Of a stretch of DNA of 64,000 nt, positions 1-64,000 are shown piece by piece. Made by a program: the position numbers and the translations under genes. This DNA comes from Frankiales bacterium (GTDB lineage: Bacteria > Actinomycetota > Actinomycetes > Mycobacteriales > Jatrophihabitantaceae), in NCBI GenBank assembly GCA_025966315.1, contig JAOPUZ010000042.1, forward strand, positions 1-64,000. Direction: 5' to 3'. The notes under the pieces were generated by a model, which was given only the letters and a program-made list of their open reading frames with translations, had not been told where the DNA came from and searched no databases. The first letter of the stretch is position 1. Every line of letters begins with the position of its first letter.

Positions 1-1800
1 TTGACCGAGAACAAGGCGATGACGACCGCAGCGACGAATCGTGTTGTCGCTGACCGGACCTATGGCTACAACAACGCCGGTAGCATCACGTCCATCAACG
101 ACCACCCGGACGCCCAACCGGCGGACAACCAGTGCTTCAGCTACAACTACGCCCAAGAGTTGACCCAGGCCTGGACACCGACCGGCGCGGCGACCTGCGC
201 CTCGACCCCGACCGCGGCCACGACCGGGGGAGCGGCGCCCTATTGGCAGAACTACACCTACGACACGACCGGTGACCGGACCGGGCTGGTGCAGCACTCC
301 CTGACTGGAAGCACGGACAAGACCGCGACGTACACGTATCCGACGCCTGGTGCGGCCGCGGTCCGGCCGCACGCGGTATCAACGGTCGTGCATACCGGGG
401 GAAGCACCGGGACGGACAGTTACGGTTACGACGCCTCGGGTGACACGACGACCCGGCCCGGTCAGACGCTGACGTGGGACTCTGAAGGCCGGTTGGCTAC
501 GACGACCGTGACCGCTTCGGCGCAGGTTCAGTCCGACATCTATGACGCCGAGGGCAACCTGTTGATCCGCAGCAACCCGGCCGGGTCGACTCTGTACTGG
601 GGTGATCTGGAGATCACGTCAACGGCTGCTGGGCTTTCCGGGATCCGGACCTATTCGGCCCTGGGTGCGGCGCGTGCGGTGCGGACCACGACAGCCGGTG
701 TCACCGGAACGGTCGGGACGTGGCTGGACGCCGACCCGCAAGGCACGGCGGAGCTGACGATGAGCCCGGCCACCGGTGCGGTGACCCGTCGACACTTCGA
801 CCCGTTTGGCAATCAACGCGACGCCAGCGTGGTGGCGTGGCCGGACAGCCATGGTTTTCTCAACAAGCCGATCGACGGCTTCGCCGGCACGACTCATCTG
901 GGTGATCGGGATTACGACTCGATCACCGGGCGGTTCCTGTCCGTCGACCCGCTGCTCAACGCCGCTGATCCGCTGCAAGCCAACGGTTACTCCTACGCCA
1001 GTAACTCACCAATCAACCTCAGCGACCCATCCGGTGACCGGCCGGTCGACAGCAATGGAGACGACTTCGCGCCGGCGCCGCCAGGAAAGCGGACCACGCA
1101 CAATCCGTCCGCGCAGCCAGTCGCGCAGAACCCGGACCAGTGGGCGGGGAATGACGCCTGCCGGTGGGGGTGCGCGCCACCGGCTCCGAAGAAGGCCACG
1201 GCCAAGCCGAAACCAAAGAAGAAGTCCATCTTTCGCCGAGTCGCGAAGACGGTCCCGAAAAGCGTTGTAAATGCGTCGAGTGGCGCAGCGCGGGCGACAC
1301 AGGATTTTGTGGGCTCAGTGATTCCCATCTATCGCGACGCGGACATGGGAATACAAAATCCGGTCGATGACTGGCTGAACAAACATGGTGATAAAGACTC
1401 GGGTGCATACAAATCGGGCTACTGGACTCTTCAAGGGGTGTTCGTAGTCGGTCTCGCGGTAACGGACGACGAAGGAGCAGCCGCCGCAGAAACAGGAGTG
1501 AGCGGAACGCGACTGGCGACGATCGGTGGCCCGAAGGAGTTCGACCCGAGTGTCCTCAGAGGCATGTCTTCGGGTGATGTCCGTGGAAGCATCCCCTCGG
1601 ACTGGGTCCCAGGCAGCTCGAAGAGCGGCGGTGGAGAAGTGTTCCGAGATCCGGCTAACTCCGGACGTCAGATCAGGATCATGCCGGGGTACCCAGCCGG
1701 ATCGCGTCCCGATCTCATCACTACCGGTCCCTACGCGGTGGTCTCGCAACACGGCGTCACCACGAAGGTCCCACTGCTCGGAAACCCAACGCTCCCATGA
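1..1800 (+). CDS. RHS/YD-repeat polymorphic toxin, C-terminal part (5' end outside window)
   Basis: This is the 3' part of an RHS repeat protein, a large exported shell protein that carries a variable toxin at its C-terminus. Visible are YD repeats (for example YGYNNAG and YGYDASG) over about residues 20-300, then the RHS core end with DPFGN near residue 265, RDYDSITGRFLSVDPL near 303-318, and the closing YSYASNSPINLSDPSG near 330-345. The variable tip follows: a Pro/Lys-rich linker, a segment with IRIMPGYPAG, and an end near GNPTLP. The RIMPG-type end resembles nuclease tips of polymorphic toxins, but I cannot name the family. The reading frame is open at base 1, so the TTG there is probably not the true start. 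The stop overlaps the next gene by ATGA, the usual toxin-immunity coupling. The tip DNA is less GC-rich than the RHS core. Confidence 0.9.
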   Translation: MTENKAMTTAATNRVVADRTYGYNNAGSITSINDHPDAQPADNQCFSYNYAQELTQAWTPTGAATCASTPTAATTGGAAPYWQNYTYDTTGDRTGLVQHSLTGSTDKTATYTYPTPGAAAVRPHAVSTVVHTGGSTGTDSYGYDASGDTTTRPGQTLTWDSEGRLATTTVTASAQVQSDIYDAEGNLLIRSNPAGSTLYWGDLEITSTAAGLSGIRTYSALGAARAVRTTTAGVTGTVGTWLDADPQGTAELTMSPATGAVTRRHFDPFGNQRDASVVAWPDSHGFLNKPIDGFAGTTHLGDRDYDSITGRFLSVDPLLNAADPLQANGYSYASNSPINLSDPSGDRPVDSNGDDFAPAPPGKRTTHNPSAQPVAQNPDQWAGNDACRWGCAPPAPKKATAKPKPKKKSIFRRVAKTVPKSVVNASSGAARATQDFVGSVIPIYRDADMGIQNPVDDWLNKHGDKDSGAYKSGYWTLQGVFVVGLAVTDDEGAAAAETGVSGTRLATIGGPKEFDPSVLRGMSSGDVRGSIPSDWVPGSSKSGGGEVFRDPANSGRQIRIMPGYPAGSRPDLITTGPYAVVSQHGVTTKVPLLGNPTLP

Positions 1801-2102
1801 CGGATAGTGCCGTGACGTGGCTCGTTGGCGAAGTGTCCGACCTTCTTGATGCCGGCAGCGTTGGACTCTACGAGTTCGTGTGGATCCTTCGGGGGGGGAT
1901 TCCGGAGATGGCCGACGTTGAACGCCATCTGACCGCCGGTCACGCACTGGAGCGACTGCTCAGCGAGGGCACGTGCCATCTGGTGCGGCTGGAGTGGCCA
2001 AGCGAAGACGTGATCGACGGGGCTATAGGGGTGGCACCCGGACCCGGTGACTGGCGGGAGCCATCGCAGGGCAACCCATATCTCGCGGTGGCGAGGAACT
2101 GA
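1797..2102 (+). CDS. Putative cognate immunity protein of the RHS toxin
   Basis: This is a 101-residue, acidic, soluble protein starting inside the toxin stop codon (ATGA overlap). A small gene translationally coupled to the 3' end of an RHS toxin is almost always its immunity protein, which would act in the cytoplasm by binding the tip. I do not recognise the family. There is no signal peptide or membrane segment. Trp and Asp/Glu are frequent in the second half (LEWPSED, DWREPS), which would suit binding to a basic nuclease tip. The function rests on position only. Confidence 0.7.
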   Translation: MTDSAVTWLVGEVSDLLDAGSVGLYEFVWILRGGIPEMADVERHLTAGHALERLLSEGTCHLVRLEWPSEDVIDGAIGVAPGPGDWREPSQGNPYLAVARN

Positions 2103-2103
2103 G

Positions 2104-2559
2104 ATGTTGGCCGTGAAGGGCGGCGTTGTCAATCGTCGCCTCGTCGGCGTTTTGATTGCCCTCATTCTCGTGGTCGTCGGGTACCCGACCCGCATGTTCT
2201 CCGTTCCGCACGCGACGCCATCGGCTCAATCGGCCACGAGCTACGCCTACGACGAGGCCGTCAACACTGCACCCCGAACCGTGAGAGATCCGGAGGATGC
2301 GGTTTTCGACGCCGGGACGGCCACCTGGAATCTCGGCAGGGCCTCTAGTCGTCCTTCGCCGTTTGCGGCTTTCTTTGTTGCCGCAGAAACAGGAGCTGGT
2401 GCCATCCCAAGCACTAGTTCGCTGGCAGACGACCTTGCGAACGCGACCGGTGCCGTCGCGAAGGCGAACAAGGGCGGCTATACCCTAAATGTACCTAACG
2501 GCAGTCGCGGCATTGCGGTGCGGATCATGGATGAAGGGGGCGGCAGGACCAACTACTAG
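2104..2559 (+). CDS. Detached toxin-tip remnant behind an N-terminal membrane segment
   Basis: This is a 151-residue product. Residues about 10-27 (RRLVGVLIALILVVVGYPTR) form a hydrophobic, signal-like segment. The rest is low complexity until the C-terminus, which reads GYTLNVPNGSRGIAVRIMDE then GGGRTNY and stops. That ending looks like the beginning of a known kind of polymorphic-toxin tip (GGGRTNY is normally followed by more sequence), so the tip appears cut off. The start at 2104 lies two bases after the immunity stop codon. It could be an orphan tip captured behind a signal sequence or plain decay. I regard it as probably non-functional. Confidence 0.5.
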   Translation: MLAVKGGVVNRRLVGVLIALILVVVGYPTRMFSVPHATPSAQSATSYAYDEAVNTAPRTVRDPEDAVFDAGTATWNLGRASSRPSPFAAFFVAAETGAGAIPSTSSLADDLANATGAVAKANKGGYTLNVPNGSRGIAVRIMDEGGGRTNY

Positions 2560-2591
2560 TTCTCTGGCGGGGCGATCGCCTGCGTCCTAGG

Positions 2592-2798
2592 TTGTCCGGC
2601 CGCCCTCTCGGCAGCGAAGCGTTCATCGAGGGGGTTTCGGGAGCGCTTGCGGCAACGACGAACACGCCGCTACTTGGCTCTGGCACGGTGGGAACACTGA
2701 TCGGATGTTTGGGGACAGCCCTGAATGAAGCTGGCGGCAAGGCCGCGGTGATGGGCGTCGCCCGGGCTGCGCGAAACGCGTGGGAATTGTTCCGGTAG
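2592..2798 (+). other. Small open frame upstream of cassette gene A1, possible gene fragment
   Basis: This is a 68-codon frame with a TTG start and a Gly/Ala-rich, hydrophobic composition. Its last residues (GVARAARNAWELFR) resemble the residues encoded just upstream of the second A copy (GVAQAVRNVMGGMK near 7563-7604), so the homologous block of the two cassettes begins before gene A. It may be the tail of a lost upstream gene or just an untranslated conserved leader. No good ribosome binding site is visible. Confidence 0.3.
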
Positions 2799-2824
2799 GG
2801 CAGACTGCGGAAAGAGGGGGGAAC

Positions 2825-3349
2825 ATGAGAATGCGACGCAACAAGCTGTCCGAGGAGTTTCTAGAGGCACAGGCGCGTCTGATATCAGCAGCGATCGACA
2901 GTTCTGCTGACGTGTTCATGGCTCGCCTCGATGACCCAGCGCTCGTGGGCGCCGAGATGCGAAATTTCCTATTGGGTTTTCAGGTGTTTGTGCAGAGTGT
3001 GGCCTTGACGCGCTTGATCGGCCACTACCCTACTCCAGTCGAATCGGCGCAACTTCTCGATAGCATCGCGAGCTGGCGGCGACCCGCAATGTGTTATTTC
3101 GACATAAAGGTAGCGAGACTGCTTTTGAAGGTTGATGATGCGGCGGAGAGTGATATTCCGAACGGACGCGACCACATCGAGTACGCTGGTCGAATTATGC
3201 CGACCGTTACACTGATAACCGCGTACGCATTCAGTCACTCATCAGAAGAAGCAAAAAGATGGCGAAGCAGGTTGCGCGAAACTGCTCGGGCTTATGAGGG
3301 TAGGTATGGCAGAATGCTCTCTCGCGGTGGAATGGCCGTCAAGCGATAA
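2825..3349 (+). CDS. Cassette protein A1 (174 aa, unknown family; paralogue of 7634-8158)
   Basis: This is a soluble, probably all-helical 174-residue protein with no recognised family. Compared by eye with the product at 7634-8158 it has the same length and about two thirds identical residues, without gaps. The strongest blocks are RLDDP, AEMRN, GHYP, WRRP, KVARLLL, MPTVTLITAYAFSHSS and EAKRWRSRLR. The start is chosen because a good Shine-Dalgarno (agagggggga) precedes it and the paralogue aligns from the same methionine. It is followed by a small membrane protein (B1), as is the paralogue. Context beside RHS tips suggests an immunity or defence role, which is inference. Base composition is lower in GC than the flanks, consistent with transfer. 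Confidence 0.75.
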   Translation: MRMRRNKLSEEFLEAQARLISAAIDSSADVFMARLDDPALVGAEMRNFLLGFQVFVQSVALTRLIGHYPTPVESAQLLDSIASWRRPAMCYFDIKVARLLLKVDDAAESDIPNGRDHIEYAGRIMPTVTLITAYAFSHSSEEAKRWRSRLRETARAYEGRYGRMLSRGGMAVKR

Positions 3350-3427
3350 GTTTGGATTCAACCGGGCTATCCCCGTTGGAGGGCGGTTATATATCACGCC
3401 GCAGTCGCGAAACATTGCAACCCAAAT

Positions 3428-3745
3428 ATGACTGGAACGGGTCAAGACGGTTCAGCGCAAGGTTTCGTGCCATCGGCCTCCGCGCGACAAGTGAAAGCAC
3501 AAGCCATCAAGAACTCACAGTGGATGGCTCTGGTATTTGTCGTCACGGTCGGTGCTTCGTTTCCACTGTTTTCCAGGCCTGCACTGTCATTGATTATCAT
3601 CGCGATAGGTTTGTTAATAGCGATCTCTATCGGTGCATTCTGCTTTATCGCGGCGAGAAAGGCAGACGTACAGATCGCACACGAGAGAGAAGCGTGGCAT
3701 CGGGCCAACGATCCTGAACCACGCTGGCCGACGCCGTCGTGGTGA
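3428..3745 (+). CDS. Cassette protein B1, small membrane protein with Trp-rich tail
   Basis: This is a 105-residue protein. After a polar N-terminus it has two hydrophobic stretches (about residues 32-50 and 52-74), then a charged helix and the tail DPEPRWPTPSW. The partner at 8296-8604 has the same plan and ends LDPPWPRQEW, so a conserved C-terminal W-P-x-x-x-W motif marks the family although the rest is divergent. It lies 78 bases after A1 in the same direction and is probably co-expressed. No convincing ribosome binding site is seen before the ATG. Function is unknown; membrane association is predicted from hydrophobicity alone. Confidence 0.6.
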   Translation: MTGTGQDGSAQGFVPSASARQVKAQAIKNSQWMALVFVVTVGASFPLFSRPALSLIIIAIGLLIAISIGAFCFIAARKADVQIAHEREAWHRANDPEPRWPTPSW

Positions 3746-3828
3746 TGTAGCGGCTACACGTCAGCGAACGTGGTCTGTGGTCCTAAGCCTGGAAGCGTCG
3801 ACCGACCTCAGAAATGATCTTGAGAGTG

Positions 3829-4620
3829 GGTAGTTGATGTTCGGGTTCGGGTTCGGTGATAGGTGGGCGTGTCAGATCTGCTGGTGCGTCCAGCTTTTCC
3901 ACGTGTGTTCTGTCGGCCTTGTGGGCGGGGGTGGGTCAGGCGGCGGCAGGTGGGGCGCTGGCCGCGGCCGTTTTCCACGGCTCGGCCCAGGGCCCGTGCT
4001 CGGGTAGGTGGAGTACGGGTCGGCGTTGCGGGCGGGCCCAGTCTCGCTGGGACGGCGGTTAGGTGCGGCGCAGGGTGGCGCCGTAGCGGGTCGCCGGTCA
4101 GGGTGCCGGCGGCGCGGAGCAGGTTGTGCATGATCGCCGCGTAGATGCTCCAGGCGGCGTTGGCGTTAAACCGGCCGGAGGGCTGATGGGCCAACGGCCC
4201 GTCGATCAGATCTGCGAACACGGTCTCGATGATCGCGTGCTGGCGGTGGGTGATGTCAGCCTGCACGGTGTCCTCGGTGTTATTGGTCAGGAACGGGGTG
4301 GTGCCGCCAGATCAGGAACAGTTCCTCGGTCTTCACCTTGTCGCGGACGCGGCGCACGACCAGCCGGGCGGTGACCGGCTTTTTCGTCGAGGCGAAGGCG
4401 GTGTATTCGATCTCGTCGACCTCTGCGTCGGAGATCAGCTGGCTGGTGTCCGGGTCGAGCACCGCACCGGGGTAGGTCACCGGAGCCCATGTGTCCTCGG
4501 GGATCTCAGCGATCTCTGCCGCTACCGCCGGGCTCTTGGCGAGCACGACGGAGAACAGAACCCCGGCCTTGAGGCAGGCGTTCACGACCTCGCTGGTGTC
4601 GTAGGCCGAATTGCCGCGCG
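3829..4620 (-). pseudogene. IS1380-family transposase, C-terminal half with frameshifts
   Basis: Read on the minus strand this encodes RGNSAYD, then PEDTWAP, YPGAVLDPDT, VTARLVVRRVRD and IWRHHP, continuing in another frame as NNTEDTVQADITHRQHAIIE and VFADLIDGPLAHQPSGRF, which is the C-terminal half of an IS1380-type DDE transposase. The frames change near 4298, where one extra base splits WRHHP from the expected FLTNN, and again near 4090, after which the frame GATLRRT runs into a stop and then resembles HLPEHGPWAEPWKTA. Everything N-terminal of the second catalytic Asp region is missing; at that point the RADS-type motif reads RGNS. It is dead by at least three lesions. Confidence 0.85.
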
Positions 4621-5900
4621 GCTTGTCGCAGGCGCTGGCGCCGTGGCGCAAGCCCCTCGCGCGGCATGACCCGGGCAAGATCGTCACCGATCTCGCGCTC
4701 GCGCTGGCGGTCGGTGGAGACTGCTTGGCCGACGGGGCGGTACTACGCGCTGAGCCTGCGGTGTTCGGGGCGGTCGCCTCGGACCCGACTGTGTCGCGGC
4801 TGGTCGACGCCCTCGCCGCGGATGCTGACCGGGCCTTGGCAGGGATCGACGCCGCTCGGACGGCGGCCCGGGCCAGGGTCTGGGCCGCCGCCGGGCAGCA
4901 CGCCCCCGACCACGGCGCGAGTGCTGAGCACCCGGTGGTGATCGACGTCGACGCCACCTTGGTGACGGCGCACTCGGACAAGGAACTGGCGGCCCCGACG
5001 TTCAAACGCGGTTTCGGGTTCCACCCGCTGCTGACCTTCGTCGACCACGGCCAGTCCGGCACCGGTGAGCCGCTTTCGGTCATGCTGCGCAAGGCAAACG
5101 CCGGCTCGAACACCGCCGCCGACCACATCGCCGCGCTCAAGGCCGCGTTCGCGCAGCTCCCCGGCCACCGACCCGGCCGCAGGCCGGGAAGGAAGATCCT
5201 CGTGCGCGCCGACGGCGCGGGGGCCACCCACGAGTTCTTGTCGTGGCTGAGTACCCAGCGGCTCCAGTACTCGGTCGGGTTCTGCCTGCCCGAGACTTGC
5301 ACCACCGAGTTGGCCATGCTCGACAAGGCGAACGTGTGGCAGCCGGCCTATGACGGTGACGGTCAGATCCGGGACGGCGCGTTCGTCGCCGAGGTCACCG
5401 GGCTGCTCAACCTCGCCTCCTGGCCCGAGGGGATGCGCGTGCTAATCCGCAAGGAACGCCCCCACCCCGGCGCGCAACTGCGGATCACCGACCACGAAGG
5501 CAACCGCGTCACCGCCTTCGCCACCAACACCGCCCGCGGCCAACTCGCTGACCTAGAACTCCGCCATCGCCGCCGAGCGAGGTGCGAAGACCGGATCAGA
5601 ATCAGCAAAGAGACCGGCCTGCGTAACCTGCCGCTGCACGACTTCGACCAGAACCGCATCTGGCTCGCCATCGTGGCCCTCGCCGTCGAACTCACCGCCT
5701 GGCTGCAAATGCTCGCCTTCGTGGACGAGCCAGCTCGCCGGTGGGAACCCAAACGCCTGCGGCTGCGGCTGTTCTCCATCGCGGCACGGACCGCTGACCA
5801 CGGAAGGACCCGCCGCCTGCACCTTTCAGCCCACGCGCCGTGGGCCGCGCTGCTCGCCGCCGCCCTCGACCGGCTCCGGCTCATCCCAGCACCCAGCTGA
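4611..5900 (+). CDS. IS1380-family transposase, N-terminally truncated
   Basis: This is a 429-residue DDE transposase. Visible are LAPWRKPLARHDPGK near 9-23, IDVDATLVTAHSDKE near 111-125 (first catalytic Asp), FGFHPLLTF near 135-143, VRADGAGATHEFLSWL near 198-213 (second Asp) and the C-terminal EDRIRISKETGLRNLPLH, with the catalytic Glu in this part. Family members usually have about 50-60 further residues before LAPWRKP, so the N-terminal DNA-binding part is missing. The TTG at 4611 lies in sequence from the neighbouring minus-strand remnant, so this start is a chimera created by the junction. The catalytic core is intact and uninterrupted, but function is doubtful. Confidence 0.85.
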   Translation: MPRGLSQALAPWRKPLARHDPGKIVTDLALALAVGGDCLADGAVLRAEPAVFGAVASDPTVSRLVDALAADADRALAGIDAARTAARARVWAAAGQHAPDHGASAEHPVVIDVDATLVTAHSDKELAAPTFKRGFGFHPLLTFVDHGQSGTGEPLSVMLRKANAGSNTAADHIAALKAAFAQLPGHRPGRRPGRKILVRADGAGATHEFLSWLSTQRLQYSVGFCLPETCTTELAMLDKANVWQPAYDGDGQIRDGAFVAEVTGLLNLASWPEGMRVLIRKERPHPGAQLRITDHEGNRVTAFATNTARGQLADLELRHRRRARCEDRIRISKETGLRNLPLHDFDQNRIWLAIVALAVELTAWLQMLAFVDEPARRWEPKRLRLRLFSIAARTADHGRTRRLHLSAHAPWAALLAAALDRLRLIPAPS

Positions 5901-6045
5901 ACTGCGACCGAACGCACCTACAACCAGAAACCACCGGCCCGTGGACCCGGCGCACCGAGCGACCTCGGCCGAACCGTCATACCCTCACGGCACAATCAAC
6001 AACCACAGAGGCTGCCGCCCCCGAACTCAGCATCACTAACCGCCG

Positions 6046-6065
6046 CGTGAAAGATTCGGGCTAGG
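6046..6065 (+). repeat. Probable right terminal end of the plus-strand IS1380 element
   Basis: The sequence cgtgaaagattcgggctagg lies about 145 bases after the transposase stop, where an IS1380-type right inverted repeat would be expected. Just beyond it the base composition drops sharply, as at an element boundary. The matching left end has been lost in the junction near 4615, so no pair can be shown. Confidence 0.45.
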
Positions 6066-6643
6066 TGCTTTGCAAGAGGGAAACGGTGAGCCGGTACGAC
6101 CTTTATTGTCAGGACTTTGCCAGGCTGCACATCGACCAATCTATGTCTGCTTTCACGGTATGCAACCCGATTGCAAGATACACGAAAGTAGATTGGCCAT
6201 TTCGAAGTGTGGGTTCTTCAGTGCCGTCGATCGAAAGTTTGTATCGTCGGAAGGCATTCTGCCAACCGAATGGCCGCCGTCGGCCGAGACCTTCAGTCGA
6301 ACGAGCGGACATGGTGTCAGTCCCTACTCGCCGCATACAAAATCATCGTCGTCTCCTTCGACCCGGGCGTAGAAGCCTCGTTCAGCCCCTACGTCACCAA
6401 GGACGTACGGGCCCGCTCGCTGCTACGAGTTCGCAGCCAGTCGGTCCACCTAGGACGGTACCAACGACGCAGCCAACCAAGAGCCCCGCGGCTGCGCCCC
6501 GGCGGCCCCAGTTATCGCTCCACCGACGCCGCAAGGAAATCAACAATTCCAAAATCACCTGTCGAGTCAGATCTGTTATGGGTCGTCCCGGCCGCAGGGG
6601 CTGGATTGGGTTGGGGTCGCCGGCGTGGGTTTGGGTCGGGGTT
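6066..6643. other. Low-GC spacer between IS remnant and second RHS tip, no supported gene
   Basis: About the first 270 bases are clearly lower in GC than the rest of the window (runs such as ttgcaagatacacgaaagtag), and the remainder returns to high GC. A long frame crosses it in register with the RHS tip but shows no recognisable domain, so I do not call it coding. It may be the remains of toxin cassettes displaced by insertion of the IS element. Confidence 0.5.
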
Positions 6644-6883
6644 GGGAACGACAGCGACGAACTGTGCCACGGCGCAACCTTCGTCGCCGACCGCACCTAC
6701 GGCTACAACAACCCAGTGCGAGTCATGGGCCCGAATGACCAGTATTCCCATGGATATGTGCGGTTCTACAATGAGGACGGCCAGCCAGCCGGCCTCGACG
6801 GCAAGCCCGGCCCGAACTCTGTGACGCATATTCCGCGCAACCCAGATGGGACGTACCCGACACCGAAGGGCTGGGATCAGTGA
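6644..6883 (+). pseudogene. Second RHS toxin tip fused directly to a short RHS repeat fragment
   Basis: The segment contains ADRTYGYNN, the same RHS repeat found at the left edge of the window; 27 of 30 bases at 6683-6712 match 46-75. The repeat is followed at once by a toxin tip: VRVMGPNDQYSHGYVRFYNE, DGQPAGLDGKPGP, VTHIPRNPDGTYPTPKGWDQ and stop. The whole RHS core that should separate repeat and tip is absent, so this is a tip carried on a short homology arm. Its stop overlaps the next gene (GTGA), the usual tip-immunity coupling. The tip itself looks complete and could act if moved onto an intact RHS shell. I see no start codon with a convincing leader here. Confidence 0.65.
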
Positions 6884-7257
6884 ATCTAAGGATCGTCGGC
6901 CAGTCCATCGAGCGCGTGTCCTTTGACTATGCGGTGACCGTCCTGACCGATGGCGGCGCGGAGATTCGAATTGAGACGGCGTTCTCGCTGCGCGCGCCGA
7001 GCGGTGAATCCGTGGTCGTCGATCCCTCGCAACCCGGCAGGGCCACGGAGCTGATGACCTCGTTACTCCACAACATGATCACCGGCGCCGAGGTCAACGA
7101 AGAATCGGGCACACTGGTTCTAGATCTCATGAATGGCACTCGGTTAGAGGTCGGCCCGAGCAAGTCCTACGAGGCATGGACATTTACAGGCGAGTGCGGA
7201 CTCAAAGCAGTCGCACGACCTGGTGGCGGTGTCAGCACGTGGACCCCGGATCTGTAG
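6880..7257 (+). CDS. DUF6188-like immunity protein for the second tip
   Basis: This is a 125-residue acidic protein starting with GTG inside the stop codon of the preceding tip. The pattern (first strands ending in ADGG-like turns, IRIETAFSLRAPSGE, VVVDPSQPG near residues 47-55, a central helix, a basic turn NGTRLEV, then SYEAWTFTGECGLKAVARPG and a terminal Trp) matches DUF6188 proteins, which often sit behind polymorphic toxins in actinobacteria. It would be cytoplasmic and neutralise the tip encoded just upstream. The family assignment is from memory of the pattern; the immunity role follows from the overlap. Confidence 0.75.
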   Translation: MNLRIVGQSIERVSFDYAVTVLTDGGAEIRIETAFSLRAPSGESVVVDPSQPGRATELMTSLLHNMITGAEVNEESGTLVLDLMNGTRLEVGPSKSYEAWTFTGECGLKAVARPGGGVSTWTPDL

Positions 7258-7286
7258 TCAGGCATCGCCGCGCTGAGCGATCGGCT

Positions 7287-7529
7287 ATGTGTGACCCGCG
7301 AAGGGTCCGAATGCGAAGCGGTCGGTCCTTGCATCGGCACCGGTTTGAGCTCGCGCGTGTTGTGGTCGACGGAGCGACTCGCTCACGACGATGTCCGGTA
7401 CTCGGAGGATAGTATCCGGAAGTGTCGCAAGGCCGGAGCCAAACTTTGGGAGCCGTTGCCGATATCGGCAACGTTTATCTGGTTCGGCATCTTCCGTCTC
7501 GGCCTAGCTTCGGACGTCGGACTGGGTGT
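7287..7529 (+). pseudogene. Broken copy of membrane protein C (paralogue of 8932-9426)
   Basis: From the ATG at 7287 the frame gives RSGRSLHRHRFELAR, which aligns with QSGSPSDRPRFKLSR of the intact gene at 8932. Near 7355 the match changes frame and continues LSSRVLWSTERLA, YSEDSIRKC and FIWFGIFRLGLASDVGLGV, aligning with LSRLLWSQERLA, YSEQSIQKW and VAWFGIFRHGLVSNIGLAV. The match ends abruptly at a 19-bp tandem duplication (7530-7567). The gene therefore has a frameshift and has lost its second membrane segment and C-terminus. Its presence shows that the C gene, like A and B, was duplicated in this island. Confidence 0.7.
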
Positions 7530-7567
7530 GAAGTATGTTGTGAGCGGCGAAGTATGTTGTGAGCGGC
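7530..7567. repeat. 19-bp perfect tandem duplication
   Basis: The unit gaagtatgttgtgagcggc occurs twice in succession (7530-7548 and 7549-7567). It lies exactly where homology of the broken C copy ends and the leader of gene A2 begins, so it probably marks the recombination joint. Confidence 0.9.
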
Positions 7568-7633
7568 GTAGCGCAAGCCGTGCGGAACGTGATGGGTGGG
7601 ATGAAACAGCGTGCGGGCGTTCGCAGCAGGAAA

Positions 7634-8158
7634 ATGAGGCTACGACGCAGCAAGCTGTTCGAAGAGTTTATCGAGGCACAGGAGCGCTTGATTGCAGCTG
7701 CCATCAGCGGTTCCGAAGAGGTGTTCATGCATCGCTTAGACGATCCCACGCTGACCGGTGCCGAAATGCGAAACTATCTCTATGGATTCCAAGCGTTGGT
7801 GTTAAGCGGAGCATTGATTGGCCTTCTCGGCCACTATCCCAATCCGACTATGTCGGCCGAGCTGCTGTCAGACATGGCAGCCTGGCGGCGACCCACTATG
7901 TCACGATTCGACGCAAAGGTAGCACGGTTGCTCCTTAGGGTCGATATGATGGCCGAAGTCGGCATTCCGGATGGTAGCGATCATATCCAGTATGTCGGTC
8001 GAGTTATGCCGACGGTAACACTGATAACTGCTTACGCGTTCAGTCATTCGTCTGGCGAAGCGAAGAGATGGCGGAGTCGGCTACGTGACACGGCGGCATT
8101 GTATGAGCGTAAAGCAGGAAAGAAACTCGCACGAGGAGGCTTGCCAGTGAAGTGTTAG
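7634..8158 (+). CDS. Cassette protein A2 (174 aa, unknown family; paralogue of 2825-3349)
   Basis: This is the second copy of the A protein: 174 residues, no gaps against A1, about two thirds identity by eye. Conserved blocks include RRSKL, EEFIEAQERLI, RLDDPTL, AEMRNYL, GHYPNP, WRRPTMSRFD, KVARLLLRVD, MPTVTLITAYAFSHSS and EAKRWRSRLRD. It is predicted soluble and helical with a basic C-terminus. The start is set by alignment with A1 and a weak agcagg leader; a GTG at 7559 in the same frame would add 25 residues. It is followed by B2 as A1 is by B1. The even spread of substitutions with length held constant suggests selection on the protein and an old duplication. Function is unknown. Confidence 0.75.
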   Translation: MRLRRSKLFEEFIEAQERLIAAAISGSEEVFMHRLDDPTLTGAEMRNYLYGFQALVLSGALIGLLGHYPNPTMSAELLSDMAAWRRPTMSRFDAKVARLLLRVDMMAEVGIPDGSDHIQYVGRVMPTVTLITAYAFSHSSGEAKRWRSRLRDTAALYERKAGKKLARGGLPVKC

Positions 8159-8283
8159 CATTTGTCGTGGGCGCACCAATACCCGGCGCAGATGATCTCA
8201 CAAAGGACATGGCCAAAGTGGGTGAAGCGGGAGTGGCTCTTCCGGGAGGCGTTGTCTCTGCGGTCCGAGGGTGGTTTGGCTGA
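8152..8283 (+). CDS. Possible 43-residue peptide between A2 and B2
   Basis: A GTG frame overlaps the end of A2 by 7 bases and stops 12 bases before B2. The peptide is hydrophobic and glycine-rich (VLAFVVGAPIPGADD, ALPGGVVSAVRGWFG). The tight fit between A2 and B2 favours a real coupled gene, but no counterpart is seen between A1 and B1, and no family is recognised. Confidence 0.3.
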   Translation: MLAFVVGAPIPGADDLTKDMAKVGEAGVALPGGVVSAVRGWFG

Positions 8284-8295
8284 AGGAGTTGTGCG

Positions 8296-8604
8296 ATGAA
8301 CTCTGCTCAGGACGAGCAAGGGTTTAGAGCCTCCGCAGAGGCGCAGGCTCAGCACTCAACAGCACGGCGCCCGGCAGTCCTCTTGGCACCGACGCTTTTA
8401 CTTACCTACTTCTTGTGTTATCTGACGCGCCAAAATGTAGCCGCCTCGTTGGCATTTCTTGGTGTAGGCATGGTTGTCGGCTTCACCATCGTTTGGTTTA
8501 CATACCGTAGGATGCGTGCCGCAACTCGCCGGATTAGGCAGGAGCAGGCCGCGCGGGGCGCGACAGCCCCTCTCGATCCGCCGTGGCCAAGGCAAGAATG
8601 GTGA
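8296..8604 (+). CDS. Cassette protein B2, small membrane protein with Trp-rich tail
   Basis: This is a 102-residue protein with a strong ribosome binding site (gaagga, 8 bases before ATG). It has a polar N-terminus of about 27 residues, two hydrophobic helices (about 28-43 and 48-68), then an Arg-rich amphipathic helix (RRMRAATRRIRQEQAARG) and the tail PLDPPWPRQEW. The architecture and W-P-x-x-x-W ending are those of B1. Both termini are predicted cytoplasmic because of the basic loop after the second helix. The A-then-B order is kept in both cassettes, so the two probably act together. No known family is recognised. Confidence 0.65.
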   Translation: MNSAQDEQGFRASAEAQAQHSTARRPAVLLAPTLLLTYFLCYLTRQNVAASLAFLGVGMVVGFTIVWFTYRRMRAATRRIRQEQAARGATAPLDPPWPRQEW

Positions 8605-8605
8605 T

Positions 8606-8841
8606 TCGGTCAGCGAACTATCGACGTGGCTCGAACTCAAGGCGGCCTTTGTCCGCCGTAACAAGTTGAGCGATCCGCTCGGCGTCCTCGAGGTGATCTA
8701 TTCCGATTTCGAGTATCGGCAGACCGTGGAGCGTTCGTTCGCTACATGCCGCGGCGTCGAGGAGACGAAGCCGGTGAAGCGGCTCTGCTGAAGTCCTGGC
8801 GGACTTTCGTGAGGCAGAGTCTCGATCCCTCGCTAGCTTGA
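8606..8841 (+). pseudogene. DUF2247-like immunity protein, C-terminal remnant with frameshift
   Basis: One frame encodes WLELKAAFVRRNKLSDPLGV then LEVIYSDFEY, and after a shift near 8733-8738 another frame continues FVRYMPRR, GDEAGEAALLKSWRTF to a stop at 8839. This order (LKAA, DPLGV.EVIY.DF.Y, FVRYMP, GEAAL) is the C-terminal half of DUF2247 proteins, a common immunity family behind actinobacterial polymorphic toxins. The N-terminal half is missing and the frame is broken, so it is a relic of a former toxin-immunity pair. Confidence 0.65.
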
Positions 8842-8931
8842 GGTCCTGAGGCGGTGCCTCTTGGCTCGGATGTACAGCTGTCTGGAGGTAAAGTCGGCGT
8901 CGGTGCCGCTACTTGAGCGTGGGAGTCGACC

Positions 8932-9426
8932 ATGAGTGGTTCGAGAGCGGACCAAGCGCAAAGCGGTTCGCCTTCGGATCGGCCACGGTTCAAGCTGTCG
9001 CGTCTGTTGTGGTCCCAGGAGCGGCTTGCGCGAGAGAGTGGCAAGTACTCGGAGCAGAGCATCCAGAAGTGGCGCAGAGCCGAAGCCAAGCACGTGGGAC
9101 CCTTGGCGCTATTGGCGGCCGTCGCCTGGTTTGGCATTTTCCGTCACGGCCTGGTCTCCAACATCGGGCTGGCGGTCCTATTCGTCGCGTGGCTTTTCCT
9201 CACGATTCGCTGGGTCGTGGCGGAGGTCGACGCTTGGCGTGGGCTGCGGGCATCCCGCAAGGCGCACGACGCTGGTCAAACCGCCGACCTCGGGCGCAGC
9301 ACCGAATCGTCGCCTCTCGGGATCTCGCCCGCCTCGGTTGAGCCGAACCTGAAACGGTCCCACCCGAACGTCAAGCTGGTCCTGTTTGCGTCCGGGAGAC
9401 GCCGTCGCCTGAAGGACAAACGCTGA
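8932..9426 (+). CDS. Membrane protein C, unknown family
   Basis: This is a 164-residue protein. A polar N-terminal part carries the conserved block FKLSRLLWSQERLARESGKY and SEQSIQKWRRAE, which looks like a soluble helical domain. Two hydrophobic stretches follow (about residues 60-75 and 78-98, containing AVAWFGIFRHGLVSN). The last 60 residues are polar and basic, ending in a cluster of Arg and Lys. The broken copy at 7287-7529 has the same N-terminal and first membrane part. It is followed by a hairpin terminator. I do not recognise the family. Its duplication along with A and B suggests it belongs to the same island function. Confidence 0.6.
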   Translation: MSGSRADQAQSGSPSDRPRFKLSRLLWSQERLARESGKYSEQSIQKWRRAEAKHVGPLALLAAVAWFGIFRHGLVSNIGLAVLFVAWLFLTIRWVVAEVDAWRGLRASRKAHDAGQTADLGRSTESSPLGISPASVEPNLKRSHPNVKLVLFASGRRRRLKDKR

Positions 9427-9442
9427 TCTAGCCGCTGCTCCA

Positions 9443-9472
9443 ACTCAGGCGCACCGCTCCAACCGCCTGAGT
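9443..9472 (+). terminator. Hairpin between convergent genes
   Basis: A perfect 9-bp inverted repeat (actcaggcg / cgcctgagt) with a 12-base loop starts 16 bases after the stop of gene C, in the gap before the convergent hydrolase gene. There is no clear T-run. It marks the right edge of the accessory island. Confidence 0.55.
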
Positions 9473-9594
9473 CCTTCGGGCCGATGAAGCTGCGCCTGAT
9501 CGCCATGCCCACCACGTTCTCGACCAGCCATCGACGTGTCGTGCATTGGTCGCCGCGCGAGGAAGTGGGTGACGATATAGCTGAAGGCGTCCGG

Positions 9595-10284
9595 TTAGAG
9601 CGAGGCAGCGGCATCCTTGATGATCTCGGCAACAACGTCCGGTCGGGACACGTAGATCGCGTGGCTGCCAGGAACGTCGGTCACCTTCGCTCCAGCGCGC
9701 TCGGCCATCGAGCGCTGCGCGACCGGGGGAATCATCCGGTCGTCGGTTACGACGAGGTACCAACTGGGCTTGGATCGCCACGCCGGTTCCGTCACCGGTC
9801 CGCCCAGTGCATCCAGTCCCCAGGGCACCTGCGAGTCCGCCATGAACGCCGCTTCAGCGACTGGTACATCGCCGGCGAAGGACTCGTGGAACCGTGCCTT
9901 GTCCAGGAACAGGAATCCATCGCGCGGCGGCAGAATCGGCGGCTGGGGGCCATCGGTTGGGAAGCCGCTGATCAGCGTATTCACCGACTCGCCCGAGTCT
10001 GGTACGAATGCAGTGATGTAGACCAGTGCGGCGACCTTTTCGTGCGTGCCCGCCTCGCTGACAACAGCCCCGCCGTAGGAGTGGCCGACGAGGATCACCG
10101 GTCCGGTTTGCTCGTCGAGGATCTGTCGGGTGGCTGCGTTGTCGCCAGCCAGCGACAGTGTCGGGTTCTGAACGATGGTGACGTCATAGCCGTCTTTCTT
10201 GAGGATGTCATAAACGCCTCTCCAACCGGCGCCGTCGACGAATCCGCCGTGGACAAGGACCACGGACTTTCCAGCTGAACTCAT
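9595..10284 (-). CDS. Alpha/beta hydrolase
   Basis: This is a 229-residue cytoplasmic alpha/beta hydrolase. The oxyanion region VVLVHGGFVDGAGW is at residues 8-21, the nucleophile elbow GHSYGG has Ser69, a late Asp lies in VVTDDRMIPP near 183, and the catalytic His is in PGSHAIYVSRP near 210. The length and SYGG elbow match small esterase/hydrolase proteins often annotated as EstC-like. A good Shine-Dalgarno (gagagga) precedes the ATG. It stands alone, convergent with gene C and upstream (in its own direction) of nothing related. The substrate is unknown. Confidence 0.88.
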   Translation of the reverse strand: MSSAGKSVVLVHGGFVDGAGWRGVYDILKKDGYDVTIVQNPTLSLAGDNAATRQILDEQTGPVILVGHSYGGAVVSEAGTHEKVAALVYITAFVPDSGESVNTLISGFPTDGPQPPILPPRDGFLFLDKARFHESFAGDVPVAEAAFMADSQVPWGLDALGGPVTEPAWRSKPSWYLVVTDDRMIPPVAQRSMAERAGAKVTDVPGSHAIYVSRPDVVAEIIKDAAASL

Positions 10285-10459
10285 GATCGTGGTTTCCTCT
10301 CCGCCTCGCTTGAGCTGACGGCTACCACGCTAGGAACAATGACCCACCAGCGATTCCGTCTACGGCGTATTTTGACGGCAGGCCCCGCCTACGTCAAGAT
10401 TGCTGGTTTGCTGGCCGACGGGGCTCATCGAACTGCCGACGGCCTGGCGCAGAACTCCC

Positions 10460-12694
10460 TTATTGGGCCAGCGACGAGTTGATCGGCGTCGGTTCGGCTG
10501 GCTCAGGGGCTTTGGGCGGTTCGACCGACAGGTGGGGGATGGTTCGGTCGAGCCAGCGGGGGAAGAACCAGTTGGCCTTACCGAAAATGTGCATCAGTGA
10601 GGGCACAAGCATGGTCCGCAGGATGAAGGCGTCGAGGAAGACCGCGGTCGCCAGGCCGGTGCCAAAGATCTTGATCGGGCGGCCTGGAGTGAGCAGGAAA
10701 CCCAAGAACACGGCGATCATGATGAGCGCGGCGGCGGTGATGATGCCGCCAGTCTCACCTTGGCCGACGGTAACGGCGCGGCGGTTGGACTTGGTGTGGA
10801 CCCACTCCTCGTGCATGCGGCTGACCAGGAACACCTGATAGTCCATCGAGAGACCGAACAGGATTGCGAAAAGCATCACCGGAATCCAGGCATCGATCGG
10901 CCCACCAGGGCCGGCGCCCATCGCATCGGAGCCCCACCCGAACTGGAATATTGCTACCGCAAGCCCGAAGGAGCCGCCCGCGGCCAGCAGATTCATCACC
11001 GCGGCCGTAAGCGGGATGAGAAGGCTTCGGAACGCGATCATCAGCAGAATAAACGAAAGGCCGACGACGACGGCGATGAATAGCGGCATCTTGCGGCCGA
11101 GAACCTTGGCGAAATCAACATTGATCGCGGTGTTGCCATAGGTGTAGATGTGGTTCGCGCTTCCCTGGTACAGCGGCGGCAGCACATTCGAGCGCAAGTG
11201 CCGTACCAGCTGGTAGGTCTTTTCTGACTGCGGCGAGGTCGTCGTCTTGAACGAGACAAACGCGATGTCCTTGGTGAGCGGCACCGTAGCCAGGCTGGTT
11301 CGATCGACTCCGGGTGTTCCGGCGATCGTGTCTGACACCTTCTGCAGGAAGGCGTCATCGGCAGCGCCCGGCCCGCTCACGACGGCTTCGAGGGCGGAGT
11401 TGTAGCCGACGCCGAACTCGGAGCTGATCAGGTCGTAACCGATTCGCGTCGTCGAGCCCTTGGGGTCGCTGCCCTGGTCGCTACTACCTAGTTCCAGCGA
11501 GAAGAACGGAATCGCCAGCACGATCATCACGATTCCGGCAGCGACGGCGACGACAATGGGCCGCCGTGCGATGAATTGTGACCAGCGGGCCCAGAAGCCA
11601 ACCGGCTCGCCGTCGATGAACTCGCCGGCCCGCACGGCGGCGCGTTGTCGCCGGGGCAGGACTTTCTGACCGAAAAGGCTGAGCAGGGCCGGAAGTAGCG
11701 TCAGCGACGCGGCCATCGTGAAGCCCACCGCCAATGCCGTCGCGACGGCCATACCGTTGAAGAAGCTGACGCCGAGCGCGATCAGGCCAAGGATCGCGAT
11801 ACACACGGTGGTGCCGGCGAAGAGCACCGCCCGCCCCGAAGTGTTGATAGCGGTCACGATCGACTCGGACATGGGCATCCCGCGCCGCAGGTTTCGTCGG
11901 TGGCGGGTAACGATGAACAACGCATAGTCCACGCCAACGCCGATCACCATCAGCTCGGCCAGGTATGGCGTGATGTTGGAGACGCTGATGGCATGGCTGA
12001 GTATGTAGATCACCCCGAGGCCGCCGACGAGCGCGACCGCGGCGCTGGCGAGCGGCAGCACGGTCGCGGCGAACGTACGAAACACCAGCGCCAGGATGAT
12101 CAGCGCGGCGGCAAAGCCGATGAAGACGGAGGCGCCCGAGCCACTACTCTGCCCGATGCTCGCGAACGCGTTGCCGGTGAACTCGACTTGCAGCGCGGTG
12201 CTGCGCAGCTTCTTCAACGAGTCGTAGGTGTCGGTGAATTGTTTGGGATCGTAGTGATTGTTCTCGTAAGTGATGGAAACAATCGCGGTCGAGGAGTCGC
12301 GGTTACTGTTTAGCAGCTGCGCGTTGCCGGCCGTCACCGCCGCGTTTTTCGAGCAGTCAATCGACTGCCAGGGCGTCGAGATCAGCGCGACGTAGTCGTT
12401 TGCGGTGCACAGCTCGACTAGGGCCGGCTGCAGCTCGCTCGGCGCCTTGGTGAACGCGGAGTTGTTGGTGTTCTTCAGGACCACGGTGCCGGAGATGCCA
12501 TTTTGGTTGTCCAGGCCTGCGTTCTTGAGCAGACTTGCGACGGTGGCGGTCTCGGTCTTGGGGAGGCTGAACGTGTCCTTGTAGGCCGAACCTCCCATTG
12601 CGCCCGCTATTCCCTGCGCGGCCACGATCAGGATCAGCCAGCCTACGATCACGAGCCACCGACGACGTACGGCGAACTCGGCAATACTCTGCAT
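10460..12694 (-). CDS. MMPL family (RND-type) transporter
   Basis: This is a 744-residue inner-membrane exporter of the MMPL/RND superfamily. The first helix (residues 11-30, RRWLVIVGWLILIVAAQGIA) is followed by an extracytoplasmic domain to about 180, a helix bundle with the Asp-Tyr pair GVGVDYALF in the fourth helix, a second outer domain from about 390, and a second bundle with LFGLSMDYQVFL. These two Asp-Tyr pairs are the proton-relay residues expected for proton-driven MMPL pumps. The protein is full length for the short (mycobacterial MmpL11/13-like) class. No MmpS partner is adjacent. A long inverted repeat lies just upstream. Substrates in this class are lipids or drugs; the one here is unknown. 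Confidence 0.92.
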   Translation of the reverse strand: MQSIAEFAVRRRWLVIVGWLILIVAAQGIAGAMGGSAYKDTFSLPKTETATVASLLKNAGLDNQNGISGTVVLKNTNNSAFTKAPSELQPALVELCTANDYVALISTPWQSIDCSKNAAVTAGNAQLLNSNRDSSTAIVSITYENNHYDPKQFTDTYDSLKKLRSTALQVEFTGNAFASIGQSSGSGASVFIGFAAALIILALVFRTFAATVLPLASAAVALVGGLGVIYILSHAISVSNITPYLAELMVIGVGVDYALFIVTRHRRNLRRGMPMSESIVTAINTSGRAVLFAGTTVCIAILGLIALGVSFFNGMAVATALAVGFTMAASLTLLPALLSLFGQKVLPRRQRAAVRAGEFIDGEPVGFWARWSQFIARRPIVVAVAAGIVMIVLAIPFFSLELGSSDQGSDPKGSTTRIGYDLISSEFGVGYNSALEAVVSGPGAADDAFLQKVSDTIAGTPGVDRTSLATVPLTKDIAFVSFKTTTSPQSEKTYQLVRHLRSNVLPPLYQGSANHIYTYGNTAINVDFAKVLGRKMPLFIAVVVGLSFILLMIAFRSLLIPLTAAVMNLLAAGGSFGLAVAIFQFGWGSDAMGAGPGGPIDAWIPVMLFAILFGLSMDYQVFLVSRMHEEWVHTKSNRRAVTVGQGETGGIITAAALIMIAVFLGFLLTPGRPIKIFGTGLATAVFLDAFILRTMLVPSLMHIFGKANWFFPRWLDRTIPHLSVEPPKAPEPAEPTPINSSLAQ

Positions 12695-12740
12695 GAGAAC
12701 TCCCCGATTGACGACGCGGCGTACGGACGCTGGCGGGCGG

Positions 12741-12796
12741 CCGAGGCAAAAGACTATCTCCTGACACTGACATCGGTCCTAGATAGGCTGCCTCGG
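12741..12796. promoter_or_regulatory. Inverted repeat in the leader of the MMPL gene
   Basis: Two nested inverted repeats share one centre: ccgaggca (12741-12748) with tgcctcgg (12789-12796), and ctatct (12754-12759) with agatag (12781-12786). They lie 47-102 bases upstream of the MMPL start. Such a structure could be a repressor operator (TetR-type exporter control) or an RNA hairpin. No regulator gene is adjacent. Confidence 0.5.
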
Positions 12797-12882
12797 TTCC
12801 CAGCGCGCGTCGAGCGATTTACGGCGACGGCCTACGGGGACTCTGGGCGGTCACGATCGGGGTCGGCCGCGGTGACCTTCGA

Positions 12883-13956
12883 TCATGGCTTCCATGGCGA
12901 GCTAGTGCTCGCCTCGGCTGGCGACTTAGCCGGCGGTTCAGCCGGCTCCGCATCGAACGATCCGAGCGGGTGGCCCTTCGACCGGTGGTGCAGCCGGAAC
13001 GCCGGCGGCGTCTCGGCATCGATCGTCCGGTCGGCGCTGGCCCCGACCTTGGCATAGCCGAGGAACAAGACGCCGCTGACGACCGAGACGACTATCCACA
13101 GTGGCCTCCCGTTCACTTCGCCCCAGTCGTTCAGCCCATGCAGGACCGCAGCCACAGCCAGGCCCACCCAGGCGACCGCGTACCACTTGTGGCGCTTGGT
13201 GACGGCCAGGCCGATGAAATAGCCGGTCAGCCCGGCCCAGCAGGCGTGCATGATCGGATCGGTCAGGAATCGCCATACAAAGTCAAGGATGAAGTAGCGA
13301 ACCGGCCCGATCAATACGGCGAATACCGAGACCGAAGGGGACTGCCCGGCGCTGACCAGCTGGTCGATCGAGGGGATGGCCGACTGTACGGTCTGGTAGA
13401 ACTCATCGACCCCGTTCACCGTGAAGTAGTGCACGACTTCGCTGGCGCCGAAGGCGAGGCCACTGACCGCGCCGAGAAACAGGTACTCGCGAGGCTGAAC
13501 GGTCCGGCGGCGCCAGTAGATCAACGCAAGGGCCAGCACGGGCACGGCCTTGGCTAGTTCCTCCGGCACGCCGACCGTGAAGATGCTCTCGGCGAGATTT
13601 CCGGTGGTGGCGTGCAGGGCGCTCTCCAGAGTGATGGCCAGCGGCACCTCAGTCGCCAGCGAGATGACGGTGATGAGGATGAGCATCGGTCTGGTCACGT
13701 GCTCCGGCCGGATGATGACGCCCAGGAGCAGTAGCCACGCGACCGCGAAGTACGCCGCGAATATCCACGCGACGTGGTCGAACGTGGCCTCGCTCGGATT
13801 GTCCCCCAGGACAACCAGCGCGATAACCGGAGTACAGATCAGCGCCAGGAACAACAGGACGCGCCAGCTGCGCACCGACCGATGCCGTAACCAGTCGCCA
13901 AGTGGGAGTAGCTCGCTGGGCCGCGCGCGGCCTGGCGGAGGGGGAGCGAGCGTCAT
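12883..13956 (-). CDS. PrsW-like intramembrane metalloprotease
   Basis: This is a polytopic membrane protein of 357 residues from the chosen start. The hallmark motifs of PrsW-type glutamic/metal proteases are present: PEELAKA with Glu132-Glu133 and FGASEVVHY with Glu173. About eight to nine hydrophobic helices cover residues 32-310, and the tail is Pro/Ala/Glu-rich and polar. In Bacillus, PrsW cleaves an anti-sigma factor; this branch in actinobacteria has no proven substrate. Two in-frame starts are possible: ATG at 13956 (chosen because the longer N-terminus looks non-coding) and ATG at 14037, which lies inside a 16-bp tandem duplication. It is followed by the MMPL gene on the same strand, probably unlinked in function. 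Confidence 0.85.
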   Translation of the reverse strand: MTLAPPPPGRARPSELLPLGDWLRHRSVRSWRVLLFLALICTPVIALVVLGDNPSEATFDHVAWIFAAYFAVAWLLLLGVIIRPEHVTRPMLILITVISLATEVPLAITLESALHATTGNLAESIFTVGVPEELAKAVPVLALALIYWRRRTVQPREYLFLGAVSGLAFGASEVVHYFTVNGVDEFYQTVQSAIPSIDQLVSAGQSPSVSVFAVLIGPVRYFILDFVWRFLTDPIMHACWAGLTGYFIGLAVTKRHKWYAVAWVGLAVAAVLHGLNDWGEVNGRPLWIVVSVVSGVLFLGYAKVGASADRTIDAETPPAFRLHHRSKGHPLGSFDAEPAEPPAKSPAEASTSSPWKP

Positions 13957-14030
13957 GTGGTCAGACTGCCGCTGACGTGGCGACGTGCCAACGAAGCAGG
14001 CTTCAGTTTCGAACTCCCGCTGGCCCGAAA

Positions 14031-14062
14031 CCGGCATGGAGGCTAGCCGGCATGGAGGCTAG
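14031..14062. repeat. 16-bp perfect tandem duplication
   Basis: The unit ccggcatggaggctag occurs twice in direct succession and then decays (ccggaatgg). It lies between the nhaA-dsbA gene and the PrsW gene, over the longer possible start of the latter, so copy number would alter that leader. Confidence 0.9.
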
Positions 14063-14142
14063 CCGGAATGGCCACGACGACGTGGGACTCCTGCACAGGA
14101 GGTCGCTGGCCCGCAGCGGCTGGCACGGGACAGCGACCAGCG

Positions 14143-16050
14143 CTACTGCCGTCGCCCAGTGGCCGCCGGGCGAGCGGCTAGTGCTGCGCGTGCGCTGGCT
14201 GCGCGAACTTCGGCGGATAGGGTCGCGATGTCGTAGGCGCCGTAGTGGCGGCGACCGTTGATGAAAAAGGTCGGGGTACCGGATACGCCACTCAGGTCGG
14301 CTGACTCGATGTCTTTCGCGACCCGGGCCGCGAACGTCCGCTTGCGCAGCACATCACGCAGCCGCTCGACATCGAGGCCGAGCTCCTGCCCGTAGTGCAG
14401 CAGGTCCCGCGCCTCGAGTGCGGTTTGATGGGCCATCAGCAGGTCGTGCATCTCCCAGAACTTCCCGTGTTTGGCGGCGAATTCGGCTGCTTCGGCGGCC
14501 AGCTGGGCATGCGGGTGGACGTCGGTGAGCGGCAAGTGTCGCCATACGTAGCGCAGGTCGCCGAAGTCGGCGAGCAGGTCTCGGACGACGGGTTCGGCCC
14601 GTCCGCAGTTCGGACACTCGAAGTCGCCGTACTCGACGAGCGTGACGGGTGCGTCGTCCGGACCGCGGACGTGATCGTGCTCGTCGACCGGAACAGCCAG
14701 GTCGACTAGCGTCTGCGGGTTGCCCACCACCGCCCGCAGCTTTAGTCGCTCGGGGAGCAGTGTTATCGCTCGAAGCACCACCCACGTGAGGGCGAACGCG
14801 CACAGTCCGGCGCTGAGGACACCGAGCTTGGCCTCTTGGAGATCCAAGCCGTTGAACGCGAGCGTCGCGATCAGCAGCGAGACGGTGAAGCCGATGGCTG
14901 CGGACGAGCCCCCGGCGAGCACCGAGCCCCACCCGATCGGTGGCCGCACCCGACCGCGGCTGAGCCGGGTCACCAGCCAGATGGCGCCCGCGATACCGGC
15001 CGGCTTGCCGACGACGTAGGCGAGCAGGATGCCGAGCGTGATCGGTGACGTGAACGCGTCGGAGAGGAACTTACCGTCGATCGGGATGCCGGCGTTGGCG
15101 AGCGCGAACACCGGGACGATCAGATAGCTGCTGAGTGGGTGGTACAGCTGCTGCAGGCGCTCGTTCGGCGAGATGGCGGTGCGTACGCCCTCCCGCGCCG
15201 TCTGCGCGTAAGCGGAGGTCGGCTCCTCGCGGAACACTCGGAATTTGTCGCTGGCCCGCTCCAGATCAACGCGGGCCGCCGGGTAGGCCATCGAGGCCAA
15301 CCCCATCACCACGCCGACGAGGACGGGATTCACGCCGGACTTCTGGATAGCGATCCACGCGGCGAGCCCCAGACCGCTGTAGACGAAACCGTTGCGGACT
15401 CCCCGTGAGCGCGCGACAAGCACCAGCACGAGGATCCCGAGTCCCGCGAGCAGCGCCGTGATCCGCACCGTCCTCGTGTAGGCCGTCGCGAGCACGGCGA
15501 ACGCCACTAGGTCGTCGGCCACCGCAATGGTGAGGATGAACGTGCGGAGGCTTGACGGGAACTTTCGCCCGACCAGCGCGAGGATTCCCAGTGCGAACGC
15601 GGTGTCGGTCGACATCGCCGTTCCCCAACCACGCGCCGACGAGTGCCCGGCGTTCATTAACAGGTAAATCCCGATCGGCAGCAGCATCCCGCCGACTGCC
15701 GCAGCTACGGGCAACACGAGGCGGCGCCGGTCACGAAGATCGCCGAGGTCGAACTCCCGCCGTGCCTCCAGGCCCACGACCAGGAAGAAGAAGGTCATCA
15801 GGCCGTTGTTGACCCACTGCTGCAGGTCCTGCGTGACGCCGTCATCACCGACGCGGATGCTGACCTGGGTCGCCCACACAGTCTGATACGACGAGCGATC
15901 GATGGCGACCCACGCCAGCGCCAGCACGGTGGCGGCGACGAGCACCACCGCCCCGAGTGTCTCGGTGCGTAGGAACTCGCGCACCGGCGCGGCGAGGTTG
16001 CGAAGCCAAGCGCTGGCCGAGGCGCGCGTGGCCGGAAGTGCCGTACTCAA
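14143..16050 (-). CDS. nhaA: NhaA-type Na+/H+ antiporter fused to a DsbA-like thioredoxin domain
   Basis: This is a 635-residue fusion. Residues about 20-435 form an NhaA antiporter with WVNNGLMTFFFLVVGLE near 79-95, the ion-binding Asp pair AVADD at 179-180, and Lys349 in VVGKPAG. Residues 460-620 form a DsbA-like domain starting DHVRGPDDAPVTLVEYGDFE with the redox motif CPNC (Cys479, Cys482) and a cis-Pro segment SGTPTFFINGRRHYG near 586-600. The antiporter exchanges Na+ for H+ across the inner membrane; the role of the redox domain is unknown. NhaA-thioredoxin fusions are known in actinobacteria and some proteobacteria. The ATG is followed by a normal membrane entry sequence. It is one gene with no frame break. 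Confidence 0.92.
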   Translation of the reverse strand: MSTALPATRASASAWLRNLAAPVREFLRTETLGAVVLVAATVLALAWVAIDRSSYQTVWATQVSIRVGDDGVTQDLQQWVNNGLMTFFFLVVGLEARREFDLGDLRDRRRLVLPVAAAVGGMLLPIGIYLLMNAGHSSARGWGTAMSTDTAFALGILALVGRKFPSSLRTFILTIAVADDLVAFAVLATAYTRTVRITALLAGLGILVLVLVARSRGVRNGFVYSGLGLAAWIAIQKSGVNPVLVGVVMGLASMAYPAARVDLERASDKFRVFREEPTSAYAQTAREGVRTAISPNERLQQLYHPLSSYLIVPVFALANAGIPIDGKFLSDAFTSPITLGILLAYVVGKPAGIAGAIWLVTRLSRGRVRPPIGWGSVLAGGSSAAIGFTVSLLIATLAFNGLDLQEAKLGVLSAGLCAFALTWVVLRAITLLPERLKLRAVVGNPQTLVDLAVPVDEHDHVRGPDDAPVTLVEYGDFECPNCGRAEPVVRDLLADFGDLRYVWRHLPLTDVHPHAQLAAEAAEFAAKHGKFWEMHDLLMAHQTALEARDLLHYGQELGLDVERLRDVLRKRTFAARVAKDIESADLSGVSGTPTFFINGRRHYGAYDIATLSAEVRAASARAALAARPAATGRRQ

Positions 16051-16068
16051 CCCGGGCTGCCGCGTCCG

Positions 16069-17415
16069 CTAGTCGCGGGGTCGAAGCGACTGGCGATGCT
16101 CGAGCATCGCCAACCGCTCGTTGCCCGTTGTGAGGTGATGATCGCGGTGTCCGTGGACCCGACCGCGTGCCGGGTGCGGCACTCGCGGGCGGGTGCGCGA
16201 ACCGGGCGTGGGCTGGCGGCTCGCCAGCACCACCACGGCCGCGGCCAGAACGGCAACGACGGCCGCGAACGCGATCCCGGCCACGCGCAACCCAGTCGCC
16301 TCGGCCAGGACACCCTCGCCGATCACCGGTAAGGAGATCGCGATGTACATCGCGATGAAGAAGCTTGACGCGACCGCGCCGCGCGCCTCGGCCGGCGCTC
16401 CGGCATTCACCGCGGTCAACGCCGCTCGGAAGCTCAAGCCTTGCCCGAAGCCGGCGATCACACCACCGAGCACGAGCAGGGGCAGGTTGGCGAGCGTCAA
16501 GCCGAGTATGAGCGATCCCATCCCGGCGATCAGCGCTAGACATCCGGCGGGTAGCGCTACCGCCTCCGGGATAAGTCCGAGGACGGTCTGGCCGGCTGTC
16601 GAGGCCGCGAAGACAGCGAAGACGATGAGGCCGATCGCCGCACGACTCGTCACTCCGAGGTCTGCGGCCAGAAAGGCAGGCGCGACCGCAGCGAACAGGC
16701 CGAGCACCGCGAACCCGGCCATGCCCGCCAGGGCCGCCCGGATAAACGTCCCGCGCAGCTGCTCGGGGACCTTCAGCGCGTGTGGCCGTAGCTGCGGACG
16801 GCTCCGCGCTTCGATGGGCTCCGGCATGGCCCAGATGCCGATCGATGCTGGAATCAGCAGGGCAAGGTCGACCCAGAATGTCAGCCGCAACGGGGAACCG
16901 GCCCACTGCGACAACACCCCGGCAAGCAAAGGTCCGCAACCCAGGCCGCCCATGTTCGCGAGCGCCGCCACGAACGAAGCCCTTGCCCGTCGCGCCGGCG
17001 GTGCGAGGTCGACGAGGGTCGCCGTTGCCGTGCCGGTGAAGATACCCGCCGACAAGCCGGATAGGACGCGGCCCCCGATCAGCAGGGGCAGACCGTCGGC
17101 GATCAGGAACATCAGCGCACTGAGCGCAGACAAGGCGAGCCCGGCCAGCAGCAGCGGGCGGCGCCCGAGCTGGTCAGATAGCCGGCCGAACAAGAACAGC
17201 GATGCGATCACCCCCACCGCATACGTCGCGAAGATCACCGTGATCATCAGCTCCGACAGGCCGAAGCGCTGCCGGTATAGGTCGTAGAGCGGCGTGGGCA
17301 GGGTCGTGCCCAGCATCGCCGTGGCGAGCGCGAACGCGGTCGCGGCCACACCGCGCCCGCGCCCGATCCTTGGCCGCAATGGCCGCAATGCGGTTCGTGA
17401 CTGGGTGGTTGGCAT
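16069..17415 (-). CDS. MFS transporter
   Basis: This is a 449-residue major facilitator with twelve predicted helices. The family motif after helix 2 is visible (LFGRLSDQLGRRPLLL near residues 60-75), as is the helix-5 proline/glycine stretch. The C-terminal 45 residues are polar and rich in Arg and His. The start was chosen at ATG 17415 because agggtgg precedes it; an upstream in-frame ATG at 17466 is less likely. It ends 19 bases before the nhaA-dsbA start on the same strand. Drug or metabolite export is likely from similarity in style to EmrD/Bcr-like pumps; the substrate cannot be told. Confidence 0.88.
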   Translation of the reverse strand: MPTTQSRTALRPLRPRIGRGRGVAATAFALATAMLGTTLPTPLYDLYRQRFGLSELMITVIFATYAVGVIASLFLFGRLSDQLGRRPLLLAGLALSALSALMFLIADGLPLLIGGRVLSGLSAGIFTGTATATLVDLAPPARRARASFVAALANMGGLGCGPLLAGVLSQWAGSPLRLTFWVDLALLIPASIGIWAMPEPIEARSRPQLRPHALKVPEQLRGTFIRAALAGMAGFAVLGLFAAVAPAFLAADLGVTSRAAIGLIVFAVFAASTAGQTVLGLIPEAVALPAGCLALIAGMGSLILGLTLANLPLLVLGGVIAGFGQGLSFRAALTAVNAGAPAEARGAVASSFFIAMYIAISLPVIGEGVLAEATGLRVAGIAFAAVVAVLAAAVVVLASRQPTPGSRTRPRVPHPARGRVHGHRDHHLTTGNERLAMLEHRQSLRPRD

Positions 17416-17616
17416 GCCACCACCCTGTCGCAGCCTCGTCATCGTTGTCATCACGGCACGCAGCAATCGCGGCTACCGGATCACGGGGGTTTCGCATTCC
17501 CACTAGCTGCAATGCGTTTGGCGCTGCGGGATGTCACCGTCGACTAAGTGCGGAACTGCGAGCGGAGCAGGTTGACCAAGGCCAGAAATACCGCCGCTGC
17601 GCTACAACGCCTACAA

Positions 17617-17643
17617 CGTCCACCACGTCCACCACGTCCACCA
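17617..17643. repeat. Three tandem copies of a 9-bp unit
   Basis: The unit cgtccacca is repeated three times without change immediately upstream of the ribosome binding site of the tautomerase gene. Copy-number change would alter the leader length in steps of 9 bases. Confidence 0.9.
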
Positions 17644-17657
17644 CGGAGGGAACCGCC

Positions 17658-18047
17658 ATGCCACTCGTCCGAATCGACCTGGTCGAGGGACGCACCGACG
17701 GCCAGGTCAGGACGCTCGCCGACACCGTCCAGCAGGTGATGCTGGACGTGTTCGCCGCGCCGCCACGCGACCGTTACCAGGTGATCCACGAACACAAGCC
17801 GGGACGCATCATCGCCGAGGACACCGGGCTCGGCTTCGAGCGCACGGACGGCGTGGTCGTCATCCAGGTGACCGAACAGGGCCGTGACGACGACCAGAAG
17901 AAGGCGCTGTACCGCGCATTGGCCGACCGGCTCGAAGCTGAGGCAAGTGTTCGCCCGCAGGATCTCATCGTGTCGATTGTGGCCAACACCTCGGCCGACT
18001 GGTCGTTCGGGCTCGGTCGCGCGCAGTTCCTTGAGGGCGACTTGTAG
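17658..18047 (+). CDS. Tautomerase family protein
   Basis: This is a 129-residue protein of the tautomerase (4-oxalocrotonate tautomerase-like) superfamily. It starts MPLVRIDLVEGR, giving the catalytic Pro after removal of Met, and continues with the family pattern DTVQQVMLDVFAAPPRDRYQ and VIQVTEQGR, ending with SADWSFGLGRAQFL. Double-length (about 130-residue) members contain a single Pro and form trimers. The start is fixed by the conserved MPLV and the ggaggg ribosome binding site 7 bases upstream. It is followed 138 bases later by cydAB on the same strand. The substrate is unknown. Confidence 0.85.
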   Translation: MPLVRIDLVEGRTDGQVRTLADTVQQVMLDVFAAPPRDRYQVIHEHKPGRIIAEDTGLGFERTDGVVVIQVTEQGRDDDQKKALYRALADRLEAEASVRPQDLIVSIVANTSADWSFGLGRAQFLEGDL

Positions 18048-18185
18048 CTGGCGCGACCAGAGCGCAGAGGTCGATCTCAAGAGACGAGGTGACGATCAAT
18101 TGATGACGACTGCTGGGCAGGATGCCTACTGCCTTATACGATCGCTGCCATTGGCGGTCGCGCGCTCAGTGGAGGAGGCGCTGCC

Positions 18186-19601
18186 ATGACGGTCCTGCAC
18201 GACATCAGCCTGCTAGCAGCCCCGGTGAGCGACGGCGAGGTCGTTCCGGCGCGGGCTCAGATGGCGACAACGCTGGGGTTTCACATCATCTTGGCGTGCC
18301 TGGGGATCGCCTTACCGACGTTCGTGCTGCTCGCTGAGTACATCGGTCTGCGTCGCTCCAACGAGGTCGCCATGACACTGGCGCGGCGATGGTCGCAGGC
18401 GATGGGTGTTCTGGTGGCCGTCGGCGCGGTTACCGGGACGGTGCTGTCGTTCGAGATGGGCCTGCTGTGGCCGGGGCTTATGCGCCGATTCGGCTCAGTG
18501 CTTGGTTTGCCGTTCGGTGTCGAAGGCTTGTTCTTCTTTCTAGAGGCCGTCTTCACTGCCATCTATCTGTACGGCTGGGGACGGTTGCGCAGCTGGGCCC
18601 ATTTCTGGTCCGGCGTGCCGATCGCGATCAGCGGCGTATTCGGCGCGATGTCGGTCGTTGCCGTGAATTCATGGATGAACCAGCCCGGTGGTTTCAAGGA
18701 GGTGGACGGCCGAATCACCTCGGTCAATCCGTGGCAGGTGTTCTTCAACCACGCGGCTGTCTACGAGATGCCGCACATGATCTTGGCTGCCTACATGGTG
18801 ACCGGATTCTTGGTTGCCGGGGTGTACGCGGCCGGCATTCTCCGTGGCCGCCGCAATGCCTACCATTACGCCGGGTTCGCGCTTGGATTCGTCCCGGCTG
18901 CGATTCTGACCCCGTTCCAGATCTTCGTCGGTGACACCGCGGCGCGCGCTATCGCGCACGACCAGCCGATCAAGTTCGCGGCGATGGAGTATGTGCCGCA
19001 GACGTCTACGCACGTTCCTGAATGGCTGGGTGGCGTGTACATCAACGGGCACGTGTACGGCGGTATCCGGATCCCCGACATGGACTCGATCTTGGTCGGC
19101 TTCAGCCCAGGCACCCGGGTGGTGGGGTGGGAAAGCGTGCCTGCGACCCAGCGGCCCCCGGCGGTGTGGCTTATCCATTTGTGCTTCGACGTCATGGTCG
19201 GGCTCGGCTCGCTGCTGCTGCTGGTCGGGCTCTGGGCGGCCTACACCTGGTGGCGGAAGCGCAAACTCCCGCCACAACGATTGTTCTGGCTGCTCGGCGC
19301 CGTCAGCGGGCTGGCCGCGATCGTGGCCATGGAGGCCGGCTGGGTCGTCACCGAACTCGGCCGCCAGCCCTGGGTCGTGTATCAGTTGCAGACCACCGCC
19401 GACGCGGCCACCAGAAACGGCGGGGTCGTGACGACACTGAGCCTGATCATCGTCGGGTACGCCGTGCTGGGCGTCGCCACGATCCGTGTCCTACGGATGT
19501 TGAGTGCCCGTTGGAGGCGCGGCGACGCGGATGAAGTTGGCGTTCCGTACGGACCGACGCCGGATGTGCCGAATTCCGGCGAAACCCGGGTGGGCGTGTG
19601 A
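18186..19601 (+). CDS. cydA: Cytochrome bd-type ubiquinol/menaquinol oxidase subunit I
   Basis: This is a 471-residue subunit I of the bd oxidase, which reduces O2 using quinol and carries hemes b and d in the cytoplasmic membrane. Visible are the heme-ligand His33 in TTLGFHI, the Glu pair in FGVEGLFFFLEA (113 and 120), GWGRLRSWAHF, NSWMNQPGGF and the C-terminal ELGRQPWVVYQLQTTADA. The quinol-binding loop is short, as in the cyanide-insensitive (CIO) branch. About nine helices are predicted. A gtggaggaggcgctgcc leader precedes the ATG. It overlaps cydB. No cydCD heme/thiol exporter is in the window. Confidence 0.95.
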   Translation: MTVLHDISLLAAPVSDGEVVPARAQMATTLGFHIILACLGIALPTFVLLAEYIGLRRSNEVAMTLARRWSQAMGVLVAVGAVTGTVLSFEMGLLWPGLMRRFGSVLGLPFGVEGLFFFLEAVFTAIYLYGWGRLRSWAHFWSGVPIAISGVFGAMSVVAVNSWMNQPGGFKEVDGRITSVNPWQVFFNHAAVYEMPHMILAAYMVTGFLVAGVYAAGILRGRRNAYHYAGFALGFVPAAILTPFQIFVGDTAARAIAHDQPIKFAAMEYVPQTSTHVPEWLGGVYINGHVYGGIRIPDMDSILVGFSPGTRVVGWESVPATQRPPAVWLIHLCFDVMVGLGSLLLLVGLWAAYTWWRKRKLPPQRLFWLLGAVSGLAAIVAMEAGWVVTELGRQPWVVYQLQTTADAATRNGGVVTTLSLIIVGYAVLGVATIRVLRMLSARWRRGDADEVGVPYGPTPDVPNSGETRVGV

Positions 19602-20650
19602 TGATCGCCGACACGGTTGCGGCCATTCTGCTCGCGGGGGTGAGCCTCTACGCCATCCTCGCCGGAGCCGATTTCGGCGGGGGCCTGTGGGATCTGCTGG
19701 CCGGCACTACTCGGCAGGGGCGGGCACCTCGGGCGCTGATCGACGAGTCGATTACCCCGGTGTGGGAGGCCAATCACGTCTGGCTGGTTCTCGCCCTGGT
19801 GATCTTCTGGACTGCCTTCCCGGACGCCTTCGCCCCGGTCATGAGCGTGGCGGCCGTGCCGCTGTGGCTCGCCGTCGGCGGAATCGTGCTCCGCGGCGCC
19901 GGCTTCGCCTTCCGCAAAGAGCTGACCCGGCTCAGCCAGCAACGTCTCGCTGGCGCGGCGTTCGCCTTCTCGTCCCTGCTCACGCCGTTCTTCATGGGCA
20001 CTGTCATCGGCGCCATCGCGACCGGCCACGTGCCCGCCGACGGTACCCATGCCAGCCTGTCCGCCTGGACTAGCGCCACCTCGCTGCTCATCGGCTTCCT
20101 CTTCGCCGCCGCCTGCGGCTACCTCGCCGCGGTCTACCTCGTGGGGGAAGCGGACCGCCGCGGCTACCTGCGGCTGCGCGTCTATTTCACCCGCCGCGCC
20201 CAGCTCGCCGCCATCGTGGCCGGGGCACTCTCAATCGCGACGCTCGCTGAGTTGCACAGCTCGAATCGAATGTTGTACGACCGGTTGACTGGACGTGCGT
20301 CTCCTCTTGTAGTCCTGGCCGGGGTATGCGGGCTGGCTGTGCTGGCGCTGCTGACGACCGGTCACCGCATCGGCGCGCGGCTCGTCGCCGCGCTCGGTGT
20401 GGCAGCGGTCGTCTGGGGCTGGGGCGTCGCCCAATATCCGACACTCTTGCCCGGCACGACCGTGACGGTGTCCGATGCCGGCGCGCCACACGCCACCCTG
20501 GTTGCGCTCGTCGTCCTTTTCGCTGTGATTGTGGCGCTCGTCGGCCCCGCGTTCGCATTGCTGTTCACGCTGCAGAGCCATCGCGTATTGGTTCAGCCCA
20601 GCGAATTCACAACCCCGCCAGGTACTAGCGCGGCCGACCGAGCGAACTAG
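19598..20650 (+). CDS. cydB: Cytochrome bd-type oxidase subunit II
   Basis: This is a 350-residue partner of CydA, polytopic with about eight helices. The family pattern is clear: ILAGADFGGGLWDLLAG near residues 22-38, PVWEANHVWLVLALVIFWTA near 52-71 and the CydB core FFMGTVIGAIATGHVP. It starts with overlapping GTG-ATG codons in the cydA stop region, so the two subunits are translationally coupled. It ends 4 bases before a convergent membrane-protein gene with no obvious hairpin between them. It completes the terminal oxidase for low-oxygen or stress respiration. Confidence 0.94.
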   Translation: MMIADTVAAILLAGVSLYAILAGADFGGGLWDLLAGTTRQGRAPRALIDESITPVWEANHVWLVLALVIFWTAFPDAFAPVMSVAAVPLWLAVGGIVLRGAGFAFRKELTRLSQQRLAGAAFAFSSLLTPFFMGTVIGAIATGHVPADGTHASLSAWTSATSLLIGFLFAAACGYLAAVYLVGEADRRGYLRLRVYFTRRAQLAAIVAGALSIATLAELHSSNRMLYDRLTGRASPLVVLAGVCGLAVLALLTTGHRIGARLVAALGVAAVVWGWGVAQYPTLLPGTTVTVSDAGAPHATLVALVVLFAVIVALVGPAFALLFTLQSHRVLVQPSEFTTPPGTSAADRAN

Positions 20651-20654
20651 ATGT

Positions 20655-21242
20655 TCAGGTACGCCAGTGGTATCCGATGGCGAAGTCGACCACGACCGCG
20701 TATGAGAGGTACATCAACCAGACAGCCGTGACGATACGGAACAGGCCGAGCACGCGCTCGGCAACGCCGACGCCTACCGTGACGACGAATTCACTGAGAT
20801 AGACGGCAAAAAGTCCGAGGAACACCAGCCCCACCGGCCAGTCGTGCACCTTGAAGAAGACGGTGGCACCCATTGCCGAGATCACCATGTACGCCACCGA
20901 CATCCCTGCGTTCGAGCGCGGGTCGTTGCCGCGATAGCGGTTCCAGCCGATCGCAAACCAGTGGATTCCGTATGCCGTGAACGCCAGAGCCGCCATGTAG
21001 AGCGGCGGCTGCGTGGTGAACACCTGGAACCAGGTCAGTCCGATGAACAGGATGAGGCCGCTGACGAACTGACAGAAGCCGGGCATCCAGATGCCCCAAA
21101 CGCCAAGCGACCGGTCCACCCGTTCGTCGCGCCCGGGCCAGCCCAGCAACTCCTGTGGACCCCAGATCAGATAGCCGGTGCCCAGGCCGAAGAAGCCGAG
21201 AGCAAGCGGCGGATACGCCGAACTGGTTAAAGTAACGTCCAT
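20655..21242 (-). CDS. Six-helix membrane protein, unknown family
   Basis: This is a 195-residue integral membrane protein with about six hydrophobic helices. Conserved-looking motifs are LGFFGLGTGYLIWGPQELLG near residues 15-34, GIWMPGFCQFVSGL, and FKVHDWPVGLVFLGLFAVYL. The GLGTGYLIWGPQEL part recalls acetate-transporter (GPR1/FUN34/YaaH) style first helices, but the typical NPAP motif is missing, so I leave it unassigned. It is convergent with cydB and upstream of the CBS protein gene by 33 bases on the same strand. Confidence 0.7.
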   Translation of the reverse strand: MDVTLTSSAYPPLALGFFGLGTGYLIWGPQELLGWPGRDERVDRSLGVWGIWMPGFCQFVSGLILFIGLTWFQVFTTQPPLYMAALAFTAYGIHWFAIGWNRYRGNDPRSNAGMSVAYMVISAMGATVFFKVHDWPVGLVFLGLFAVYLSEFVVTVGVGVAERVLGLFRIVTAVWLMYLSYAVVVDFAIGYHWRT

Positions 21243-21275
21243 CTCGCACCTCTCGTTACGGCAGCGATTCGCGGT

Positions 21276-21752
21276 CTATTTGGCCCGAAGTCGATCGACG
21301 CTGGTCCTGGCTGGTGCCTTCTGCACACCGCTGGCGCGGGCTCGGATGCCCTCGTCTGTGCAATATCCGGTGCCATCGCGCTTCAGGCACAGCAGGCCGA
21401 GCAGGCGACCGGACTCGCCGACAACCGCCATCCGCCGACGTCCGGTGCGCAACAGGGTCGAGGTAGCGGCTGCTAGCGGCTCCATCGGTCCCACCGTTCG
21501 ACCGACGAGCGTGCCCAGCTCCGGCGCGGTTGTCTCCGGCGATCGAGCCGGGCCGAGGTCTGCTCTCTCGATCGTGGTGATGAGCCGTCCGTCCAAGGCG
21601 ACGACCAGCGCCAGGTGGACGTGATCGTCGTTGAACAAGGCGCTGATCTCGGCCAGCTTCGAGTCGGGTCGATGGGTCTTCGGGGAGGTGACCATCGCTT
21701 CGGCTACGTGATTCGCTACCGGGCGGGCCAGCTTGGTCTCAGAGGTTTTCAT
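21276..21752 (-). CDS. CBS-domain-like protein coupled to the molybdopterin oxidoreductase
   Basis: This is a 158-residue protein starting at ATG 21752 inside the stop region of the upstream oxidoreductase gene (ATGA overlap), which decides the start. The pattern HVAEAMVTSPKTHRPDSKLA, a hydrophobic strand (HLALVVALDGRLITTI) and a second half (ERADLG, TVGPMEPLAAATSTLLRTGR, RMAVVGESGRLLGLLCLK) is a CBS pair. Such domains bind adenine nucleotides and regulate a partner. The strict coupling suggests it modulates or senses for the oxidoreductase. The Ser/Ala/Arg-rich tail is not conserved. Confidence 0.75.
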   Translation of the reverse strand: MKTSETKLARPVANHVAEAMVTSPKTHRPDSKLAEISALFNDDHVHLALVVALDGRLITTIERADLGPARSPETTAPELGTLVGRTVGPMEPLAAATSTLLRTGRRRMAVVGESGRLLGLLCLKRDGTGYCTDEGIRARASGVQKAPARTSVDRLRAK

Positions 21753-24115
21753 TCTGTAGTGCCGGTGATGCGTGACGGCGTCACCTCGACGACCAGGTGC
21801 TTCATGACCGGTTGTTCGCTTTGCGTGCTGAAGTCGGCGATCCCGCACAGCACGTTCAACTCGGGCATGTAGCCGGCAGCGCATCCCGGGGGCAGTTCGT
21901 AGCCGACCGCGCGATAACCGTAGACGTTCCGTTGCGTCCCGTCCTTCGAGAAACTTGTAACGTCGATCAAATCGAACTCGGCGAGGCGTCGCTCGCGCAT
22001 GTCGTTTTGATTCATGAAGATAACGGTGCGCAGGCCCTTCAGGCCGCGGTAGCGGTCGTCGTTGGAGTAGATAGTCGTGTTGAACTGATCGTGCGAACGG
22101 ATCGTGGCCAGCAGCAGCCGCCCGTCACCGGGATCGACATCGTCGGGCAGTGACACCTGGGAAAAATCGGCGCGACCTGACGGCGTCGGGAAGATTCGCT
22201 CCCGTTGCGGCTGGGCGAGGCGGAACCCGTGCGGATGACGGGCGCGGCGATTGAAGTCTTCGAAGCCGTCCAGCACGCGGGCCATCACGTCGCGGATGCG
22301 GTCATAGTCGTCGGCGTATTCCGGCCAGGGCGTCCGGCTATTCGGCAACGTCGCTTGGGCCAGCCCGGCGAGGATCGCGCACTCAGAGCGAAGATGGGGC
22401 GACACCGGCTCCTTCATGCCCCGTGACATGTGCACCATCGACATCGCGTCCTCGACCGTCACCCCTTGCTCGCCGCCGGCTTGGCGGTCCTTCTCGGTGC
22501 GACCAAGACAGGGCAGGATGAGTGCGCGTTTACCGTGCACGATGTGGCTGCGGTTGAGCTTGGTGCTCACCTGCACGGTCAACTCGCAATTGCGCAACGC
22601 CGCGAAGGTGTAGGCAAGATCGGGACTGGCCAGGGCGAAGTTGCCACCGAGTGCGACGAAAACTTTCATGTCGCCGCGGTGCATCGCCGCGATGGTGGCG
22701 ACCACGCTTTGCCCGTGCTCGCGTGGCGCGTCGAAGCCGCAGACCTCGCTGAGCCGCTGCAGGAACGCCTCACTGGGGCGGTGGTCGATGCCGCAGGTGC
22801 GATTGCCCTGGACATTGCTGTGGCCGCGCACTGGACACGGCCCCGCACCCTCACGGCCGATGTTGCCGCGCAGCAGCAGCAGGTTCATGATCTCGCGGAC
22901 GGTGTCAACACCATGCTCGTGCTGCGTAACCCCGAGGCACCAGGCGATGATCACTCGCTGCGAGGACAGGTAGGAGTCCGCGAGGGCGCGGATGTCGGGC
23001 TCCGTTATCCCGGCGCCGTCGACGATCTGGCGCCATGGCGTGGCCGCGAGCTGCGCAGCATAGTTGTCGAAGCCCTCGGTGTGGCGCTCGATGAAGTCTC
23101 GGTCGAGCACATCGGGGCGCTTGTCGGCGGCCTCGAGTACCGCCTTAGCGACGCCGCGCAGCAGGGCCATGTCGCCGCCGATTCGGACTTGGACATTCCT
23201 CGTGCCGATCCGTGTGGTGTGGAAGGTGGCCATGTCGACGAGCTCGTGCGGCACGATCGTGCGCCGGGACGCCGCTTCCACCAGCGGATTGATATGCACT
23301 AGCTGCGCCCCGCGCCGATCGGCCTCGGCTAGCCAGGTGAGCATCCGCGGGGCGTTGGAGGCAGCATTGTCACCCATCACCCAGATCGCGTCGGCGGCCT
23401 CCCAGTCGTGCAGATCGACCGTTCCCTTCCCGGTGCCGATAGCCGCCGTCATTGCGCGACCGCTTGCCTCGTGGCACATGTTCGAGCAATCCGGGAGGTT
23501 ATTCGTGCCGAACTCGCGCACCCACAACTGGTACAGGAAGGTGGCCTCATTGCTCAGCCGACCCGAGGTATAGAAAGCCGCCTGATGCGGGCTGTCCAAC
23601 TCGCGCAGGGTTTCCCCGACCAGCGCAAAGGCGTCCGGCCACGAGATCGGCTCGTACCGGTCGCTTGCCGGGTTGTAGCTGAGCGGCTCGGCTAGCCGTC
23701 CAATCGCCTCCAGGTCGTAATCGCTCCACCCGGCCAGCTCGCTGACGGTGTGCCTGGCGAAGAACTCGCGGTCCGCCTTGGCAGGCGCCATCTCCCAGGT
23801 GGTGTGCTTGACGCCGTTCTCGCACAGGTCAAGCCGCAGACCGTCCGGGTCGTCCGGCCATGCGCACCCCGGGCAGTCGAAACCGCCGTCCTCGTGATTC
23901 ATCACAAAGAGCGCGCGAAAGCCCTCGGCCGGTTCACCGGCACGCTCGAGCACTCGGCCGACGCTCTGAGCGGCGCCCCACCCGGCGGCTGGATGATCGT
24001 ATTCATGTCGCGAATAACTGTCCGTCGAGGCGGGCCCGCGACCCAGAGCCGGCACGCCGGGGACCGCCGCCAGCATCAGCTCTTCCGCGTCAACACCCGC
24101 GTTGAATTGGGCCAT
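21749..24115 (-). CDS. FdhF/YdeP-family molybdopterin oxidoreductase
   Basis: This is a 788-residue molybdopterin-guanine-dinucleotide oxidoreductase of the FdhF/YdeP (formate-dehydrogenase-alpha-like) family. N-terminal Cys residues CPGC (81 and 84) precede TTWEMAPAKADREFF, followed by EPISWPDAFALVGETL, FYTSGRLSNEATFLYQLWVR, DCSNMCHEASG and the cofactor domain ending YMPELNVLCG. The active-site position has neither an obvious selenocysteine codon nor the 4Fe-4S tetrad of classic formate dehydrogenases. The start at 24115 is supported by gagaggggc 8 bases upstream; an in-frame start at 24211 is possible. It overlaps the CBS gene. YdeP-type enzymes are linked to acid resistance in enterobacteria; the substrate is unproven. 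Confidence 0.9.
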   Translation of the reverse strand: MAQFNAGVDAEELMLAAVPGVPALGRGPASTDSYSRHEYDHPAAGWGAAQSVGRVLERAGEPAEGFRALFVMNHEDGGFDCPGCAWPDDPDGLRLDLCENGVKHTTWEMAPAKADREFFARHTVSELAGWSDYDLEAIGRLAEPLSYNPASDRYEPISWPDAFALVGETLRELDSPHQAAFYTSGRLSNEATFLYQLWVREFGTNNLPDCSNMCHEASGRAMTAAIGTGKGTVDLHDWEAADAIWVMGDNAASNAPRMLTWLAEADRRGAQLVHINPLVEAASRRTIVPHELVDMATFHTTRIGTRNVQVRIGGDMALLRGVAKAVLEAADKRPDVLDRDFIERHTEGFDNYAAQLAATPWRQIVDGAGITEPDIRALADSYLSSQRVIIAWCLGVTQHEHGVDTVREIMNLLLLRGNIGREGAGPCPVRGHSNVQGNRTCGIDHRPSEAFLQRLSEVCGFDAPREHGQSVVATIAAMHRGDMKVFVALGGNFALASPDLAYTFAALRNCELTVQVSTKLNRSHIVHGKRALILPCLGRTEKDRQAGGEQGVTVEDAMSMVHMSRGMKEPVSPHLRSECAILAGLAQATLPNSRTPWPEYADDYDRIRDVMARVLDGFEDFNRRARHPHGFRLAQPQRERIFPTPSGRADFSQVSLPDDVDPGDGRLLLATIRSHDQFNTTIYSNDDRYRGLKGLRTVIFMNQNDMRERRLAEFDLIDVTSFSKDGTQRNVYGYRAVGYELPPGCAAGYMPELNVLCGIADFSTQSEQPVMKHLVVEVTPSRITGTTE

Positions 24116-24404
24116 GGACAAGCCCCTCTCGTTCATTCGGCGGAGGCACCGTTCAGCGATGGATTTTGGCGGCGAACGCCGGCTAAACGTCCCCACCGGG
24201 CTGTTCACCAAGCGGTAAGAGAAGACGCGGCATCCGCGCCCTAACCAGATTTAGCCACGGTGGGCGACGAGCAACGGCATCGCGCCCGTCGGACGTCCGG
24301 GACGTAGGGCGACGCACTGGTAACGAGCCGAGCCGTCACAGGCACCTCCCCGAAGCAGGTACCCGGCTGAATTTACACCCTGATGCCCCATGAGCGAAGG
24401 GTGA

Positions 24405-25301
24405 TTAAGTGCGTCTCGGGCCGAGCGCCAGACGCGCGGCGCTGATGTCCTGGCGGCCGTGTCCGGCAGCTACGGCGGTGTGCCATTGGCTGGACAGTGC
24501 GGCCAGCAGTGGCGGGGCGTCGCCGCGCGCGGCGCTGATGGCGAGATCCACGTCCTTGAGCGCCCACTCAAGTGGGAACTCGGCCGTGAAGTCGCCCCGG
24601 TCCATTTTGTGAAACTTCGCGTCCGCGATCGGGGCGTCCAGCGGTCCGCCCTCGATGGCCTCCTCGAACTGCTGGTGGTCGATACCGAGGCGATCAGCCA
24701 AGTCCAGAGCCTCTGCTACGCCCTCGATGAGCATGGACATGTAGGCGTTGACGATGAGCTTGAGCTGGCTTCCTTTGCCGACTTCACCGAGCCAGACGGT
24801 TTTGCGGCCGATGACATCGAACACCGGTGCCAACCGCTCAGCAGCTGCGGGGGGTCCCGAGGCCAGGATGAGCAGCTGACCCTGTTGCGCCGGTTGCTTG
24901 CTGCCCGATACCGGAGCGTCCACGAACGTCACGCCGGGCCAACTCGCTTCGAGGCGATCCCTGATCCGCAGAGTGGCGTCTACTCCGATCGTGCCCATCT
25001 GCGCCCACACAGATCCGTCGGCGAACGCCTCGGCCACACCGGCGTCGAAGATCACCGACTCGACGACATCGGCGGTGGGCAGCATGGTGATCACGACCTC
25101 AGCGTCCTGGATCGCAGCCTGCGCGGACTCGGCGACGACGGCACCCGCCTCGCCGAGCGGGCTGGTCGCTGCGAGCGACCGGTCCCACACGGTCGTGCTC
25201 AGGCCGGCAGCGACGAGGTTACGGGTCATTGCCGAACCCATGATGCCGGCACCGATTACGGCCACTGCCGGGAGTACGTGATTTGGATTTGCCGTCGCCA
25301 T
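24405..25301 (-). CDS. NAD(P)-dependent 3-hydroxyisobutyrate dehydrogenase-like oxidoreductase
   Basis: This is a 298-residue beta-hydroxyacid dehydrogenase. The Rossmann motif VAVIGAGIMGSAMTRNL is at residues 12-28, the substrate signature FVDAPVSGSKQPAQQGQL is near 120-137, and the catalytic Lys is in GKGSQLKLIVNAYM near 174-187. The length equals the family norm. Start chosen at 25301, preceded by aaaggagcaatc. The enzyme oxidises a short beta-hydroxy acid or reduces a semialdehyde using NAD(P); the exact substrate cannot be told, and imine-reductase-like members look similar. It is transcribed alone, 187 bases after the S53 protease gene end on the opposite side. Confidence 0.88.
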   Translation of the reverse strand: MATANPNHVLPAVAVIGAGIMGSAMTRNLVAAGLSTTVWDRSLAATSPLGEAGAVVAESAQAAIQDAEVVITMLPTADVVESVIFDAGVAEAFADGSVWAQMGTIGVDATLRIRDRLEASWPGVTFVDAPVSGSKQPAQQGQLLILASGPPAAAERLAPVFDVIGRKTVWLGEVGKGSQLKLIVNAYMSMLIEGVAEALDLADRLGIDHQQFEEAIEGGPLDAPIADAKFHKMDRGDFTAEFPLEWALKDVDLAISAARGDAPPLLAALSSQWHTAVAAGHGRQDISAARLALGPRRT

Positions 25302-25488
25302 GATTGCTCCTTTGTGGTTGTGCCGTGATCGCGGCTGCGAGCAGGCCAAGTCATCGGTTCCAGCATCGGACGGGTGCCGGTCGGCCGCATCGCAGCCACC
25401 CCTAAACCCGAGGTACCGCCAGCCGGGGGGCCCGTCAGCCAGCACCAACCACTACGCCCTCGCCGTCCGCTGGAGTCATTGCGATCGG

Positions 25489-27282
25489 TCAGCCGGGCAT
25501 TGGGAGTGCGGCCGGCAGGGCGGCCCAGTTCGGAACACCGAGCCCGCTTGCGAGGTCGTAGCCGGCGGAGGCCTGACAGCATCCGACGTCGGCGAGATCA
25601 TTGTTGCCGGTCACGATGTCGAAGAAGGCTGCCGGTTGCGATGCGGCCTGGTAGAACCATCCGTTTGCCAGCCCGATTCGTGGTCGCCCCGCGGCGCGCT
25701 CAGAAGCGTCGACCAGCGCCGTGGATGCTGCGGTGAATGGCGTCGAGCCGCTGGTTCCACCGACCGGCTCCAAGGTGGAGTCGACTACTACCGGCCAGCC
25801 GGGCACGACGTCGGCGAGTGCGCTGACATCGGGGACGGCCCGGTGATCTTGCAGGTTGATGCCGTCCTGATAGGGCGGCCGAGGCTCGAGGCGGCTCAGC
25901 GCTCCGCCGCCGGCGGCACTCTGGCCGTAGACCGAGTCGTTCCACACAGTCTCAGAAACGCGGGTATTCCCGGTGCCGAGGGTCAGCCGCGTGCCGCCCA
26001 CCGCCGTGACGAAGGGCGACACCGCCGGATAGGACAATGTGGTTCCGCTGACGGTCGTCCCACAGGTGGTCGACCCGGAGTCGCCTGCGGCCGCGAACGA
26101 GGACACGCCGGTGAGCGCTGTCATCGCCAGAACGGAATCGACGACGGAGGTGAAGGCAGGATCGGCCGTGTTCTCCGCGATCGCGCATCCGCCGTAGGAG
26201 AGCGAGATGACGTCCGGGAGCCCGCTGGGCCCGCCTATCGCCCTACTGAATCCATCCAGGATGCCGCCCCCGCCTGCGGTGCTCTGTACGAGGCGCACCT
26301 GCGCCCCGGGGGCTACCGCGGCGGCCGTCTGCAGGTCGAGCGACGTCTCGGGGTCGGCGTTGACGATTGCGGTGGCGACGCCGTCGCCCTGCGCTTGCTC
26401 GACTTGCGGCGGGGAGTACCCGAAGCATTGCCCGGCTAGCTGGAGGTCGCTCGGCAGCCAGCCGCCTCCGAGGTCCAGGATCGTTATCACCGGGGTGCCC
26501 GAGGCATGGGCACGCAGCGTGTCGACGCCGTACGCGGTCTGGATCTGCTGTTCGGTGTAGGCCTGGCCCTGCTGCAGCGGAGGCGCCGAGCAGCCGGCGG
26601 TGAACGGGGTGCCGCTGTTGGTCGGCCATGGCTCAGCGGTGGCCATCGAATCGGCCGGACCGATTCCAGTGCGCGGCCGACGTCCCTCGGCCGTGGGGGC
26701 GTACACCTGTGCCGTTTGCAGCAGCAGCTTGGCGCCCGAAGGTTGCAGCGCGGCTGGCGTCTGGGCGGGGAGGCTGTAGGTGGTGAACGGGTTGGACGCA
26801 GTGGCCGCCTGCTCGGTGAGCGGAGTTCCCAACGCGCTCTGCCACTGCTGGGCCGATCCGGTGACCCGCGCGAACAACCGAGTCGGGTCGGCTGAGAATT
26901 GCAGGCCGAGGGCGCCGACCGATTTGGCGATGCTGTTCACCTGCACGTTGCTCGCGCCGAACTCGCCGGCTGCGGTCGCCAGCGAGCTGAACCGCCGGTA
27001 GTCCGATGACCCAGCGGTCGCCACCTTGGCCGCGGCATCGCTGAGCGCGGCCGCCGAGGCGGGGAGCGACAGGTAGAAGGTGACCTGGCCGGCCGTGGGG
27101 GTCGGGAGGGACACCGGCGCCGTAGGGGTTTTCGAACTGCATCCGCTGACCACTGATACGGCGAGTACCACCGTCGCGATCAGTGCCACAGGAGCGGTCG
27201 GAGCCGCTTTCCGCCAGGCATGACGGTTGGCCCGCGGCGCCCGTCCGAAGATCGAGATCCGCACAGCCGGAACTCCCATCAT
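25489..27282 (-). CDS. S53 (sedolisin/kumamolisin-like) peptidase lipoprotein
   Basis: This is a 597-residue exported serine-carboxyl protease with an N-terminal prodomain. A lipobox VVSGC (Cys48) follows a hydrophobic signal, so the protein should be membrane-anchored outside the cell. The prodomain spans about 60-230 (VTFYLSLPAS, YRRFSSLA). The catalytic triad is Glu312 and Asp316 in PETSLDLQ and Ser511 in GGTSGSTP, with the oxyanion Asp401 in AAGDSGS. A calcium-site-like FFDIVTGNND segment lies near the C-terminus. The start is the first of two adjacent ATGs (27282 or 27279) after gaggg. Sedolisins act at acid pH; a lipid-anchored form suggests surface protein turnover in an acidic habitat. 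Confidence 0.92.
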   Translation of the reverse strand: MMGVPAVRISIFGRAPRANRHAWRKAAPTAPVALIATVVLAVSVVSGCSSKTPTAPVSLPTPTAGQVTFYLSLPASAAALSDAAAKVATAGSSDYRRFSSLATAAGEFGASNVQVNSIAKSVGALGLQFSADPTRLFARVTGSAQQWQSALGTPLTEQAATASNPFTTYSLPAQTPAALQPSGAKLLLQTAQVYAPTAEGRRPRTGIGPADSMATAEPWPTNSGTPFTAGCSAPPLQQGQAYTEQQIQTAYGVDTLRAHASGTPVITILDLGGGWLPSDLQLAGQCFGYSPPQVEQAQGDGVATAIVNADPETSLDLQTAAAVAPGAQVRLVQSTAGGGGILDGFSRAIGGPSGLPDVISLSYGGCAIAENTADPAFTSVVDSVLAMTALTGVSSFAAAGDSGSTTCGTTVSGTTLSYPAVSPFVTAVGGTRLTLGTGNTRVSETVWNDSVYGQSAAGGGALSRLEPRPPYQDGINLQDHRAVPDVSALADVVPGWPVVVDSTLEPVGGTSGSTPFTAASTALVDASERAAGRPRIGLANGWFYQAASQPAAFFDIVTGNNDLADVGCCQASAGYDLASGLGVPNWAALPAALPMPG

Positions 27283-27522
27283 GTTGCCCTCACGTCCTTC
27301 CGATACCGGCTGTTCGAATCTCGCGCCGGCTACTCCCGACCGTCGCATGAGGGCCCGCTCGTGTCTTCGCGGCCAGCATCCAACCCCACTGGAGGCCAGC
27401 AGGAATCCGACGTTCGCCGGCGACTCAGGTCTGCCCTTGCACATGGGTCGGATTCATCGGCCACGAATTGATCAACCGAGCAAGCCATCCGAGCGAGATG
27501 AAAGCCTGTCGGGGGTTGACGA

Positions 27523-28056
27523 CTACCTGTCGAGGGCGTGGAGGTATCGCGTGGTCATGAAGTGCTGCACGTGTCTTGCGGCCGGACCGCCGAGCTTGGC
27601 CAGCAGGGTTGCCGGCCGGAAGAACGCCGTGATGGTGAAGTCGAGGCCCCCGGCGGGGCCGCGGCTCAAGACGAAGGCTTCTTCGCCGGACTCGGGGTGT
27701 CCGGGCAGCGTGCCGTAGGCGAATCCGCGCTTGTCGGCTTCGGTGATCGTGTAGATGACCCGGCACGGGATGGTCATCGCCAGTGGTGCGCGTCCGAGTC
27801 GCATGACGCAGACGGCGTCTTCGACGATCTGCGTCGCTGATGCCGCGACCTGCAGCCCGGCGCGAAGCTGGACCTGCCAGCTCATCAGGGCCTGGGCGGC
27901 TGATTCGAAGTCTGTCGATGCCGATAGTCGTCGTGTCCTGGTGAAGGTGGCAAAGCCTGACGGCGGCGTGGTTCGAGTGCGTCCGGCGCCGGTGTAAGTC
28001 AGTGGCTGCGAACGGCGCTTGGTTGCGTCAGCGACGCTGAGCGGATCGACAGTCAC
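27523..28056 (-). CDS. DUF1990 family protein
   Basis: This is a 177-residue protein whose core matches DUF1990: LTYTGAGRTRT at the N-terminus, FATFTRTRRLSAS, LMSWQVQLRAGLQV, CRVIYTITEADKRGFAYGTL, PGHPESGEEAFVLSR and FTITAFFRPATLLAKLGGPA. The domain is an SRPBCC-like fold of unknown function. I chose a GTG at 28056 because the conserved domain starts soon after; a TTG at 28143, 13 bases after the glycosyltransferase stop, would add 29 residues that look non-coding. It lies downstream of the glycosyltransferase on the same strand and may share its transcript. Confidence 0.8.
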   Translation of the reverse strand: MTVDPLSVADATKRRSQPLTYTGAGRTRTTPPSGFATFTRTRRLSASTDFESAAQALMSWQVQLRAGLQVAASATQIVEDAVCVMRLGRAPLAMTIPCRVIYTITEADKRGFAYGTLPGHPESGEEAFVLSRGPAGGLDFTITAFFRPATLLAKLGGPAARHVQHFMTTRYLHALDR

Positions 28057-28155
28057 CTCTTCATCATCGACCCCGCCGCCGGGTCGGCCGTTCAGAAGCA
28101 CCAAGCTTGGTCGATAAGTTCGGCCCGCCGATCTCTGCGACAAGGCCGACGATTT

Positions 28156-29259
28156 CTACGCGGTCCCGGTGAGCACGGGACGCTCGTCGGGAATCGACTG
28201 CGCGAGCAGTGTCGAATACTCGCCGAGGTAGAAGTCGGCCACCCGTGCGGGCGTGAACTGCCGCGCGTAGCGGATGGCAGCGTCGCGGTCCGTTACGGTA
28301 CGTCCACCGAGGGCAGCTGCGATCGCGGTCGCCAGTCGCACCGGATTCGCTGCGTCGACGATGACACCGCGTGAACCCGAGAGCGTGTCGGTAAGGCCGT
28401 CCACGTCGAAGCCGACGACCGAAACACCGAGTCCGAGGCCGAGCACCGCGCTCTGAGACCATGCCTCCTCGCGGGACGGAACCACGTGTACCGAACTCCC
28501 CGCGACCATGGTCCACGGCTTGTCGCTCCACCCAGGCAGGAACACGCGATCAGACAGCCCCAGCTCCTCGACCCGGCCGACCAACGTGTCCCGGAGCGGG
28601 CCGTCACCAAGAAGGTAGGCGCAGAACGATTCACCGCGGATGAGGCCCAAGGCCTCGACCAGCAGGTCTGGACCCTTGTCCTCGCTGAAGCGACCAGCGA
28701 ACGTCACTCGTGGGGTGGGCAATCCGCTTCGTGGCGCTGCACTCAGCCCGGCCACCGGGGAGCGTGCCGGTCTGATGACCTCCACCGGTACGCCGGCGGC
28801 CTCAGCGAAACGTCGGGCGGCTGGGCCCATCGCGAAGAACCTGTCGATGCCGCCGGCCGCCGGGCGGAGTGCCCGAATCCGCTCGGCCGTCCAGTTCACC
28901 TGGTTGTGCTCCGTCGCCACGAACGGGGTCGAGCGCTCGATCACCTGGGCTACCGCCCACCATGCGCCGACCATGTGGGCGTGCACGATGTCGGCGCCGG
29001 CCAGCTTGTCCTGAAGCCATCGGGCGAACGGCCACGACAACGTCCACTGAAGGTTCCTAGTGGGGTGCGGGCGCCCGGTACGAAAAGCGGCCACCGGAAC
29101 TTGATAACGCATCGCCAGGCGCAGTCCCTCGACCGAGGCGTCACCGACGAGCAATGTGGTGTCCACACCGTGCCGGACACGGAGATCTTGGGACAACCGC
29201 AGCAAAGCCAGCTGCGCACCGCCAGGCTCCAGCTTTCCCAAAACGCGTACCACGTGCAT
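28156..29259 (-). CDS. Family 4 glycosyltransferase
   Basis: This is a 367-residue GT-B fold glycosyltransferase. The N-terminal acceptor domain begins MHVVRVLGKLEPGGAQLALL (the GGAQ-type glycine turn of GT4) and contains DIVHAHMVGAWWAVA. The C-terminal donor domain has VTFAGRFSEDKGPDLLVEAL, AYLLGDGPLRDTL, VFLPGWSDKPWTM and PSREEAWSQSAVLGLGLGV, where the usual E-x7-E motif reads EEAWSQSAVL. The start at 29259 has a gaggtgg leader. It would transfer a sugar from a nucleotide donor to an unknown cell-envelope acceptor at the inner face of the membrane. No other polysaccharide gene lies nearby. Confidence 0.88.
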   Translation of the reverse strand: MHVVRVLGKLEPGGAQLALLRLSQDLRVRHGVDTTLLVGDASVEGLRLAMRYQVPVAAFRTGRPHPTRNLQWTLSWPFARWLQDKLAGADIVHAHMVGAWWAVAQVIERSTPFVATEHNQVNWTAERIRALRPAAGGIDRFFAMGPAARRFAEAAGVPVEVIRPARSPVAGLSAAPRSGLPTPRVTFAGRFSEDKGPDLLVEALGLIRGESFCAYLLGDGPLRDTLVGRVEELGLSDRVFLPGWSDKPWTMVAGSSVHVVPSREEAWSQSAVLGLGLGVSVVGFDVDGLTDTLSGSRGVIVDAANPVRLATAIAAALGGRTVTDRDAAIRYARQFTPARVADFYLGEYSTLLAQSIPDERPVLTGTA

Positions 29260-29476
29260 CCGTGTCCACCTCAGTACCCAGTAGGCCGCGGAGCCGCCCT
29301 GAACGGCCACGGTAGCTCCGCATCAGGCGCGTCTACGCTGCCGCATCCTGGTCGAGAGACGGTGTTCATCGACTGTTCATGCTGGTAATGCGGTCCGAGA
29401 GTGGCCCTAGGCTCAGGGTGACACGGGCGCCCAGAGCGGTGCCACCGCGCACACCTTCATCTTTGGACGGCACGTT

Positions 29477-30124
29477 GTGAATGCATTCACCGACGACCCG
29501 AGGCACGCTGATGATCTGCACGCTTGGCAGATCTTGCGCCCGCTGCTGGATGACGGTCGCTACCTGCCGTGGACCACCGGCTCGATGCGACCGGCCGCCC
29601 TGGTCGCGGTCTGCAACGAGATCGTCCATGGCCGTCGAACAAGCATCGTCGAATGCGGCAGTGGCGTGAGCACGGTCGTGATCGCCCGCCTGCTGCGCCA
29701 GCGAGGCAGCGAAAGCGCAGTAGTCGCGCTGGAGCACGACCCCGACTGGGCGCGGCTGGTGTCGGAGCTGCTGGCCGACGAACATCTCAGTGCTTTCGGA
29801 CGGGTGATTCATGCCCCGCTCGCAGGCGAACCGCCGTGGTATTCCCTCACCGCCCTGGCCGAGCTACCGGAGGTTGTCGATCTGCTGATCATTGACGGGC
29901 CACCCGCCGATCGGCCAGGGAATGGCTTGCGCCGGGCGCCGGCGCTTGCGGCCTTGGAATCCCGCTTGAGCGAGGCTGCCGTGGTGTATCTGGATGACAT
30001 CAACCGTGCCGGAGAGCAGGCGGTTGTCGCGAGCTGGCAAGCAATGACCGATTGGATCTTCGACATCGACGCTGTGAGCGGAACGGCGCGGGGGCACCGA
30101 AGGCCAGCGGATTGCCCAAACTGA
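29477..30124 (+). CDS. Class I SAM-dependent methyltransferase-like protein
   Basis: This is a 215-residue protein with a GTG start. Motif I of the SAM-binding fold is clear (RRTSIVECGSGVSTVVIARL near residues 53-72), with the acidic partner ALEHDPDWARLV near 84-95 and the motif IIDGPPADRPGNG near 138-150. The DGPPA motif recalls sugar or antibiotic O-methyltransferases and the class_I-like FkbM relatives. It is divergent from the glycosyltransferase, so a link to glycan modification is possible but not shown. No membrane segment. Confidence 0.75.
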   Translation: MNAFTDDPRHADDLHAWQILRPLLDDGRYLPWTTGSMRPAALVAVCNEIVHGRRTSIVECGSGVSTVVIARLLRQRGSESAVVALEHDPDWARLVSELLADEHLSAFGRVIHAPLAGEPPWYSLTALAELPEVVDLLIIDGPPADRPGNGLRRAPALAALESRLSEAAVVYLDDINRAGEQAVVASWQAMTDWIFDIDAVSGTARGHRRPADCPN

Positions 30125-30278
30125 GGCGGATGTGACCGCGGGGTCGACCCGGAGGGTCGGGGCGTTCGACTGTCGGCATGGGCGTCAGAAGGAAGTCCGC
30201 TCGCACACGTTCACCGGCTCTGGGTCTGGCGCCCGTAGCTCCCGGCCATTAAATTTGGAACACCCTTAGGAGGCTCCC

Positions 30279-30632
30279 GTGAGCGATTTCGATGTCCGAA
30301 TGGTTGTTCTCTCGACCGACGATCTGGATGAATCGATCCGTTTCTACAGCGAGACCTTGGGTCTGTCTTTGAAGTTCCGCGACGGCGCCCACTACGCAGC
30401 CCTCGACGGCGGTTCGGTCACGCTCGCGTTGGCGACCGCAGTCGATCACCCACAGCCCGGAAAGGTCGTCGTCGGTATAAAGACCGCCGATGTCGACGCG
30501 GCCGCCAAAGCGGTCGAAGACAGCGGCGGCGCCATCATCAAGGGTCCGTACAACGACGCGCACGAGCGGCGTGCCGTCGTCTACGACAACAAAGGCAACG
30601 GCCTGGTGTTTTACAGCCCGCTACCTCGGTAA
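30279..30632 (+). CDS. VOC (glyoxalase/bleomycin-resistance) family protein
   Basis: This is a 117-residue single-domain VOC protein with the beta-alpha-beta-beta-beta repeat. Visible are VRMVVLSTDDLDESIRFYSE near residues 5-24, LSLKFRDGAHYAALDGGSVT and the second module VVGIKTADVDAAAKAVEDSG, ending RRAVVYDNKGNGLVFYSP. A strong aggaggctccc leader precedes the start codon. Such proteins form dimers that bind a metal or sequester ligands. Function is not predictable. Confidence 0.85.
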   Translation: MSDFDVRMVVLSTDDLDESIRFYSETLGLSLKFRDGAHYAALDGGSVTLALATAVDHPQPGKVVVGIKTADVDAAAKAVEDSGGAIIKGPYNDAHERRAVVYDNKGNGLVFYSPLPR

Positions 30633-30751
30633 GCCAGGCGCATTAGATCAGGCTCGGACCGCACGCTTGAGTGCCTGCACCCACTGAACGTTGCCCCTGA
30701 TAACGAGTCGGATCGTACGACGCGGCCCAGCGTTGCACGGGGGAAATCGGG

Positions 30752-31265
30752 TTACCAGTGTCCGCGATGTACGACCTCGTCGAGGGGGCGGCGGTCCGGG
30801 TTTGTGATGGGCTGCAGTGGGCGGTCTGCCGGGTAGCCAACCCCAAGCAGGAAGGACACGACGTGTTTCGGGTACGCCCAGAATCGCGCGCGCCTTGGCC
30901 TGATCGCCCACCGAGGAGTGTCCGGTGCCGATGCCCAGATCAGTCGCCGCCAGGATGATCGCGTACGTCGCCTGCCCGAGATCGTACTGATCGACGACCC
31001 GAGTCCGGTCGTCCGCGGGCTCCGGCACGACCAGTGCGATGGCGGCTGGGGCACCAGCAATATGGCTCGCGCCCGGCCAGACTGTCGACAACTCGGTTAT
31101 TTGACCGGGGTCGGTGACGATGACGAAGTCCCAATGCTGCCGATTCGATGCTGACGGTGCTCGCCAGCCCGCCTCGACGATCCGGATCAAATCCTGCTCG
31201 GGCACCGGATCGGACGTGTAGGTGCGGACGTTGCGGCGGGCGCGGATTGCGTCCCAGGTCTCCAT
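30752..31265 (-). pseudogene. Nitroreductase-family protein with a frameshift near the C-terminus
   Basis: The frame begins METWDAIRARRNVRTYTSDP, typical of the nitroreductase fold (FMN binding by RxRxNVR and later SASNRQHWDFVIV). The first frame carries it to AILGVPET and then turns into unlikely Pro/Arg-rich sequence. The second frame at the same place gives HVVSFLLGVGYPAD, PLDEVVHRGHW and stop at 30752, which is the expected end. A single-base change near 30868 therefore splits the gene. It may be a real inactivation or a sequencing error. FMN-dependent reduction of quinones or nitro groups would be the ancestral activity. Confidence 0.8.
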
Positions 31266-31344
31266 CGCTTCCTCCGGGTCGAAGATTGCGGGTGAACGTT
31301 GGCCGGCGTCGCCCCGTTCGTCGAGCGGGCGTGGCCGCTGCTGG

Positions 31345-31953
31345 TCAGCGCGGGATGCTGGTGTGCTTGAACTCGTTGAGGTCAGGCCATCCGTCCAGCA
31401 GGTCTACCACCCGCTCGATTGTTCGGATCGACGACGCTGGGTCAGTGCCCGCGGGTGAGCGGTCCATGAGTCGGACGAAAACTGCCTCGTCGCCGGCAAC
31501 GAACGTCGGAACGCCCCAGACACTGTGGGAGGCGAGGTAGCGCTCGTGCTCGTCCCGTACGCGGGTCAGCGCCTGACCGGAGTCGACCTGGTCGAGGACT
31601 GCGTCGGCGGGGGCGCCGCTGCGGGTGAGCACTGCGCTGACTTCGCTGCGGTCGTTGAGCAGCTTCGCGTCATCGTGGCGCAATGCGAACAAGGCTCGAT
31701 GCACCGCGGGGAAGACGTCGGGGTAGTCGTCACGCACGATGACGCCGGCTTGCAAGGCGAGGATCCCAGTGTCTTGGTCGGGCTGGTCCCAGACGCTGGG
31801 CTTGCCTTCCTCGACGTGGACCTGGCCGAGAGAGAACGGCAGGAACGTCACCTTCCAGTCGGCGCCGGCAGCGAGGCCGGTAAGGACATGCTCGTGGGCG
31901 TTGCGTGCGAACGGGCAGCGGTAGTCCCACGTCACAGCGAAGTCGAGTGCCAT
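31345..31953 (-). CDS. DsbA-family protein with a single active-site Cys
   Basis: This is a 202-residue thioredoxin-fold protein of the DsbA/FrnE-like group. The N-terminus reads DFAVTWDYRCPFARNAHEHV; the usual CxxC is CPFA, so only Cys13 remains. The cis-Pro region SVWGVPTFVAGDEAVFVRLM near 150-170 is intact. Relatives in actinobacteria include mycothiol-dependent reductase Rv2466c, which has CPWC. A single Cys suggests mycothiol-linked disulfide or nitroreductase-like chemistry rather than oxidase action. No signal peptide, so cytoplasmic. The start at the ATG 31953 is favoured over the upstream TTG. Confidence 0.82.
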   Translation of the reverse strand: MALDFAVTWDYRCPFARNAHEHVLTGLAAGADWKVTFLPFSLGQVHVEEGKPSVWDQPDQDTGILALQAGVIVRDDYPDVFPAVHRALFALRHDDAKLLNDRSEVSAVLTRSGAPADAVLDQVDSGQALTRVRDEHERYLASHSVWGVPTFVAGDEAVFVRLMDRSPAGTDPASSIRTIERVVDLLDGWPDLNEFKHTSIPR

Positions 31954-32493
31954 GTTTCGAACAACCAAGGCGACCGGTCCACGAATTCCCTAGCGGTCGG
32001 GTAGAGCTTTGCTGACGGTGCCCTGAACGCAGGATGCGTTCAGGGCAGCGAAGGGACTTCAGCCGAGACCGGGTCGAGCTGATGCGGTGCGGTGCGAAGT
32101 GTCGGCGCAACAGCGTGCGCCGCTGGCCGGGCGTGGACCCGAGGTGCGATTCGACCTGGACGAGGCCACGACCACGAACGCCGTCAGTACCGGGAGCAAG
32201 CCCAGTGCAACCGGCGGACCGGTGCCGCAGTAACCGATAAGCGTGATCTGCACGATGCGACGGCTGCCAATCTTGGGCAGCAGGTAGGACGACAACAGCT
32301 GACTGAGCCGGGTCGCTGCATCCATGCCAAGACTGTTCGATACGAGTGGCCTCGCTGGCGCGATATCCGTCTGCGAGGCGGCGCGCACCATGACATCGTG
32401 GACGGCAAGCCGGGTGCTGCCGGTTTCCCTGCGCGACCGGGCGGTAGCCGTTCCGGCGGCGATCCCCAGGAATCTCGTGAAGGAGGTCCACGC
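31954..32493. other. 540-base gap, no supported gene; possible minus-strand relic
   Basis: The stretch between the DsbA-like and GNAT genes has no frame with good start, leader and domain. On the minus strand a hydrophobic run (SRRIVQITLIGYCGTGPPVA, GLLPVLTAFVVVAS near 32180-32260) preceded by TRLSQLLSSYLLPKIG looks like a helix pair of a lost membrane protein, perhaps an MFS relic. I cannot confirm this. Confidence 0.35.
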
Positions 32494-33243
32494 ATGACGT
32501 CTACGGACGACGCCGATCACCGGCCTGCGCGCGCGGCGGGGGCCGGCCGCTCCGGTTCACATCCATTAGACAATCCCGCGTACACGTCGCTGACCGGGCC
32601 ACACGCCCATTTCGCTGAGCGCCGCGGCAATGCCGTGCGTTACCCCGTCGACGTGTCGCCGTTCGTGGCGCTGCCCGATGACCCGGACGCCCAGGACTGG
32701 GCCGATATCGCCACGCTGGTCGGACCGGGGGCTGTCGTCCCGCTGGCCGGAGTAGGCGTGCCGCCGCCGGCGGGCTGGGAAATCGTCATGCGTGGCGAGG
32801 GGGTGCAGCTGGTCGACGACGGTATCGCCGCGGCCCACGACGACGAGGCGATCAGACTTACCGCCGCCGACGTGCCGGAGATGCTGGCGCTGGTCGAGCG
32901 CACCAAGCCCGGCCCGTTCTTGCCGCGCACGATCGAGCTGGGCACCTATCTCGGCATCCGCAGGCAGGGCAAGCTGATTGCGATGGCCGGCGAACGACTG
33001 CACCCGCCGGGCTGGACGGAGATCAGCGCGGTATGTACCGACGCGGACTATCGCGGCGAAGGGCTGGCCACCCGGCTGGTGCACGCCGTTGCCTACGGCA
33101 TCCGGCAGCGCGGTGATAAGCCCTTCCTGCATGCGGCCCGCGACAACACCAACGCCATTCGGCTCTACGAGTCGCTCGGATTCCGGCTGCGTCGCACGGC
33201 GACTTTCCAGGCGGCTCGAGTCCCCGATGACTTCATCGGATAA
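32494..33243 (+). CDS. GNAT-family N-acetyltransferase
   Basis: This is a 249-residue protein with a perfect aggaggt leader 7 bases before the ATG. The C-terminal half is the GNAT fold: GIRRQGKLIAMAGERLHPPG, WTEISAVCTDADYRGEGLAT (acetyl-CoA loop RGEGLA), LVHAVAYGIRQRG and FLHAARDNTNAIRLYESLGF near the end. The N-terminal 100 residues (HPLDNPAYTSLTGPHAHFAE) match the FR47-like subgroup. It acetylates an unknown amine. The frame extends far upstream without a start of quality, so the leader decides the start. Confidence 0.88.
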   Translation: MTSTDDADHRPARAAGAGRSGSHPLDNPAYTSLTGPHAHFAERRGNAVRYPVDVSPFVALPDDPDAQDWADIATLVGPGAVVPLAGVGVPPPAGWEIVMRGEGVQLVDDGIAAAHDDEAIRLTAADVPEMLALVERTKPGPFLPRTIELGTYLGIRRQGKLIAMAGERLHPPGWTEISAVCTDADYRGEGLATRLVHAVAYGIRQRGDKPFLHAARDNTNAIRLYESLGFRLRRTATFQAARVPDDFIG

Positions 33244-33358
33244 CCAGACCGGTTTCGCCGGCAACGAGCTGCGGACGGCAGCGGAATTGCGACGCAACGG
33301 GTGTTGGCACGGAGCGGGGCGCCGCGGAGTACGTGGCCGCCAAACTCACCGAGGTCCT

Positions 33359-33937
33359 CTACGCCGGGATTCCGGCCGCGATCGCGTCGTGCACCTCGAT
33401 CAGGCGTCCGGTGGTGACGTCGTAGATATAGCCGTAAATCGGGATTCGGGTGGGCACTAGCGGGTGATTTCGGATCCGAGTCACGTCCTCGACGACACTG
33501 CGCGCGTTGTCAGAAATGGTGAGCCAGTCGATGTAATTTGCCTCGGTCGAGCCTGGTGCGGTGCCGATGTCGTAGAAGCCGTCGTCGCCGAGGGCCGCAG
33601 TATCCAAGCTGCTGGCCAGCAAGCCGCGCATCACGTCGTCGGTGAAGAACTCCATGCCACAGTTGGAGTGGTGAATGACGAACCACTCTCTTGTGCCCAG
33701 CAGTTTGTAGGAAATGACGAGCGAACGGATCGCGTCGTCGCTGGCCCGGCCGCCGGCGTTGCGGATGACGTGTGCGTCGCCTTCGCTGAGACCGGCGTAC
33801 TTGGCCGGGTCGAGCCGGGCGTCCATGCAGGTCAGGATGGCGAAGCCGCGCGCCGGGGGTAGCGCCAACTCGCCCTTGGCGCCGAAGGCGGCGGCGTAGT
33901 CGTCGTTGGCTTGCAAAACTTCGGTGAGGATCGACAC
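33359..33937 (-). CDS. Beta-class carbonic anhydrase
   Basis: This is a 192-residue beta-carbonic anhydrase catalysing CO2 hydration. Zinc ligands are Cys37, His90 and Cys93 ([11 protein letters not shown] and IHHSNCGM), and the Asp39-Arg41 dyad is present. The middle [20 protein letters not shown] is conserved. It is of the small, actinobacterial type (Rv1284-like) rather than the long plant type. A leader before the ATG is modest. It stands alone between the GNAT gene and the sigma/anti-sigma pair. Confidence 0.93.
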
Positions 33938-34117
33938 CGTTCGCTCCGATGTTGGTTGGGAATTATCCGGGAGTACTTCTTAAACGCCCGGCCGCATAAC
34001 GATCTCGATCTATCCGATAGGAAAGCATCATGAGCCGCTCGAGATCCTCCCGCATATCGAAAGTGCTGCTGAATTGGGATCAGACGAGTGGTCGCTCGAT
34101 CAGTTCCTCGATGCGCG

Positions 34118-34381
34118 CTATCCCTCGTTCCGCCGGTAAAGCAGGATGAGCGTGTTCTTCACGTCAGGACTGAGCTGGTCGGAGTCCACCCGTCCGATGG
34201 CCATGATGGTTGCCTTGAGCTGCCTGAGGTATTCCGAACAATGCGGGCAGCGGCTCAGGTGTCGTTCGACGTCGGCCCGCTGTCGCCCGGGCAGCGCCTT
34301 GTCGAGGTAGTCCGTGATCAACTCGACGGCGCGCCGGCAGGTCAGGTCGTGCCGTCTCGCGAATCTCGCTATGACGTTCAT
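34118..34381 (-). CDS. Zinc-binding anti-sigma factor (zf-HC2 type)
   Basis: This is an 87-residue cytoplasmic protein with the anti-sigma zinc motif His41-x3-Cys45-x2-Cys48 (ERHLSRCPHCSEYL). The preceding LTCRRAVELITDYLDKALPG helix is also typical of zf-HC2 domains. No membrane helix follows, so it is a soluble ZAS-type anti-sigma. It overlaps the upstream sigma gene by 4 bases (ATGA), which identifies its partner. It would bind and hold the sigma factor until a thiol or metal signal. Confidence 0.9.
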   Translation of the reverse strand: MNVIARFARRHDLTCRRAVELITDYLDKALPGRQRADVERHLSRCPHCSEYLRQLKATIMAIGRVDSDQLSPDVKNTLILLYRRNEG

Positions 34382-34971
34382 CGTCGGATCACCGCTTCGT
34401 CGATGCCGTGTCGGATGTTGGCGCGGCCGCGGTGGAGCAGGACTCGCTGGTTCGCTTCGCTGATCGATAGCACCTGACAGACCTCGCTGCTGGTGACCCC
34501 ATCGATGTCGCGCATCGTGACGACCAGACGCTGCAGCTGCGGCAGCTCGGAGATCGCCTGACGGATCCGCGCGAGCATGGCCGCGTCATCGGCTAAGTCC
34601 CTTTCGGGCCAGGGCGTCGGTGGTGATGTCCAGGCTCCGGTAGGGCTGAATTGTTCGGCGTCCACGGCCGGTTCGATGTGCTCGACCGGCACGGTGCGGT
34701 GATCGCGCTCGCCGATCGACCGAGCTCGGTTGACACAGATCTGGAACAGCCAGGTGCGCAAGGAAGATCGGCCTTCGAACTTATCCAGCCCTTTCAGCAT
34801 CGCCAACCAGGTTTCTTGAGCGACATCTTCGGCCAGTTCGTCGCGCGAGACGAACGCACCGGCCAACCGAACCAGGGGTCGGTGGTACCGCTGCACGAGC
34901 TCGGTGAACGCGCCCTCGTCTCGAGCCCGCAGCCGGATCAGAAGCTGATGGTCGGAGCCTGCGGTGCGCAC
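34378..34971 (-). CDS. ECF-type RNA polymerase sigma factor
   Basis: This is a 197-residue ECF sigma factor. Region 2 shows DEGAFTELVQRYHRPLVRLA and SRDELAEDVAQETWLAMLKG, then RSSLRTWLFQICVNRARSIG; region 4 shows ISELPQLQRLVVTMRDIDGV then EVCQVLSISEANQRVLLHRG. A GTG start is used. The linker between regions 2 and 4 contains EPAVDAEQF and is longer than average. Its anti-sigma partner is the overlapping downstream gene. It divergently faces the secreted beta-propeller gene, a possible target. Confidence 0.92.
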   Translation of the reverse strand: MRTAGSDHQLLIRLRARDEGAFTELVQRYHRPLVRLAGAFVSRDELAEDVAQETWLAMLKGLDKFEGRSSLRTWLFQICVNRARSIGERDHRTVPVEHIEPAVDAEQFSPTGAWTSPPTPWPERDLADDAAMLARIRQAISELPQLQRLVVTMRDIDGVTSSEVCQVLSISEANQRVLLHRGRANIRHGIDEAVIRR

Positions 34972-35134
34972 GAACCCGAGGCTATGCCGAGCGTGGCCGT
35001 CGATTTGCCGTGGCGCACATTACGAACCGCGGAACGGAGTCGAGTTCGGGCGTGAAAACTGTAACGCCGGCGGCCCAGCGCGGACTCATATGCGTCGACC
35101 ACCTGCGGTCGGCCCTCACTGTTGGGAGAACGCC

Positions 35135-36286
35135 ATGCGTGAACGAGCCTGCCTCGCCGCCGTCGCATCGTTGTTAGCGGTCGGAGCCAGCCTGCTGGTC
35201 AGCACCGGAACCGCCGGGGCCAATACGATATCGCCGGTCGTCGGGCACACCTACGTCAACGACAACGTGGCCGGCGCGAACACCATCGCCGGCTTCGACC
35301 GGCATGCCAACGGTTCCCTGACCCCGATCGCCGGTTCACCGTTCGCCGTCGGCGGTTACGGGCTGGGCGCCGGCCTGGGCTCACAAGGTGCGATCCAAGC
35401 CAGCCCAGATCGCCGCTTCCTGCTTGCTGTCGATGCCGGCAGCAATCAGATCTCGGTCCTGCGCGTCGGCCGTCACGGCGTGCCGCGCCTGGTTGGTTCG
35501 CCAGTGTCCTCCGGCGGCGTTGAACCCGTCAGCATCGCCATCAACCGATTCGGGCTGGTGTATGTCGCCAATGTCGGCCAGGGCGGCAGCAATTACTCCG
35601 GCTTCCGACTCACATCGCACGGCCAGCTGATCGCGCTGCCCTACGCCAAGGTCGCGGTGCCGGAGGGCTCCGGCGTCGGCGACGTCCTGTTCAACTCGAC
35701 CGGTGATCGCCTCGTCGGCACCCGGGACAACACCTCACTGATCGACAGCTTCACCGTCGGTCTGGACGGCCGACTCGTACGCGCGGCGGGCTCGCCGTTC
35801 CCCGCGCAGAGCCTTGGTCCGATTGGTTCCCAATTCCGCCCGACCAACCCGTCGCAGCTCTATGTGTCCAACGCCCACGCCGGCGCCGGGCTCGGCACCG
35901 TTTCCGCTTTCCGGGTCAACCGAAAAGGCGTTCTGACTTCCATCGGCGACTCGCCCGTAGCCAACGGGCAAACCGCGCCCTGCTGGGTTGAGATCAGCCA
36001 CGATGGCAAGTACCTGTTTGCCGTCAACACCGGCTCGGGCAATCTGTCCAGCTACGCGATCAGCCACAATGGGTCCCTCTCGCTGCTCGGCACGACACCG
36101 TTCACCAACGGCGCCGGCGCCGTCGACGCCCGCTTGTCACCGGACGGCAAGACGCTGTCTGTCACCGGCGGCCGCGGCTTGGTGGTCAGCACCTTTGCCG
36201 TTCATGGGGGCGCGCTGACCGAGTTGCCCAGTTCACCGGTGGCGCTTCCGGCGGGCACGTCACCGATGGGGATCGTCGTCCTGTAG
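35135..36286 (+). CDS. Secreted beta-propeller protein (lactonase-like)
   Basis: This is a 383-residue exported protein. The signal peptide (residues 1-33) is MRERACLAAVASLLAVGASL and ends in an AGA-like site. The body consists of seven repeats of about 45 residues with the pattern I-x-G-F/S-x-x-x-x-x-G-x-L-x-x-x-x-x-S-P (ITPIAGSPFAVGG, LVGSPVSSGGVEPVSIAINR, LLGTTPFTNGAGAVDARLSP). This is the 6-phosphogluconolactonase-like/YVTN propeller fold. Enzymatic activity is not proven for secreted members. The start at 35135 has a gggagaacgcc leader. A terminator hairpin follows. Confidence 0.87.
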   Translation: MRERACLAAVASLLAVGASLLVSTGTAGANTISPVVGHTYVNDNVAGANTIAGFDRHANGSLTPIAGSPFAVGGYGLGAGLGSQGAIQASPDRRFLLAVDAGSNQISVLRVGRHGVPRLVGSPVSSGGVEPVSIAINRFGLVYVANVGQGGSNYSGFRLTSHGQLIALPYAKVAVPEGSGVGDVLFNSTGDRLVGTRDNTSLIDSFTVGLDGRLVRAAGSPFPAQSLGPIGSQFRPTNPSQLYVSNAHAGAGLGTVSAFRVNRKGVLTSIGDSPVANGQTAPCWVEISHDGKYLFAVNTGSGNLSSYAISHNGSLSLLGTTPFTNGAGAVDARLSPDGKTLSVTGGRGLVVSTFAVHGGALTELPSSPVALPAGTSPMGIVVL

Positions 36287-36302
36287 GCACGCCTGATCAC
36301 TG

Positions 36303-36339
36303 CCGGTCCCAGGCCCAATCATCGCGGACGTGGGACCGG
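36303..36339 (+). terminator. Terminator hairpin between convergent genes
   Basis: A perfect 9-bp stem (ccggtccca / tgggaccgg) with a 19-base loop lies 17 bases after the propeller gene and before the convergent sigma gene. No T-tract follows, as is common in actinobacteria. Confidence 0.6.
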
Positions 36340-36373
36340 TCAGTGTCGGTAGGCCAATCGGGCCAGTGGATCT

Positions 36374-37258
36374 CTAGCCGTCCCAGCCCGTGAGGTCGAG
36401 GCGGCGCAGGCGTTCGGGGTCGGCGAGGATGTTGATCTCGGTGATCCTTGCGTGCTGGATCGTTACGCCCAGCACCGCTATCGGCTGCCCATGGTGCGTC
36501 GCGAAGAGTCCAGGGGCGCCATTGACCAGCGCGGGCCGCGCGTGCTGCCCGATTGGCGCGAAGCGCAGCGCCTGCCCGGCCACTTCAGAGGCTCCGCGCA
36601 CCAACTGAGAGGGCCCGAGTGGGCCGGCGCCGGCGTCGGCCCGCAACACGACGTCGGGGTCGAGCACGGCCAGCAGGCCGTCGAAGTCGCCGTTGCGAGC
36701 GGCGGCGAGGAAGGCGTCGAGGAGCTGCCGCTGCTGGACGTGGCTGGCGTCCGGTGCCGGATCGGCGTCCCGCAGCCGGTGCCGGGCACGGCTAGCCAGC
36801 TGCTTGGCTGCAGCGGGGGAGCGGTCCAGGATTGGTCCGATCTGCTCGTAGGGCACGGCGAAGATATCGTGCAACACGAAGGCGAGCCGCTCGGTCGGCG
36901 AGAGCGTGTCCAGCACGATGAGCAGCGCCAGCCCGACCGAGTCAGCCAGCAACGCATGCTGTTCCGGATCGGCCCCGTCCGCTCGGCCGACGATCGGATC
37001 CGGCACGTGCACGTCGAGTGGCTCCTCGCGGCGCGCCTCGCGAGCGCGCAACATATCCAGACACACCCGTGACGTGACGGTGGTCAGCCAGCCGCCCAGA
37101 TTGCGCACCTCGTCGGTGTCCGAGCGTGCGAGCCGGAGCCAGGCCTCCTGCACGGCATCGTCGGCTTCGCCCAGTGAGCCGAGCATCCGGTACGCCACTG
37201 CTCGCAGATGGGTGCGGTGCCCCTCGAAGCCTGCCGTCAGCCGGTCCTGTTCGTCCAC
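36374..37258 (-). CDS. SigJ-like ECF41 sigma factor with C-terminal SnoaL domain
   Basis: This is a 294-residue sigma factor from the GTG at 37258 (leader aaggaaggtaaca). Region 2 has HRTHLRAVAYRMLGSLGEAD then DAVQEAWLRLARSD, and region 4 has LSPTERLAFVLHDIFAVPYE then QIGPILDRSPAAAKQLASRA. The C-terminal 110 residues (LLDAFLAAARNGDFDGLLAV then LDPDVVLRADAG) are a SnoaL-like domain, the ECF41/SigJ architecture, in which this domain replaces an anti-sigma. It is convergent with the propeller gene. A second SigJ C-terminus survives as a relic at 43300-43601. Confidence 0.92.
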   Translation of the reverse strand: MDEQDRLTAGFEGHRTHLRAVAYRMLGSLGEADDAVQEAWLRLARSDTDEVRNLGGWLTTVTSRVCLDMLRAREARREEPLDVHVPDPIVGRADGADPEQHALLADSVGLALLIVLDTLSPTERLAFVLHDIFAVPYEQIGPILDRSPAAAKQLASRARHRLRDADPAPDASHVQQRQLLDAFLAAARNGDFDGLLAVLDPDVVLRADAGAGPLGPSQLVRGASEVAGQALRFAPIGQHARPALVNGAPGLFATHHGQPIAVLGVTIQHARITEINILADPERLRRLDLTGWDG

Positions 37259-37339
37259 TGTTACCTTCCTTCGCCGCCGCGCGTCATAACACTGACGGAT
37301 CGAAACCGTTGGACGTAACACGACCCCAAAGGAGCCGCA

Positions 37340-37858
37340 ATGAACAGCCAGGCCCCCCTTATCCCGGCTGCCGCCAACCTGTCAGCAGACGCACAAACGA
37401 TCGCGAGCGTGCGAGCTCAGACCCTGGCCTGGCAGAGCATGGCTAATCGGATTGTGCGAGGTTTGCTCCGCACCCCGCTAATCTGCCGGGTGGTGGGCAA
37501 TCGATTGGTAACGGTATATGTCGTGGGCCGAAAGTCCGGTCGCCGCTACACCATTCCCGTGGCTTACCTCAGCTATGACGGGACGTTGTTGATCGGCACG
37601 CCATTCGGGTGGGGACGCAACCTCCGCACCGGCGAGCCGGTCGACATCCGGTTCAAGGGCAAGCGCCAAACGGTCGAGGTCGAGGTCGTCAGCGCCGCGG
37701 CGGGGGTCATCGAGTTGTACGGCGCAATGGCGCGGAAGAATCGCCAGTTTGCGAAGTTCAACAAGATCGGCGTCGGTCCGACCGGCGAGCCGGATCCGAC
37801 CGACCTGCGCCAGGCGTGGGCGGCGGGTGCCCGAGCTATTCGCCTAACGCTGCGCTGA
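37340..37858 (+). CDS. Deazaflavin (F420)-dependent nitroreductase-family protein
   Basis: This is a 172-residue protein of the deazaflavin-dependent nitroreductase (Ddn/DUF385) fold. The pattern VVGNRLVTVYVVGRKSGRRY (RKSGR turn) and IPVAYLSYDGTLLIGTPFGW near residues 73-92, then NLRTGEPVDIRFKGKRQT, is typical; these residues form the F420 pocket. An aaggagccgca leader precedes the ATG. It starts 81 bases from the divergent SigJ-like sigma gene and could be controlled by it. Its tail overlaps the end of the convergent propeller pseudogene by 23 bases. Confidence 0.85.
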   Translation: MNSQAPLIPAAANLSADAQTIASVRAQTLAWQSMANRIVRGLLRTPLICRVVGNRLVTVYVVGRKSGRRYTIPVAYLSYDGTLLIGTPFGWGRNLRTGEPVDIRFKGKRQTVEVEVVSAAAGVIELYGAMARKNRQFAKFNKIGVGPTGEPDPTDLRQAWAAGARAIRLTLR

Positions 37859-38600
37859 TCACATCGCGCAGACCAACCCGGTCAGCGTTGACGGTGTACA
37901 GGTAGCCGTCGCGGTCCATGGTGACGCCTTCTTGCGTCTCATCCGGCACCGAGATCGGGCTGGTCGGGTCGCTGATGGTCAGCGAACTCTCGACCTGGCC
38001 CGAGCGATCGACGTTGACGATCTTGCCTGATTCCTGGCTGATGATCAGCAGATGGCTCGAGTCAGGACCGGTCAGGTTAGGCAGGTTCGATAAGGCAAAC
38101 ACGTCGGAGAAGTCGGTCGTGCCGATCAAAGAAGGGTCGAAGAGGTTCGTCGACTCAGCTGTGGTCGGTGAGCCGTTGGTCGCGTTCCTCGCCGAGGACG
38201 AACTTGCCGCCGCCGACATAGGTGACGGCCTCGGTGTCATAGAAGGTCGTGCCCTGCGACTGTTACCGGGCGCCAGGCTCATCGAATCGATCAGCTGTCC
38301 GGTCTTGGACACCTGGACCACGGACGTGCCGCCGTCACCGACGACAAACAGTGAGTTGGTGTCCCAGTCGTAGGTGACCGAGGATGCCTCCTGAGCCAGC
38401 AAACTGTTCGCAGGAGCCGTAGTCCGAGTCGGTTCCGGCAGGTCATAGCGTCCGACCAGGCTGTACCTCGAAAGGTCAACGCCGGTGCTCGCAACGTCCG
38501 CACGCGCTGCCCGAGGCAACGTGACACACATCCCGACGATCAGCCCAAGAACTGCGACGAATGTCCCCGATCGTTTGCCAACTACTGCAGTCAACGCCAT
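37836..38600 (-). pseudogene. SdiA-regulated-type beta-propeller, broken
   Basis: A signal-like N-terminus (MALTAVVGKRSGTFVAVLGL) is followed by YSLVGRYDLPEP and EASSVTYDWDTNSLFVVGDG, the start of an SdiA-regulated propeller. Near 38255-38262 the match changes frame: the other frame gives QGTTFYDTEAVTYVGGGKFV and LGEERDQRLTDHS before a stop. The original frame resumes with LFDPSLIGTTDFSDVFALSN and ends DGYLYTVNADRVGLRD. So the gene has a frameshift and has probably lost the middle blades. The long frame left over is accidental. The expected product is a secreted calcium-binding propeller. Confidence 0.75.
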
Positions 38601-38752
38601 CCCCCACCGTCGTTTCCCGAACGGCTCCGCCGCCGCGGTCGCTGACGCTAAAGGACGGCAGCGTGGGCGAGGGTGACGCGGGGGTGACCAGCGATCAGAT
38701 GGAAGATGAACAGCTGTCGGTGCGTAGCACACACTGCAGCGATCGGGTCGGG

Positions 38753-39247
38753 TCAGGTCGCTGGCTGAGCGGCGTTCTGGCGATCGGCGATTCGGGCCAG
38801 CAGGTTTAGCAGCAGGGTCCGCTGCTCGGGATCCACGCCGTCGAGTGCGCGAGCCTCGGCGGCGTCTCGCGCGGTCGCGAACTTGGCGTAGGTCCGTCGA
38901 CCAGCCGGCGTGATTTGAGGTATACGGACCCGGCGATCGGCGGGGTCAACTGTTCGCACGATCAGTTTGTGTTGTTCGAGGCGATCGAGAACGCTGATCA
39001 GGGTCGTCTTGTCGACGCACACGATCCGGCTCAGTTCGAGCTGGGTGCGTTGCTGACCGTCGTCGAGGGCGGCGAGTACGAGCCAGTCGCGGACGTCGTT
39101 GAGCCCCATCTCGACGGCCGCTCGGTCGAGATCGACGGTCATCCGGTCGACGGCGGCGTGCAGCAGAAAAGTCAGATCGGCCGGTCGGAAGATGGCCGAA
39201 CAAGCCATCAGGCCCAGCTCGGTGTCCGCTGACGGGCGCGCTCGCAT
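38753..39247 (-). CDS. MarR-family transcriptional regulator
   Basis: This is a 164-residue winged-helix repressor. The DNA-binding part shows LVLAALDDGQQRTQLELSRI (helix-turn-helix), then TTLISVLDRLEQHKLIVRTV and the wing DPADRRVRIPQITPAGRRTY. Flanking helices form the dimer interface. Several ATGs compete (39256, 39247, 39208); I took 39247 for spacing to a gctagg leader. It is divergent from an MFS drug-type pump and almost certainly represses it and itself at the palindrome between them. Confidence 0.88.
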   Translation of the reverse strand: MRARPSADTELGLMACSAIFRPADLTFLLHAAVDRMTVDLDRAAVEMGLNDVRDWLVLAALDDGQQRTQLELSRIVCVDKTTLISVLDRLEQHKLIVRTVDPADRRVRIPQITPAGRRTYAKFATARDAAEARALDGVDPEQRTLLLNLLARIADRQNAAQPAT

Positions 39248-39300
39248 GAACCGCATCCTAGCCCGCGCTCGACCTATGGTCAAACTTCGGATTAGTCGTT

Positions 39301-39340
39301 CTCGGATCGTCTTGACTCGGACGATCCGAGTTCGTAGCGT
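39301..39340 (+). promoter_or_regulatory. Promoter with overlapping palindromic operator (MarR site)
   Basis: A perfect 11-bp inverted repeat ctcggatcgtc / gacgatccgag (39301-39311 and 39320-39330) is separated by 8 bases. Between its arms starts a -35-like TTGACT (39312-39317), followed after exactly 17 bases by a -10-like TAGCGT (39335-39340). Bound repressor would cover the promoter of the MFS gene at 39389. The symmetry and location fit the adjacent MarR protein. Confidence 0.8.
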
Positions 39341-39388
39341 ATGCCTTGGCTTTGAATAACGCTGACCCGATCACCCAAAGGAACCGCT

Positions 39389-40885
39389 ATGAGTACGAGT
39401 CGTACCGATTCATATACCGCTGCCGATCCGCGTCGATGGCTGGCGTTGGGCGTCATTGCCGTCGCCCAATTGATCGTGGTGCTCGACGCCAGCATCGTGA
39501 ACATCGCCTTGCCCTCGGCGCAGCATTCCCTGCACATCTCCGACGCCAATCGGCAATGGGTGGTCACCGCCTACGCGCTCGCGTTCGGTGGACTTCTGCT
39601 GCTAGGCGGCCGGATTGCCGACTTCATCGGTCGTAAACGCGCTTTCGTCATCGGCCTGGTCGGCTTCGGGTTGGCCTCGGCGATCGGCGGCATTGCCCAG
39701 AATCAAGGTGAGCTGTTCGGCGCACGCGGCCTACAGGGCGCGTTCGCGGCGCTGATGGCGCCGGCCGCGCTCTCGCTGATCACGGTCACGTTCACCGAAC
39801 CGAGGGAGCGGGCCAGGGCTTTCGGCGTCTATGGCGGAATCTCCGGAGGCGGCGCGGCGCTAGGGCTGATTCTCGGGGGTGTACTTACCGAGTACGCCTC
39901 GTGGCGGTGGACGCTGCTGGTCAATACCCCGATCGCGATCGTCACCGCCATCGCGGGCGCGCTGGTGGTACGCGAAAGCCGCGCGGAGGGCGCAGCGCAT
40001 TACGACATTCCCGGTGTGATCACCAGCTCGCTTGGCCTCGTCGCGCTGGTCTACGGCTTCACCAAAGCCAATGAGAGCGGCTGGTCGGCCACGAGCACCG
40101 TCGTCCTGCTGATTGCCGCCGTCGTGCTGCTCACCGCGTTCGTCCTGATCGAGCGGAACACCGCCGAGCCGCTGTTACCGACACGGGTGTTCACCGAGCG
40201 AAATCGGGCCGGTGCCTTCCTCGTCTCGCTGCTGATCGGGCTCGCGCTGTTCGGCATGTTCCTGTTCCTCGTCTACTACATGCAGGGCACGCTCCACTAT
40301 TCGGCCTTGAAGTCCGGGCTCGCCTTCTTGCCCTTCAGCGCCGGCATCGTGGTAGCGGCCGGCGTGGCGAGCGGATTGCTCCCACGCATCGGGCCCCGCC
40401 CGGTCATGGTTGGTGGCACCGTGGCGGCCGCATTGGGGATGGCTTTGTTCACCCAGATCAAGGTCGATTCCAGCTTCGCCATGGTCGTGCTTCCGGCTGA
40501 GATCGCAATGAGTCTCGGCATGGGGTTCGCCTTTGTCGCCCTTTCCAGCACCGCACTGATCGGTGTCGCTGATCGCGACGCGGGCGTGGCCAGCGCGCTG
40601 GTCAACACGACCCAACAGGTCGGCGGCTCGCTGGGGACCGCGCTGCTCAACACCATCGCCGCCACGGCTACCGTGCATTACATCAGCAATCACGGTGCCA
40701 GCAGCGCTTCCGCCGCAACGGTGCACGGTTACACCGTCGCGTTCACGTGGGGACTTGGTGCGCTCATCCTCGCCGCCGTCCTATCGCTCGTCCTGATCAC
40801 CAGGCAACGTCCCGCGGCGACCAGCCAGAGCGACGCCGACGAGACCATCTTCGAGCACGCCGAGGAGCTCGGAGCCATCCTCTAG
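39389..40885 (+). CDS. MFS multidrug exporter, DHA2 (EmrB/QacA) type
   Basis: This is a 498-residue, 14-helix major facilitator. The helix-1 motif LIVVLDASIVNIALPSAQ is at residues 30-47, the loop motif GGRIADFIGRKRAFVIG is near 72-88 and the antiporter motif C-type sequence is in GISGGGAALGLILGGVLTEY near 151-170. These are typical of proton-driven drug exporters. It starts after an aaaggaaccgct leader and is divergent from the MarR gene. A strong hairpin terminator follows. Substrate would be a toxic organic compound that is also the MarR ligand (inference). Confidence 0.92.
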   Translation: MSTSRTDSYTAADPRRWLALGVIAVAQLIVVLDASIVNIALPSAQHSLHISDANRQWVVTAYALAFGGLLLLGGRIADFIGRKRAFVIGLVGFGLASAIGGIAQNQGELFGARGLQGAFAALMAPAALSLITVTFTEPRERARAFGVYGGISGGGAALGLILGGVLTEYASWRWTLLVNTPIAIVTAIAGALVVRESRAEGAAHYDIPGVITSSLGLVALVYGFTKANESGWSATSTVVLLIAAVVLLTAFVLIERNTAEPLLPTRVFTERNRAGAFLVSLLIGLALFGMFLFLVYYMQGTLHYSALKSGLAFLPFSAGIVVAAGVASGLLPRIGPRPVMVGGTVAAALGMALFTQIKVDSSFAMVVLPAEIAMSLGMGFAFVALSSTALIGVADRDAGVASALVNTTQQVGGSLGTALLNTIAATATVHYISNHGASSASAATVHGYTVAFTWGLGALILAAVLSLVLITRQRPAATSQSDADETIFEHAEELGAIL

Positions 40886-40959
40886 CGCTTCCTCGCCCCG
40901 ATCAGCTGATCCACGGCCAGGCCACCAGCTGATCCACGCTTCGTGAGATTGTGAAAGGG

Positions 40960-40997
40960 ACCGGCCCCCATCAGCGAAAGCGATGATTGGGGCCGGT
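40960..40997 (+). terminator. Terminator hairpin after the MFS gene
   Basis: The arms accggcccc (40960-40968) and ggggccggt (40989-40997) form a perfect 9-bp GC stem. An inner short stem (catc / gatg) extends it. It lies 75 bases after the MFS stop and 100 bases before the convergent SnoaL-like gene end. Confidence 0.65.
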
Positions 40998-41031
40998 GCT
41001 GAGTGATCGCGGTCGCGATTCTTTTTGGACT

Positions 41032-41057
41032 TTCGATGGAATACTTCGATGGAATAC
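41032..41057. repeat. 13-bp perfect tandem duplication
   Basis: The unit ttcgatggaatac is present twice in succession, just after the terminator hairpin and outside any gene. A separate direct repeat, cagctgatccacg, is at 40903-40915 and 40926-40938. Confidence 0.85.
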
Positions 41058-41099
41058 CAGGCTTTCCTGGCTTCGCGAATGCGGGATGAAGACCAGCGT

Positions 41100-41504
41100 T
41101 CAGTCGATGGCGATGTCGTCGGTGAACGAGTGGTGTTCGTGCTCGACAATCCATCGATTGTCGGTCTTGCGTAGGCCGACAGTGAGGCGCAGCCTTTGTT
41201 CGGGGGCGCGATCGAAGTCTTCGGGCGTGCCGCAACGCAGCAGTGCGAACGCGAATGCGATATCCGTGCCGGCGGTCACGGTCAGCGACTCGATCTCGAA
41301 TATCGCGCCGGCGGCCTGCCAGTCGAAGAACCCCGGCCAGGTTTCACGGTAGGCGTCGAGTCCTCGTACGCCCTCGTACGGCGGCGAGACGTCGAACATC
41401 ACGATGCCGGGGGCGTGGTCGGCGAGCACGGTGGACAGGTCACCGTCATGCGCGGCGGCGGCCCAACGCTCGACGAGGTCGCGGATCTGTTGCTCGTCGG
41501 TCAT
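41100..41504 (-). CDS. SnoaL-like (NTF2 fold) protein
   Basis: This is a 134-residue protein of the SnoaL/DUF4440 type. The N-terminal helix (MTDEQQIRDLVERWAAAAHD) leads to GDLSTVLADHAPGIVMFDVS, PPYEGVRGLDAYRETWPGFF and a curved sheet ending RWIVEHEHHSFTDD. The start at 41504 is set by a gaggaagagctc leader. The cone-shaped NTF2 fold binds small ligands and some members are ketosteroid-isomerase-like enzymes; which applies here is not known. It has the C-terminal HEHHS motif typical of YybH-type proteins. Confidence 0.82.
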   Translation of the reverse strand: MTDEQQIRDLVERWAAAAHDGDLSTVLADHAPGIVMFDVSPPYEGVRGLDAYRETWPGFFDWQAAGAIFEIESLTVTAGTDIAFAFALLRCGTPEDFDRAPEQRLRLTVGLRKTDNRWIVEHEHHSFTDDIAID

Positions 41505-41629
41505 GAGCTCTTCCTCGTCGACGACTCTCACTCGATATCGCAACCATCAAAGAGGTTTCGTGATTTTCGCAAGTCACCGAATACCCGACCGGCTGGAACG
41601 TCCTGAACCAGCACGGAATCAGCCGGCGG

Positions 41630-42844
41630 CTACGGCGTCGCGATGGCGTCCTTGATGTAGTCCGGCAGCCGCAGGTGGCTGCGATTGAGGTCCTGTACTG
41701 AGTCGACGCCGAGCAGCTGCATGTTTGTCGTCATCTCGGCCCGAAGGCGGCCGATCACATGCTCGACCCCGGCCTGCCCAGCGATCGCCAGACCCCACGC
41801 CGACATGCGACCGATCAGCACGGCACGTGCGCCCAGCGCCAGCAGCTTCATTATGTCGGTACCGCGTCGCACGCCGCTGTCGGCCATGATCTCGACCTGG
41901 CTGCCCACCGCGTCAGCCACCTCGGCCACGGTCTGGGTGATCGTGTAACCGAACTCGAGCTGGCGGCCACCGTGGTTGGAGATGATGATGCCGTCGGCGC
42001 CGAGATCGACGGCCTTTTTGGCGTCGTGCACGCTCATGACGCCCTTGACGACGAGCTTGCCGTTCCACCGCTCACGAATCTTGGCGATGTCGTCCCACAT
42101 CGGGCTGTGTGACTGCCGGCCCTTTTCGCTCATGACGGCCAGCGACAGCGGCTTTCCGTCCTTGGTGAGGCCGACGGTGTTCGACAGCTGGAAGGGCATT
42201 CCGTCGCGCCAGAAGCGGTATGCCCAACGCGGCCGGAAGGCCAACTGGTCGGCCCGCTTGAAGCCCTCCATCAGGGTCATCTTCTTGACCATGTTGAAGC
42301 CGTTGCGGTAGTCGCGTTCCCGGATGCTTGCGACCTGGCTGTCGATGGTCGGCACGATCACCTGGTAGCCGGAGTCCTGGGCGCGGTCGACCAGGCCCCA
42401 CATGATGTCCTCGTTACCCAGCTTGTACAGCTGGAACCAGGCATCCGGCACTGCGCTGTGGATCTCTTCCATCGGGTACATCGAGACCGCGCTCAGGATG
42501 TGGTTCAGGCCCTGGGCCTTGGCCGCGAGCGCGATGCCCATGTCGCCGTCGGGATGGACGAGCCGCATGCCACCGCACGGGGCGGTAAACACCGGCATCG
42601 ACAGCTTCTGCCCAAGGACCGTAGTTTCTAGCTTCGGCTCCGGAACCCAAACGCCCATCTTCGCGTCGAATCCGATGTCCTCGAACTGCTTACGGTTGAG
42701 CGCGAGCGTGTACTCGTCCTCGGTCGCACCGGCCACGTAATCGGCGATTCCGCGATACATGATCTTTTCGGCCTCGCGCTTGGCATCGACATGTCCGATG
42801 ACCCTCTTGAGCGCTCTCTTGTCCCGCGCCGACGGCTCTATCAT
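41630..42844 (-). CDS. FMN-dependent alpha-hydroxy-acid oxidase/dehydrogenase
   Basis: This is a 404-residue TIM-barrel flavoenzyme of the LldD/glycolate-oxidase family (mycofactocin-associated MftD is a close architecture). Visible are the FMN site PVFTAPCGGMRLVHPDGDMG, the catalytic signature SNHGGRQLEFG with His, and the phosphate loop EIMADSGVRRGTDIMKLLAL followed by GARAVLIGR. It oxidises an (S)-2-hydroxy acid such as lactate to the keto acid. A ggagtggattcaacg leader sets the ATG at 42844. It is divergent from the CMD::SigJ relic, with a 37-bp palindrome 100 bases upstream. Confidence 0.9.
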   Translation of the reverse strand: MIEPSARDKRALKRVIGHVDAKREAEKIMYRGIADYVAGATEDEYTLALNRKQFEDIGFDAKMGVWVPEPKLETTVLGQKLSMPVFTAPCGGMRLVHPDGDMGIALAAKAQGLNHILSAVSMYPMEEIHSAVPDAWFQLYKLGNEDIMWGLVDRAQDSGYQVIVPTIDSQVASIRERDYRNGFNMVKKMTLMEGFKRADQLAFRPRWAYRFWRDGMPFQLSNTVGLTKDGKPLSLAVMSEKGRQSHSPMWDDIAKIRERWNGKLVVKGVMSVHDAKKAVDLGADGIIISNHGGRQLEFGYTITQTVAEVADAVGSQVEIMADSGVRRGTDIMKLLALGARAVLIGRMSAWGLAIAGQAGVEHVIGRLRAEMTTNMQLLGVDSVQDLNRSHLRLPDYIKDAIATP

Positions 42845-42942
42845 CGTTGAATCCACTCCCCGACTCCTCGCGAATGGTCGCCCACCCCTGATCGGGCGTA
42901 GCCGTTGGGGTGATGCTAGCCCACGCTGGCAATCGCGAATTA

Positions 42943-42979
42943 TGCAACATCTGGCATCAGTGTGATGCCAGATGTTGCA
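42943..42979. promoter_or_regulatory. 37-bp near-perfect palindrome upstream of the hydroxy-acid oxidase
   Basis: The arms tgcaacatctggcatca (42943-42959) and tgatgccagatgttgca (42963-42979) are exact inverted copies of 17 bp with a 3-base centre. It lies in the divergent intergenic region, 98 bases from the oxidase start and 80 from the CMD relic start. Such symmetry without coding use suggests an operator for a dimeric or tetrameric regulator. No regulator gene is adjacent. Confidence 0.75.
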
Positions 42980-43058
42980 CGATTCGGCAGAACGTGCGGT
43001 GTCACATCTCGTGGATTGCCGGTGTCTTGATGTCGACACCAACCCACGAGGAGAACAG

Positions 43059-43601
43059 ATGAGCACCGCCCGAATCCCAAGAGCAGAGATCACCGGCCTT
43101 TATGGCGCCTTGGTGAAAAGGTTCAGCAAGAAGCTGCTCGGCCGCGTGCCGGAGCCGCTGGGCGTGTATTGGCACAACCGCGCCGTGCTCAAGGCCACCA
43201 TGGGCATCGGCGCCAAGGCGCAGAAATGGGACGCCAGTGACCTCGGCCTGAAGTCGTTCGCCCACCTGGCCGTCGCAGCGCAGATCGGCTGCAACTGGGC
43301 CCCTCGCCCCTGACGCGGTGCTCATCGCCGACGGTGGTGGCGTGGTGGCTGCGGTCCGGCAGCCGGTCGTGGGCGCGAGGAAGATCGTCAATCTGCTCGG
43401 CGGGTTCGCGCGGGTCGCCCCGGCCGCCGTGGTCGAGCCGGTCCTGCTCAACGGTGCGCCTGGTGCCCGCGTCCTGCTCAACGGTGCCGTCGACACCGTG
43501 ATCGGTTTCGCCTTCGAGGCCGGGCGAACAGCAGGGTCTTCGCGGTGCGCAACCCCGACAAGCTGCACCGGCTGAGCGAAACGACCCCGCTCAGCCGTTA
43601 G
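43059..43601 (+). pseudogene. Deletion fusion: carboxymuconolactone-decarboxylase-like start joined to SigJ SnoaL end
   Basis: The first 80 codons (MSTARIPRAEITGLYGALVK, LGRVPEPLGVYWHNRAVLKA) are the N-terminal part of an AhpD/CMD-family protein; an acgaggagaacag leader precedes it. At about 43298, just after GCNW where the catalytic CxxC helix should begin, the sequence jumps into another frame reading LAPDAVLIADGGGVVAAVRQ and IVNLLGGFARVAPAAVVEPV, the SnoaL end of a SigJ-type sigma factor. A second shift near 43530 is needed to reach VFAVRNPDKLHRLSETTPLS and stop at 43601. A single large deletion removed the CMD 3' end and the sigma 5' end. Neither product can work. Confidence 0.8.
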
Positions 43602-44860
43602 CTGTCGACGACGCTGGCTGTGGGCGCGACCGTGGAGACTGGCGCGCCGGCGCGTCGTCGGGCGAGGCGTCCGCTGAGGTAATAGCCGGCGGCCATGATG
43701 GCAATCACGACGATGGTTTCGGTGATGCCCCAGGCCCAGGTGGCGCCGCTTACGTCTTTGGTGGCGATCTTGGGGAGTTTGCCGGTGCCGGCGGTGGCGT
43801 GTTCAGCGGCGTTGGCTTGGAAGGCTTGGTTACGGGCGGAGCCGCGGAGGAACGGAGCGACGAACAGCACCGTTAGGCCGAGCAGGAATTCGACGGCAAT
43901 GATGGCGCGGAACTCGCGGACGAGCAGGACCCGCAGTGGCCGTTGGTCACCGGCCGCCCGGAGGGCTTCGATGCGCGGGTGGAGCCAGAACTGGTTGGCG
44001 ATGCCGAGCAGCAGCAGGGTGCCGAAGATGAGGATTTTCACTCCGAGGACCCGGCCGTACATGGTGGTGAACAGCTGCGAGGGTCCGTCCACGTGCTCCC
44101 AGTAGAGGAACAATCCGGACAAGGTGATCGCGGCGACGCAGCTCATCGCGACCGCCGAGAAGCGGCGGATCGTCGGGGACCAGAACGCGCCTCGATCCGC
44201 CGCACCAACGGCTCCGGGGGCGGCGAGCAGCAGTAGGCCGGCCAGTCCACCGATCCAGATGGCCCCGCCGAACAGGTGCAGCATCCACATCACCGTCTTG
44301 AAGCTGGTGCGCGGCCAATCGGTTGGTACCGCCGCGGGAAATTTAGTGGTGCCGAGCGCGACCGCCCCGGCGGCCAGGCCGCCGCCAAGAAGGCAGTTCC
44401 TGGCCCGTCCGGCCGCGCCGACGCGGCTGACGAGCGGGGCGATCAGCGCTGCTCCGACGAGGGAGAAGGTGACCTCCAGGCCGGCGAGACGGCCGGCGTT
44501 GCTCCCGTCGTAGAGCAAGTTCCAGGCCGCGCGGTAGTCGTAACCGCCGGAGTCGGAGGCGTTGTGGGCGAGTTCGGTGAGGACGGCCGGTACCGCCAGC
44601 AGCCCGAGCACGATCGCGAGCCCGGCGAGCCGAGTGGTGACGATGGTCAGCGTGCCCGTGCCGATGCGTCGGGCGGGCGGCCCGGCCGACAGCAGGGACA
44701 GCGCGATGAGTCCGACGAACCCCATCAGAGTCACCCAGGTGGTCCAGGCGATGGCACGGTCCTCGAACGGTCCGAGTGGGGTCGAGGGAGCCGAGGCCGC
44801 GGACAGCACGGCGGTGGACAGCAAACTGGGAAGGGGCACAACAACCACCTTGATGAGCAC
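43598..44860 (-). CDS. copD: CopD-family copper-resistance membrane protein
   Basis: This is a 420-residue polytopic membrane protein with the CopD domain. Eight to ten helices are visible; signature regions are WMLHLFGGAIWIGGLAGLLL near residues 190-209, SGLFLYWEHVDGPSQLFTTM and GRVLGVKILIFGTLLLLGIA then NQFWLHPRIEAL. His residues in WMLHLFGG and NQFWLHPR are the likely copper-binding ones. It lacks a fused CopC domain. A GTG start is used. An iron-box-like palindrome sits 18 bases upstream, which is unusual for copD. Its stop overlaps the end of the CMD::SigJ relic. Confidence 0.88.
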   Translation of the reverse strand: MLIKVVVVPLPSLLSTAVLSAASAPSTPLGPFEDRAIAWTTWVTLMGFVGLIALSLLSAGPPARRIGTGTLTIVTTRLAGLAIVLGLLAVPAVLTELAHNASDSGGYDYRAAWNLLYDGSNAGRLAGLEVTFSLVGAALIAPLVSRVGAAGRARNCLLGGGLAAGAVALGTTKFPAAVPTDWPRTSFKTVMWMLHLFGGAIWIGGLAGLLLLAAPGAVGAADRGAFWSPTIRRFSAVAMSCVAAITLSGLFLYWEHVDGPSQLFTTMYGRVLGVKILIFGTLLLLGIANQFWLHPRIEALRAAGDQRPLRVLLVREFRAIIAVEFLLGLTVLFVAPFLRGSARNQAFQANAAEHATAGTGKLPKIATKDVSGATWAWGITETIVVIAIMAAGYYLSGRLARRRAGAPVSTVAPTASVVDS

Positions 44861-44878
44861 AACCTGAGAAAGGACGAC

Positions 44879-44897
44879 TTAGGTTAGCCATACCTAA
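44879..44897 (-). promoter_or_regulatory. IdeR/DtxR-type iron box upstream of copD
   Basis: The 19-mer ttaggttagccatacctaa matches the IdeR/DtxR consensus (ttaggttaggctaacctaa) at 16 of 19 positions, with both TTAGGT/ACCTAA arms exact. It is 18 bases upstream of the GTG start of copD, where it would block transcription. This predicts repression of copD under iron sufficiency. Confidence 0.75.
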
Positions 44898-44996
44898 CTT
44901 CGAGGGTCAAGGTGAGAGAGGTAATACGCAGACGGGTGAACCAAAGCGGCTGCCGCCGTGTACGGGCCGCCAGCCTCAGCGACGCGCCGTGATGCC

Positions 44997-45929
44997 TCAG
45001 AACGTGAGGACCAGACGTCCCCTGGTGCCGCCCGCTTCTAGCCGGCGGTGCGCGGAAGCGGCATCCTCGGCTGAATACGTCGCGGCAATCCGCAGGGTCA
45101 CCTCGCCGTCTTCGACCTGCTGCCGCAGCCGATCGAGTGCCGCGTGGTTGGTCGCGTAATCCCTGACCCAGGTCTGATGCAGTGCGATCTCGCGCTCGGT
45201 CGGTCCGGCCCATCCACGAATCACGGCCAGACCGCCCGCGTCGCGAATTGCCGGCAGCGTCATATCCGTCTGCACCGCGCCGTCGGCGAGGCCGTCCACA
45301 CCAGCCGGAACGATCTCCCGAATGCGGTCAGCGACGTCTGGCCCCCGGCGCACCACCGCGTCCGCCCCAAGACTCCGGACGAGCTCCTCATCAGCTTCTG
45401 ACGCATCGGCGACTACGTAGAGGCCGTCGGCCTTGGCGAGTTGGACGACGTACCCCCCGTAAGCCCCGGCGGCGCCGGTCACGGCTATCGACTGGCCTTT
45501 CTTGAGATTCAACTGATCCAGAGACAGGCGCGCGGTCAAGCCGTTCATCGGCAGACTCGCGGCGGACACCAGATCGCTGCCGGCCGGAATCCGAGCCACC
45601 GATTGCGCCGGGACAACGACGTATTCGGCGTACGCTCCGCCGCGCCCGGTGGCGGGTAGCAAGATCGCCATGACTTTTTCGCCGATCTCCCAATCGACTC
45701 CGGCGCCTACCTCGTCAATGACGCCGGCAGCGTCCATACCCGGTATGTGCGGACTCGAACTCCGCAGACCGGCACCGTAGAGACCCGCCCGCAGGCCGGT
45801 GTCGGTGGGATTCACCGCGGCGGCTGCGACCTTGATCCGAACCTCGCCCGAGCCGGCATGCGGCTCGGCCAGCTCGAACACCTGCAGGACCTCTGGGCCA
45901 CCGAATTCAGTCAACCCGACGGCTCTCAT
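44997..45929 (-). CDS. NADP-dependent quinone-oxidoreductase-like protein (MDR family)
   Basis: This is a 310-residue zinc-free medium-chain dehydrogenase/reductase. The N-terminal GroES-like part reads MRAVGLTEFGGPEVLQVFEL and AAAVNPTDTGLRAG; the nucleotide motif is AVTGAAGAYGGYVVQLAKAD near residues 148-167. No structural zinc cysteines are present. It reduces quinones or alkenals with NADPH. Its start overlaps the stop of the upstream LLM gene by 4 bases, making it the third gene of a coupled operon. The end has no clear hairpin. Confidence 0.88.
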   Translation of the reverse strand: MRAVGLTEFGGPEVLQVFELAEPHAGSGEVRIKVAAAAVNPTDTGLRAGLYGAGLRSSSPHIPGMDAAGVIDEVGAGVDWEIGEKVMAILLPATGRGGAYAEYVVVPAQSVARIPAGSDLVSAASLPMNGLTARLSLDQLNLKKGQSIAVTGAAGAYGGYVVQLAKADGLYVVADASEADEELVRSLGADAVVRRGPDVADRIREIVPAGVDGLADGAVQTDMTLPAIRDAGGLAVIRGWAGPTEREIALHQTWVRDYATNHAALDRLRQQVEDGEVTLRIAATYSAEDAASAHRRLEAGGTRGRLVLTF

Positions 45930-46915
45930 CGTGCATCCCCACTTCCGGGCTCGCGCTGATGAAGCGCCGGCAGCACTTCTTCGGCGATGAAAGCCATGCC
46001 TTCCATGAGCTGCGCCGGAGTTTGTTGTAGCGAGGTGTTTTTGGCGTGACGAGGAAGCAGGATGGCGTGCTCGAGTCCAGCTTCGGCGTACTCGCCGAGC
46101 TGGTTGACCATCTGATCGACCGATCCGGAGATGACGCCCGGCGCCGGCTCCCCGGTTGCCCCGATGGACAGCACCGGGCCAAGCATCGACACCTCGATGT
46201 CCGACCTCAGGCGTCCCCGCCGCTCGAGCTCCACATCGACGAGGACCAGTTCAGCGCGCAGCTCCTCGGGCGTGGAGGTGATGGTGTGATAGCCGGTTCC
46301 GTAGCGAGCAACCCGTCGAGCCGCGATCTCGCCCTTGCCGCCGACCCACAGTGGCAGGTACGGACGTTGCACCGGTGCCATTCCCGGTAATCCCTGAAAT
46401 GAATGGAATCGGCCTTCGTAGTCGACGGATTCTTTGTCGTCCCATAAGGCCATGCAGATGCGCATCCACTCGTCCGTGACCGTGCCGCGAATGGGATAGT
46501 AGTCGGCAATCCCGAGAGCCTCGAATTCCTCGGCCATCCAGCCCACGCCGAGACCGAACACGATTCGGCCGTGTGAGAGGTGATCGAGCGTGGCCAACAT
46601 GCGGGCCTGCAGAATCGGGTTCCGGTACGGGACGATGACCACGCTCGTGCCGATCTGCACCGTCGTTGTGTTCACGGCGACCGCAGCCATCATGGCGTAA
46701 GGGTCATAGATGTTCTGCCGATAAGCGAAGCCGGCGACACCCGATTCGTTGTACGGGTACCGCGCTTTGATCGTCGCCGGCATGAACAGGTGATCGTGCA
46801 GCCAGACCGAATCCAGCCCCAGTCGTTCGGCGTGACGAGCAACCTCCAGTATCTCGGCCGTGCCGCCCTGCTTGCCGAAGGTGTCGAAGTTTCCGATAGC
46901 GATACCGATCTTCAT
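45926..46915 (-). CDS. LLM-class F420-dependent oxidoreductase (first copy)
   Basis: This is a 329-residue TIM-barrel flavin/F420 oxidoreductase of the luciferase-like superfamily. The pattern IGIAIGNFDTFGKQGG, HAERLGLDSVWLHDHLFMPA, QIGTSVVIVPYRNP and GRIVFGLGVGWMAEEFEALG near residues 126-145 is typical of the F420-using group. It is coupled on both sides: its start overlaps the stop of the next LLM gene (TGATG) and its stop overlaps the quinone-reductase start. The substrate is unknown. Being paired with a second LLM and an MDR enzyme suggests stepwise reduction of one compound. Confidence 0.9.
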   Translation of the reverse strand: MKIGIAIGNFDTFGKQGGTAEILEVARHAERLGLDSVWLHDHLFMPATIKARYPYNESGVAGFAYRQNIYDPYAMMAAVAVNTTTVQIGTSVVIVPYRNPILQARMLATLDHLSHGRIVFGLGVGWMAEEFEALGIADYYPIRGTVTDEWMRICMALWDDKESVDYEGRFHSFQGLPGMAPVQRPYLPLWVGGKGEIAARRVARYGTGYHTITSTPEELRAELVLVDVELERRGRLRSDIEVSMLGPVLSIGATGEPAPGVISGSVDQMVNQLGEYAEAGLEHAILLPRHAKNTSLQQTPAQLMEGMAFIAEEVLPALHQREPGSGDAR

Positions 46916-47901
46916 CAGTGCCTCGCTTCTGCGGTCGCGGTCCGGTGGCCGCCGAAGGCGGGAAGGATATCCGCCGCGATCGCCTCGATCGTGGCGATCG
47001 TGGACTCCAGCCGATCGGGCGGCGCGTCCGCGGCGGGGACGATGATCAGATGCTCGAGGCCGGCCTTGCCATACGCCATCAGGTCGGCGGCGATCTCGCC
47101 TACGTCCCCGGTCAGCGGCGGGCGGCTCGGCCCGGCGCTCTCCGTGAGCGATACCCGCGCCAGCATATGTACCTCGAGTTCGCCGAAATCCCGTCGATCG
47201 CGTTCGCAGATTGCGCGTAATTGCCCAACCAGCTCGGCGAGTTCAGCCGGTTCGACCGCCGTCGTCAGATATCCGGTGCCATGGCGGGACGCGCGGATCA
47301 TCGCCTCACGGCCATGACCGCCCACCACGATGGGTGGGTGTGGCCGTTGCGTCGGCTTAGGGAAGGTACCGACATCGGAGAAGGAAAGGTGCTGGCCGGT
47401 GAAGTTCGACGGGCCGGTGCTCAGCCACATCTCTTTCACGGCCAGCAGAAACTCGTCCGTCACCGTGTCGCGTTGGTCGTAGTACGGATCCGGCAGACCG
47501 AGCGCCTCGAACTCACTGCGCAGCCAGCCCGTCCCGACGCCTAGCACCACGCGACCGCCGGAGATGAGGTCGGCGGCCGCGAGCATCTTGGCCGTTATCG
47601 CGGGATGCCGGAACGGTAGGGTCAGCACCGCGGTGCCGACCTGCACGTGACTGGTGATCGCGGCCAGGGCGCTGACCATCGTCAAGGCCTCGTAGTCGGC
47701 CGGCCGGGAGCGCGCGCGATCGACGCCGTCGTGCTGTCGGTAATCGGCACCGTCAGCGTCGCCGCCCGTGGGGACGGCCAGGTGATCAGCGACCCACAGC
47801 GAGTCGTAGCCCAATGAATCGACCTGCCGGGCAATGTCCAGCGACCAGTCGACCGGGACGTCGGAGCCCATCACTTCCGCTAGCGATACGCCGAATCTCA
47901 T
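46915..47901 (-). CDS. LLM-class F420-dependent oxidoreductase (second copy)
   Basis: This is a 328-residue luciferase-like oxidoreductase, first gene of the coupled operon. Visible are ARQVDSLGYDSLWVADHLAV near residues 25-44, HVQVGTAVLTLPFRHPAITA, GRVVLGVGTGWLRSEFEALG near 132-151 and a C-terminal helix. It is a distant paralogue of its neighbour; the catalytic-site surroundings (ADHLAVP versus LHDHLFMP) differ, so the two may act on different intermediates. The start is preceded by a ggaggagttcaact leader. Upstream lies a 295-base gap with the palindrome ttatcgataa at 48041-48050. Confidence 0.9.
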   Translation of the reverse strand: MRFGVSLAEVMGSDVPVDWSLDIARQVDSLGYDSLWVADHLAVPTGGDADGADYRQHDGVDRARSRPADYEALTMVSALAAITSHVQVGTAVLTLPFRHPAITAKMLAAADLISGGRVVLGVGTGWLRSEFEALGLPDPYYDQRDTVTDEFLLAVKEMWLSTGPSNFTGQHLSFSDVGTFPKPTQRPHPPIVVGGHGREAMIRASRHGTGYLTTAVEPAELAELVGQLRAICERDRRDFGELEVHMLARVSLTESAGPSRPPLTGDVGEIAADLMAYGKAGLEHLIIVPAADAPPDRLESTIATIEAIAADILPAFGGHRTATAEARH

Positions 47902-48196
47902 AGTTGAACTCCTCCGTGAAGCCTCGCAATGCCCGGATCGTGGTGCGCCGTCCGTGCCACGTTAGCGGGCCTACTCACCCCGCCGGTCGGACCGTGCCGT
48001 CGGCGCCGAATCTTTAGACCCATTGGACACCGCTACCTATTTATCGATAAGCGTCTTCATGAACCGGGACGCGGTTGACGTTAGGGCCCCGCCATTGTCC
48101 TGACATTCTGCTCGCATCTCGGGAGCGCTGCGTTCGTTAGTCATAGCGAACACCGGTCAGCGACCAGCGCAAGTCATACCGACGACGGGGGCTGCC

Positions 48197-48589
48197 GTGA
48201 GAAGCGAACGCGATGCGGATGCGGATGCGGATGCGGATGCGGATGCCAGAGATCAGCTCATTGAGATTCTCGCGGGAACCTACACGCTCTCGCAGACGCG
48301 TGCCTCGACGTCAGCGGCGGATCTCACTGCGAAGGTGAGCAATCCACGGCTGACCGACCTCCGCTGTTTTCTCAATGGGCTCGCGCCCGGCGATCCACGC
48401 ACGGTGAACCTCCTGAACGCGATGCGGCGCATTCAGCTGTCGCCAGATCGGATTCCGGTGGGGACCCGAGCGGAAGAGGAGCTGCTGGTGTATTGCCACG
48501 GGCCGGTGGACCGCAGCCCCATTCAGTTCCTGGTCGCGCTGAGTGCGGCAATTCAGGATGACCTTCGGCAGCATCGCACCGCGAGGTAG
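48197..48589 (+). CDS. Unknown protein with an N-terminal (Asp-Ala)6 hexanucleotide repeat
   Basis: This is a 130-residue soluble protein with a GTG start and gacggggg leader. Residues 6-17 are DADADADADADA, encoded by tandem gatgcg units. The rest (RDQLIEILAGTYTLSQTRAS, RLTDLRCFLNGLAPGDPRTV, RAEEELLVYCHGPVDRSPIQ) is predicted helical and matches no family I know. Because the repeat unit is 6 bases, copy changes keep the frame and only vary the length of the acidic run. No neighbours point to a function. Confidence 0.6.
   Translation: MRSERDADADADADADARDQLIEILAGTYTLSQTRASTSAADLTAKVSNPRLTDLRCFLNGLAPGDPRTVNLLNAMRRIQLSPDRIPVGTRAEEELLVYCHGPVDRSPIQFLVALSAAIQDDLRQHRTAR
48212..48247. repeat. Hexanucleotide tandem repeat inside the coding region
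   Basis: Five copies of gatgcg followed by one gatgcc occupy 48212-48247 near the start of the gene. The length is a multiple of 3, so slipped-strand changes would add or remove Asp-Ala pairs without a frame change. Confidence 0.92.
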
Positions 48590-49046
48590 TCAGATACGGT
48601 GCGACCGATCATCCAGTCGCTTTACTCCCACGCGTGGAGCGGTGGGATTTGCGGTGGTAAAGCGAAGAACTTCCGGCTGGGTGAAGTGGTCAGAAGGCGG
48701 GTCGGCAACACGCATCCGTCCGAGCGACGGACGAGTGCCGTCCGAGATGCCCGGAGTCAATGCCGTCCGTCACATTCGTCGCTAGAGTCACACCACAATG
48801 CCGAGCTGGGAAGGGTGGCCGCCCGCAATGCCGGCTGTTGCCGTTCGACCAGAGGATGGGAATGACGCACACACCGAGGTGTTCACCACCGACGTGGTGT
48901 CCGACATGAGCGCCATTGCTGGATCTTTGCGAACTCAACTCAACGGCGTGCGTGCGGGTAGCTAGGTTGATGGCGTGGGAAAGGACCGGAACTATGGCTG
49001 AGGAGATTCGTGCGGTGGGCGTCTTAGGGAAAGTAATGGTGGCACT
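48590..49046. other. 457-base gap, no supported gene
   Basis: Short frames exist on both strands but none has a domain, a good leader and consistent codon use together. A small inverted repeat caccac/gtggtg with a 4-base centre lies near 48884-48899. It could hold the promoter of the LLM gene that follows. Confidence 0.5.
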
Positions 49047-50111
49047 GTGACGGCGATGCGTATTGGAGTCGGTCTCGACGGACGCCTTGGGCTCACGTTC
49101 GGAGAGTTGCGCGATGCCGGACGGGAGGCCGCGCGGCTCGGCTTTGAAAGTGCGTGGACCCCGTCCGGTACGGTGCCGGACGCATTTCATATCTGCGCGG
49201 CGTGGTCACAGGATTCACCGCCCCTGCGTACCGGAATTTCTGTTGTTCCGATGGCGCGTGCGTGGACTGCCCTCGCGGTTGCGATTCAGGCGGCGACCGT
49301 GGGTCAGATTGCCGACGGACGGTTTGTCCTTGGCATCGGAACTGGCGGTTACGGCGCGGACTTCTGGTCGTCGGTGGGGATGCCCAACCGCCCTATTGCC
49401 GTCATGCGCGATTACCTCACGATCCTGCGGGGGCTCTTGAACGGTGAGCAGGTGACCTACGAAGGGCCAGCCCTGCAAGTACGCGGCGCATCGCTGGTCG
49501 CAGCGGCCGATCTCTCGCCGGTTCCGTTGCAGCTGGGCGCGCTGGGCCCGCAGATGGTCCGGCTGGCGGGCGAACTCAGTGACGGCGCGCTGCTCAACTG
49601 GGCCACGCCGGAGCGCATCGCGCTATGCCGGCAGTGGCTGAACGAGGGTGCGGTACGAGGTGGCCGAAGGACGGACGAGGTAAAGCTCACGATGTACGTG
49701 CGGATCTGTGTCGATGACGACATCGACGCCGCGCGTCAGGCGTTGGCCACGCAGGTGCTGGCCTACGCGATCGGGCTGCCGGGCGGTCCTCAGGCCGCAC
49801 GCGACGCCGGCTACCGTGCCGCATTCGGTGCGATGGGTTTTGAGGATGTGCTCACCGAACTGGAGCAGCGGCGAGACAGCGGTGAGCCACTCGGCTCGCT
49901 GCTCAAGGCGACGCCGGACGAGCTGCTCAACTCGGTGGGCTACTTCGGACCGGCCGAGCTGGCCCCGGCGGCGTATGCGCGGCTGTCCGAAGGCTTGGAC
50001 GAGACCGTCGTGCGAGTCATCACCGCTCGCCCAGGCATCGAATCCGTGATCGCTGTCATGCAAGCGCTGACCCCGGCACGAATTCGAGCCGCCCAGGAAA
50101 GCCTCCGCTGA
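49047..50111 (+). CDS. LLM-class flavin/F420-dependent oxidoreductase
   Basis: This is a 354-residue luciferase-like protein with a GTG start. Visible are GRLGLTFGELRDAGREAARL near residues 11-30, a barrel strand TGISVVPMARAWTALAVAIQ, and GQIADGRFVLGIGTGGYGAD near 88-107. The tail is longer than that of the operon pair above and the active-site loop differs. It is unlinked to the operon at 44997-47901 and lies on the other strand. Substrate unknown. Confidence 0.87.
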   Translation: MTAMRIGVGLDGRLGLTFGELRDAGREAARLGFESAWTPSGTVPDAFHICAAWSQDSPPLRTGISVVPMARAWTALAVAIQAATVGQIADGRFVLGIGTGGYGADFWSSVGMPNRPIAVMRDYLTILRGLLNGEQVTYEGPALQVRGASLVAAADLSPVPLQLGALGPQMVRLAGELSDGALLNWATPERIALCRQWLNEGAVRGGRRTDEVKLTMYVRICVDDDIDAARQALATQVLAYAIGLPGGPQAARDAGYRAAFGAMGFEDVLTELEQRRDSGEPLGSLLKATPDELLNSVGYFGPAELAPAAYARLSEGLDETVVRVITARPGIESVIAVMQALTPARIRAAQESLR

Positions 50112-50225
50112 ACCGCAACGCTCGGCGGCCAGCCAGCTGATGGCTAATACTGCGCTCACGGCGGCTACCTACGATATCGATGGGGGCCAGCCGGTGGCCC
50201 TGGCCAGTGAGGCGGAGGCCGTCCC

Positions 50226-50813
50226 ATGCGTAGCGACATCGTCCCCGGCGCGGTCTTCCCCGACTACGCGCTGCCCGACCACACCGATACCGTCCGCACG
50301 CTCAGCGAGATTCAGGGTGACGATCCGCTGATCCTCACGCTCGCGCGCGGCCACTACTGCCCGAAAGAACACCAGCAGCATCTCGAACTGGCTGCGCATT
50401 ACCCGAAGATCGCGGTGGCCTACACCCAGGTCGCCACGATCTCGACCGACGCCCATCACACGTTGCAGGAGTTCCGCGCGTCGGTCGGGGCGCAATGGCC
50501 CTTCCTGTCCGATCCGGGACGAACTGTGCAGCAAGACTTGGACATCAAGGAATACACCGATCCAGATAACGACCCGATGATCCCGTACACGCTCGTGCTC
50601 AAGCCGGGACTGGTCGTCCACAGCATCTACAACGGCTACTGGTTCTGGGGCCGGCCTTCGTTCTATGACCTCTGGCGAGACCTGCGCGCGGCGATGAGCG
50701 AGATCCGGCCGGACGGGGACCTGAGCAAACCCGGCCTCCGCGAAGCCTGGGACGGCGGCGACCGCTCGTCCTTCCACGGCTGGGACGAGCAGCCGAGTCA
50801 GCCGGTCGAGTAA
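50226..50813 (+). CDS. Redoxin/AhpC-TSA family protein
   Basis: This is a 195-residue thioredoxin-fold protein. The fold pattern is IVPGAVFPDYALPDHTDTVR, PLILTLARGHYCPKEHQQHL near residues 35-54 and AYTQVATISTDAHHTLQEFR, with QWPFLSDPGRTVQQDLDIKE. The only active-site Cys is Cys45 in HYCPKEHQ; there is no CxxC, so a 1-Cys peroxiredoxin-like action is possible. An acting thiol reductant is unknown. The C-terminal 30 residues are charged and divergent. It precedes a VOC gene on the same strand. Confidence 0.83.
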   Translation: MRSDIVPGAVFPDYALPDHTDTVRTLSEIQGDDPLILTLARGHYCPKEHQQHLELAAHYPKIAVAYTQVATISTDAHHTLQEFRASVGAQWPFLSDPGRTVQQDLDIKEYTDPDNDPMIPYTLVLKPGLVVHSIYNGYWFWGRPSFYDLWRDLRAAMSEIRPDGDLSKPGLREAWDGGDRSSFHGWDEQPSQPVE

Positions 50814-50868
50814 CGGACGTCGGCCTAGCTTGCCGCCACTTCCCATTAGCACAAAGGAGCGCAGACAA

Positions 50869-51486
50869 ATGGACATGAAGCTCGAAGTCGTCGTGGTTCC
50901 AGTCTCCGATGTCGACCGATCCGCCCAGTTCTACCAGGGTTTGGGCTGGCGATTGGACGCCGACGTCGCCCCGGATGACGCGTTTCGGGTGGTGCAGCTG
51001 ACCCCGCCGGGATCACCGGCCTCGATCATCTTCGGCACGAACGTCACGACGCAGGCCCCCGGGTCGGCCCAGGGTTTGCATCTGATCGTCACCGACATAG
51101 AGGCGGCCCGGCAGGAGTTGGTTTCGCACGGCGCGGCAGTCAGCGACGTGTTCCACGACGAAGGTGGAATCTTCCATCACGCCGGCACGGATTCACGCGT
51201 CGCGGGTAAAGATCCACAGGGGCACAGCTACAGCTCGTTCCTGTCGTTCAGTGATCCGGATGGCAACGGCTGGGTGCTCCAGGAGATCACCACCCGGCTT
51301 CCGGGCCGGATCGACCCGGCCGAAACCGCCTTTGCGTCCGCGGAGGATCTGGCCGGCGCGCTCCGGCGCGCGGCTGCGGCCCACGGCGAGCACGAGGCGC
51401 GAACCGGTCAGGAGGATGCGGACTGGCCCGTCTGGTACGCCGACTACATGGTGCGCGAACAGGCCGGAATGGAGTCGCCGGCCTGA
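50869..51486 (+). CDS. VOC family protein
   Basis: This is a 205-residue protein with one VOC module at the N-terminus (KLEVVVVPVSDVDRSAQFYQ near residues 3-22, VVQLTPPGSPASIIFG, GLHLIVTDIEAARQEL and FLSFSDPDGNGWVLQEI near 124-140). The C-terminal 60 residues are a helical extension with AALRRAAAAHGEHEARTG and the ending WPVWYADYMVREQAG. This extended form occurs in many actinobacteria. An aaaggagcgcagacaa leader fixes the ATG. It has metal-binding candidates (His, Glu) but no known substrate. Confidence 0.85.
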   Translation: MDMKLEVVVVPVSDVDRSAQFYQGLGWRLDADVAPDDAFRVVQLTPPGSPASIIFGTNVTTQAPGSAQGLHLIVTDIEAARQELVSHGAAVSDVFHDEGGIFHHAGTDSRVAGKDPQGHSYSSFLSFSDPDGNGWVLQEITTRLPGRIDPAETAFASAEDLAGALRRAAAAHGEHEARTGQEDADWPVWYADYMVREQAGMESPA

Positions 51487-51527
51487 CCGCCGACATCGAC
51501 AACGTTGCCGGTTCAGCCGTTGCTGGT

Positions 51528-52118
51528 TCAGCTGCTCTGGTGCCGGGCTGGGGCGACAGTTTCTACCGAGGCTTCTGCGGGGCTCGAGGCCGCCGTGGTG
51601 ACCTGCACCGTGGCTGCGGTGGTGAGCTCCACGAATCGGAACTGCTCCCCGCCCTCGTCGACGGCGCCCCGAATGAGCAGCGCTGATCCGCCCTGACCAC
51701 GTGAGTCATTCGAGCCACCTGACAGGTGGATGTAGTCGCTGGTAACCAGCAGCAGTAGGGCCGCAGTGCGTTCGTCCTCGGGCATCGCTACCGGCAACGT
51801 TGATCCCAGATAGGCCGAGTCTCGCCCGGTGCGGAACCCGGTCAGTGGGTCGGTTCCGTCCCATACCGGCGTCCAGATCGCCACGAACTGCTCCGGCGTC
51901 CCGCCCTCGACCCGCACCGACTCGGTCTCGCAGTCGTACAGCGGTGAGAACGCGTCTGTCCGCAGCTGCTTGTTCGCGTCGAGGCTCACCAGCTCCGACG
52001 TGACGAACAACCGGGCAAAGGCCAGCAGGATCGAGTCTTCGCTCATTTCGAAGTCGGGCTCGGGACCGTGTTCGCTGTGACCGCCGATCCGTTCCCGCCA
52101 GCTGCGATGGTGCGTCAT
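51528..52118 (-). CDS. Unknown conserved-type protein
   Basis: This is a 196-residue soluble protein, acidic at the N-terminus (MTHHRSWRERIGGHSEHGPE, MSEDSILLAFARLFVTSELV). The middle (LYDCETESVRVEGGTPEQFV, IWTPVWDGTDPLTGFRTGRD) and LLVTSDYIHLSGGSNDSRGQ then GGSALLIRGAVDEGGEQFRF suggest a beta-rich fold. I do not recognise a family. The start at 52118 is one of two in-frame Met codons. A VNTR lies upstream. No neighbour gives a functional hint. Confidence 0.6.
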   Translation of the reverse strand: MTHHRSWRERIGGHSEHGPEPDFEMSEDSILLAFARLFVTSELVSLDANKQLRTDAFSPLYDCETESVRVEGGTPEQFVAIWTPVWDGTDPLTGFRTGRDSAYLGSTLPVAMPEDERTAALLLLVTSDYIHLSGGSNDSRGQGGSALLIRGAVDEGGEQFRFVELTTAATVQVTTAASSPAEASVETVAPARHQSS

Positions 52119-52234
52119 GGTTTGCTCCGTCCGTTCAGGCCACTGCTCGCCCTCAGCCAGCATGACGAGTTCGATGCCGTCGATACCGAATTCCAGCGTG
52201 ACCCTTTGCTGGCCCCGCCGCCACCAGATTGTGG

Positions 52235-52279
52235 CCTCGTCGGCCTCGTCGGCCTCGTCGGCCTCGTCGGCCTCGTCGG
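52235..52279. repeat. Five tandem copies of a 9-bp unit
   Basis: The unit cctcgtcgg is repeated five times exactly between two minus-strand genes and about 117 bases upstream of the gene ending at 51528. A plus-strand frame across it would encode Gly-Leu-Val repeats but has no other support. It is a minisatellite in a leader or spacer region. Confidence 0.92.
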
Positions 52280-52292
52280 ACCAGGGAACTGT

Positions 52293-52511
52293 TTATCCGA
52301 GTCTGGCGGATGTTATGTGGCCATCGGTGACGGTGATACGAATCCGATCGGGGTTAAACATTGCGTCCTCCACGCCGCCCTTGGCGGATTCCTGCCCGAC
52401 CAGGCCGTGTTCAGCGATTCTTTTCAGTCCTTCGGCACGGGTCATGCCGATGAGGGTGCGAGCAAGTTCTCTAGCGTCGTCCGACGGTGTCAGCGGGTCG
52501 TCATCGCTCAT
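52293..52511 (-). CDS. Small I78-like (peptidase inhibitor) protein
   Basis: This is a 72-residue protein from ATG 52511. The pattern ELARTLIGMTRAEGLKRIAE then a short link and FNPDRIRITVTDGHITSARL resembles the I78 inhibitor fold (helix, then an extended strand with PDRIRI-V and final TRV/TSA-strand). Missing are the N-terminal Cys residues and a signal peptide, so it is likely a cytoplasmic relative. The start is preceded by a ggaagaaggaatc-like leader. Confidence 0.55.
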   Translation of the reverse strand: MSDDDPLTPSDDARELARTLIGMTRAEGLKRIAEHGLVGQESAKGGVEDAMFNPDRIRITVTDGHITSARLG

Positions 52512-52792
52512 GATTCCTTCTTCCATTTCGGGCTGAGCGCCTTTAGAGCCCCCGTACTAACAAGCCGTAGATTAACGCCCCGGTCCATACACAAAGGACG
52601 GTAGGCGATACAAGACGCAAAATGGACCAATACGCGCCGGGACCTCACCGGCGCGGGTCGTAACGAGCAGTCTGGACCCGACTGCCGACATCGCCCGCCT
52701 CGGAATCGGCCTGACCGGGACCGGCGGCGGGAGCATCGGCGGGCAGTGAAAGCGATCGCAACAAGGCGTGCCTCGTGATCTAGCGTGTCACT

Positions 52793-54220
52793 GTGGCTGA
52801 AGAGATCACCTTCCAATCGGCGGTAGCGCTCGCTGCGGCGCTGCGGGCCCGTCAGCTCTCCGCGCGTGAGGTGGTCGAAGCCCACCTCACGCAGATCGAC
52901 CGGGTCAATCCACAGGTGAATGCGATCGTCACGATCGTCGCCGAACAGGCGATCATGGCCGCCGACCGAGCCGATGACCTATTGGTCTCGGGCGGTGAAA
53001 TCGGACCGCTGCACGGACTGCCCATCGTTCACAAGGACACCCATGCCACTGCCGGTATCCGCACCACCCAGGGCTCACCGATCTTCGCGGATTTCGTACC
53101 AGCCGCCGACGAACTGATCGTGCGACGCGAACTGGCAGCGGGTGCGATCACGCTCGGCAAGACCAACGTCCCGGAGTTCGCCGCCGGCTCGCACACCTTC
53201 AACCCCGTCTTCGGTATGACCCGCAACCCATTCGACGTCACCCGCTCGGCCGGCGGGTCCAGCGGTGGAGCCGCCGCAGCGCTGGCCACTGGCATGGCAC
53301 CCCTGGCCGATGGCAGTGACATGGGTGGCTCACTGCGCAACCCCGCCGCGTTCTGTAACGTCGTCGGACTCCGGCCCTCGCCCGGTCGCGTCCCGTCGTG
53401 GCCGACCGTGTCCGCATGGTCGACCCTGTCCGTTCAGGGTCCGATGGCACGATCTGTAGCCGACGTGGCGCTACTGCTCTCGGCGATCGCCGGACCGACG
53501 GAGCTGTCACCGATTGCGCTCGACGAGCCGGGCTACCACTTCGGCGGCCCGCTCGATCGCGACATGGCCGGACTCCGGGTCGCCTGGTCGGCGGACCTGG
53601 GCGGCGCGGTGGACGTCGACCCCGAGGTGCGGTACATCGTCGCTGCGCAAGCCGCGGTCTTCGCCGATCTCGGCTGTGTCGTCGAGGAGGGATGCATCGA
53701 CTTCGACGGGGCGGACGAGGTCTTCCGTAACCTGCGGGCGATCCAGTTCGAGGCCGCACTTGGCCCGCTCCGTGATGCGCACAGCGACCTGATGAAGCCG
53801 AGCATCATCTGGAACATCGACGAGGGGCGGAAACTGACCGGCGCCGATCTGGCCCGGACCCAGCAATTACAAACGCGGCTCTATCACCGGGTTCGACAAT
53901 TCTTCGAGCAATACGACGTCCTGGTTCTGCCGACAAGCCAGGTCGCGCCGTTCGACGCCGGACTCGAATATCCGAGCAGCGTCGACAACAAGCCTCAGCA
54001 CACCTATATCGACTGGATGCGTTCGTGCTACTTCGTCTCGGCGGTGGGGTGCCCGGCGCTGTCCGTGCCGGCCGGCTTTACCTCGGCAGGGCTACCGGTG
54101 GGCATCCAGATCGTTGGGCCACATCGCGCCGACCTTCTCGTGTTGCAGGTCGGACATGCCTTCGAAGAAGCCACCAGGTGGACGCACCGGCGTCCGCCAA
54201 TCGTTGACGGTTGTCCCTGA
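52793..54220 (+). CDS. Amidase (amidase signature family)
   Basis: This is a 475-residue amidase-signature enzyme with a GTG start. The Ser-cisSer-Lys triad is visible: Lys81 in PIVHKDTHATAGI, cis-Ser in AGGSSGGAAAAL (156-157) and Ser180 in GSDMGGSLRNP. The signature glycine-rich stretch and DVLVLPTSQVAPF near the C-terminal half fit the family. It hydrolyses a carboxamide; the substrate is open, and a GatA role is excluded because no gatB/C is adjacent. It is convergent with the Fpg gene, separated by 8 bases. Confidence 0.92.
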   Translation: MAEEITFQSAVALAAALRARQLSAREVVEAHLTQIDRVNPQVNAIVTIVAEQAIMAADRADDLLVSGGEIGPLHGLPIVHKDTHATAGIRTTQGSPIFADFVPAADELIVRRELAAGAITLGKTNVPEFAAGSHTFNPVFGMTRNPFDVTRSAGGSSGGAAAALATGMAPLADGSDMGGSLRNPAAFCNVVGLRPSPGRVPSWPTVSAWSTLSVQGPMARSVADVALLLSAIAGPTELSPIALDEPGYHFGGPLDRDMAGLRVAWSADLGGAVDVDPEVRYIVAAQAAVFADLGCVVEEGCIDFDGADEVFRNLRAIQFEAALGPLRDAHSDLMKPSIIWNIDEGRKLTGADLARTQQLQTRLYHRVRQFFEQYDVLVLPTSQVAPFDAGLEYPSSVDNKPQHTYIDWMRSCYFVSAVGCPALSVPAGFTSAGLPVGIQIVGPHRADLLVLQVGHAFEEATRWTHRRPPIVDGCP

Positions 54221-54228
54221 CCGTCGAG

Positions 54229-55047
54229 CTAGATTTGCTCTCGCGGGCACCAGTAGGTCGTCCGTCCGCCAACCGTCGCGCGCTTCATGAGTGCGCCGCA
54301 GCGCGGACAGTGAGCGTCGACCTTGCGAAACGCGATAATCGACAAGGTATGCACGCCCCCACTGCCGATCGCCGAGCCAACCGCGCGTCGCACGCCGCGA
54401 AACAATCGATCTACTTCTACTCGCGACAGCTCGCCGACCGGCCGGGCCGGATTGACTTTCGCCAGCCAGAGAGCCTGATCGGCCAACAGATTCCCGATGC
54501 CCGCGATCGCTTCTTGATCAAGCAGCCGCGCCTTGATCGGCGCAGTTCCGCGCGCTAACAGACTGCGAAACTGCGCCGCCGTAACGTCGGCCGCATCCGG
54601 CCCCAATCGCTCGACGGGCGGATCAAGGCGCACTCGTCCGAGGCGACGTGGATCGATCAGCAACAACGTGCCACCGTCGGCGAACTTCAATGAAAACCGA
54701 CTGAAGCGGTAGTCGCCCGGCGCTCTGCCCCGCTCCCAGTAGTCACCACCGTCGACCTCGCCGCCCCGGTGGTCCGCGATAACGATCTTGCCTGACATTC
54801 CGAGGTGAATGCCAAGCCGCGGCCCGGGCGCCCGGGAGCGTCCGAACCCGGAGGTCTCACACCACATGCTCTTGCCACGCCGATGGGCGACGGTCAAACT
54901 CCTTCCGAGCAGCGCCTCGCGGATTTCACCGGGACGATGTGGTCGGCATACGTAGGTATCGGAGTCATCGACATCGACGATCTTGCGCCTCAGCGCATTG
55001 CGCTCGATAACGCTGCGAGCAGATTCGACCTCGGGTAATTCGGGCAC
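54229..55047 (-). CDS. Fpg/Nei-family DNA glycosylase with an altered zinc finger
   Basis: This is a 272-residue bifunctional DNA glycosylase/AP lyase for oxidised bases. The start is fixed at the GTG before PELPEVE because the catalytic Pro must follow the initiator Met, with Glu3 as second acid. HLGMSGKIVI, the helix-two-turn-helix DQEAIAGIGNLLADQAL and the C-terminal FPG finger are visible. In the finger, three Cys (247, 250, 267) are present but the fourth position is Glu270 (CPREQ instead of CPxCQ), so the zinc site lacks one ligand. It is divergent from the xthA-like gene, which acts in the next step of base excision repair. Confidence 0.92.
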   Translation of the reverse strand: MPELPEVESARSVIERNALRRKIVDVDDSDTYVCRPHRPGEIREALLGRSLTVAHRRGKSMWCETSGFGRSRAPGPRLGIHLGMSGKIVIADHRGGEVDGGDYWERGRAPGDYRFSRFSLKFADGGTLLLIDPRRLGRVRLDPPVERLGPDAADVTAAQFRSLLARGTAPIKARLLDQEAIAGIGNLLADQALWLAKVNPARPVGELSRVEVDRLFRGVRRAVGSAIGSGGVHTLSIIAFRKVDAHCPRCGALMKRATVGGRTTYWCPREQI

Positions 55048-55088
55048 GATCCACAACCTAGCCGGAGCATCGGGACTAAGTTGGATGG

Positions 55089-55937
55089 GTGCGACTTGCC
55101 ACCTGGAATGTCAATTCGATGAAGCAACGGCTGCCGCGTTTCTTGCCTTGGGTTGACGAGCGTCGACCCGACGTGATCTGCCTGCAAGAGACGAAACTGA
55201 CCGATGACGCGATCTCGACCCTGCTGGACGATGAGCTCCACGAACGGGGTTATGAGGCTGCTTATTACGGGCAAGCTCAGTGGAACGGCGTCGCGCTGCT
55301 TTCCAGAGTCGGCTTGGACGATGTTGGCCGGGGCATACCTGAAGCACCGGGCTTTCCCGATCCCGAGGCTCGCGCGATCTCGGCGACCTGTGACGGTTTA
55401 CGAGTGCACTCGCTGTACGTTCCCAACGGGCGCAGCGTCGGCTCAGATCACTACGAATACAAGTTGGCGTGGCTTGATGCCCTGCGTCGTGACGTCGCCA
55501 ATGGACCCGCCGATGCTGTGGTTTGCGGCGATATCAATATCGCTCCCGCCGATGCCGATGTGTTCGATCCGGCGGCCTATATCGGCCAAACCCACGTCAC
55601 TGAGCCCGAACGAGCCGCCTTGGCCGAGTTGCTGAAGCTCGGATACCACGACGTAGTGCGGGAACGCTGGCCGACCGAGCGCGTGTTCAGCTATTGGGAC
55701 TACCGAGCTGGAATGTTTCATCAAGACCTCGGCATGCGAATCGACCTCGTTCTTGCCTCGGACGGAGTGGCCGAACGGGTGAAAGCAGCTTGGATCGACC
55801 GAAAGGCTCGCAAGGGAACTGGTCCCAGCGACCACGCCCCGGTAATCGTTGATCTTGACGAAGCGCCGGACGGCGATATCGGTCCGGTAGTGCCGCCGCC
55901 GTCCGCGCCACGAGCCGGGCCCAAGAAGCGGAACTAG
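55089..55937 (+). CDS. xthA: Exodeoxyribonuclease III / AP endonuclease
   Basis: This is a 282-residue AP endonuclease of the EEP superfamily. Motifs: ATWNVNSMKQRL near residues 4-15, LQETKLTDDAI with catalytic Glu34, YVPNGRSVGSDHYEYKLAWL near 109-128, VVCGDINIAPADADV near 143-157, MRIDLVLAS near 218-226 and SDHAPVIVDL with the final His near 252. It cuts abasic sites made by Fpg-type glycosylases and trims 3' blocks. The GTG start has only 41 bases shared with the divergent glycosylase. The tail is Pro-rich and basic. Confidence 0.93.
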   Translation: MRLATWNVNSMKQRLPRFLPWVDERRPDVICLQETKLTDDAISTLLDDELHERGYEAAYYGQAQWNGVALLSRVGLDDVGRGIPEAPGFPDPEARAISATCDGLRVHSLYVPNGRSVGSDHYEYKLAWLDALRRDVANGPADAVVCGDINIAPADADVFDPAAYIGQTHVTEPERAALAELLKLGYHDVVRERWPTERVFSYWDYRAGMFHQDLGMRIDLVLASDGVAERVKAAWIDRKARKGTGPSDHAPVIVDLDEAPDGDIGPVVPPPSAPRAGPKKRN

Positions 55938-55986
55938 AAACGCCGCACGAGAAACGGCGGGAGCCGGACATCAGGCCGGTCCGTCG

Positions 55987-56430
55987 TTAACGACTGAGGC
56001 GTGGTGCGTTCAGGCGCAGGCGGCGTTGTTCGACGATCAGGCAGCGGTTCTCTACGTACAAGAGCCCGGCTTGCTCGGCGATTTGCCGGGCTTCGGCCGA
56101 GGCGATGTGCAGCTGGAGCCACAACGCCGTTGCCCCGGCCGCGACCGCCTGGCGTGCTATGTCCGGCGTCGCCGCGGATGGCCGGAACACGTCGACCAGC
56201 CCGATTGGCTCGGGCACGTCGGCCAGCGCCGGGTAGGCCTTCTCGCCCAGGACCTGATCGGCCGTCGGGTTGACCGGGATGATCCGCCAACCGTGCTGCT
56301 GCATATGGTCCGGGACGTAATGGGCGGGTTTCTCGGTTGCGTTGCTCGCACCGACGACCGTGATGACGTCGTAGCTCTGAAGGATGCGCTCGACGATGGC
56401 GTCAGTGTCAGCGTCAGTGGTTTGGGCCAT
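55987..56430 (-). CDS. CoA-binding domain protein (YccU type)
   Basis: This is a 147-residue protein with the succinyl-CoA-ligase-like CoA-binding Rossmann fold. ILQSYDVITVVGASNATEKP near residues 13-32, HYVPDHMQQHGWRIIPVNPT and KAYPALADVPEPIGLVDVFR near 63-82 are typical of the stand-alone YccU group. The last part (YVENRCLIVEQRRL) carries the conserved Cys. The exact role is unknown, possibly CoA or metabolite sensing. It is convergent with xthA by a 49-base gap. Confidence 0.88.
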   Translation of the reverse strand: MAQTTDADTDAIVERILQSYDVITVVGASNATEKPAHYVPDHMQQHGWRIIPVNPTADQVLGEKAYPALADVPEPIGLVDVFRPSAATPDIARQAVAAGATALWLQLHIASAEARQIAEQAGLLYVENRCLIVEQRRLRLNAPRLSR

Positions 56431-56539
56431 CGGTCAGTACCTGCCGTTCATCAGTTGCGGGACCGGTCGCAGCTCACAAGCAATTCTGCTATTGCTACCG
56501 AGCCTACCTGCGGGGGTTTGAACTGCGCGGGTTGAGCGG

Positions 56540-57268
56540 TCAACAGCGCCAGCGGGCGATCAACTGACGGGCCAGGTCCGGAAGGTCGGCGGCCAACACG
56601 GTGGGTTGTGGCAGTGCGCGGATGGGCAGTGGTGCGTTGCCTGGCCGGGTGATGAGCGCCGCGGTGTAGCCGGCGCTCTGAGCGCCCAGGGTGTCCCAGA
56701 CATGCGCGGCGACCATCAGGCAGGACGACGGCGCCACGTCCAATTCTTGCGACACGTAGTGGTACACCAGCGGAGCGGGCTTGTAGGTGCGCATGGTGTC
56801 GATGGTGAATTTCCGCTCGAAGAAATCAGCCAAACCCGCCTGTTCCAAGGACGACCGCCGGCCGGGGCTGGCAGGCGAGTTGGTCAGGGTGACGAGCCGA
56901 AATCCGGCCTCGCGCAGCAGTTCAAGCCCGGGCGCTACGTCCGGATGTGCGGGCATGCTCAACATCGCCGTCCCGAGATCCTCGACGTCGGAGTCGCTGA
57001 GTTGCACGTCATGGATGTCGGCCAACATGCGCAGCACTCCTTGGCCGAGCGTAAAGAAGTCGACGTAATTGGCGGATAGCGTGGTCGTCATCGAATACAT
57101 GACCAGATTCGCGAACCACTCCCGCAGGGCGTGCGGATTGCTGAAGATCTGGGTGAACAAGGGATTCATCGATTCGATGTCGATCAGTGTCTCGTTGACG
57201 TCGAAGACCAGGACGGCTGGTTCGGCGACCCAATTCGGGCTCGATGCCACGGTCGGGGTGTCACTCAT
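56540..57268 (-). CDS. Haloacid dehalogenase type II (HAD family)
   Basis: This is a 242-residue HAD hydrolase of the L-2-haloacid dehalogenase type. The nucleophile Asp23 is in VFDVNETLID; the cap domain covers about 40-115; motif II is TLTNSPAS near 126-133; the Lys region and motif III (AAHVWDTLGAQSAGYTAALI near 187-206) are present. The VNET in motif I is typical of type II dehalogenases. A plain phosphatase cannot be excluded. It is followed on the same strand by the CoA-binding gene. Confidence 0.87.
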   Translation of the reverse strand: MSDTPTVASSPNWVAEPAVLVFDVNETLIDIESMNPLFTQIFSNPHALREWFANLVMYSMTTTLSANYVDFFTLGQGVLRMLADIHDVQLSDSDVEDLGTAMLSMPAHPDVAPGLELLREAGFRLVTLTNSPASPGRRSSLEQAGLADFFERKFTIDTMRTYKPAPLVYHYVSQELDVAPSSCLMVAAHVWDTLGAQSAGYTAALITRPGNAPLPIRALPQPTVLAADLPDLARQLIARWRC

Positions 57269-57316
57269 CCGGTCGGTCCTTTCATCTCGGTCGGTTGACC
57301 GCAGAGTATTACCGCC

Positions 57317-58384
57317 TTACCGATTCGGGTACGTCATCCCGAGGGCATCGTGCACCTCGGCGAGGGTCTCGTCCGCGAGCCGACGGGCGTGAGCGTTGCC
57401 GGCGTTGAGCACCCGGTCGAGGTACCCGGGGTCCGTGAGCAGCTCCATCCGTCGTCGGCGCAGCGGGCGTAGGAGTTTGTTGAGCGCGCCGGTGAGTTCT
57501 TGTTTCAGGTGGCCCGCTCCTCGATGCCCGATCTGATCGGCGAGCTGGCGTGGCTCGTCGCCGGTGACGGTGCACAGCAGCTCGATCAGATTGGCGATCC
57601 CGGGCCGGCGGGCCGGATCGTAAGTGACCTGCCGGTCACTGTCGGTGGGCGCCCGTCGGATCATCGCGGCGGTTTCATCCTCGGTAGCGCCTAAGGCGAT
57701 ACCGTTGCCGCGGGTCTTGCTCATCTTGTGCCCGTCCAGGCCCATCAGCATCGGGGTCCGGGTCAGCAGCGGCGCCGGCTCGGGGAACAACGGTCGCTCG
57801 GTATAGCGCTCGTTGAAACGACGGGCGATCACCCGGGTCGTTTCAATGTGTGGAAGCTGGTCGAATCCGACCGGAACCAGGTTTGCCCGGCAGAACAAGA
57901 TGTCGGCGGCCTGATGGACGGGATAGGTCAACATCAAGCCGGTCGGTGGACGCCCGGTCGCGTCGGTTTCTGCCTTCACCGTCGGGTTCCGGTGCAGTTC
58001 GGCGTCGCTGACCAGGCTGAGGAACGGCAACACCAGTTCGTTCAGGGCCGGGACGGCGCTGTGGGTGAAGATCGTTGATCGCGTTGGGTCGAGGCCGGCT
58101 GCGACATAGTCGGCGACGATGCCGCGAACCGTTGCCGGCAGATCGCGGCCGGTCCGCTGATCGGTCAACACCTGGTAGTCGGCGATCAGCACGATCACCT
58201 CGACTCCGATGTTCTGGAGTCGGACGCGATTGGCCAGGGTGCCGAAGTAATGGCCTACATGTAGGGGCCCGGTCGGCCGGTCACCGCTGAGCACGCGGAA
58301 GCGGTGCGGTTCGGAATGGACGCGCTGCTCGAGCAGGGCGCTGCGATCGAGCGCCGCCTGCTGCGACGGGGTGCGGTCCGACAT
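57317..58384 (-). CDS. trpS: Tryptophan--tRNA ligase
   Basis: This is a 355-residue class I tryptophanyl-tRNA synthetase. The HIGH-type motif is GDRPTGPLHVGHY (His42, His45), the Trp pocket follows in VLIADYQVLTD near 65-75, and KMSKT is at 220-224. GDRPTG (not the common GIQPTG) marks the second TrpRS group, which in some actinobacteria is a duplicate, sometimes linked to antibiotic resistance. No other trpS is in the window to compare. Length is normal. The ATG at 58384 has a gtgcggtccgac leader of low quality. Confidence 0.92.
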   Translation of the reverse strand: MSDRTPSQQAALDRSALLEQRVHSEPHRFRVLSGDRPTGPLHVGHYFGTLANRVRLQNIGVEVIVLIADYQVLTDQRTGRDLPATVRGIVADYVAAGLDPTRSTIFTHSAVPALNELVLPFLSLVSDAELHRNPTVKAETDATGRPPTGLMLTYPVHQAADILFCRANLVPVGFDQLPHIETTRVIARRFNERYTERPLFPEPAPLLTRTPMLMGLDGHKMSKTRGNGIALGATEDETAAMIRRAPTDSDRQVTYDPARRPGIANLIELLCTVTGDEPRQLADQIGHRGAGHLKQELTGALNKLLRPLRRRRMELLTDPGYLDRVLNAGNAHARRLADETLAEVHDALGMTYPNR

Positions 58385-58740
58385 GGCTAGGTGTCCTCCG
58401 GGATGGAGGGCCGTCCATTCAAGGCAGCCGAATCGCGATATCCGACGAGGGCCGCCATGAAAGGGCCGCCCAAGACAGGTGTGGTCAGGGTCGCCGTTCA
58501 GGCGGCCAACTCCAACTTCCGCGATGGCAATTCATAGTCACGATCGTGCGCCGTCACGCGGTGCCAGCGCAAACCAATATGTTCCCAGTGCGTGCGCCGT
58601 GATTCCCAGTGCGTGATCCGTGGTTCCCAGTGCGCGATCCCTGTCTCCCGGCGGGCGGCGGCGATGTCATGGCCGCGGTGTTTGACCGCGACCACAATGC
58701 TGGCATCGCCGCCGCCGGTCCAGCCGGTTCTCGCGCTGCG
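58385..58740. other. 356-base gap with a 21-bp repeat block; possible small minus-strand peptide
   Basis: The gap contains three 21-bp tandem repeats (58581-58643). On the minus strand a GTG frame (58498-58695) crosses them and gives a 65-residue peptide with repeats of the type THWEPRI/THWESRR. It has no good leader and no known family, so it is only a possible gene. Confidence 0.4.
58581..58643. repeat. Three imperfect 21-bp tandem repeats
   Basis: The units start gttcccagtgcgtg, attcccagtgcgtg and gttcccagtgcgcg. They differ by one to four bases. In minus-strand translation each unit gives a His-Trp-Glu heptad. They have no spacer structure, so this is not a CRISPR array. Confidence 0.88.
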
Positions 58741-58935
58741 TTACAGCAGCTTGCCCAAGCCGCCGAGCATCCCGGGCAGCTCATTGGTGTTAAGGCCGAA
58801 CTTCGACAGCAAGTCCTGGTGCTGGCCGTTGTCGGTGTCGACCTGGTCCGGCAGTTCGTTGCTGGCCTGGTCGGCCCGCGTGTGATTTCCCTGGCTTTTC
58901 AGTAGCTGCAGGATCTGGTCCTTGTCGATGTTCAT
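58741..58935 (-). CDS. Small protein of the envelope-stress cluster
   Basis: This is a 64-residue acidic protein from ATG 58935 (tggaggaatcg leader). The sequence MNIDKDQILQLLKSQGNHTR, ASNELPDQVDTDNGQHQDLL, and a hydrophobic Gly/Leu end (GMLGGLGKLL) resemble small proteins found beside PRC-barrel and Asp23 genes in actinobacteria. A possible membrane-surface helix is at the C-terminus. Function unknown. Confidence 0.65.
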   Translation of the reverse strand: MNIDKDQILQLLKSQGNHTRADQASNELPDQVDTDNGQHQDLLSKFGLNTNELPGMLGGLGKLL

Positions 58936-58998
58936 CGATTCCTCCAATGTCGAATTCTGAGGTGGCTTAGCCCGCGTGGTTAGCGAGGGCAGAATCAA

Positions 58999-59787
58999 TC
59001 AGTTCTTCCGAGCGTCGGTGACGACCTCGGGCGTTTCGTCGATCTGCTCCTTACGCAAAGTCTCGCTCACCTCGTGATCCTCGGTAACCGTCTCGGTGGA
59101 AAGGCGAACCCGCTCAACCGGAACGGTTTCCTTTTGAACGGCGGGACGCTCGGCCGTGAGAATCACCTCGTGCTCTTCCTCGGTGATGTCACCGCCCGCC
59201 ATCGCCTGATCCCGGTTGGCGTCGGTGATCGGTTCCCGTTCGATGCGAACCTCTTCGTGGCTGATCGGCACGGTCTGGGTGACGTTCTCGGTGACGACGT
59301 ATTTGCGCAAGCGAGCGCGGCCTCCTTCGACCTTTTCGGTTCCCACCCGAAGGCGCTCCTCCGACCGGGTCATAGCGTCATCCGTGTTCGGGCCGGAGGT
59401 ATCGTGCCCGACGCGATCAGGCCCGTCGGTGGCCGCGTCCCCGCCGGCGTACTTGGTCTGCGCGTCAGCCGTACCAAGGTAACCGGCGTAGTAGTTGTAC
59501 AACGCGTCGTTCTCCTCATCGGAGGTATGACCATCGGCGTCGACGCTTGGCGCTCCTTTGACCAGATCCTTCGTGACGGCCAGGACGAGGTCGTCGCCGC
59601 GGACACTGGACCCGAAGAGTGGAGCGAAGCTCTCTTTGGTGCCGAACATGCCGGTGTGCACGGTGACCCAGACCGGCTGGCCTGACTGGTCATCCAGGTA
59701 GATCTGGCCGATCTTGCCAATCTTGGCGCCTTCGGTGTCGACGGCCGTTTGGCCGACCATGCTTTGTAATTCGCTGGGGTTGGACAT
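58999..59787 (-). CDS. PRC-barrel and DUF2382 (YsnF/AvaK) domain protein
   Basis: This is a 262-residue protein. Residues 1-75 form a PRC barrel (MSNPSELQSMVGQTAVDTEG, AKIGKIGQIYLDDQSGQPVW). A low-complexity linker follows, then residues 140-262 form the DUF2382 domain (RLRKYVVTENVTQTVPISHE, EEVRIEREPIT, LRKEQIDETPEVV). DUF2382 proteins are general-stress proteins of soil bacteria. A gaaggagcgcaccgcc leader fixes the ATG at 59787. It is probably soluble. It is last but one in the minus-strand cluster. Confidence 0.9.
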   Translation of the reverse strand: MSNPSELQSMVGQTAVDTEGAKIGKIGQIYLDDQSGQPVWVTVHTGMFGTKESFAPLFGSSVRGDDLVLAVTKDLVKGAPSVDADGHTSDEENDALYNYYAGYLGTADAQTKYAGGDAATDGPDRVGHDTSGPNTDDAMTRSEERLRVGTEKVEGGRARLRKYVVTENVTQTVPISHEEVRIEREPITDANRDQAMAGGDITEEEHEVILTAERPAVQKETVPVERVRLSTETVTEDHEVSETLRKEQIDETPEVVTDARKN

Positions 59788-59896
59788 GGCGGTGCGCTCC
59801 TTCGGGTTGATTGTGCGGTTTGGTGACTGATCGATTGCGGTTTTTATCACGGCGCGGTAGTGCAGTGTCGTGCAGTCGGACGTACCGGTGAGGTGG

Positions 59897-60481
59897 TCAG
59901 ACGGTCCGTGCCGGGCGTTTCGTACTCACGCCCAGATCAAGCCGGATCGGTAGCTCGGGGCTCCCGATCGCCTGGCGGACATGGGTAAACGCCTCGGTTT
60001 CGACCCGGCGTCGGACACCCGCCAGATTGGCCGATTGCTGAAGCGTGACGTCTACGGCGAGAGTTGGGTCGTCCGGATTTCCGATCAGTCGCGCATTGGC
60101 GGAATGGACGCCGCGATAGGACTCGATCTCACTGCTGAGAGCTGCGGTGACGGCCGAACTCGACAATGTGGTCTTGCCGCGAATCCCACTCGACGAATCG
60201 CTGCGGATCCGTAAATCGCCGCTGCGATCGGTCGACGTCAGTATCAACAGCAACCATCGCAATGCCAACAGGGCTATGAGCAGGACCACCACGGCCACCA
60301 CGGGCCAGAGCCAGTCGCCATCGCGGCCGATGAAAGCGCCGACACGGTTACGGGTCAACGGCCGATGTTGCAGGTCCGATCCGAACACCCCGAAGCCGGT
60401 GATCAGGCCAAGAGCGCCGGCTGCAGTCAGGAGGATCGCCAGAAAGATCAGCAGGCTTCGGTTAGTTTTGTCGGCGTGCAT
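59897..60481 (-). CDS. amaP: AmaP-type alkaline-shock membrane anchor protein
   Basis: This is a 194-residue membrane protein that by family anchors Asp23 proteins at the membrane. Two helices (about residues 8-30 and 58-82) flank a short outer loop with HRPLTRNRVGAFIGRDGDW. The cytoplasmic C-terminal domain (TTLSSSAVTAALSSEIESYR, DDPTLAVDVTLQQSANL) is Asp23-like. A ccaggagaagctg leader precedes the ATG. It overlaps the upstream DUF6286 gene (TGATG), so the two are coupled. Confidence 0.87.
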   Translation of the reverse strand: MHADKTNRSLLIFLAILLTAAGALGLITGFGVFGSDLQHRPLTRNRVGAFIGRDGDWLWPVVAVVVLLIALLALRWLLLILTSTDRSGDLRIRSDSSSGIRGKTTLSSSAVTAALSSEIESYRGVHSANARLIGNPDDPTLAVDVTLQQSANLAGVRRRVETEAFTHVRQAIGSPELPIRLDLGVSTKRPARTV

Positions 60482-61017
60482 CAGCTTCTCCTGGGCTTGA
60501 TCGTCGCGGACAGCGACGGCGCGGACTCGAGCTGCAACGCGTCGAGGCGCTGTTGAGCTGCCTCCACGACTGGCTCGCGCAGCTGCTGGGCGGCCCCGTT
60601 GTCGGCCGCGCCGGCGGTTGCCGCGAGCCGCACTTTGCGGCGGCTCACCGAGATCGAGGTGTCCCGGATACCGTCCACGTCGGCCACCGCAGATTGGACT
60701 GCGGTCGCAACCCCTCGACGGGTATAGGCCGTATCTGTATTGGGAATCGAACCCGAGACGCGCAGTCGGCTGACACGCGGTGGCTTCAGTTCGGCGGCCA
60801 GCAGGACCAGCCCAACCAGGATCAGCAGTACGCAGGTGACGCGGACCGAGCCGGCCAGCCACTCGGTGCGACCCAGCCACTCGTAGGCGTGGTGCCAGTG
60901 CACGAGCGCCGGCCGATGGTTGATTCGGTCGGCGACGACCTCGATGATCAGCAGCCCGCCGACTACGATTATGGCCAGGCTCAACAGAGCCGCGAGAACG
61001 CGATTCGCATGCTTCAT
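60481..61017 (-). CDS. DUF6286-family membrane protein
   Basis: This is a 178-residue protein with two membrane helices (about residues 8-28 and 58-78: VLAALLSLAIIVVGGLLIIE and SVRVTCVLLILVGLVLLAAE) separated by a His/Trp-rich outer loop (HRPALVHWHHAYEWL). The cytoplasmic C-terminal part (GVATAVQSAVADVDGIRDTS) is an Asp23-like fold. DUF6286 proteins are found in the same operon in many actinobacteria. The end overlaps amaP by one base. Likely a second anchor for Asp23 proteins. Confidence 0.85.
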   Translation of the reverse strand: MKHANRVLAALLSLAIIVVGGLLIIEVVADRINHRPALVHWHHAYEWLGRTEWLAGSVRVTCVLLILVGLVLLAAELKPPRVSRLRVSGSIPNTDTAYTRRGVATAVQSAVADVDGIRDTSISVSRRKVRLAATAGAADNGAAQQLREPVVEAAQQRLDALQLESAPSLSATIKPRRS

Positions 61018-61032
61018 AGTCGTCCTTCGTGC

Positions 61033-61473
61033 TCAGCTGACCCGTGGCGACGGGGGAAGGGCAGTGACCAGGTCGGTGACCGAAATCTGAATTTCAGCGA
61101 CGGTCAATCCAGTCAGTTCGGTGATGCGGTCGGCGACGTGCGCCCGCACGCGAGCGCATACGTCGGGCACCGACATGGGCCATCGGACGCTGATCACCAG
61201 GCCCAGGATCGCCATCGAATTGTCAACATCGGCCGTCGCTTTGGGCAATGAGTTCAAGCTGGTGTCCCGGGTGCCGATCACTCCATCAAAGGACCGACCC
61301 AGTACCCGGGGTGCCGCGCTGCCGGCGTCGGCGATGTCGAGTGCGGCCCGCGCGGCGAGTTTGGCCACCACCCGGTCGTCAATACTGATCACGCCGTGTT
61401 CATTACGACCGACCGCGGGCGACGATGCGGCGGCGGAATCCCCGGTGCGAGCGGGGGAATCGACGGTGCTCAT
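61033..61473 (-). CDS. Asp23/Gls24-family envelope stress protein (central copy)
   Basis: This is a 146-residue cytoplasmic protein. The Asp23 core is GVISIDDRVVAKLAARAALD near residues 27-46 and GLVISVRWPMSVPDVCARVR then ITELTGLTVAEIQISVTDLV. Asp23 in Staphylococcus is bound to the membrane through AmaP and limits cell-wall stress. A long N-terminal polar tail is present. It overlaps the upstream DUF2273 gene by 4 bases, so it is part of a coupled group. Confidence 0.88.
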   Translation of the reverse strand: MSTVDSPARTGDSAAASSPAVGRNEHGVISIDDRVVAKLAARAALDIADAGSAAPRVLGRSFDGVIGTRDTSLNSLPKATADVDNSMAILGLVISVRWPMSVPDVCARVRAHVADRITELTGLTVAEIQISVTDLVTALPPSPRVS

Positions 61474-61655
61474 CGGTTGCTGCGCCGCCCGGACAGGTAT
61501 TGGGATACGTCGATGTCACCTTCGAGCACCTTGGCCGTGACGAATCCGATGATCGCGAACAGAGCCACGATCAGCATGTCGCCGAAGCTGCCGAGTACGA
61601 AGGCCAGACCAAGAAGAAGCCCGATGAAGATTCCGAGGGTGCTGCGTGTCATCAC
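61470..61655 (-). CDS. DUF2273-like small membrane protein
   Basis: This is a 61-residue protein with two hydrophobic helices (IFIGLLLGLAFVLGSF and MLIVALFAIIGFVTAKVLEG) and a short basic tail SQYLSGRRSNR. DUF2273 proteins usually accompany Asp23 genes and may act as membrane anchors. Adjacent GTG/ATG codons can serve as start (61655 or 61652). It overlaps the following Asp23 gene (ATGA). Confidence 0.82.
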   Translation of the reverse strand: MMTRSTLGIFIGLLLGLAFVLGSFGDMLIVALFAIIGFVTAKVLEGDIDVSQYLSGRRSNR

Positions 61656-61683
61656 AACTCACATTCAAGAAAAGGATGGGTGG

Positions 61684-61914
61684 TCACTTCACCCGCGCCG
61701 GACGATGATTTCCTCGCTTCAGGAACTGCCTGATCCGATGGCGCCAGGTTCGATCAGGTATTACGAAGACCCGCGGTGTTACAGCGGGACCGTGCTCGGA
61801 CTGCTCGTCGAGAGCGGCGAGTCCGACGATGAAGTAATCGACGTCTCCGCCGCGATCAGGGTGGTGCTCGCGGATGAAAGCGCGTCGCGCGCATCGTCGC
61901 TGCTGCTCGTCCAC
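61684..61914 (-). CDS. Small J-domain-like protein
   Basis: This is a 76-residue protein with a GTG start. The motif RRAFIREHHPDRGGDVDYFI near residues 10-29 includes HPDRGGD, as in J-domains, although most of the domain is missing. The C-terminal half is basic (RTWRHRIRQFLKRGNHRPAR). Such short HPD proteins are common in actinobacterial Asp23 operons and their role is unknown. It overlaps the upstream gene by 136 bases, which is unusually long. Confidence 0.6.
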   Translation of the reverse strand: MDEQQRRCARRAFIREHHPDRGGDVDYFIVGLAALDEQSEHGPAVTPRVFVIPDRTWRHRIRQFLKRGNHRPARVK

Positions 61915-62237
61915 GGCACCGCCTCGTTGGTTGGCGGATCCGCGATGTCGCTGACTACGACGTCGAGCCGACGGGGGGCGACTAACGGCCCGACTGTGAC
62001 CTGAAGCCGTCGGCCGACGTCACCGACCGGCACCGCCCAGCGGGTGCGTACCTGCACGGTGACTCGGTCGGCGGCAACCTGGACGCCGGCGACCCTGCGT
62101 CCCGGCAGATACGACATCGCTGAGCCGAGCTGACCGGCGTCCAGGTCGTCCACCCCATCGCAGGACCGCACGGCCGCGGCGACGGCGTCCACATCGACAC
62201 CGTCGATCAGCTGCGGATTGGGATTGAGGCTGGTCAT
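61779..62237 (-). CDS. Asp23-like small protein
   Basis: This is a 152-residue protein that starts in the stop region of the upstream Asp23 gene (ATGA). The first 100 residues (LIDGVDVDAVAAAVRSCDGV, DDLDAGQLGSAMSYLPGRRV and WAVPVGDVGRRLQVTVGPLV) have the pattern of short Asp23-related proteins in these operons. The last 45 residues are Ser/Thr-rich and read through the start of the next gene in another frame. A frameshift or late stop may have extended it. The central fold is likely real. Confidence 0.65.
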   Translation of the reverse strand: MTSLNPNPQLIDGVDVDAVAAAVRSCDGVDDLDAGQLGSAMSYLPGRRVAGVQVAADRVTVQVRTRWAVPVGDVGRRLQVTVGPLVAPRRLDVVVSDIADPPTNEAVPWTSSSDDARDALSSASTTLIAAETSITSSSDSPLSTSSPSTVPL

Positions 62238-62704
62238 GACACGCGCGAAGGGTCGCCTTGTCCGTCGTCATCGGCGGGTAGGTACACATCATCGACGTTG
62301 ACGTTGACTTCGACGACATCCATGCCGGTCATCCGCTCGACGGCTTGTTTGACGTTGCGCTGAATGCTCTTACCGAGTTCGGCGATGGATACGCCGTACT
62401 CCACAACGATGTCTAGGTCAATCGCGGCTTGAGTTTCGCCGACCTCGACACCGACGCCTTGGTCGACCTTGGCGCCGGAGCTTCCTGGAATGCGTTCACG
62501 GATCGCGCCGAAGGCCCGCCCGGTTGAGGTGCCCATCGCGTGCACGCCGCTTATCTCTCGGCAGGCAACGCCGGCGATCTTCGAGACCACGCTCTCAGCA
62601 ATGCTGATCTTGCCCTCATCGGTGTTCAGGGCATCCTGGCCCGTGGGCTGCACCGACTTGCCGGACTCTGCGGCGGGACTGGCGGTGCGGGTTGATTGCG
62701 TCAT
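62234..62704 (-). CDS. Asp23/Gls24-family envelope stress protein (first gene of the operon)
   Basis: This is a 156-residue protein with the best-conserved Asp23 pattern: GKISIAESVVSKIAGVACRE near residues 31-50, ISGVHAMGTSTGR, QAAIDLDIVVEYGVSIAELG and VERMTGMDVVEVNVNVDDVY near 121-140. It is cytoplasmic and self-associating by family. It heads the minus-strand cluster and is divergent from an ECF sigma gene, which may control it. A GC hairpin lies in its leader (62724-62741). Confidence 0.93.
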   Translation of the reverse strand: MTQSTRTASPAAESGKSVQPTGQDALNTDEGKISIAESVVSKIAGVACREISGVHAMGTSTGRAFGAIRERIPGSSGAKVDQGVGVEVGETQAAIDLDIVVEYGVSIAELGKSIQRNVKQAVERMTGMDVVEVNVNVDDVYLPADDDGQGDPSRVS

Positions 62705-62723
62705 CTGTCGCTCTTTCGCGAAG

Positions 62724-62741
62724 CCGGGCGTCGTCGCCCGG
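62724..62741. promoter_or_regulatory. Hairpin in the leader of the Asp23 operon
   Basis: An inverted repeat ccgggcg / cgcccgg with a tcgt loop lies 20 bases upstream of the first Asp23 gene. It could affect translation of the leader or be a regulator site. The divergent gap also holds cacac..gtgtg near 62810-62830. Confidence 0.4.
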
Positions 62742-62868
62742 GGTGTGAAGGACCGATCGCTGCTAAACCGCCTTCACCTAGTTAGACACCGCTCGAACAA
62801 AAACATCGCACACCAATTCTTGTGTGGCATCGTGGTGGCCACGTTCAGATCAGAGCGAAGCCGCGGTC

Positions 62869-63441
62869 ATGGTCATCGAACGGGGATCGAACGGGGTGAA
62901 TCCGGACGTAGACGACGCGTTTTTGGTCCAGCGAGCCCAAGAGGGGTATCTGGACGCGTTCACCGAACTCGTGAATCGGCACGGAAAGCTCGCGTATCGC
63001 GTCGCCTTACGGTTGCTGGGTAACCATCACGACGCCGAAGACGTCGCCCAAGAGGCGCTGGTCGCCGCGTGGCAGCAATTGCCCCGGTTCAAGGCCGAAT
63101 CGAATTTCTCAACCTGGCTGTACCGCATTGTGACCAGGCGCGCGTTGAATCGCATGACGCGAACCAAGCCGACCGACTCCACGGACCTGCTCGATGAACT
63201 CGACGAGGACAAAGCCAACGGCCCGGCCCTTTCAGCCGAACGCAACCAAGCCATTGACGCGGTAACCCAAGCCGTCACCGCCCTTCCGCCGGCTCAGCGG
63301 ATTGTTGTCGTCCTCTACCACTTCGAAGGACTGCGCTACGAAGACATCGCTCGCGTCGCCGATAGCACCGTTCCGGCGGTGCGTAGCCACCTGTTCCGGG
63401 CTAGGCGCACACTTACTCAGATGCTCGACGAGTGGAGATGA
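62869..63441 (+). CDS. ECF-type RNA polymerase sigma factor of the envelope-stress module
   Basis: This is a 190-residue ECF sigma factor. Region 2: VQRAQEGYLDAFTELVNRHG, LAYRVALRLLGNHHDAEDVA then QEALVAAWQQLPRF and FSTWLYRIVTRRALNRMTRT. Region 4: VTALPPAQRIVVVLYHFEGL, RYEDIARVADSTVPAVRSHL. The start at 62869 is a choice; a GTG further in (about 62896) is possible. It ends 3 bases before the start codon of the zinc-finger/Asp23 gene, which would be its coupled anti-sigma. The divergent Asp23 operon is the natural target. Confidence 0.92.
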   Translation: MVIERGSNGVNPDVDDAFLVQRAQEGYLDAFTELVNRHGKLAYRVALRLLGNHHDAEDVAQEALVAAWQQLPRFKAESNFSTWLYRIVTRRALNRMTRTKPTDSTDLLDELDEDKANGPALSAERNQAIDAVTQAVTALPPAQRIVVVLYHFEGLRYEDIARVADSTVPAVRSHLFRARRTLTQMLDEWR

Positions 63442-63444
63442 CCG

Positions 63445-64000
63445 ATGGCTGACTCCGAATTCTCGCTCCAGCGCATGCTCCGAGATGCGGAACTGCCGTG
63501 CGGTGCTGATCCGGATGAGCTCCTGCAACAGGCAGCCGATGGCCGTGGCGATGAGCTCAACGCCCACCAGGCCGAATGTGTGCACTGCCAGGCGGCGTTG
63601 CGGGAACTCACGCGCATCTGGGACCCAGTTCGCGCCAAAGCGGCCGAACCAGTCACTGTTCCGGCCGCCCTTCGGATGGCAGTTGCCGACCAAGTTCGAA
63701 AGCTGGTCAGCGACGTTTGGTACACGCTGCAGCTCACTGACGGGGGCGCCATCCGCATCGCCGCCCGGGTCGTGGCCAATCTCGCCCGATCCGCAGCTCG
63801 CACGGTGCCCGGGGTCAGAGTTGCTTTCGGCCGCAGCTCGGAAAGTCGGGCTGCGGGGTTGGCTGAGAAGGCAACGCTCGGGCATTTGCATCCGCACGCC
63901 GCCGTCGGTGTGCTGGGTCGCACCGCCGTCGTCGACCTTGCCCTCGCCGTGCAATACGGCGACGCGGTCGATGACATCGCACGCGAGGTTCAACGGCGTG
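63445..64000 (+). CDS. Anti-sigma-type zinc finger fused to an Asp23 domain (3' end outside window)
   Basis: The first 185 residues are in the window and the frame is still open at the edge. Residues 35-50 contain a ZAS zinc motif His41-x3-Cys45-x2-Cys48 (NAHQAECVHCQAAL), the same spacing as the anti-sigma at 34118-34381. From about residue 95 a segment TDGGAIRIAARVVANLARSA then RTVPGVRVAFG aligns with the Asp23 core of the gene at 61033 (GVISIDDRVVAKLAARAA). LHPHAAVGVLGRTAVVDLAL follows as in Asp23 domains. It starts 3 bases after the sigma stop, so it is almost surely the anti-sigma partner. No membrane helix is seen in the visible part. Confidence 0.82.
   Translation, partial: MADSEFSLQRMLRDAELPCGADPDELLQQAADGRGDELNAHQAECVHCQAALRELTRIWDPVRAKAAEPVTVPAALRMAVADQVRKLVSDVWYTLQLTDGGAIRIAARVVANLARSAARTVPGVRVAFGRSSESRAAGLAEKATLGHLHPHAAVGVLGRTAVVDLALAVQYGDAVDDIAREVQRR

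Follow-up and report, generated by a model that had tools for sequence, protein, structure and literature searches.

In the analyzed DNA stretch of 64,000 nucleotides (the window), the copD gene, which encodes a CopD-family membrane protein, is preceded by an iron box of the IdeR/DtxR type, and, as judged from the sequence, control of this gene by iron via IdeR is very probable. The genes repressed by IdeR and DtxR are largely iron-uptake genes. The link to iron proposed in the first-pass annotation receives strong support from the conservation of the box, its position within the promoter, the DNA-reading residues of the IdeR protein of this organism, and the other box-bearing genes of the genome. 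The site would be an IdeR operator inside the copD promoter. With iron in plentiful supply, Fe-loaded IdeR would cover the -35 and -10 elements and the space between them, and copD would be switched off; upon iron scarcity, IdeR would leave, allowing the production of copD along with efeUOB. The product of copD would then most likely deliver copper to the membrane, or across it, for use in copper-dependent processes under iron starvation, for which EfeO, the cupredoxin domain-containing component of the EfeUOB importer with its own iron box, would be the most specific candidate client. In our estimation, this complete scenario, comprising an IdeR-repressed copD promoter, copper supply by CopD in iron starvation, and EfeO as a candidate client, is evenly poised. 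The features on which it is based are listed in Table 1.

Table 1. Features of the copD locus, with coordinates referring to the window
Feature	Position	Strand	Basis
IdeR/DtxR-type iron box, palindrome TTAGGTTAGCCATACCTAA, gene-strand reading TTAGGTATGGCTAACCTAA	44879..44897	.	consensus match and conservation
copD, 413 amino acids from likely GTG start; CopD PF05425 (Pfam)	43598..44839	-	homologue starts and Pfam
Shine-Dalgarno-like AAGGTGG ahead of GTG 44839	44845..44851	-	read from sequence
-35-like hexamer TTGACC	44905..44910	-	18 nt before TAACCT
Candidate -10 hexamer TAACCT, within the box	44881..44886	-	inferred from spacing

The 19-mer TTAGGTTAGCCATACCTAA is found exactly at the place where a 16/19 match to the IdeR/DtxR consensus had been claimed, and the match is borne out; overall, the observation proves stronger than it had been put forward. 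In comparison with TTAGGTTAGGCTAACCTAA, there are three mismatches on the + strand (16/19) and two on the - strand, which is the strand of the gene (17/19); in a control with the shuffled window, no match was obtained in 100 shuffles. The consensus, TTAGGTTAGSCTAACCTAA, is printed in the searched text of PMC8464063. When up to three mismatches to TWAGGTWAGSCTWACCTWA are allowed, five places are found in the whole genome (4.56 Mb, 77 contigs), compared with two when the control pattern, i.e., the reversed sequence, is used. With a single mismatch, the copD box is the joint best of the genome, tied with one other.

The open frame of copD extends over positions 43598-44860 of the - strand and comprises 420 amino acids when counted from the first GTG codon at 44860. 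In many homologues (e.g., L038, L041, L042, and L043), however, the ATG codon matches the position of a GTG at 44839 (VPLPS...), which in the window is preceded by the AAGGTGG motif. Therefore, GTG 44839 is the likely start of copD, from which the box is 39 nt away; the distance of 18 bases given in the first-pass annotation counts to the first GTG and is corrected accordingly. The box is located in a gap of 136 nt between this first GTG and the stop codon, at 44997, of the upstream gene. Since that gene is encoded on the same strand and ends before the gap, only copD could be served by the box in the gene layout as read. Service to a neighbouring gene was rejected on these grounds and because the neighbours vary among loci. 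The flanking genes of copD in the window are an alcohol-dehydrogenase-like gene and an FMN dehydrogenase gene, neither of them a copper gene, and copD is probably a single-gene unit.

On the gene strand, the predicted promoter reads TTGACC-18 nt-TAACCT, with the box spanning most of the spacer plus the -10 element. A TTGA hexamer at a distance of 17-19 nt from TAACCT is present in 23 of 32 boxed rows, or, after subtraction of three duplicates, in 20 of 29, leaving nine without it. From the arrangement of these motifs in the DNA, we infer an iron-repressed promoter.

Scanning of GTDB contigs with the copD protein yielded 29 orthologous loci, which belong to Streptomycetaceae, Streptosporangiaceae, Frankiaceae, and Catenulisporaceae, to one record labelled Saccharothrix, and to one Ilumatobacteraceae assembly. 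In 26 of them, a few being close sister species, the 150 nt that precede the match include a box of at least 14/19. The remaining 298,108 bases of those loci contain one site of this quality, and such a site occurs in 17 of 20,000 150-mers generated by an order-1 Markov model. Conservation of the box, which had been suggested as a check of the idea, is thus evident. The box is also found in the genomes G025 and G612; G628, G697, G737, and G794 are the genomes of L056, L051, L045, and L046, respectively (same contig coordinates), and were not recounted. In G712, copD lies at a contig end and is broken into two pieces on opposite strands, for which reason its promoter was left out of the judgement. 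According to a simple gene caller, no gene family besides copD is common to more than five of the 30 compared loci; with its neighbours changing from locus to locus, copD is the gene to which the box belongs. The gene itself seems to be rare and patchy, with at least one of 396 genomes (the own one) in a phylum-wide scan using the alignment (E ≤ 1e-40) and at least seven of 394 genomes, including that of the window, having a copD match in a class-wide scan using the protein, with up to four candidates per genome scored in either scan.

The orthologous loci devoid of the box are L049, L051, and L052, with L049 also lacking the first approximately 48 residues. Three changes on the tree are required to account for these absences, and for at least two of them the requirement follows from well-supported branches. 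Two of the box-less loci, L049 (1093-3210) and L051 (1865-4361), adjoin arsenic-type genes, the translations of which were read as ArsR-like, aquaglyceroporin-like, low-molecular-weight phosphatase ArsC-like, and glyoxalase-like; these copD copies may have exchanged iron control for another context.

For comparison, 28 control loci were available, comprising the second CopD of the genome itself and 27 weaker CopD matches from relatives. Among these, only L009 (copD of 38% identity) has a site of 14/19 or better, at the 5′ end of copD and just before a candidate ATG, and the 3.3-kb locus of the second CopD (C3) contains no site of at least 13/19. With one of 28 control loci positive, the idea of the iron box being a general feature of CopD genes was rejected. 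In G005, which is from the same genus (53% identity), tandem 14/19 boxes precede the first start of a CopC-like/CopD frame by 10 nt, with an acetyltransferase-like gene, oriented divergently, at a distance of 59 nt; because the gap is common to both, the target of these boxes is ambiguous. At the distant CopD loci L008 (1353-1386) and L009 (2591-2609), a divergent gene, which was read as acetyltransferase-like, shares the iron box region.

Two genes of the DtxR family are present in the genome. The one on contig C49 (85501-86223; L071, 1502-2224) encodes an IdeR-type regulator with an E value of 2.9e-77 to IdeR of S. erythraea (7b1v), and its reading helix, QSGPTVSQTVARMERDGL, is identical to that of the crystallised S. 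erythraea protein; this regulator would be the one to bind the copD box. The second gene adjoins an NRAMP-like gene and is, by reading, probably MntR. Further boxes of the genome are located upstream of efeU-efeO-efeB (at 43 nt; efeB identified by reading), of a ferritin gene (at 57 nt), and, with three mismatches, of a fatty acid desaturase gene (at 7 nt; region 2915-3999 of L070; G000, C54). The box that ties with that of copD lies directly before an open reading frame of 116 amino acids (region 4013-4379 of L067; G000, C29) and overlaps the end of an upstream Pyridox_ox_2 gene. The 116-amino acid protein, for which a Pfam search gave no match, is a candidate iron-regulon protein.

The copD product matches Pfam CopD (PF05425) with 73.2 bits against a cut-off of 32.1, over residues 230-336 of the 420-amino acid frame. 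The NCBIfam equivalog copper_CopD (NF033808) gives 81.7 bits, which is below the cut-off of 195 bits, and the protein is therefore assigned to the CopD superfamily and not to this equivalog. Pfam finds CopD alone, without a CopC or a YtkA domain, a CopC partner is neither fused nor among the flanking genes, and the 30 loci have no conserved neighbour; the translated frame thus reads as that of a stand-alone CopD. A same-genus relative, L008, has a CopC-like fusion scoring 22.8 bits, just under the cut-off of 23.3. YcnJ of Bacillus subtilis (CopC-CopD-YtkA) and the YebZ/PcoD-type CopD of Escherichia coli have the CopD membrane domain and a conserved transmembrane histidine in common with the present protein; unlike in those systems, CopD occurs alone here and its flanks are not ycnI/copC. 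His188, His249, and His287 are invariant in all 25 aligned proteins, and His188 aligns with His154 of E. coli YebZ. According to the searched text of PMC13344008, the CopD-domain histidine H295 of YcnJ is required under copper limitation, its YebZ counterpart is said to be important for copper uptake, and ycnJ is under the copper-linked repressor YcnK, not under an iron regulator. His188 would correspond to H295 and to its counterpart in YebZ. Copper entry, which the first-pass annotation proposed to be linked with iron status, would be a plausible function of CopD.

The main rival explanation is that CopD is misnamed and that the members of this subfamily carry out redox chemistry or transport of iron itself in the membrane, for instance as a quinol-linked ferric or siderophore reductase. 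It would be in line with the prevalence of iron-uptake genes among those repressed by IdeR or DtxR (Table 1 of PMC13001254), with the absence of copper genes from the flanks of copD, and with the three invariant histidines. Further, the AlphaFold model of CopD (mean pLDDT 74.1), in which long helices befitting a polytopic membrane protein are predicted, resembles membrane redox subunits above the level of unrelated rows. The values are a Z of 13.4 at an rmsd of 4.7 over 267 aligned residues for the A/B chains of cytochrome bd (5doq_A) and a Z of 10.6 at an rmsd of 4.7 over 210 aligned residues for polysulfide reductase C (2vpw_C), compared with about 8 for unrelated rows, although helical bundles may reach values of this size without kinship. 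From the resemblance to cytochrome bd, a redox role of the protein is therefore conceivable. However, Foldseek with the same model gave no match at E ≤ 0.001, a cytochrome bd chain being the best row (E 0.014), and for those CopD relatives for which data are available, copper is the metal acted on. A search by sequence found no solved structure at E ≤ 1. Altogether, we consider a role of this protein in the handling of iron itself somewhat unlikely.

Returning to the supply of copper, high-affinity iron uptake by Fet3-Ftr1 of yeast is copper-dependent. In the genome of the window, EfeU is an FTR1 protein and EfeO has a cupredoxin domain, so that the two systems are alike in the idea of high-affinity iron uptake needing copper and in the FTR1 component; EfeO, however, is not a multicopper oxidase, and the analogy would have to extend to a putative copper need of EfeUOB. 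FTR1 was found in all 32 copD genomes searched (class sample, 229 of 394) and the M75 (EfeO-type) domain in all 37 (class sample, 171 of 394), the latter set including four same-genome duplicates and G053, which has a distant CopD only; both searches covered copD genomes other than that of L052. EfeU and EfeO-type domains occur together in 32 of 32 copD genomes tested. Since many genomes without a copD match also have these genes (FTR1, 223 of 387; M75, 165 of 387; by subtraction), the co-occurrence is confounded by kinship. Among the seven copD-match genomes of the class sample, six are positive for FTR1 and M75, and G712, with its split copD, is in neither list. The most specific form of the scenario, in which IdeR would co-induce the FTR1-type EfeUOB and a dedicated CopD feeding copper to the cupredoxin domain of EfeO, as a bacterial parallel, with other components, to the copper-needing iron uptake of yeast, is to be regarded as unlikely.

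Copper import might also be raised at low iron in the course of metal sparing, with copper enzymes replacing iron enzymes and with no special tie to EfeUOB. A precedent is the Cu-Zn superoxide dismutase of Corynebacterium diphtheriae, which is iron- and DtxR-repressed (PMC13001254, Table 1). However, the Cu-Zn superoxide dismutase domain is found in only four of 32 copD genomes and in none of the proteins of the window's genome, so that this enzyme was rejected as a client of CopD; the metal-sparing explanation is decidedly unlikely. A functionless box, arisen by chance or left over as a relict, is highly improbable, since its absence from three of the 29 ortholog loci is set against its presence in 26 despite differing neighbours and its overlap with the promoter.

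The arrangement proposed for copD is like that of the known iron-repressed actinobacterial promoters controlled by IdeR, DtxR, or DmdR1 with regard to the 19-bp palindrome, the (here predicted) overlap with the promoter, the IdeR regulator, and the iron genes under the same boxes; it is unlike them in that the regulated gene codes for a CopD-family protein. The word CopD is absent from the main text of the IdeR/DtxR/DmdR1 regulon papers searched. DtxR of C. diphtheriae likewise ties iron status to copper genes, namely a PCu(A)C-CopC operon and the Cu-Zn superoxide dismutase gene. Unlike the repression predicted for copD, the PCu(A)C-CopC operon is iron- and DtxR-induced there, and the searched text makes no mention of a CopD (PMC13001254). 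In a paper on metals in Frankia, CopD and YcnJ are listed, and the term "iron box" is absent from the text as searched (PMC4531530). Literature searches, which covered titles and text passages but not supplements (e.g., the list of DmdR1 sites in PMC12161575), brought up no description of an iron box ahead of copD.

A CopD subfamily would thereby be added to the IdeR regulon, of which it was not found to be part in the searched text of the regulon papers. The iron switch common to copD and efeUOB would provide a testable entry point to the question of copper at the EfeO cupredoxin domain, and annotations as "copper resistance protein D" in actinobacteria may conceal an iron-starvation protein. 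A hitherto unexplored connection of iron uptake with copper is suggested by the many soil bacteria in which relatives of copD carry the box.

As a separate observation, positions 42972-43575 of the window (+ strand) contain two short adjacent open reading frames, the first without a Pfam match, which resemble remnants of larger genes and which we take to be decarboxylase-like and sigma-factor-tail-like.
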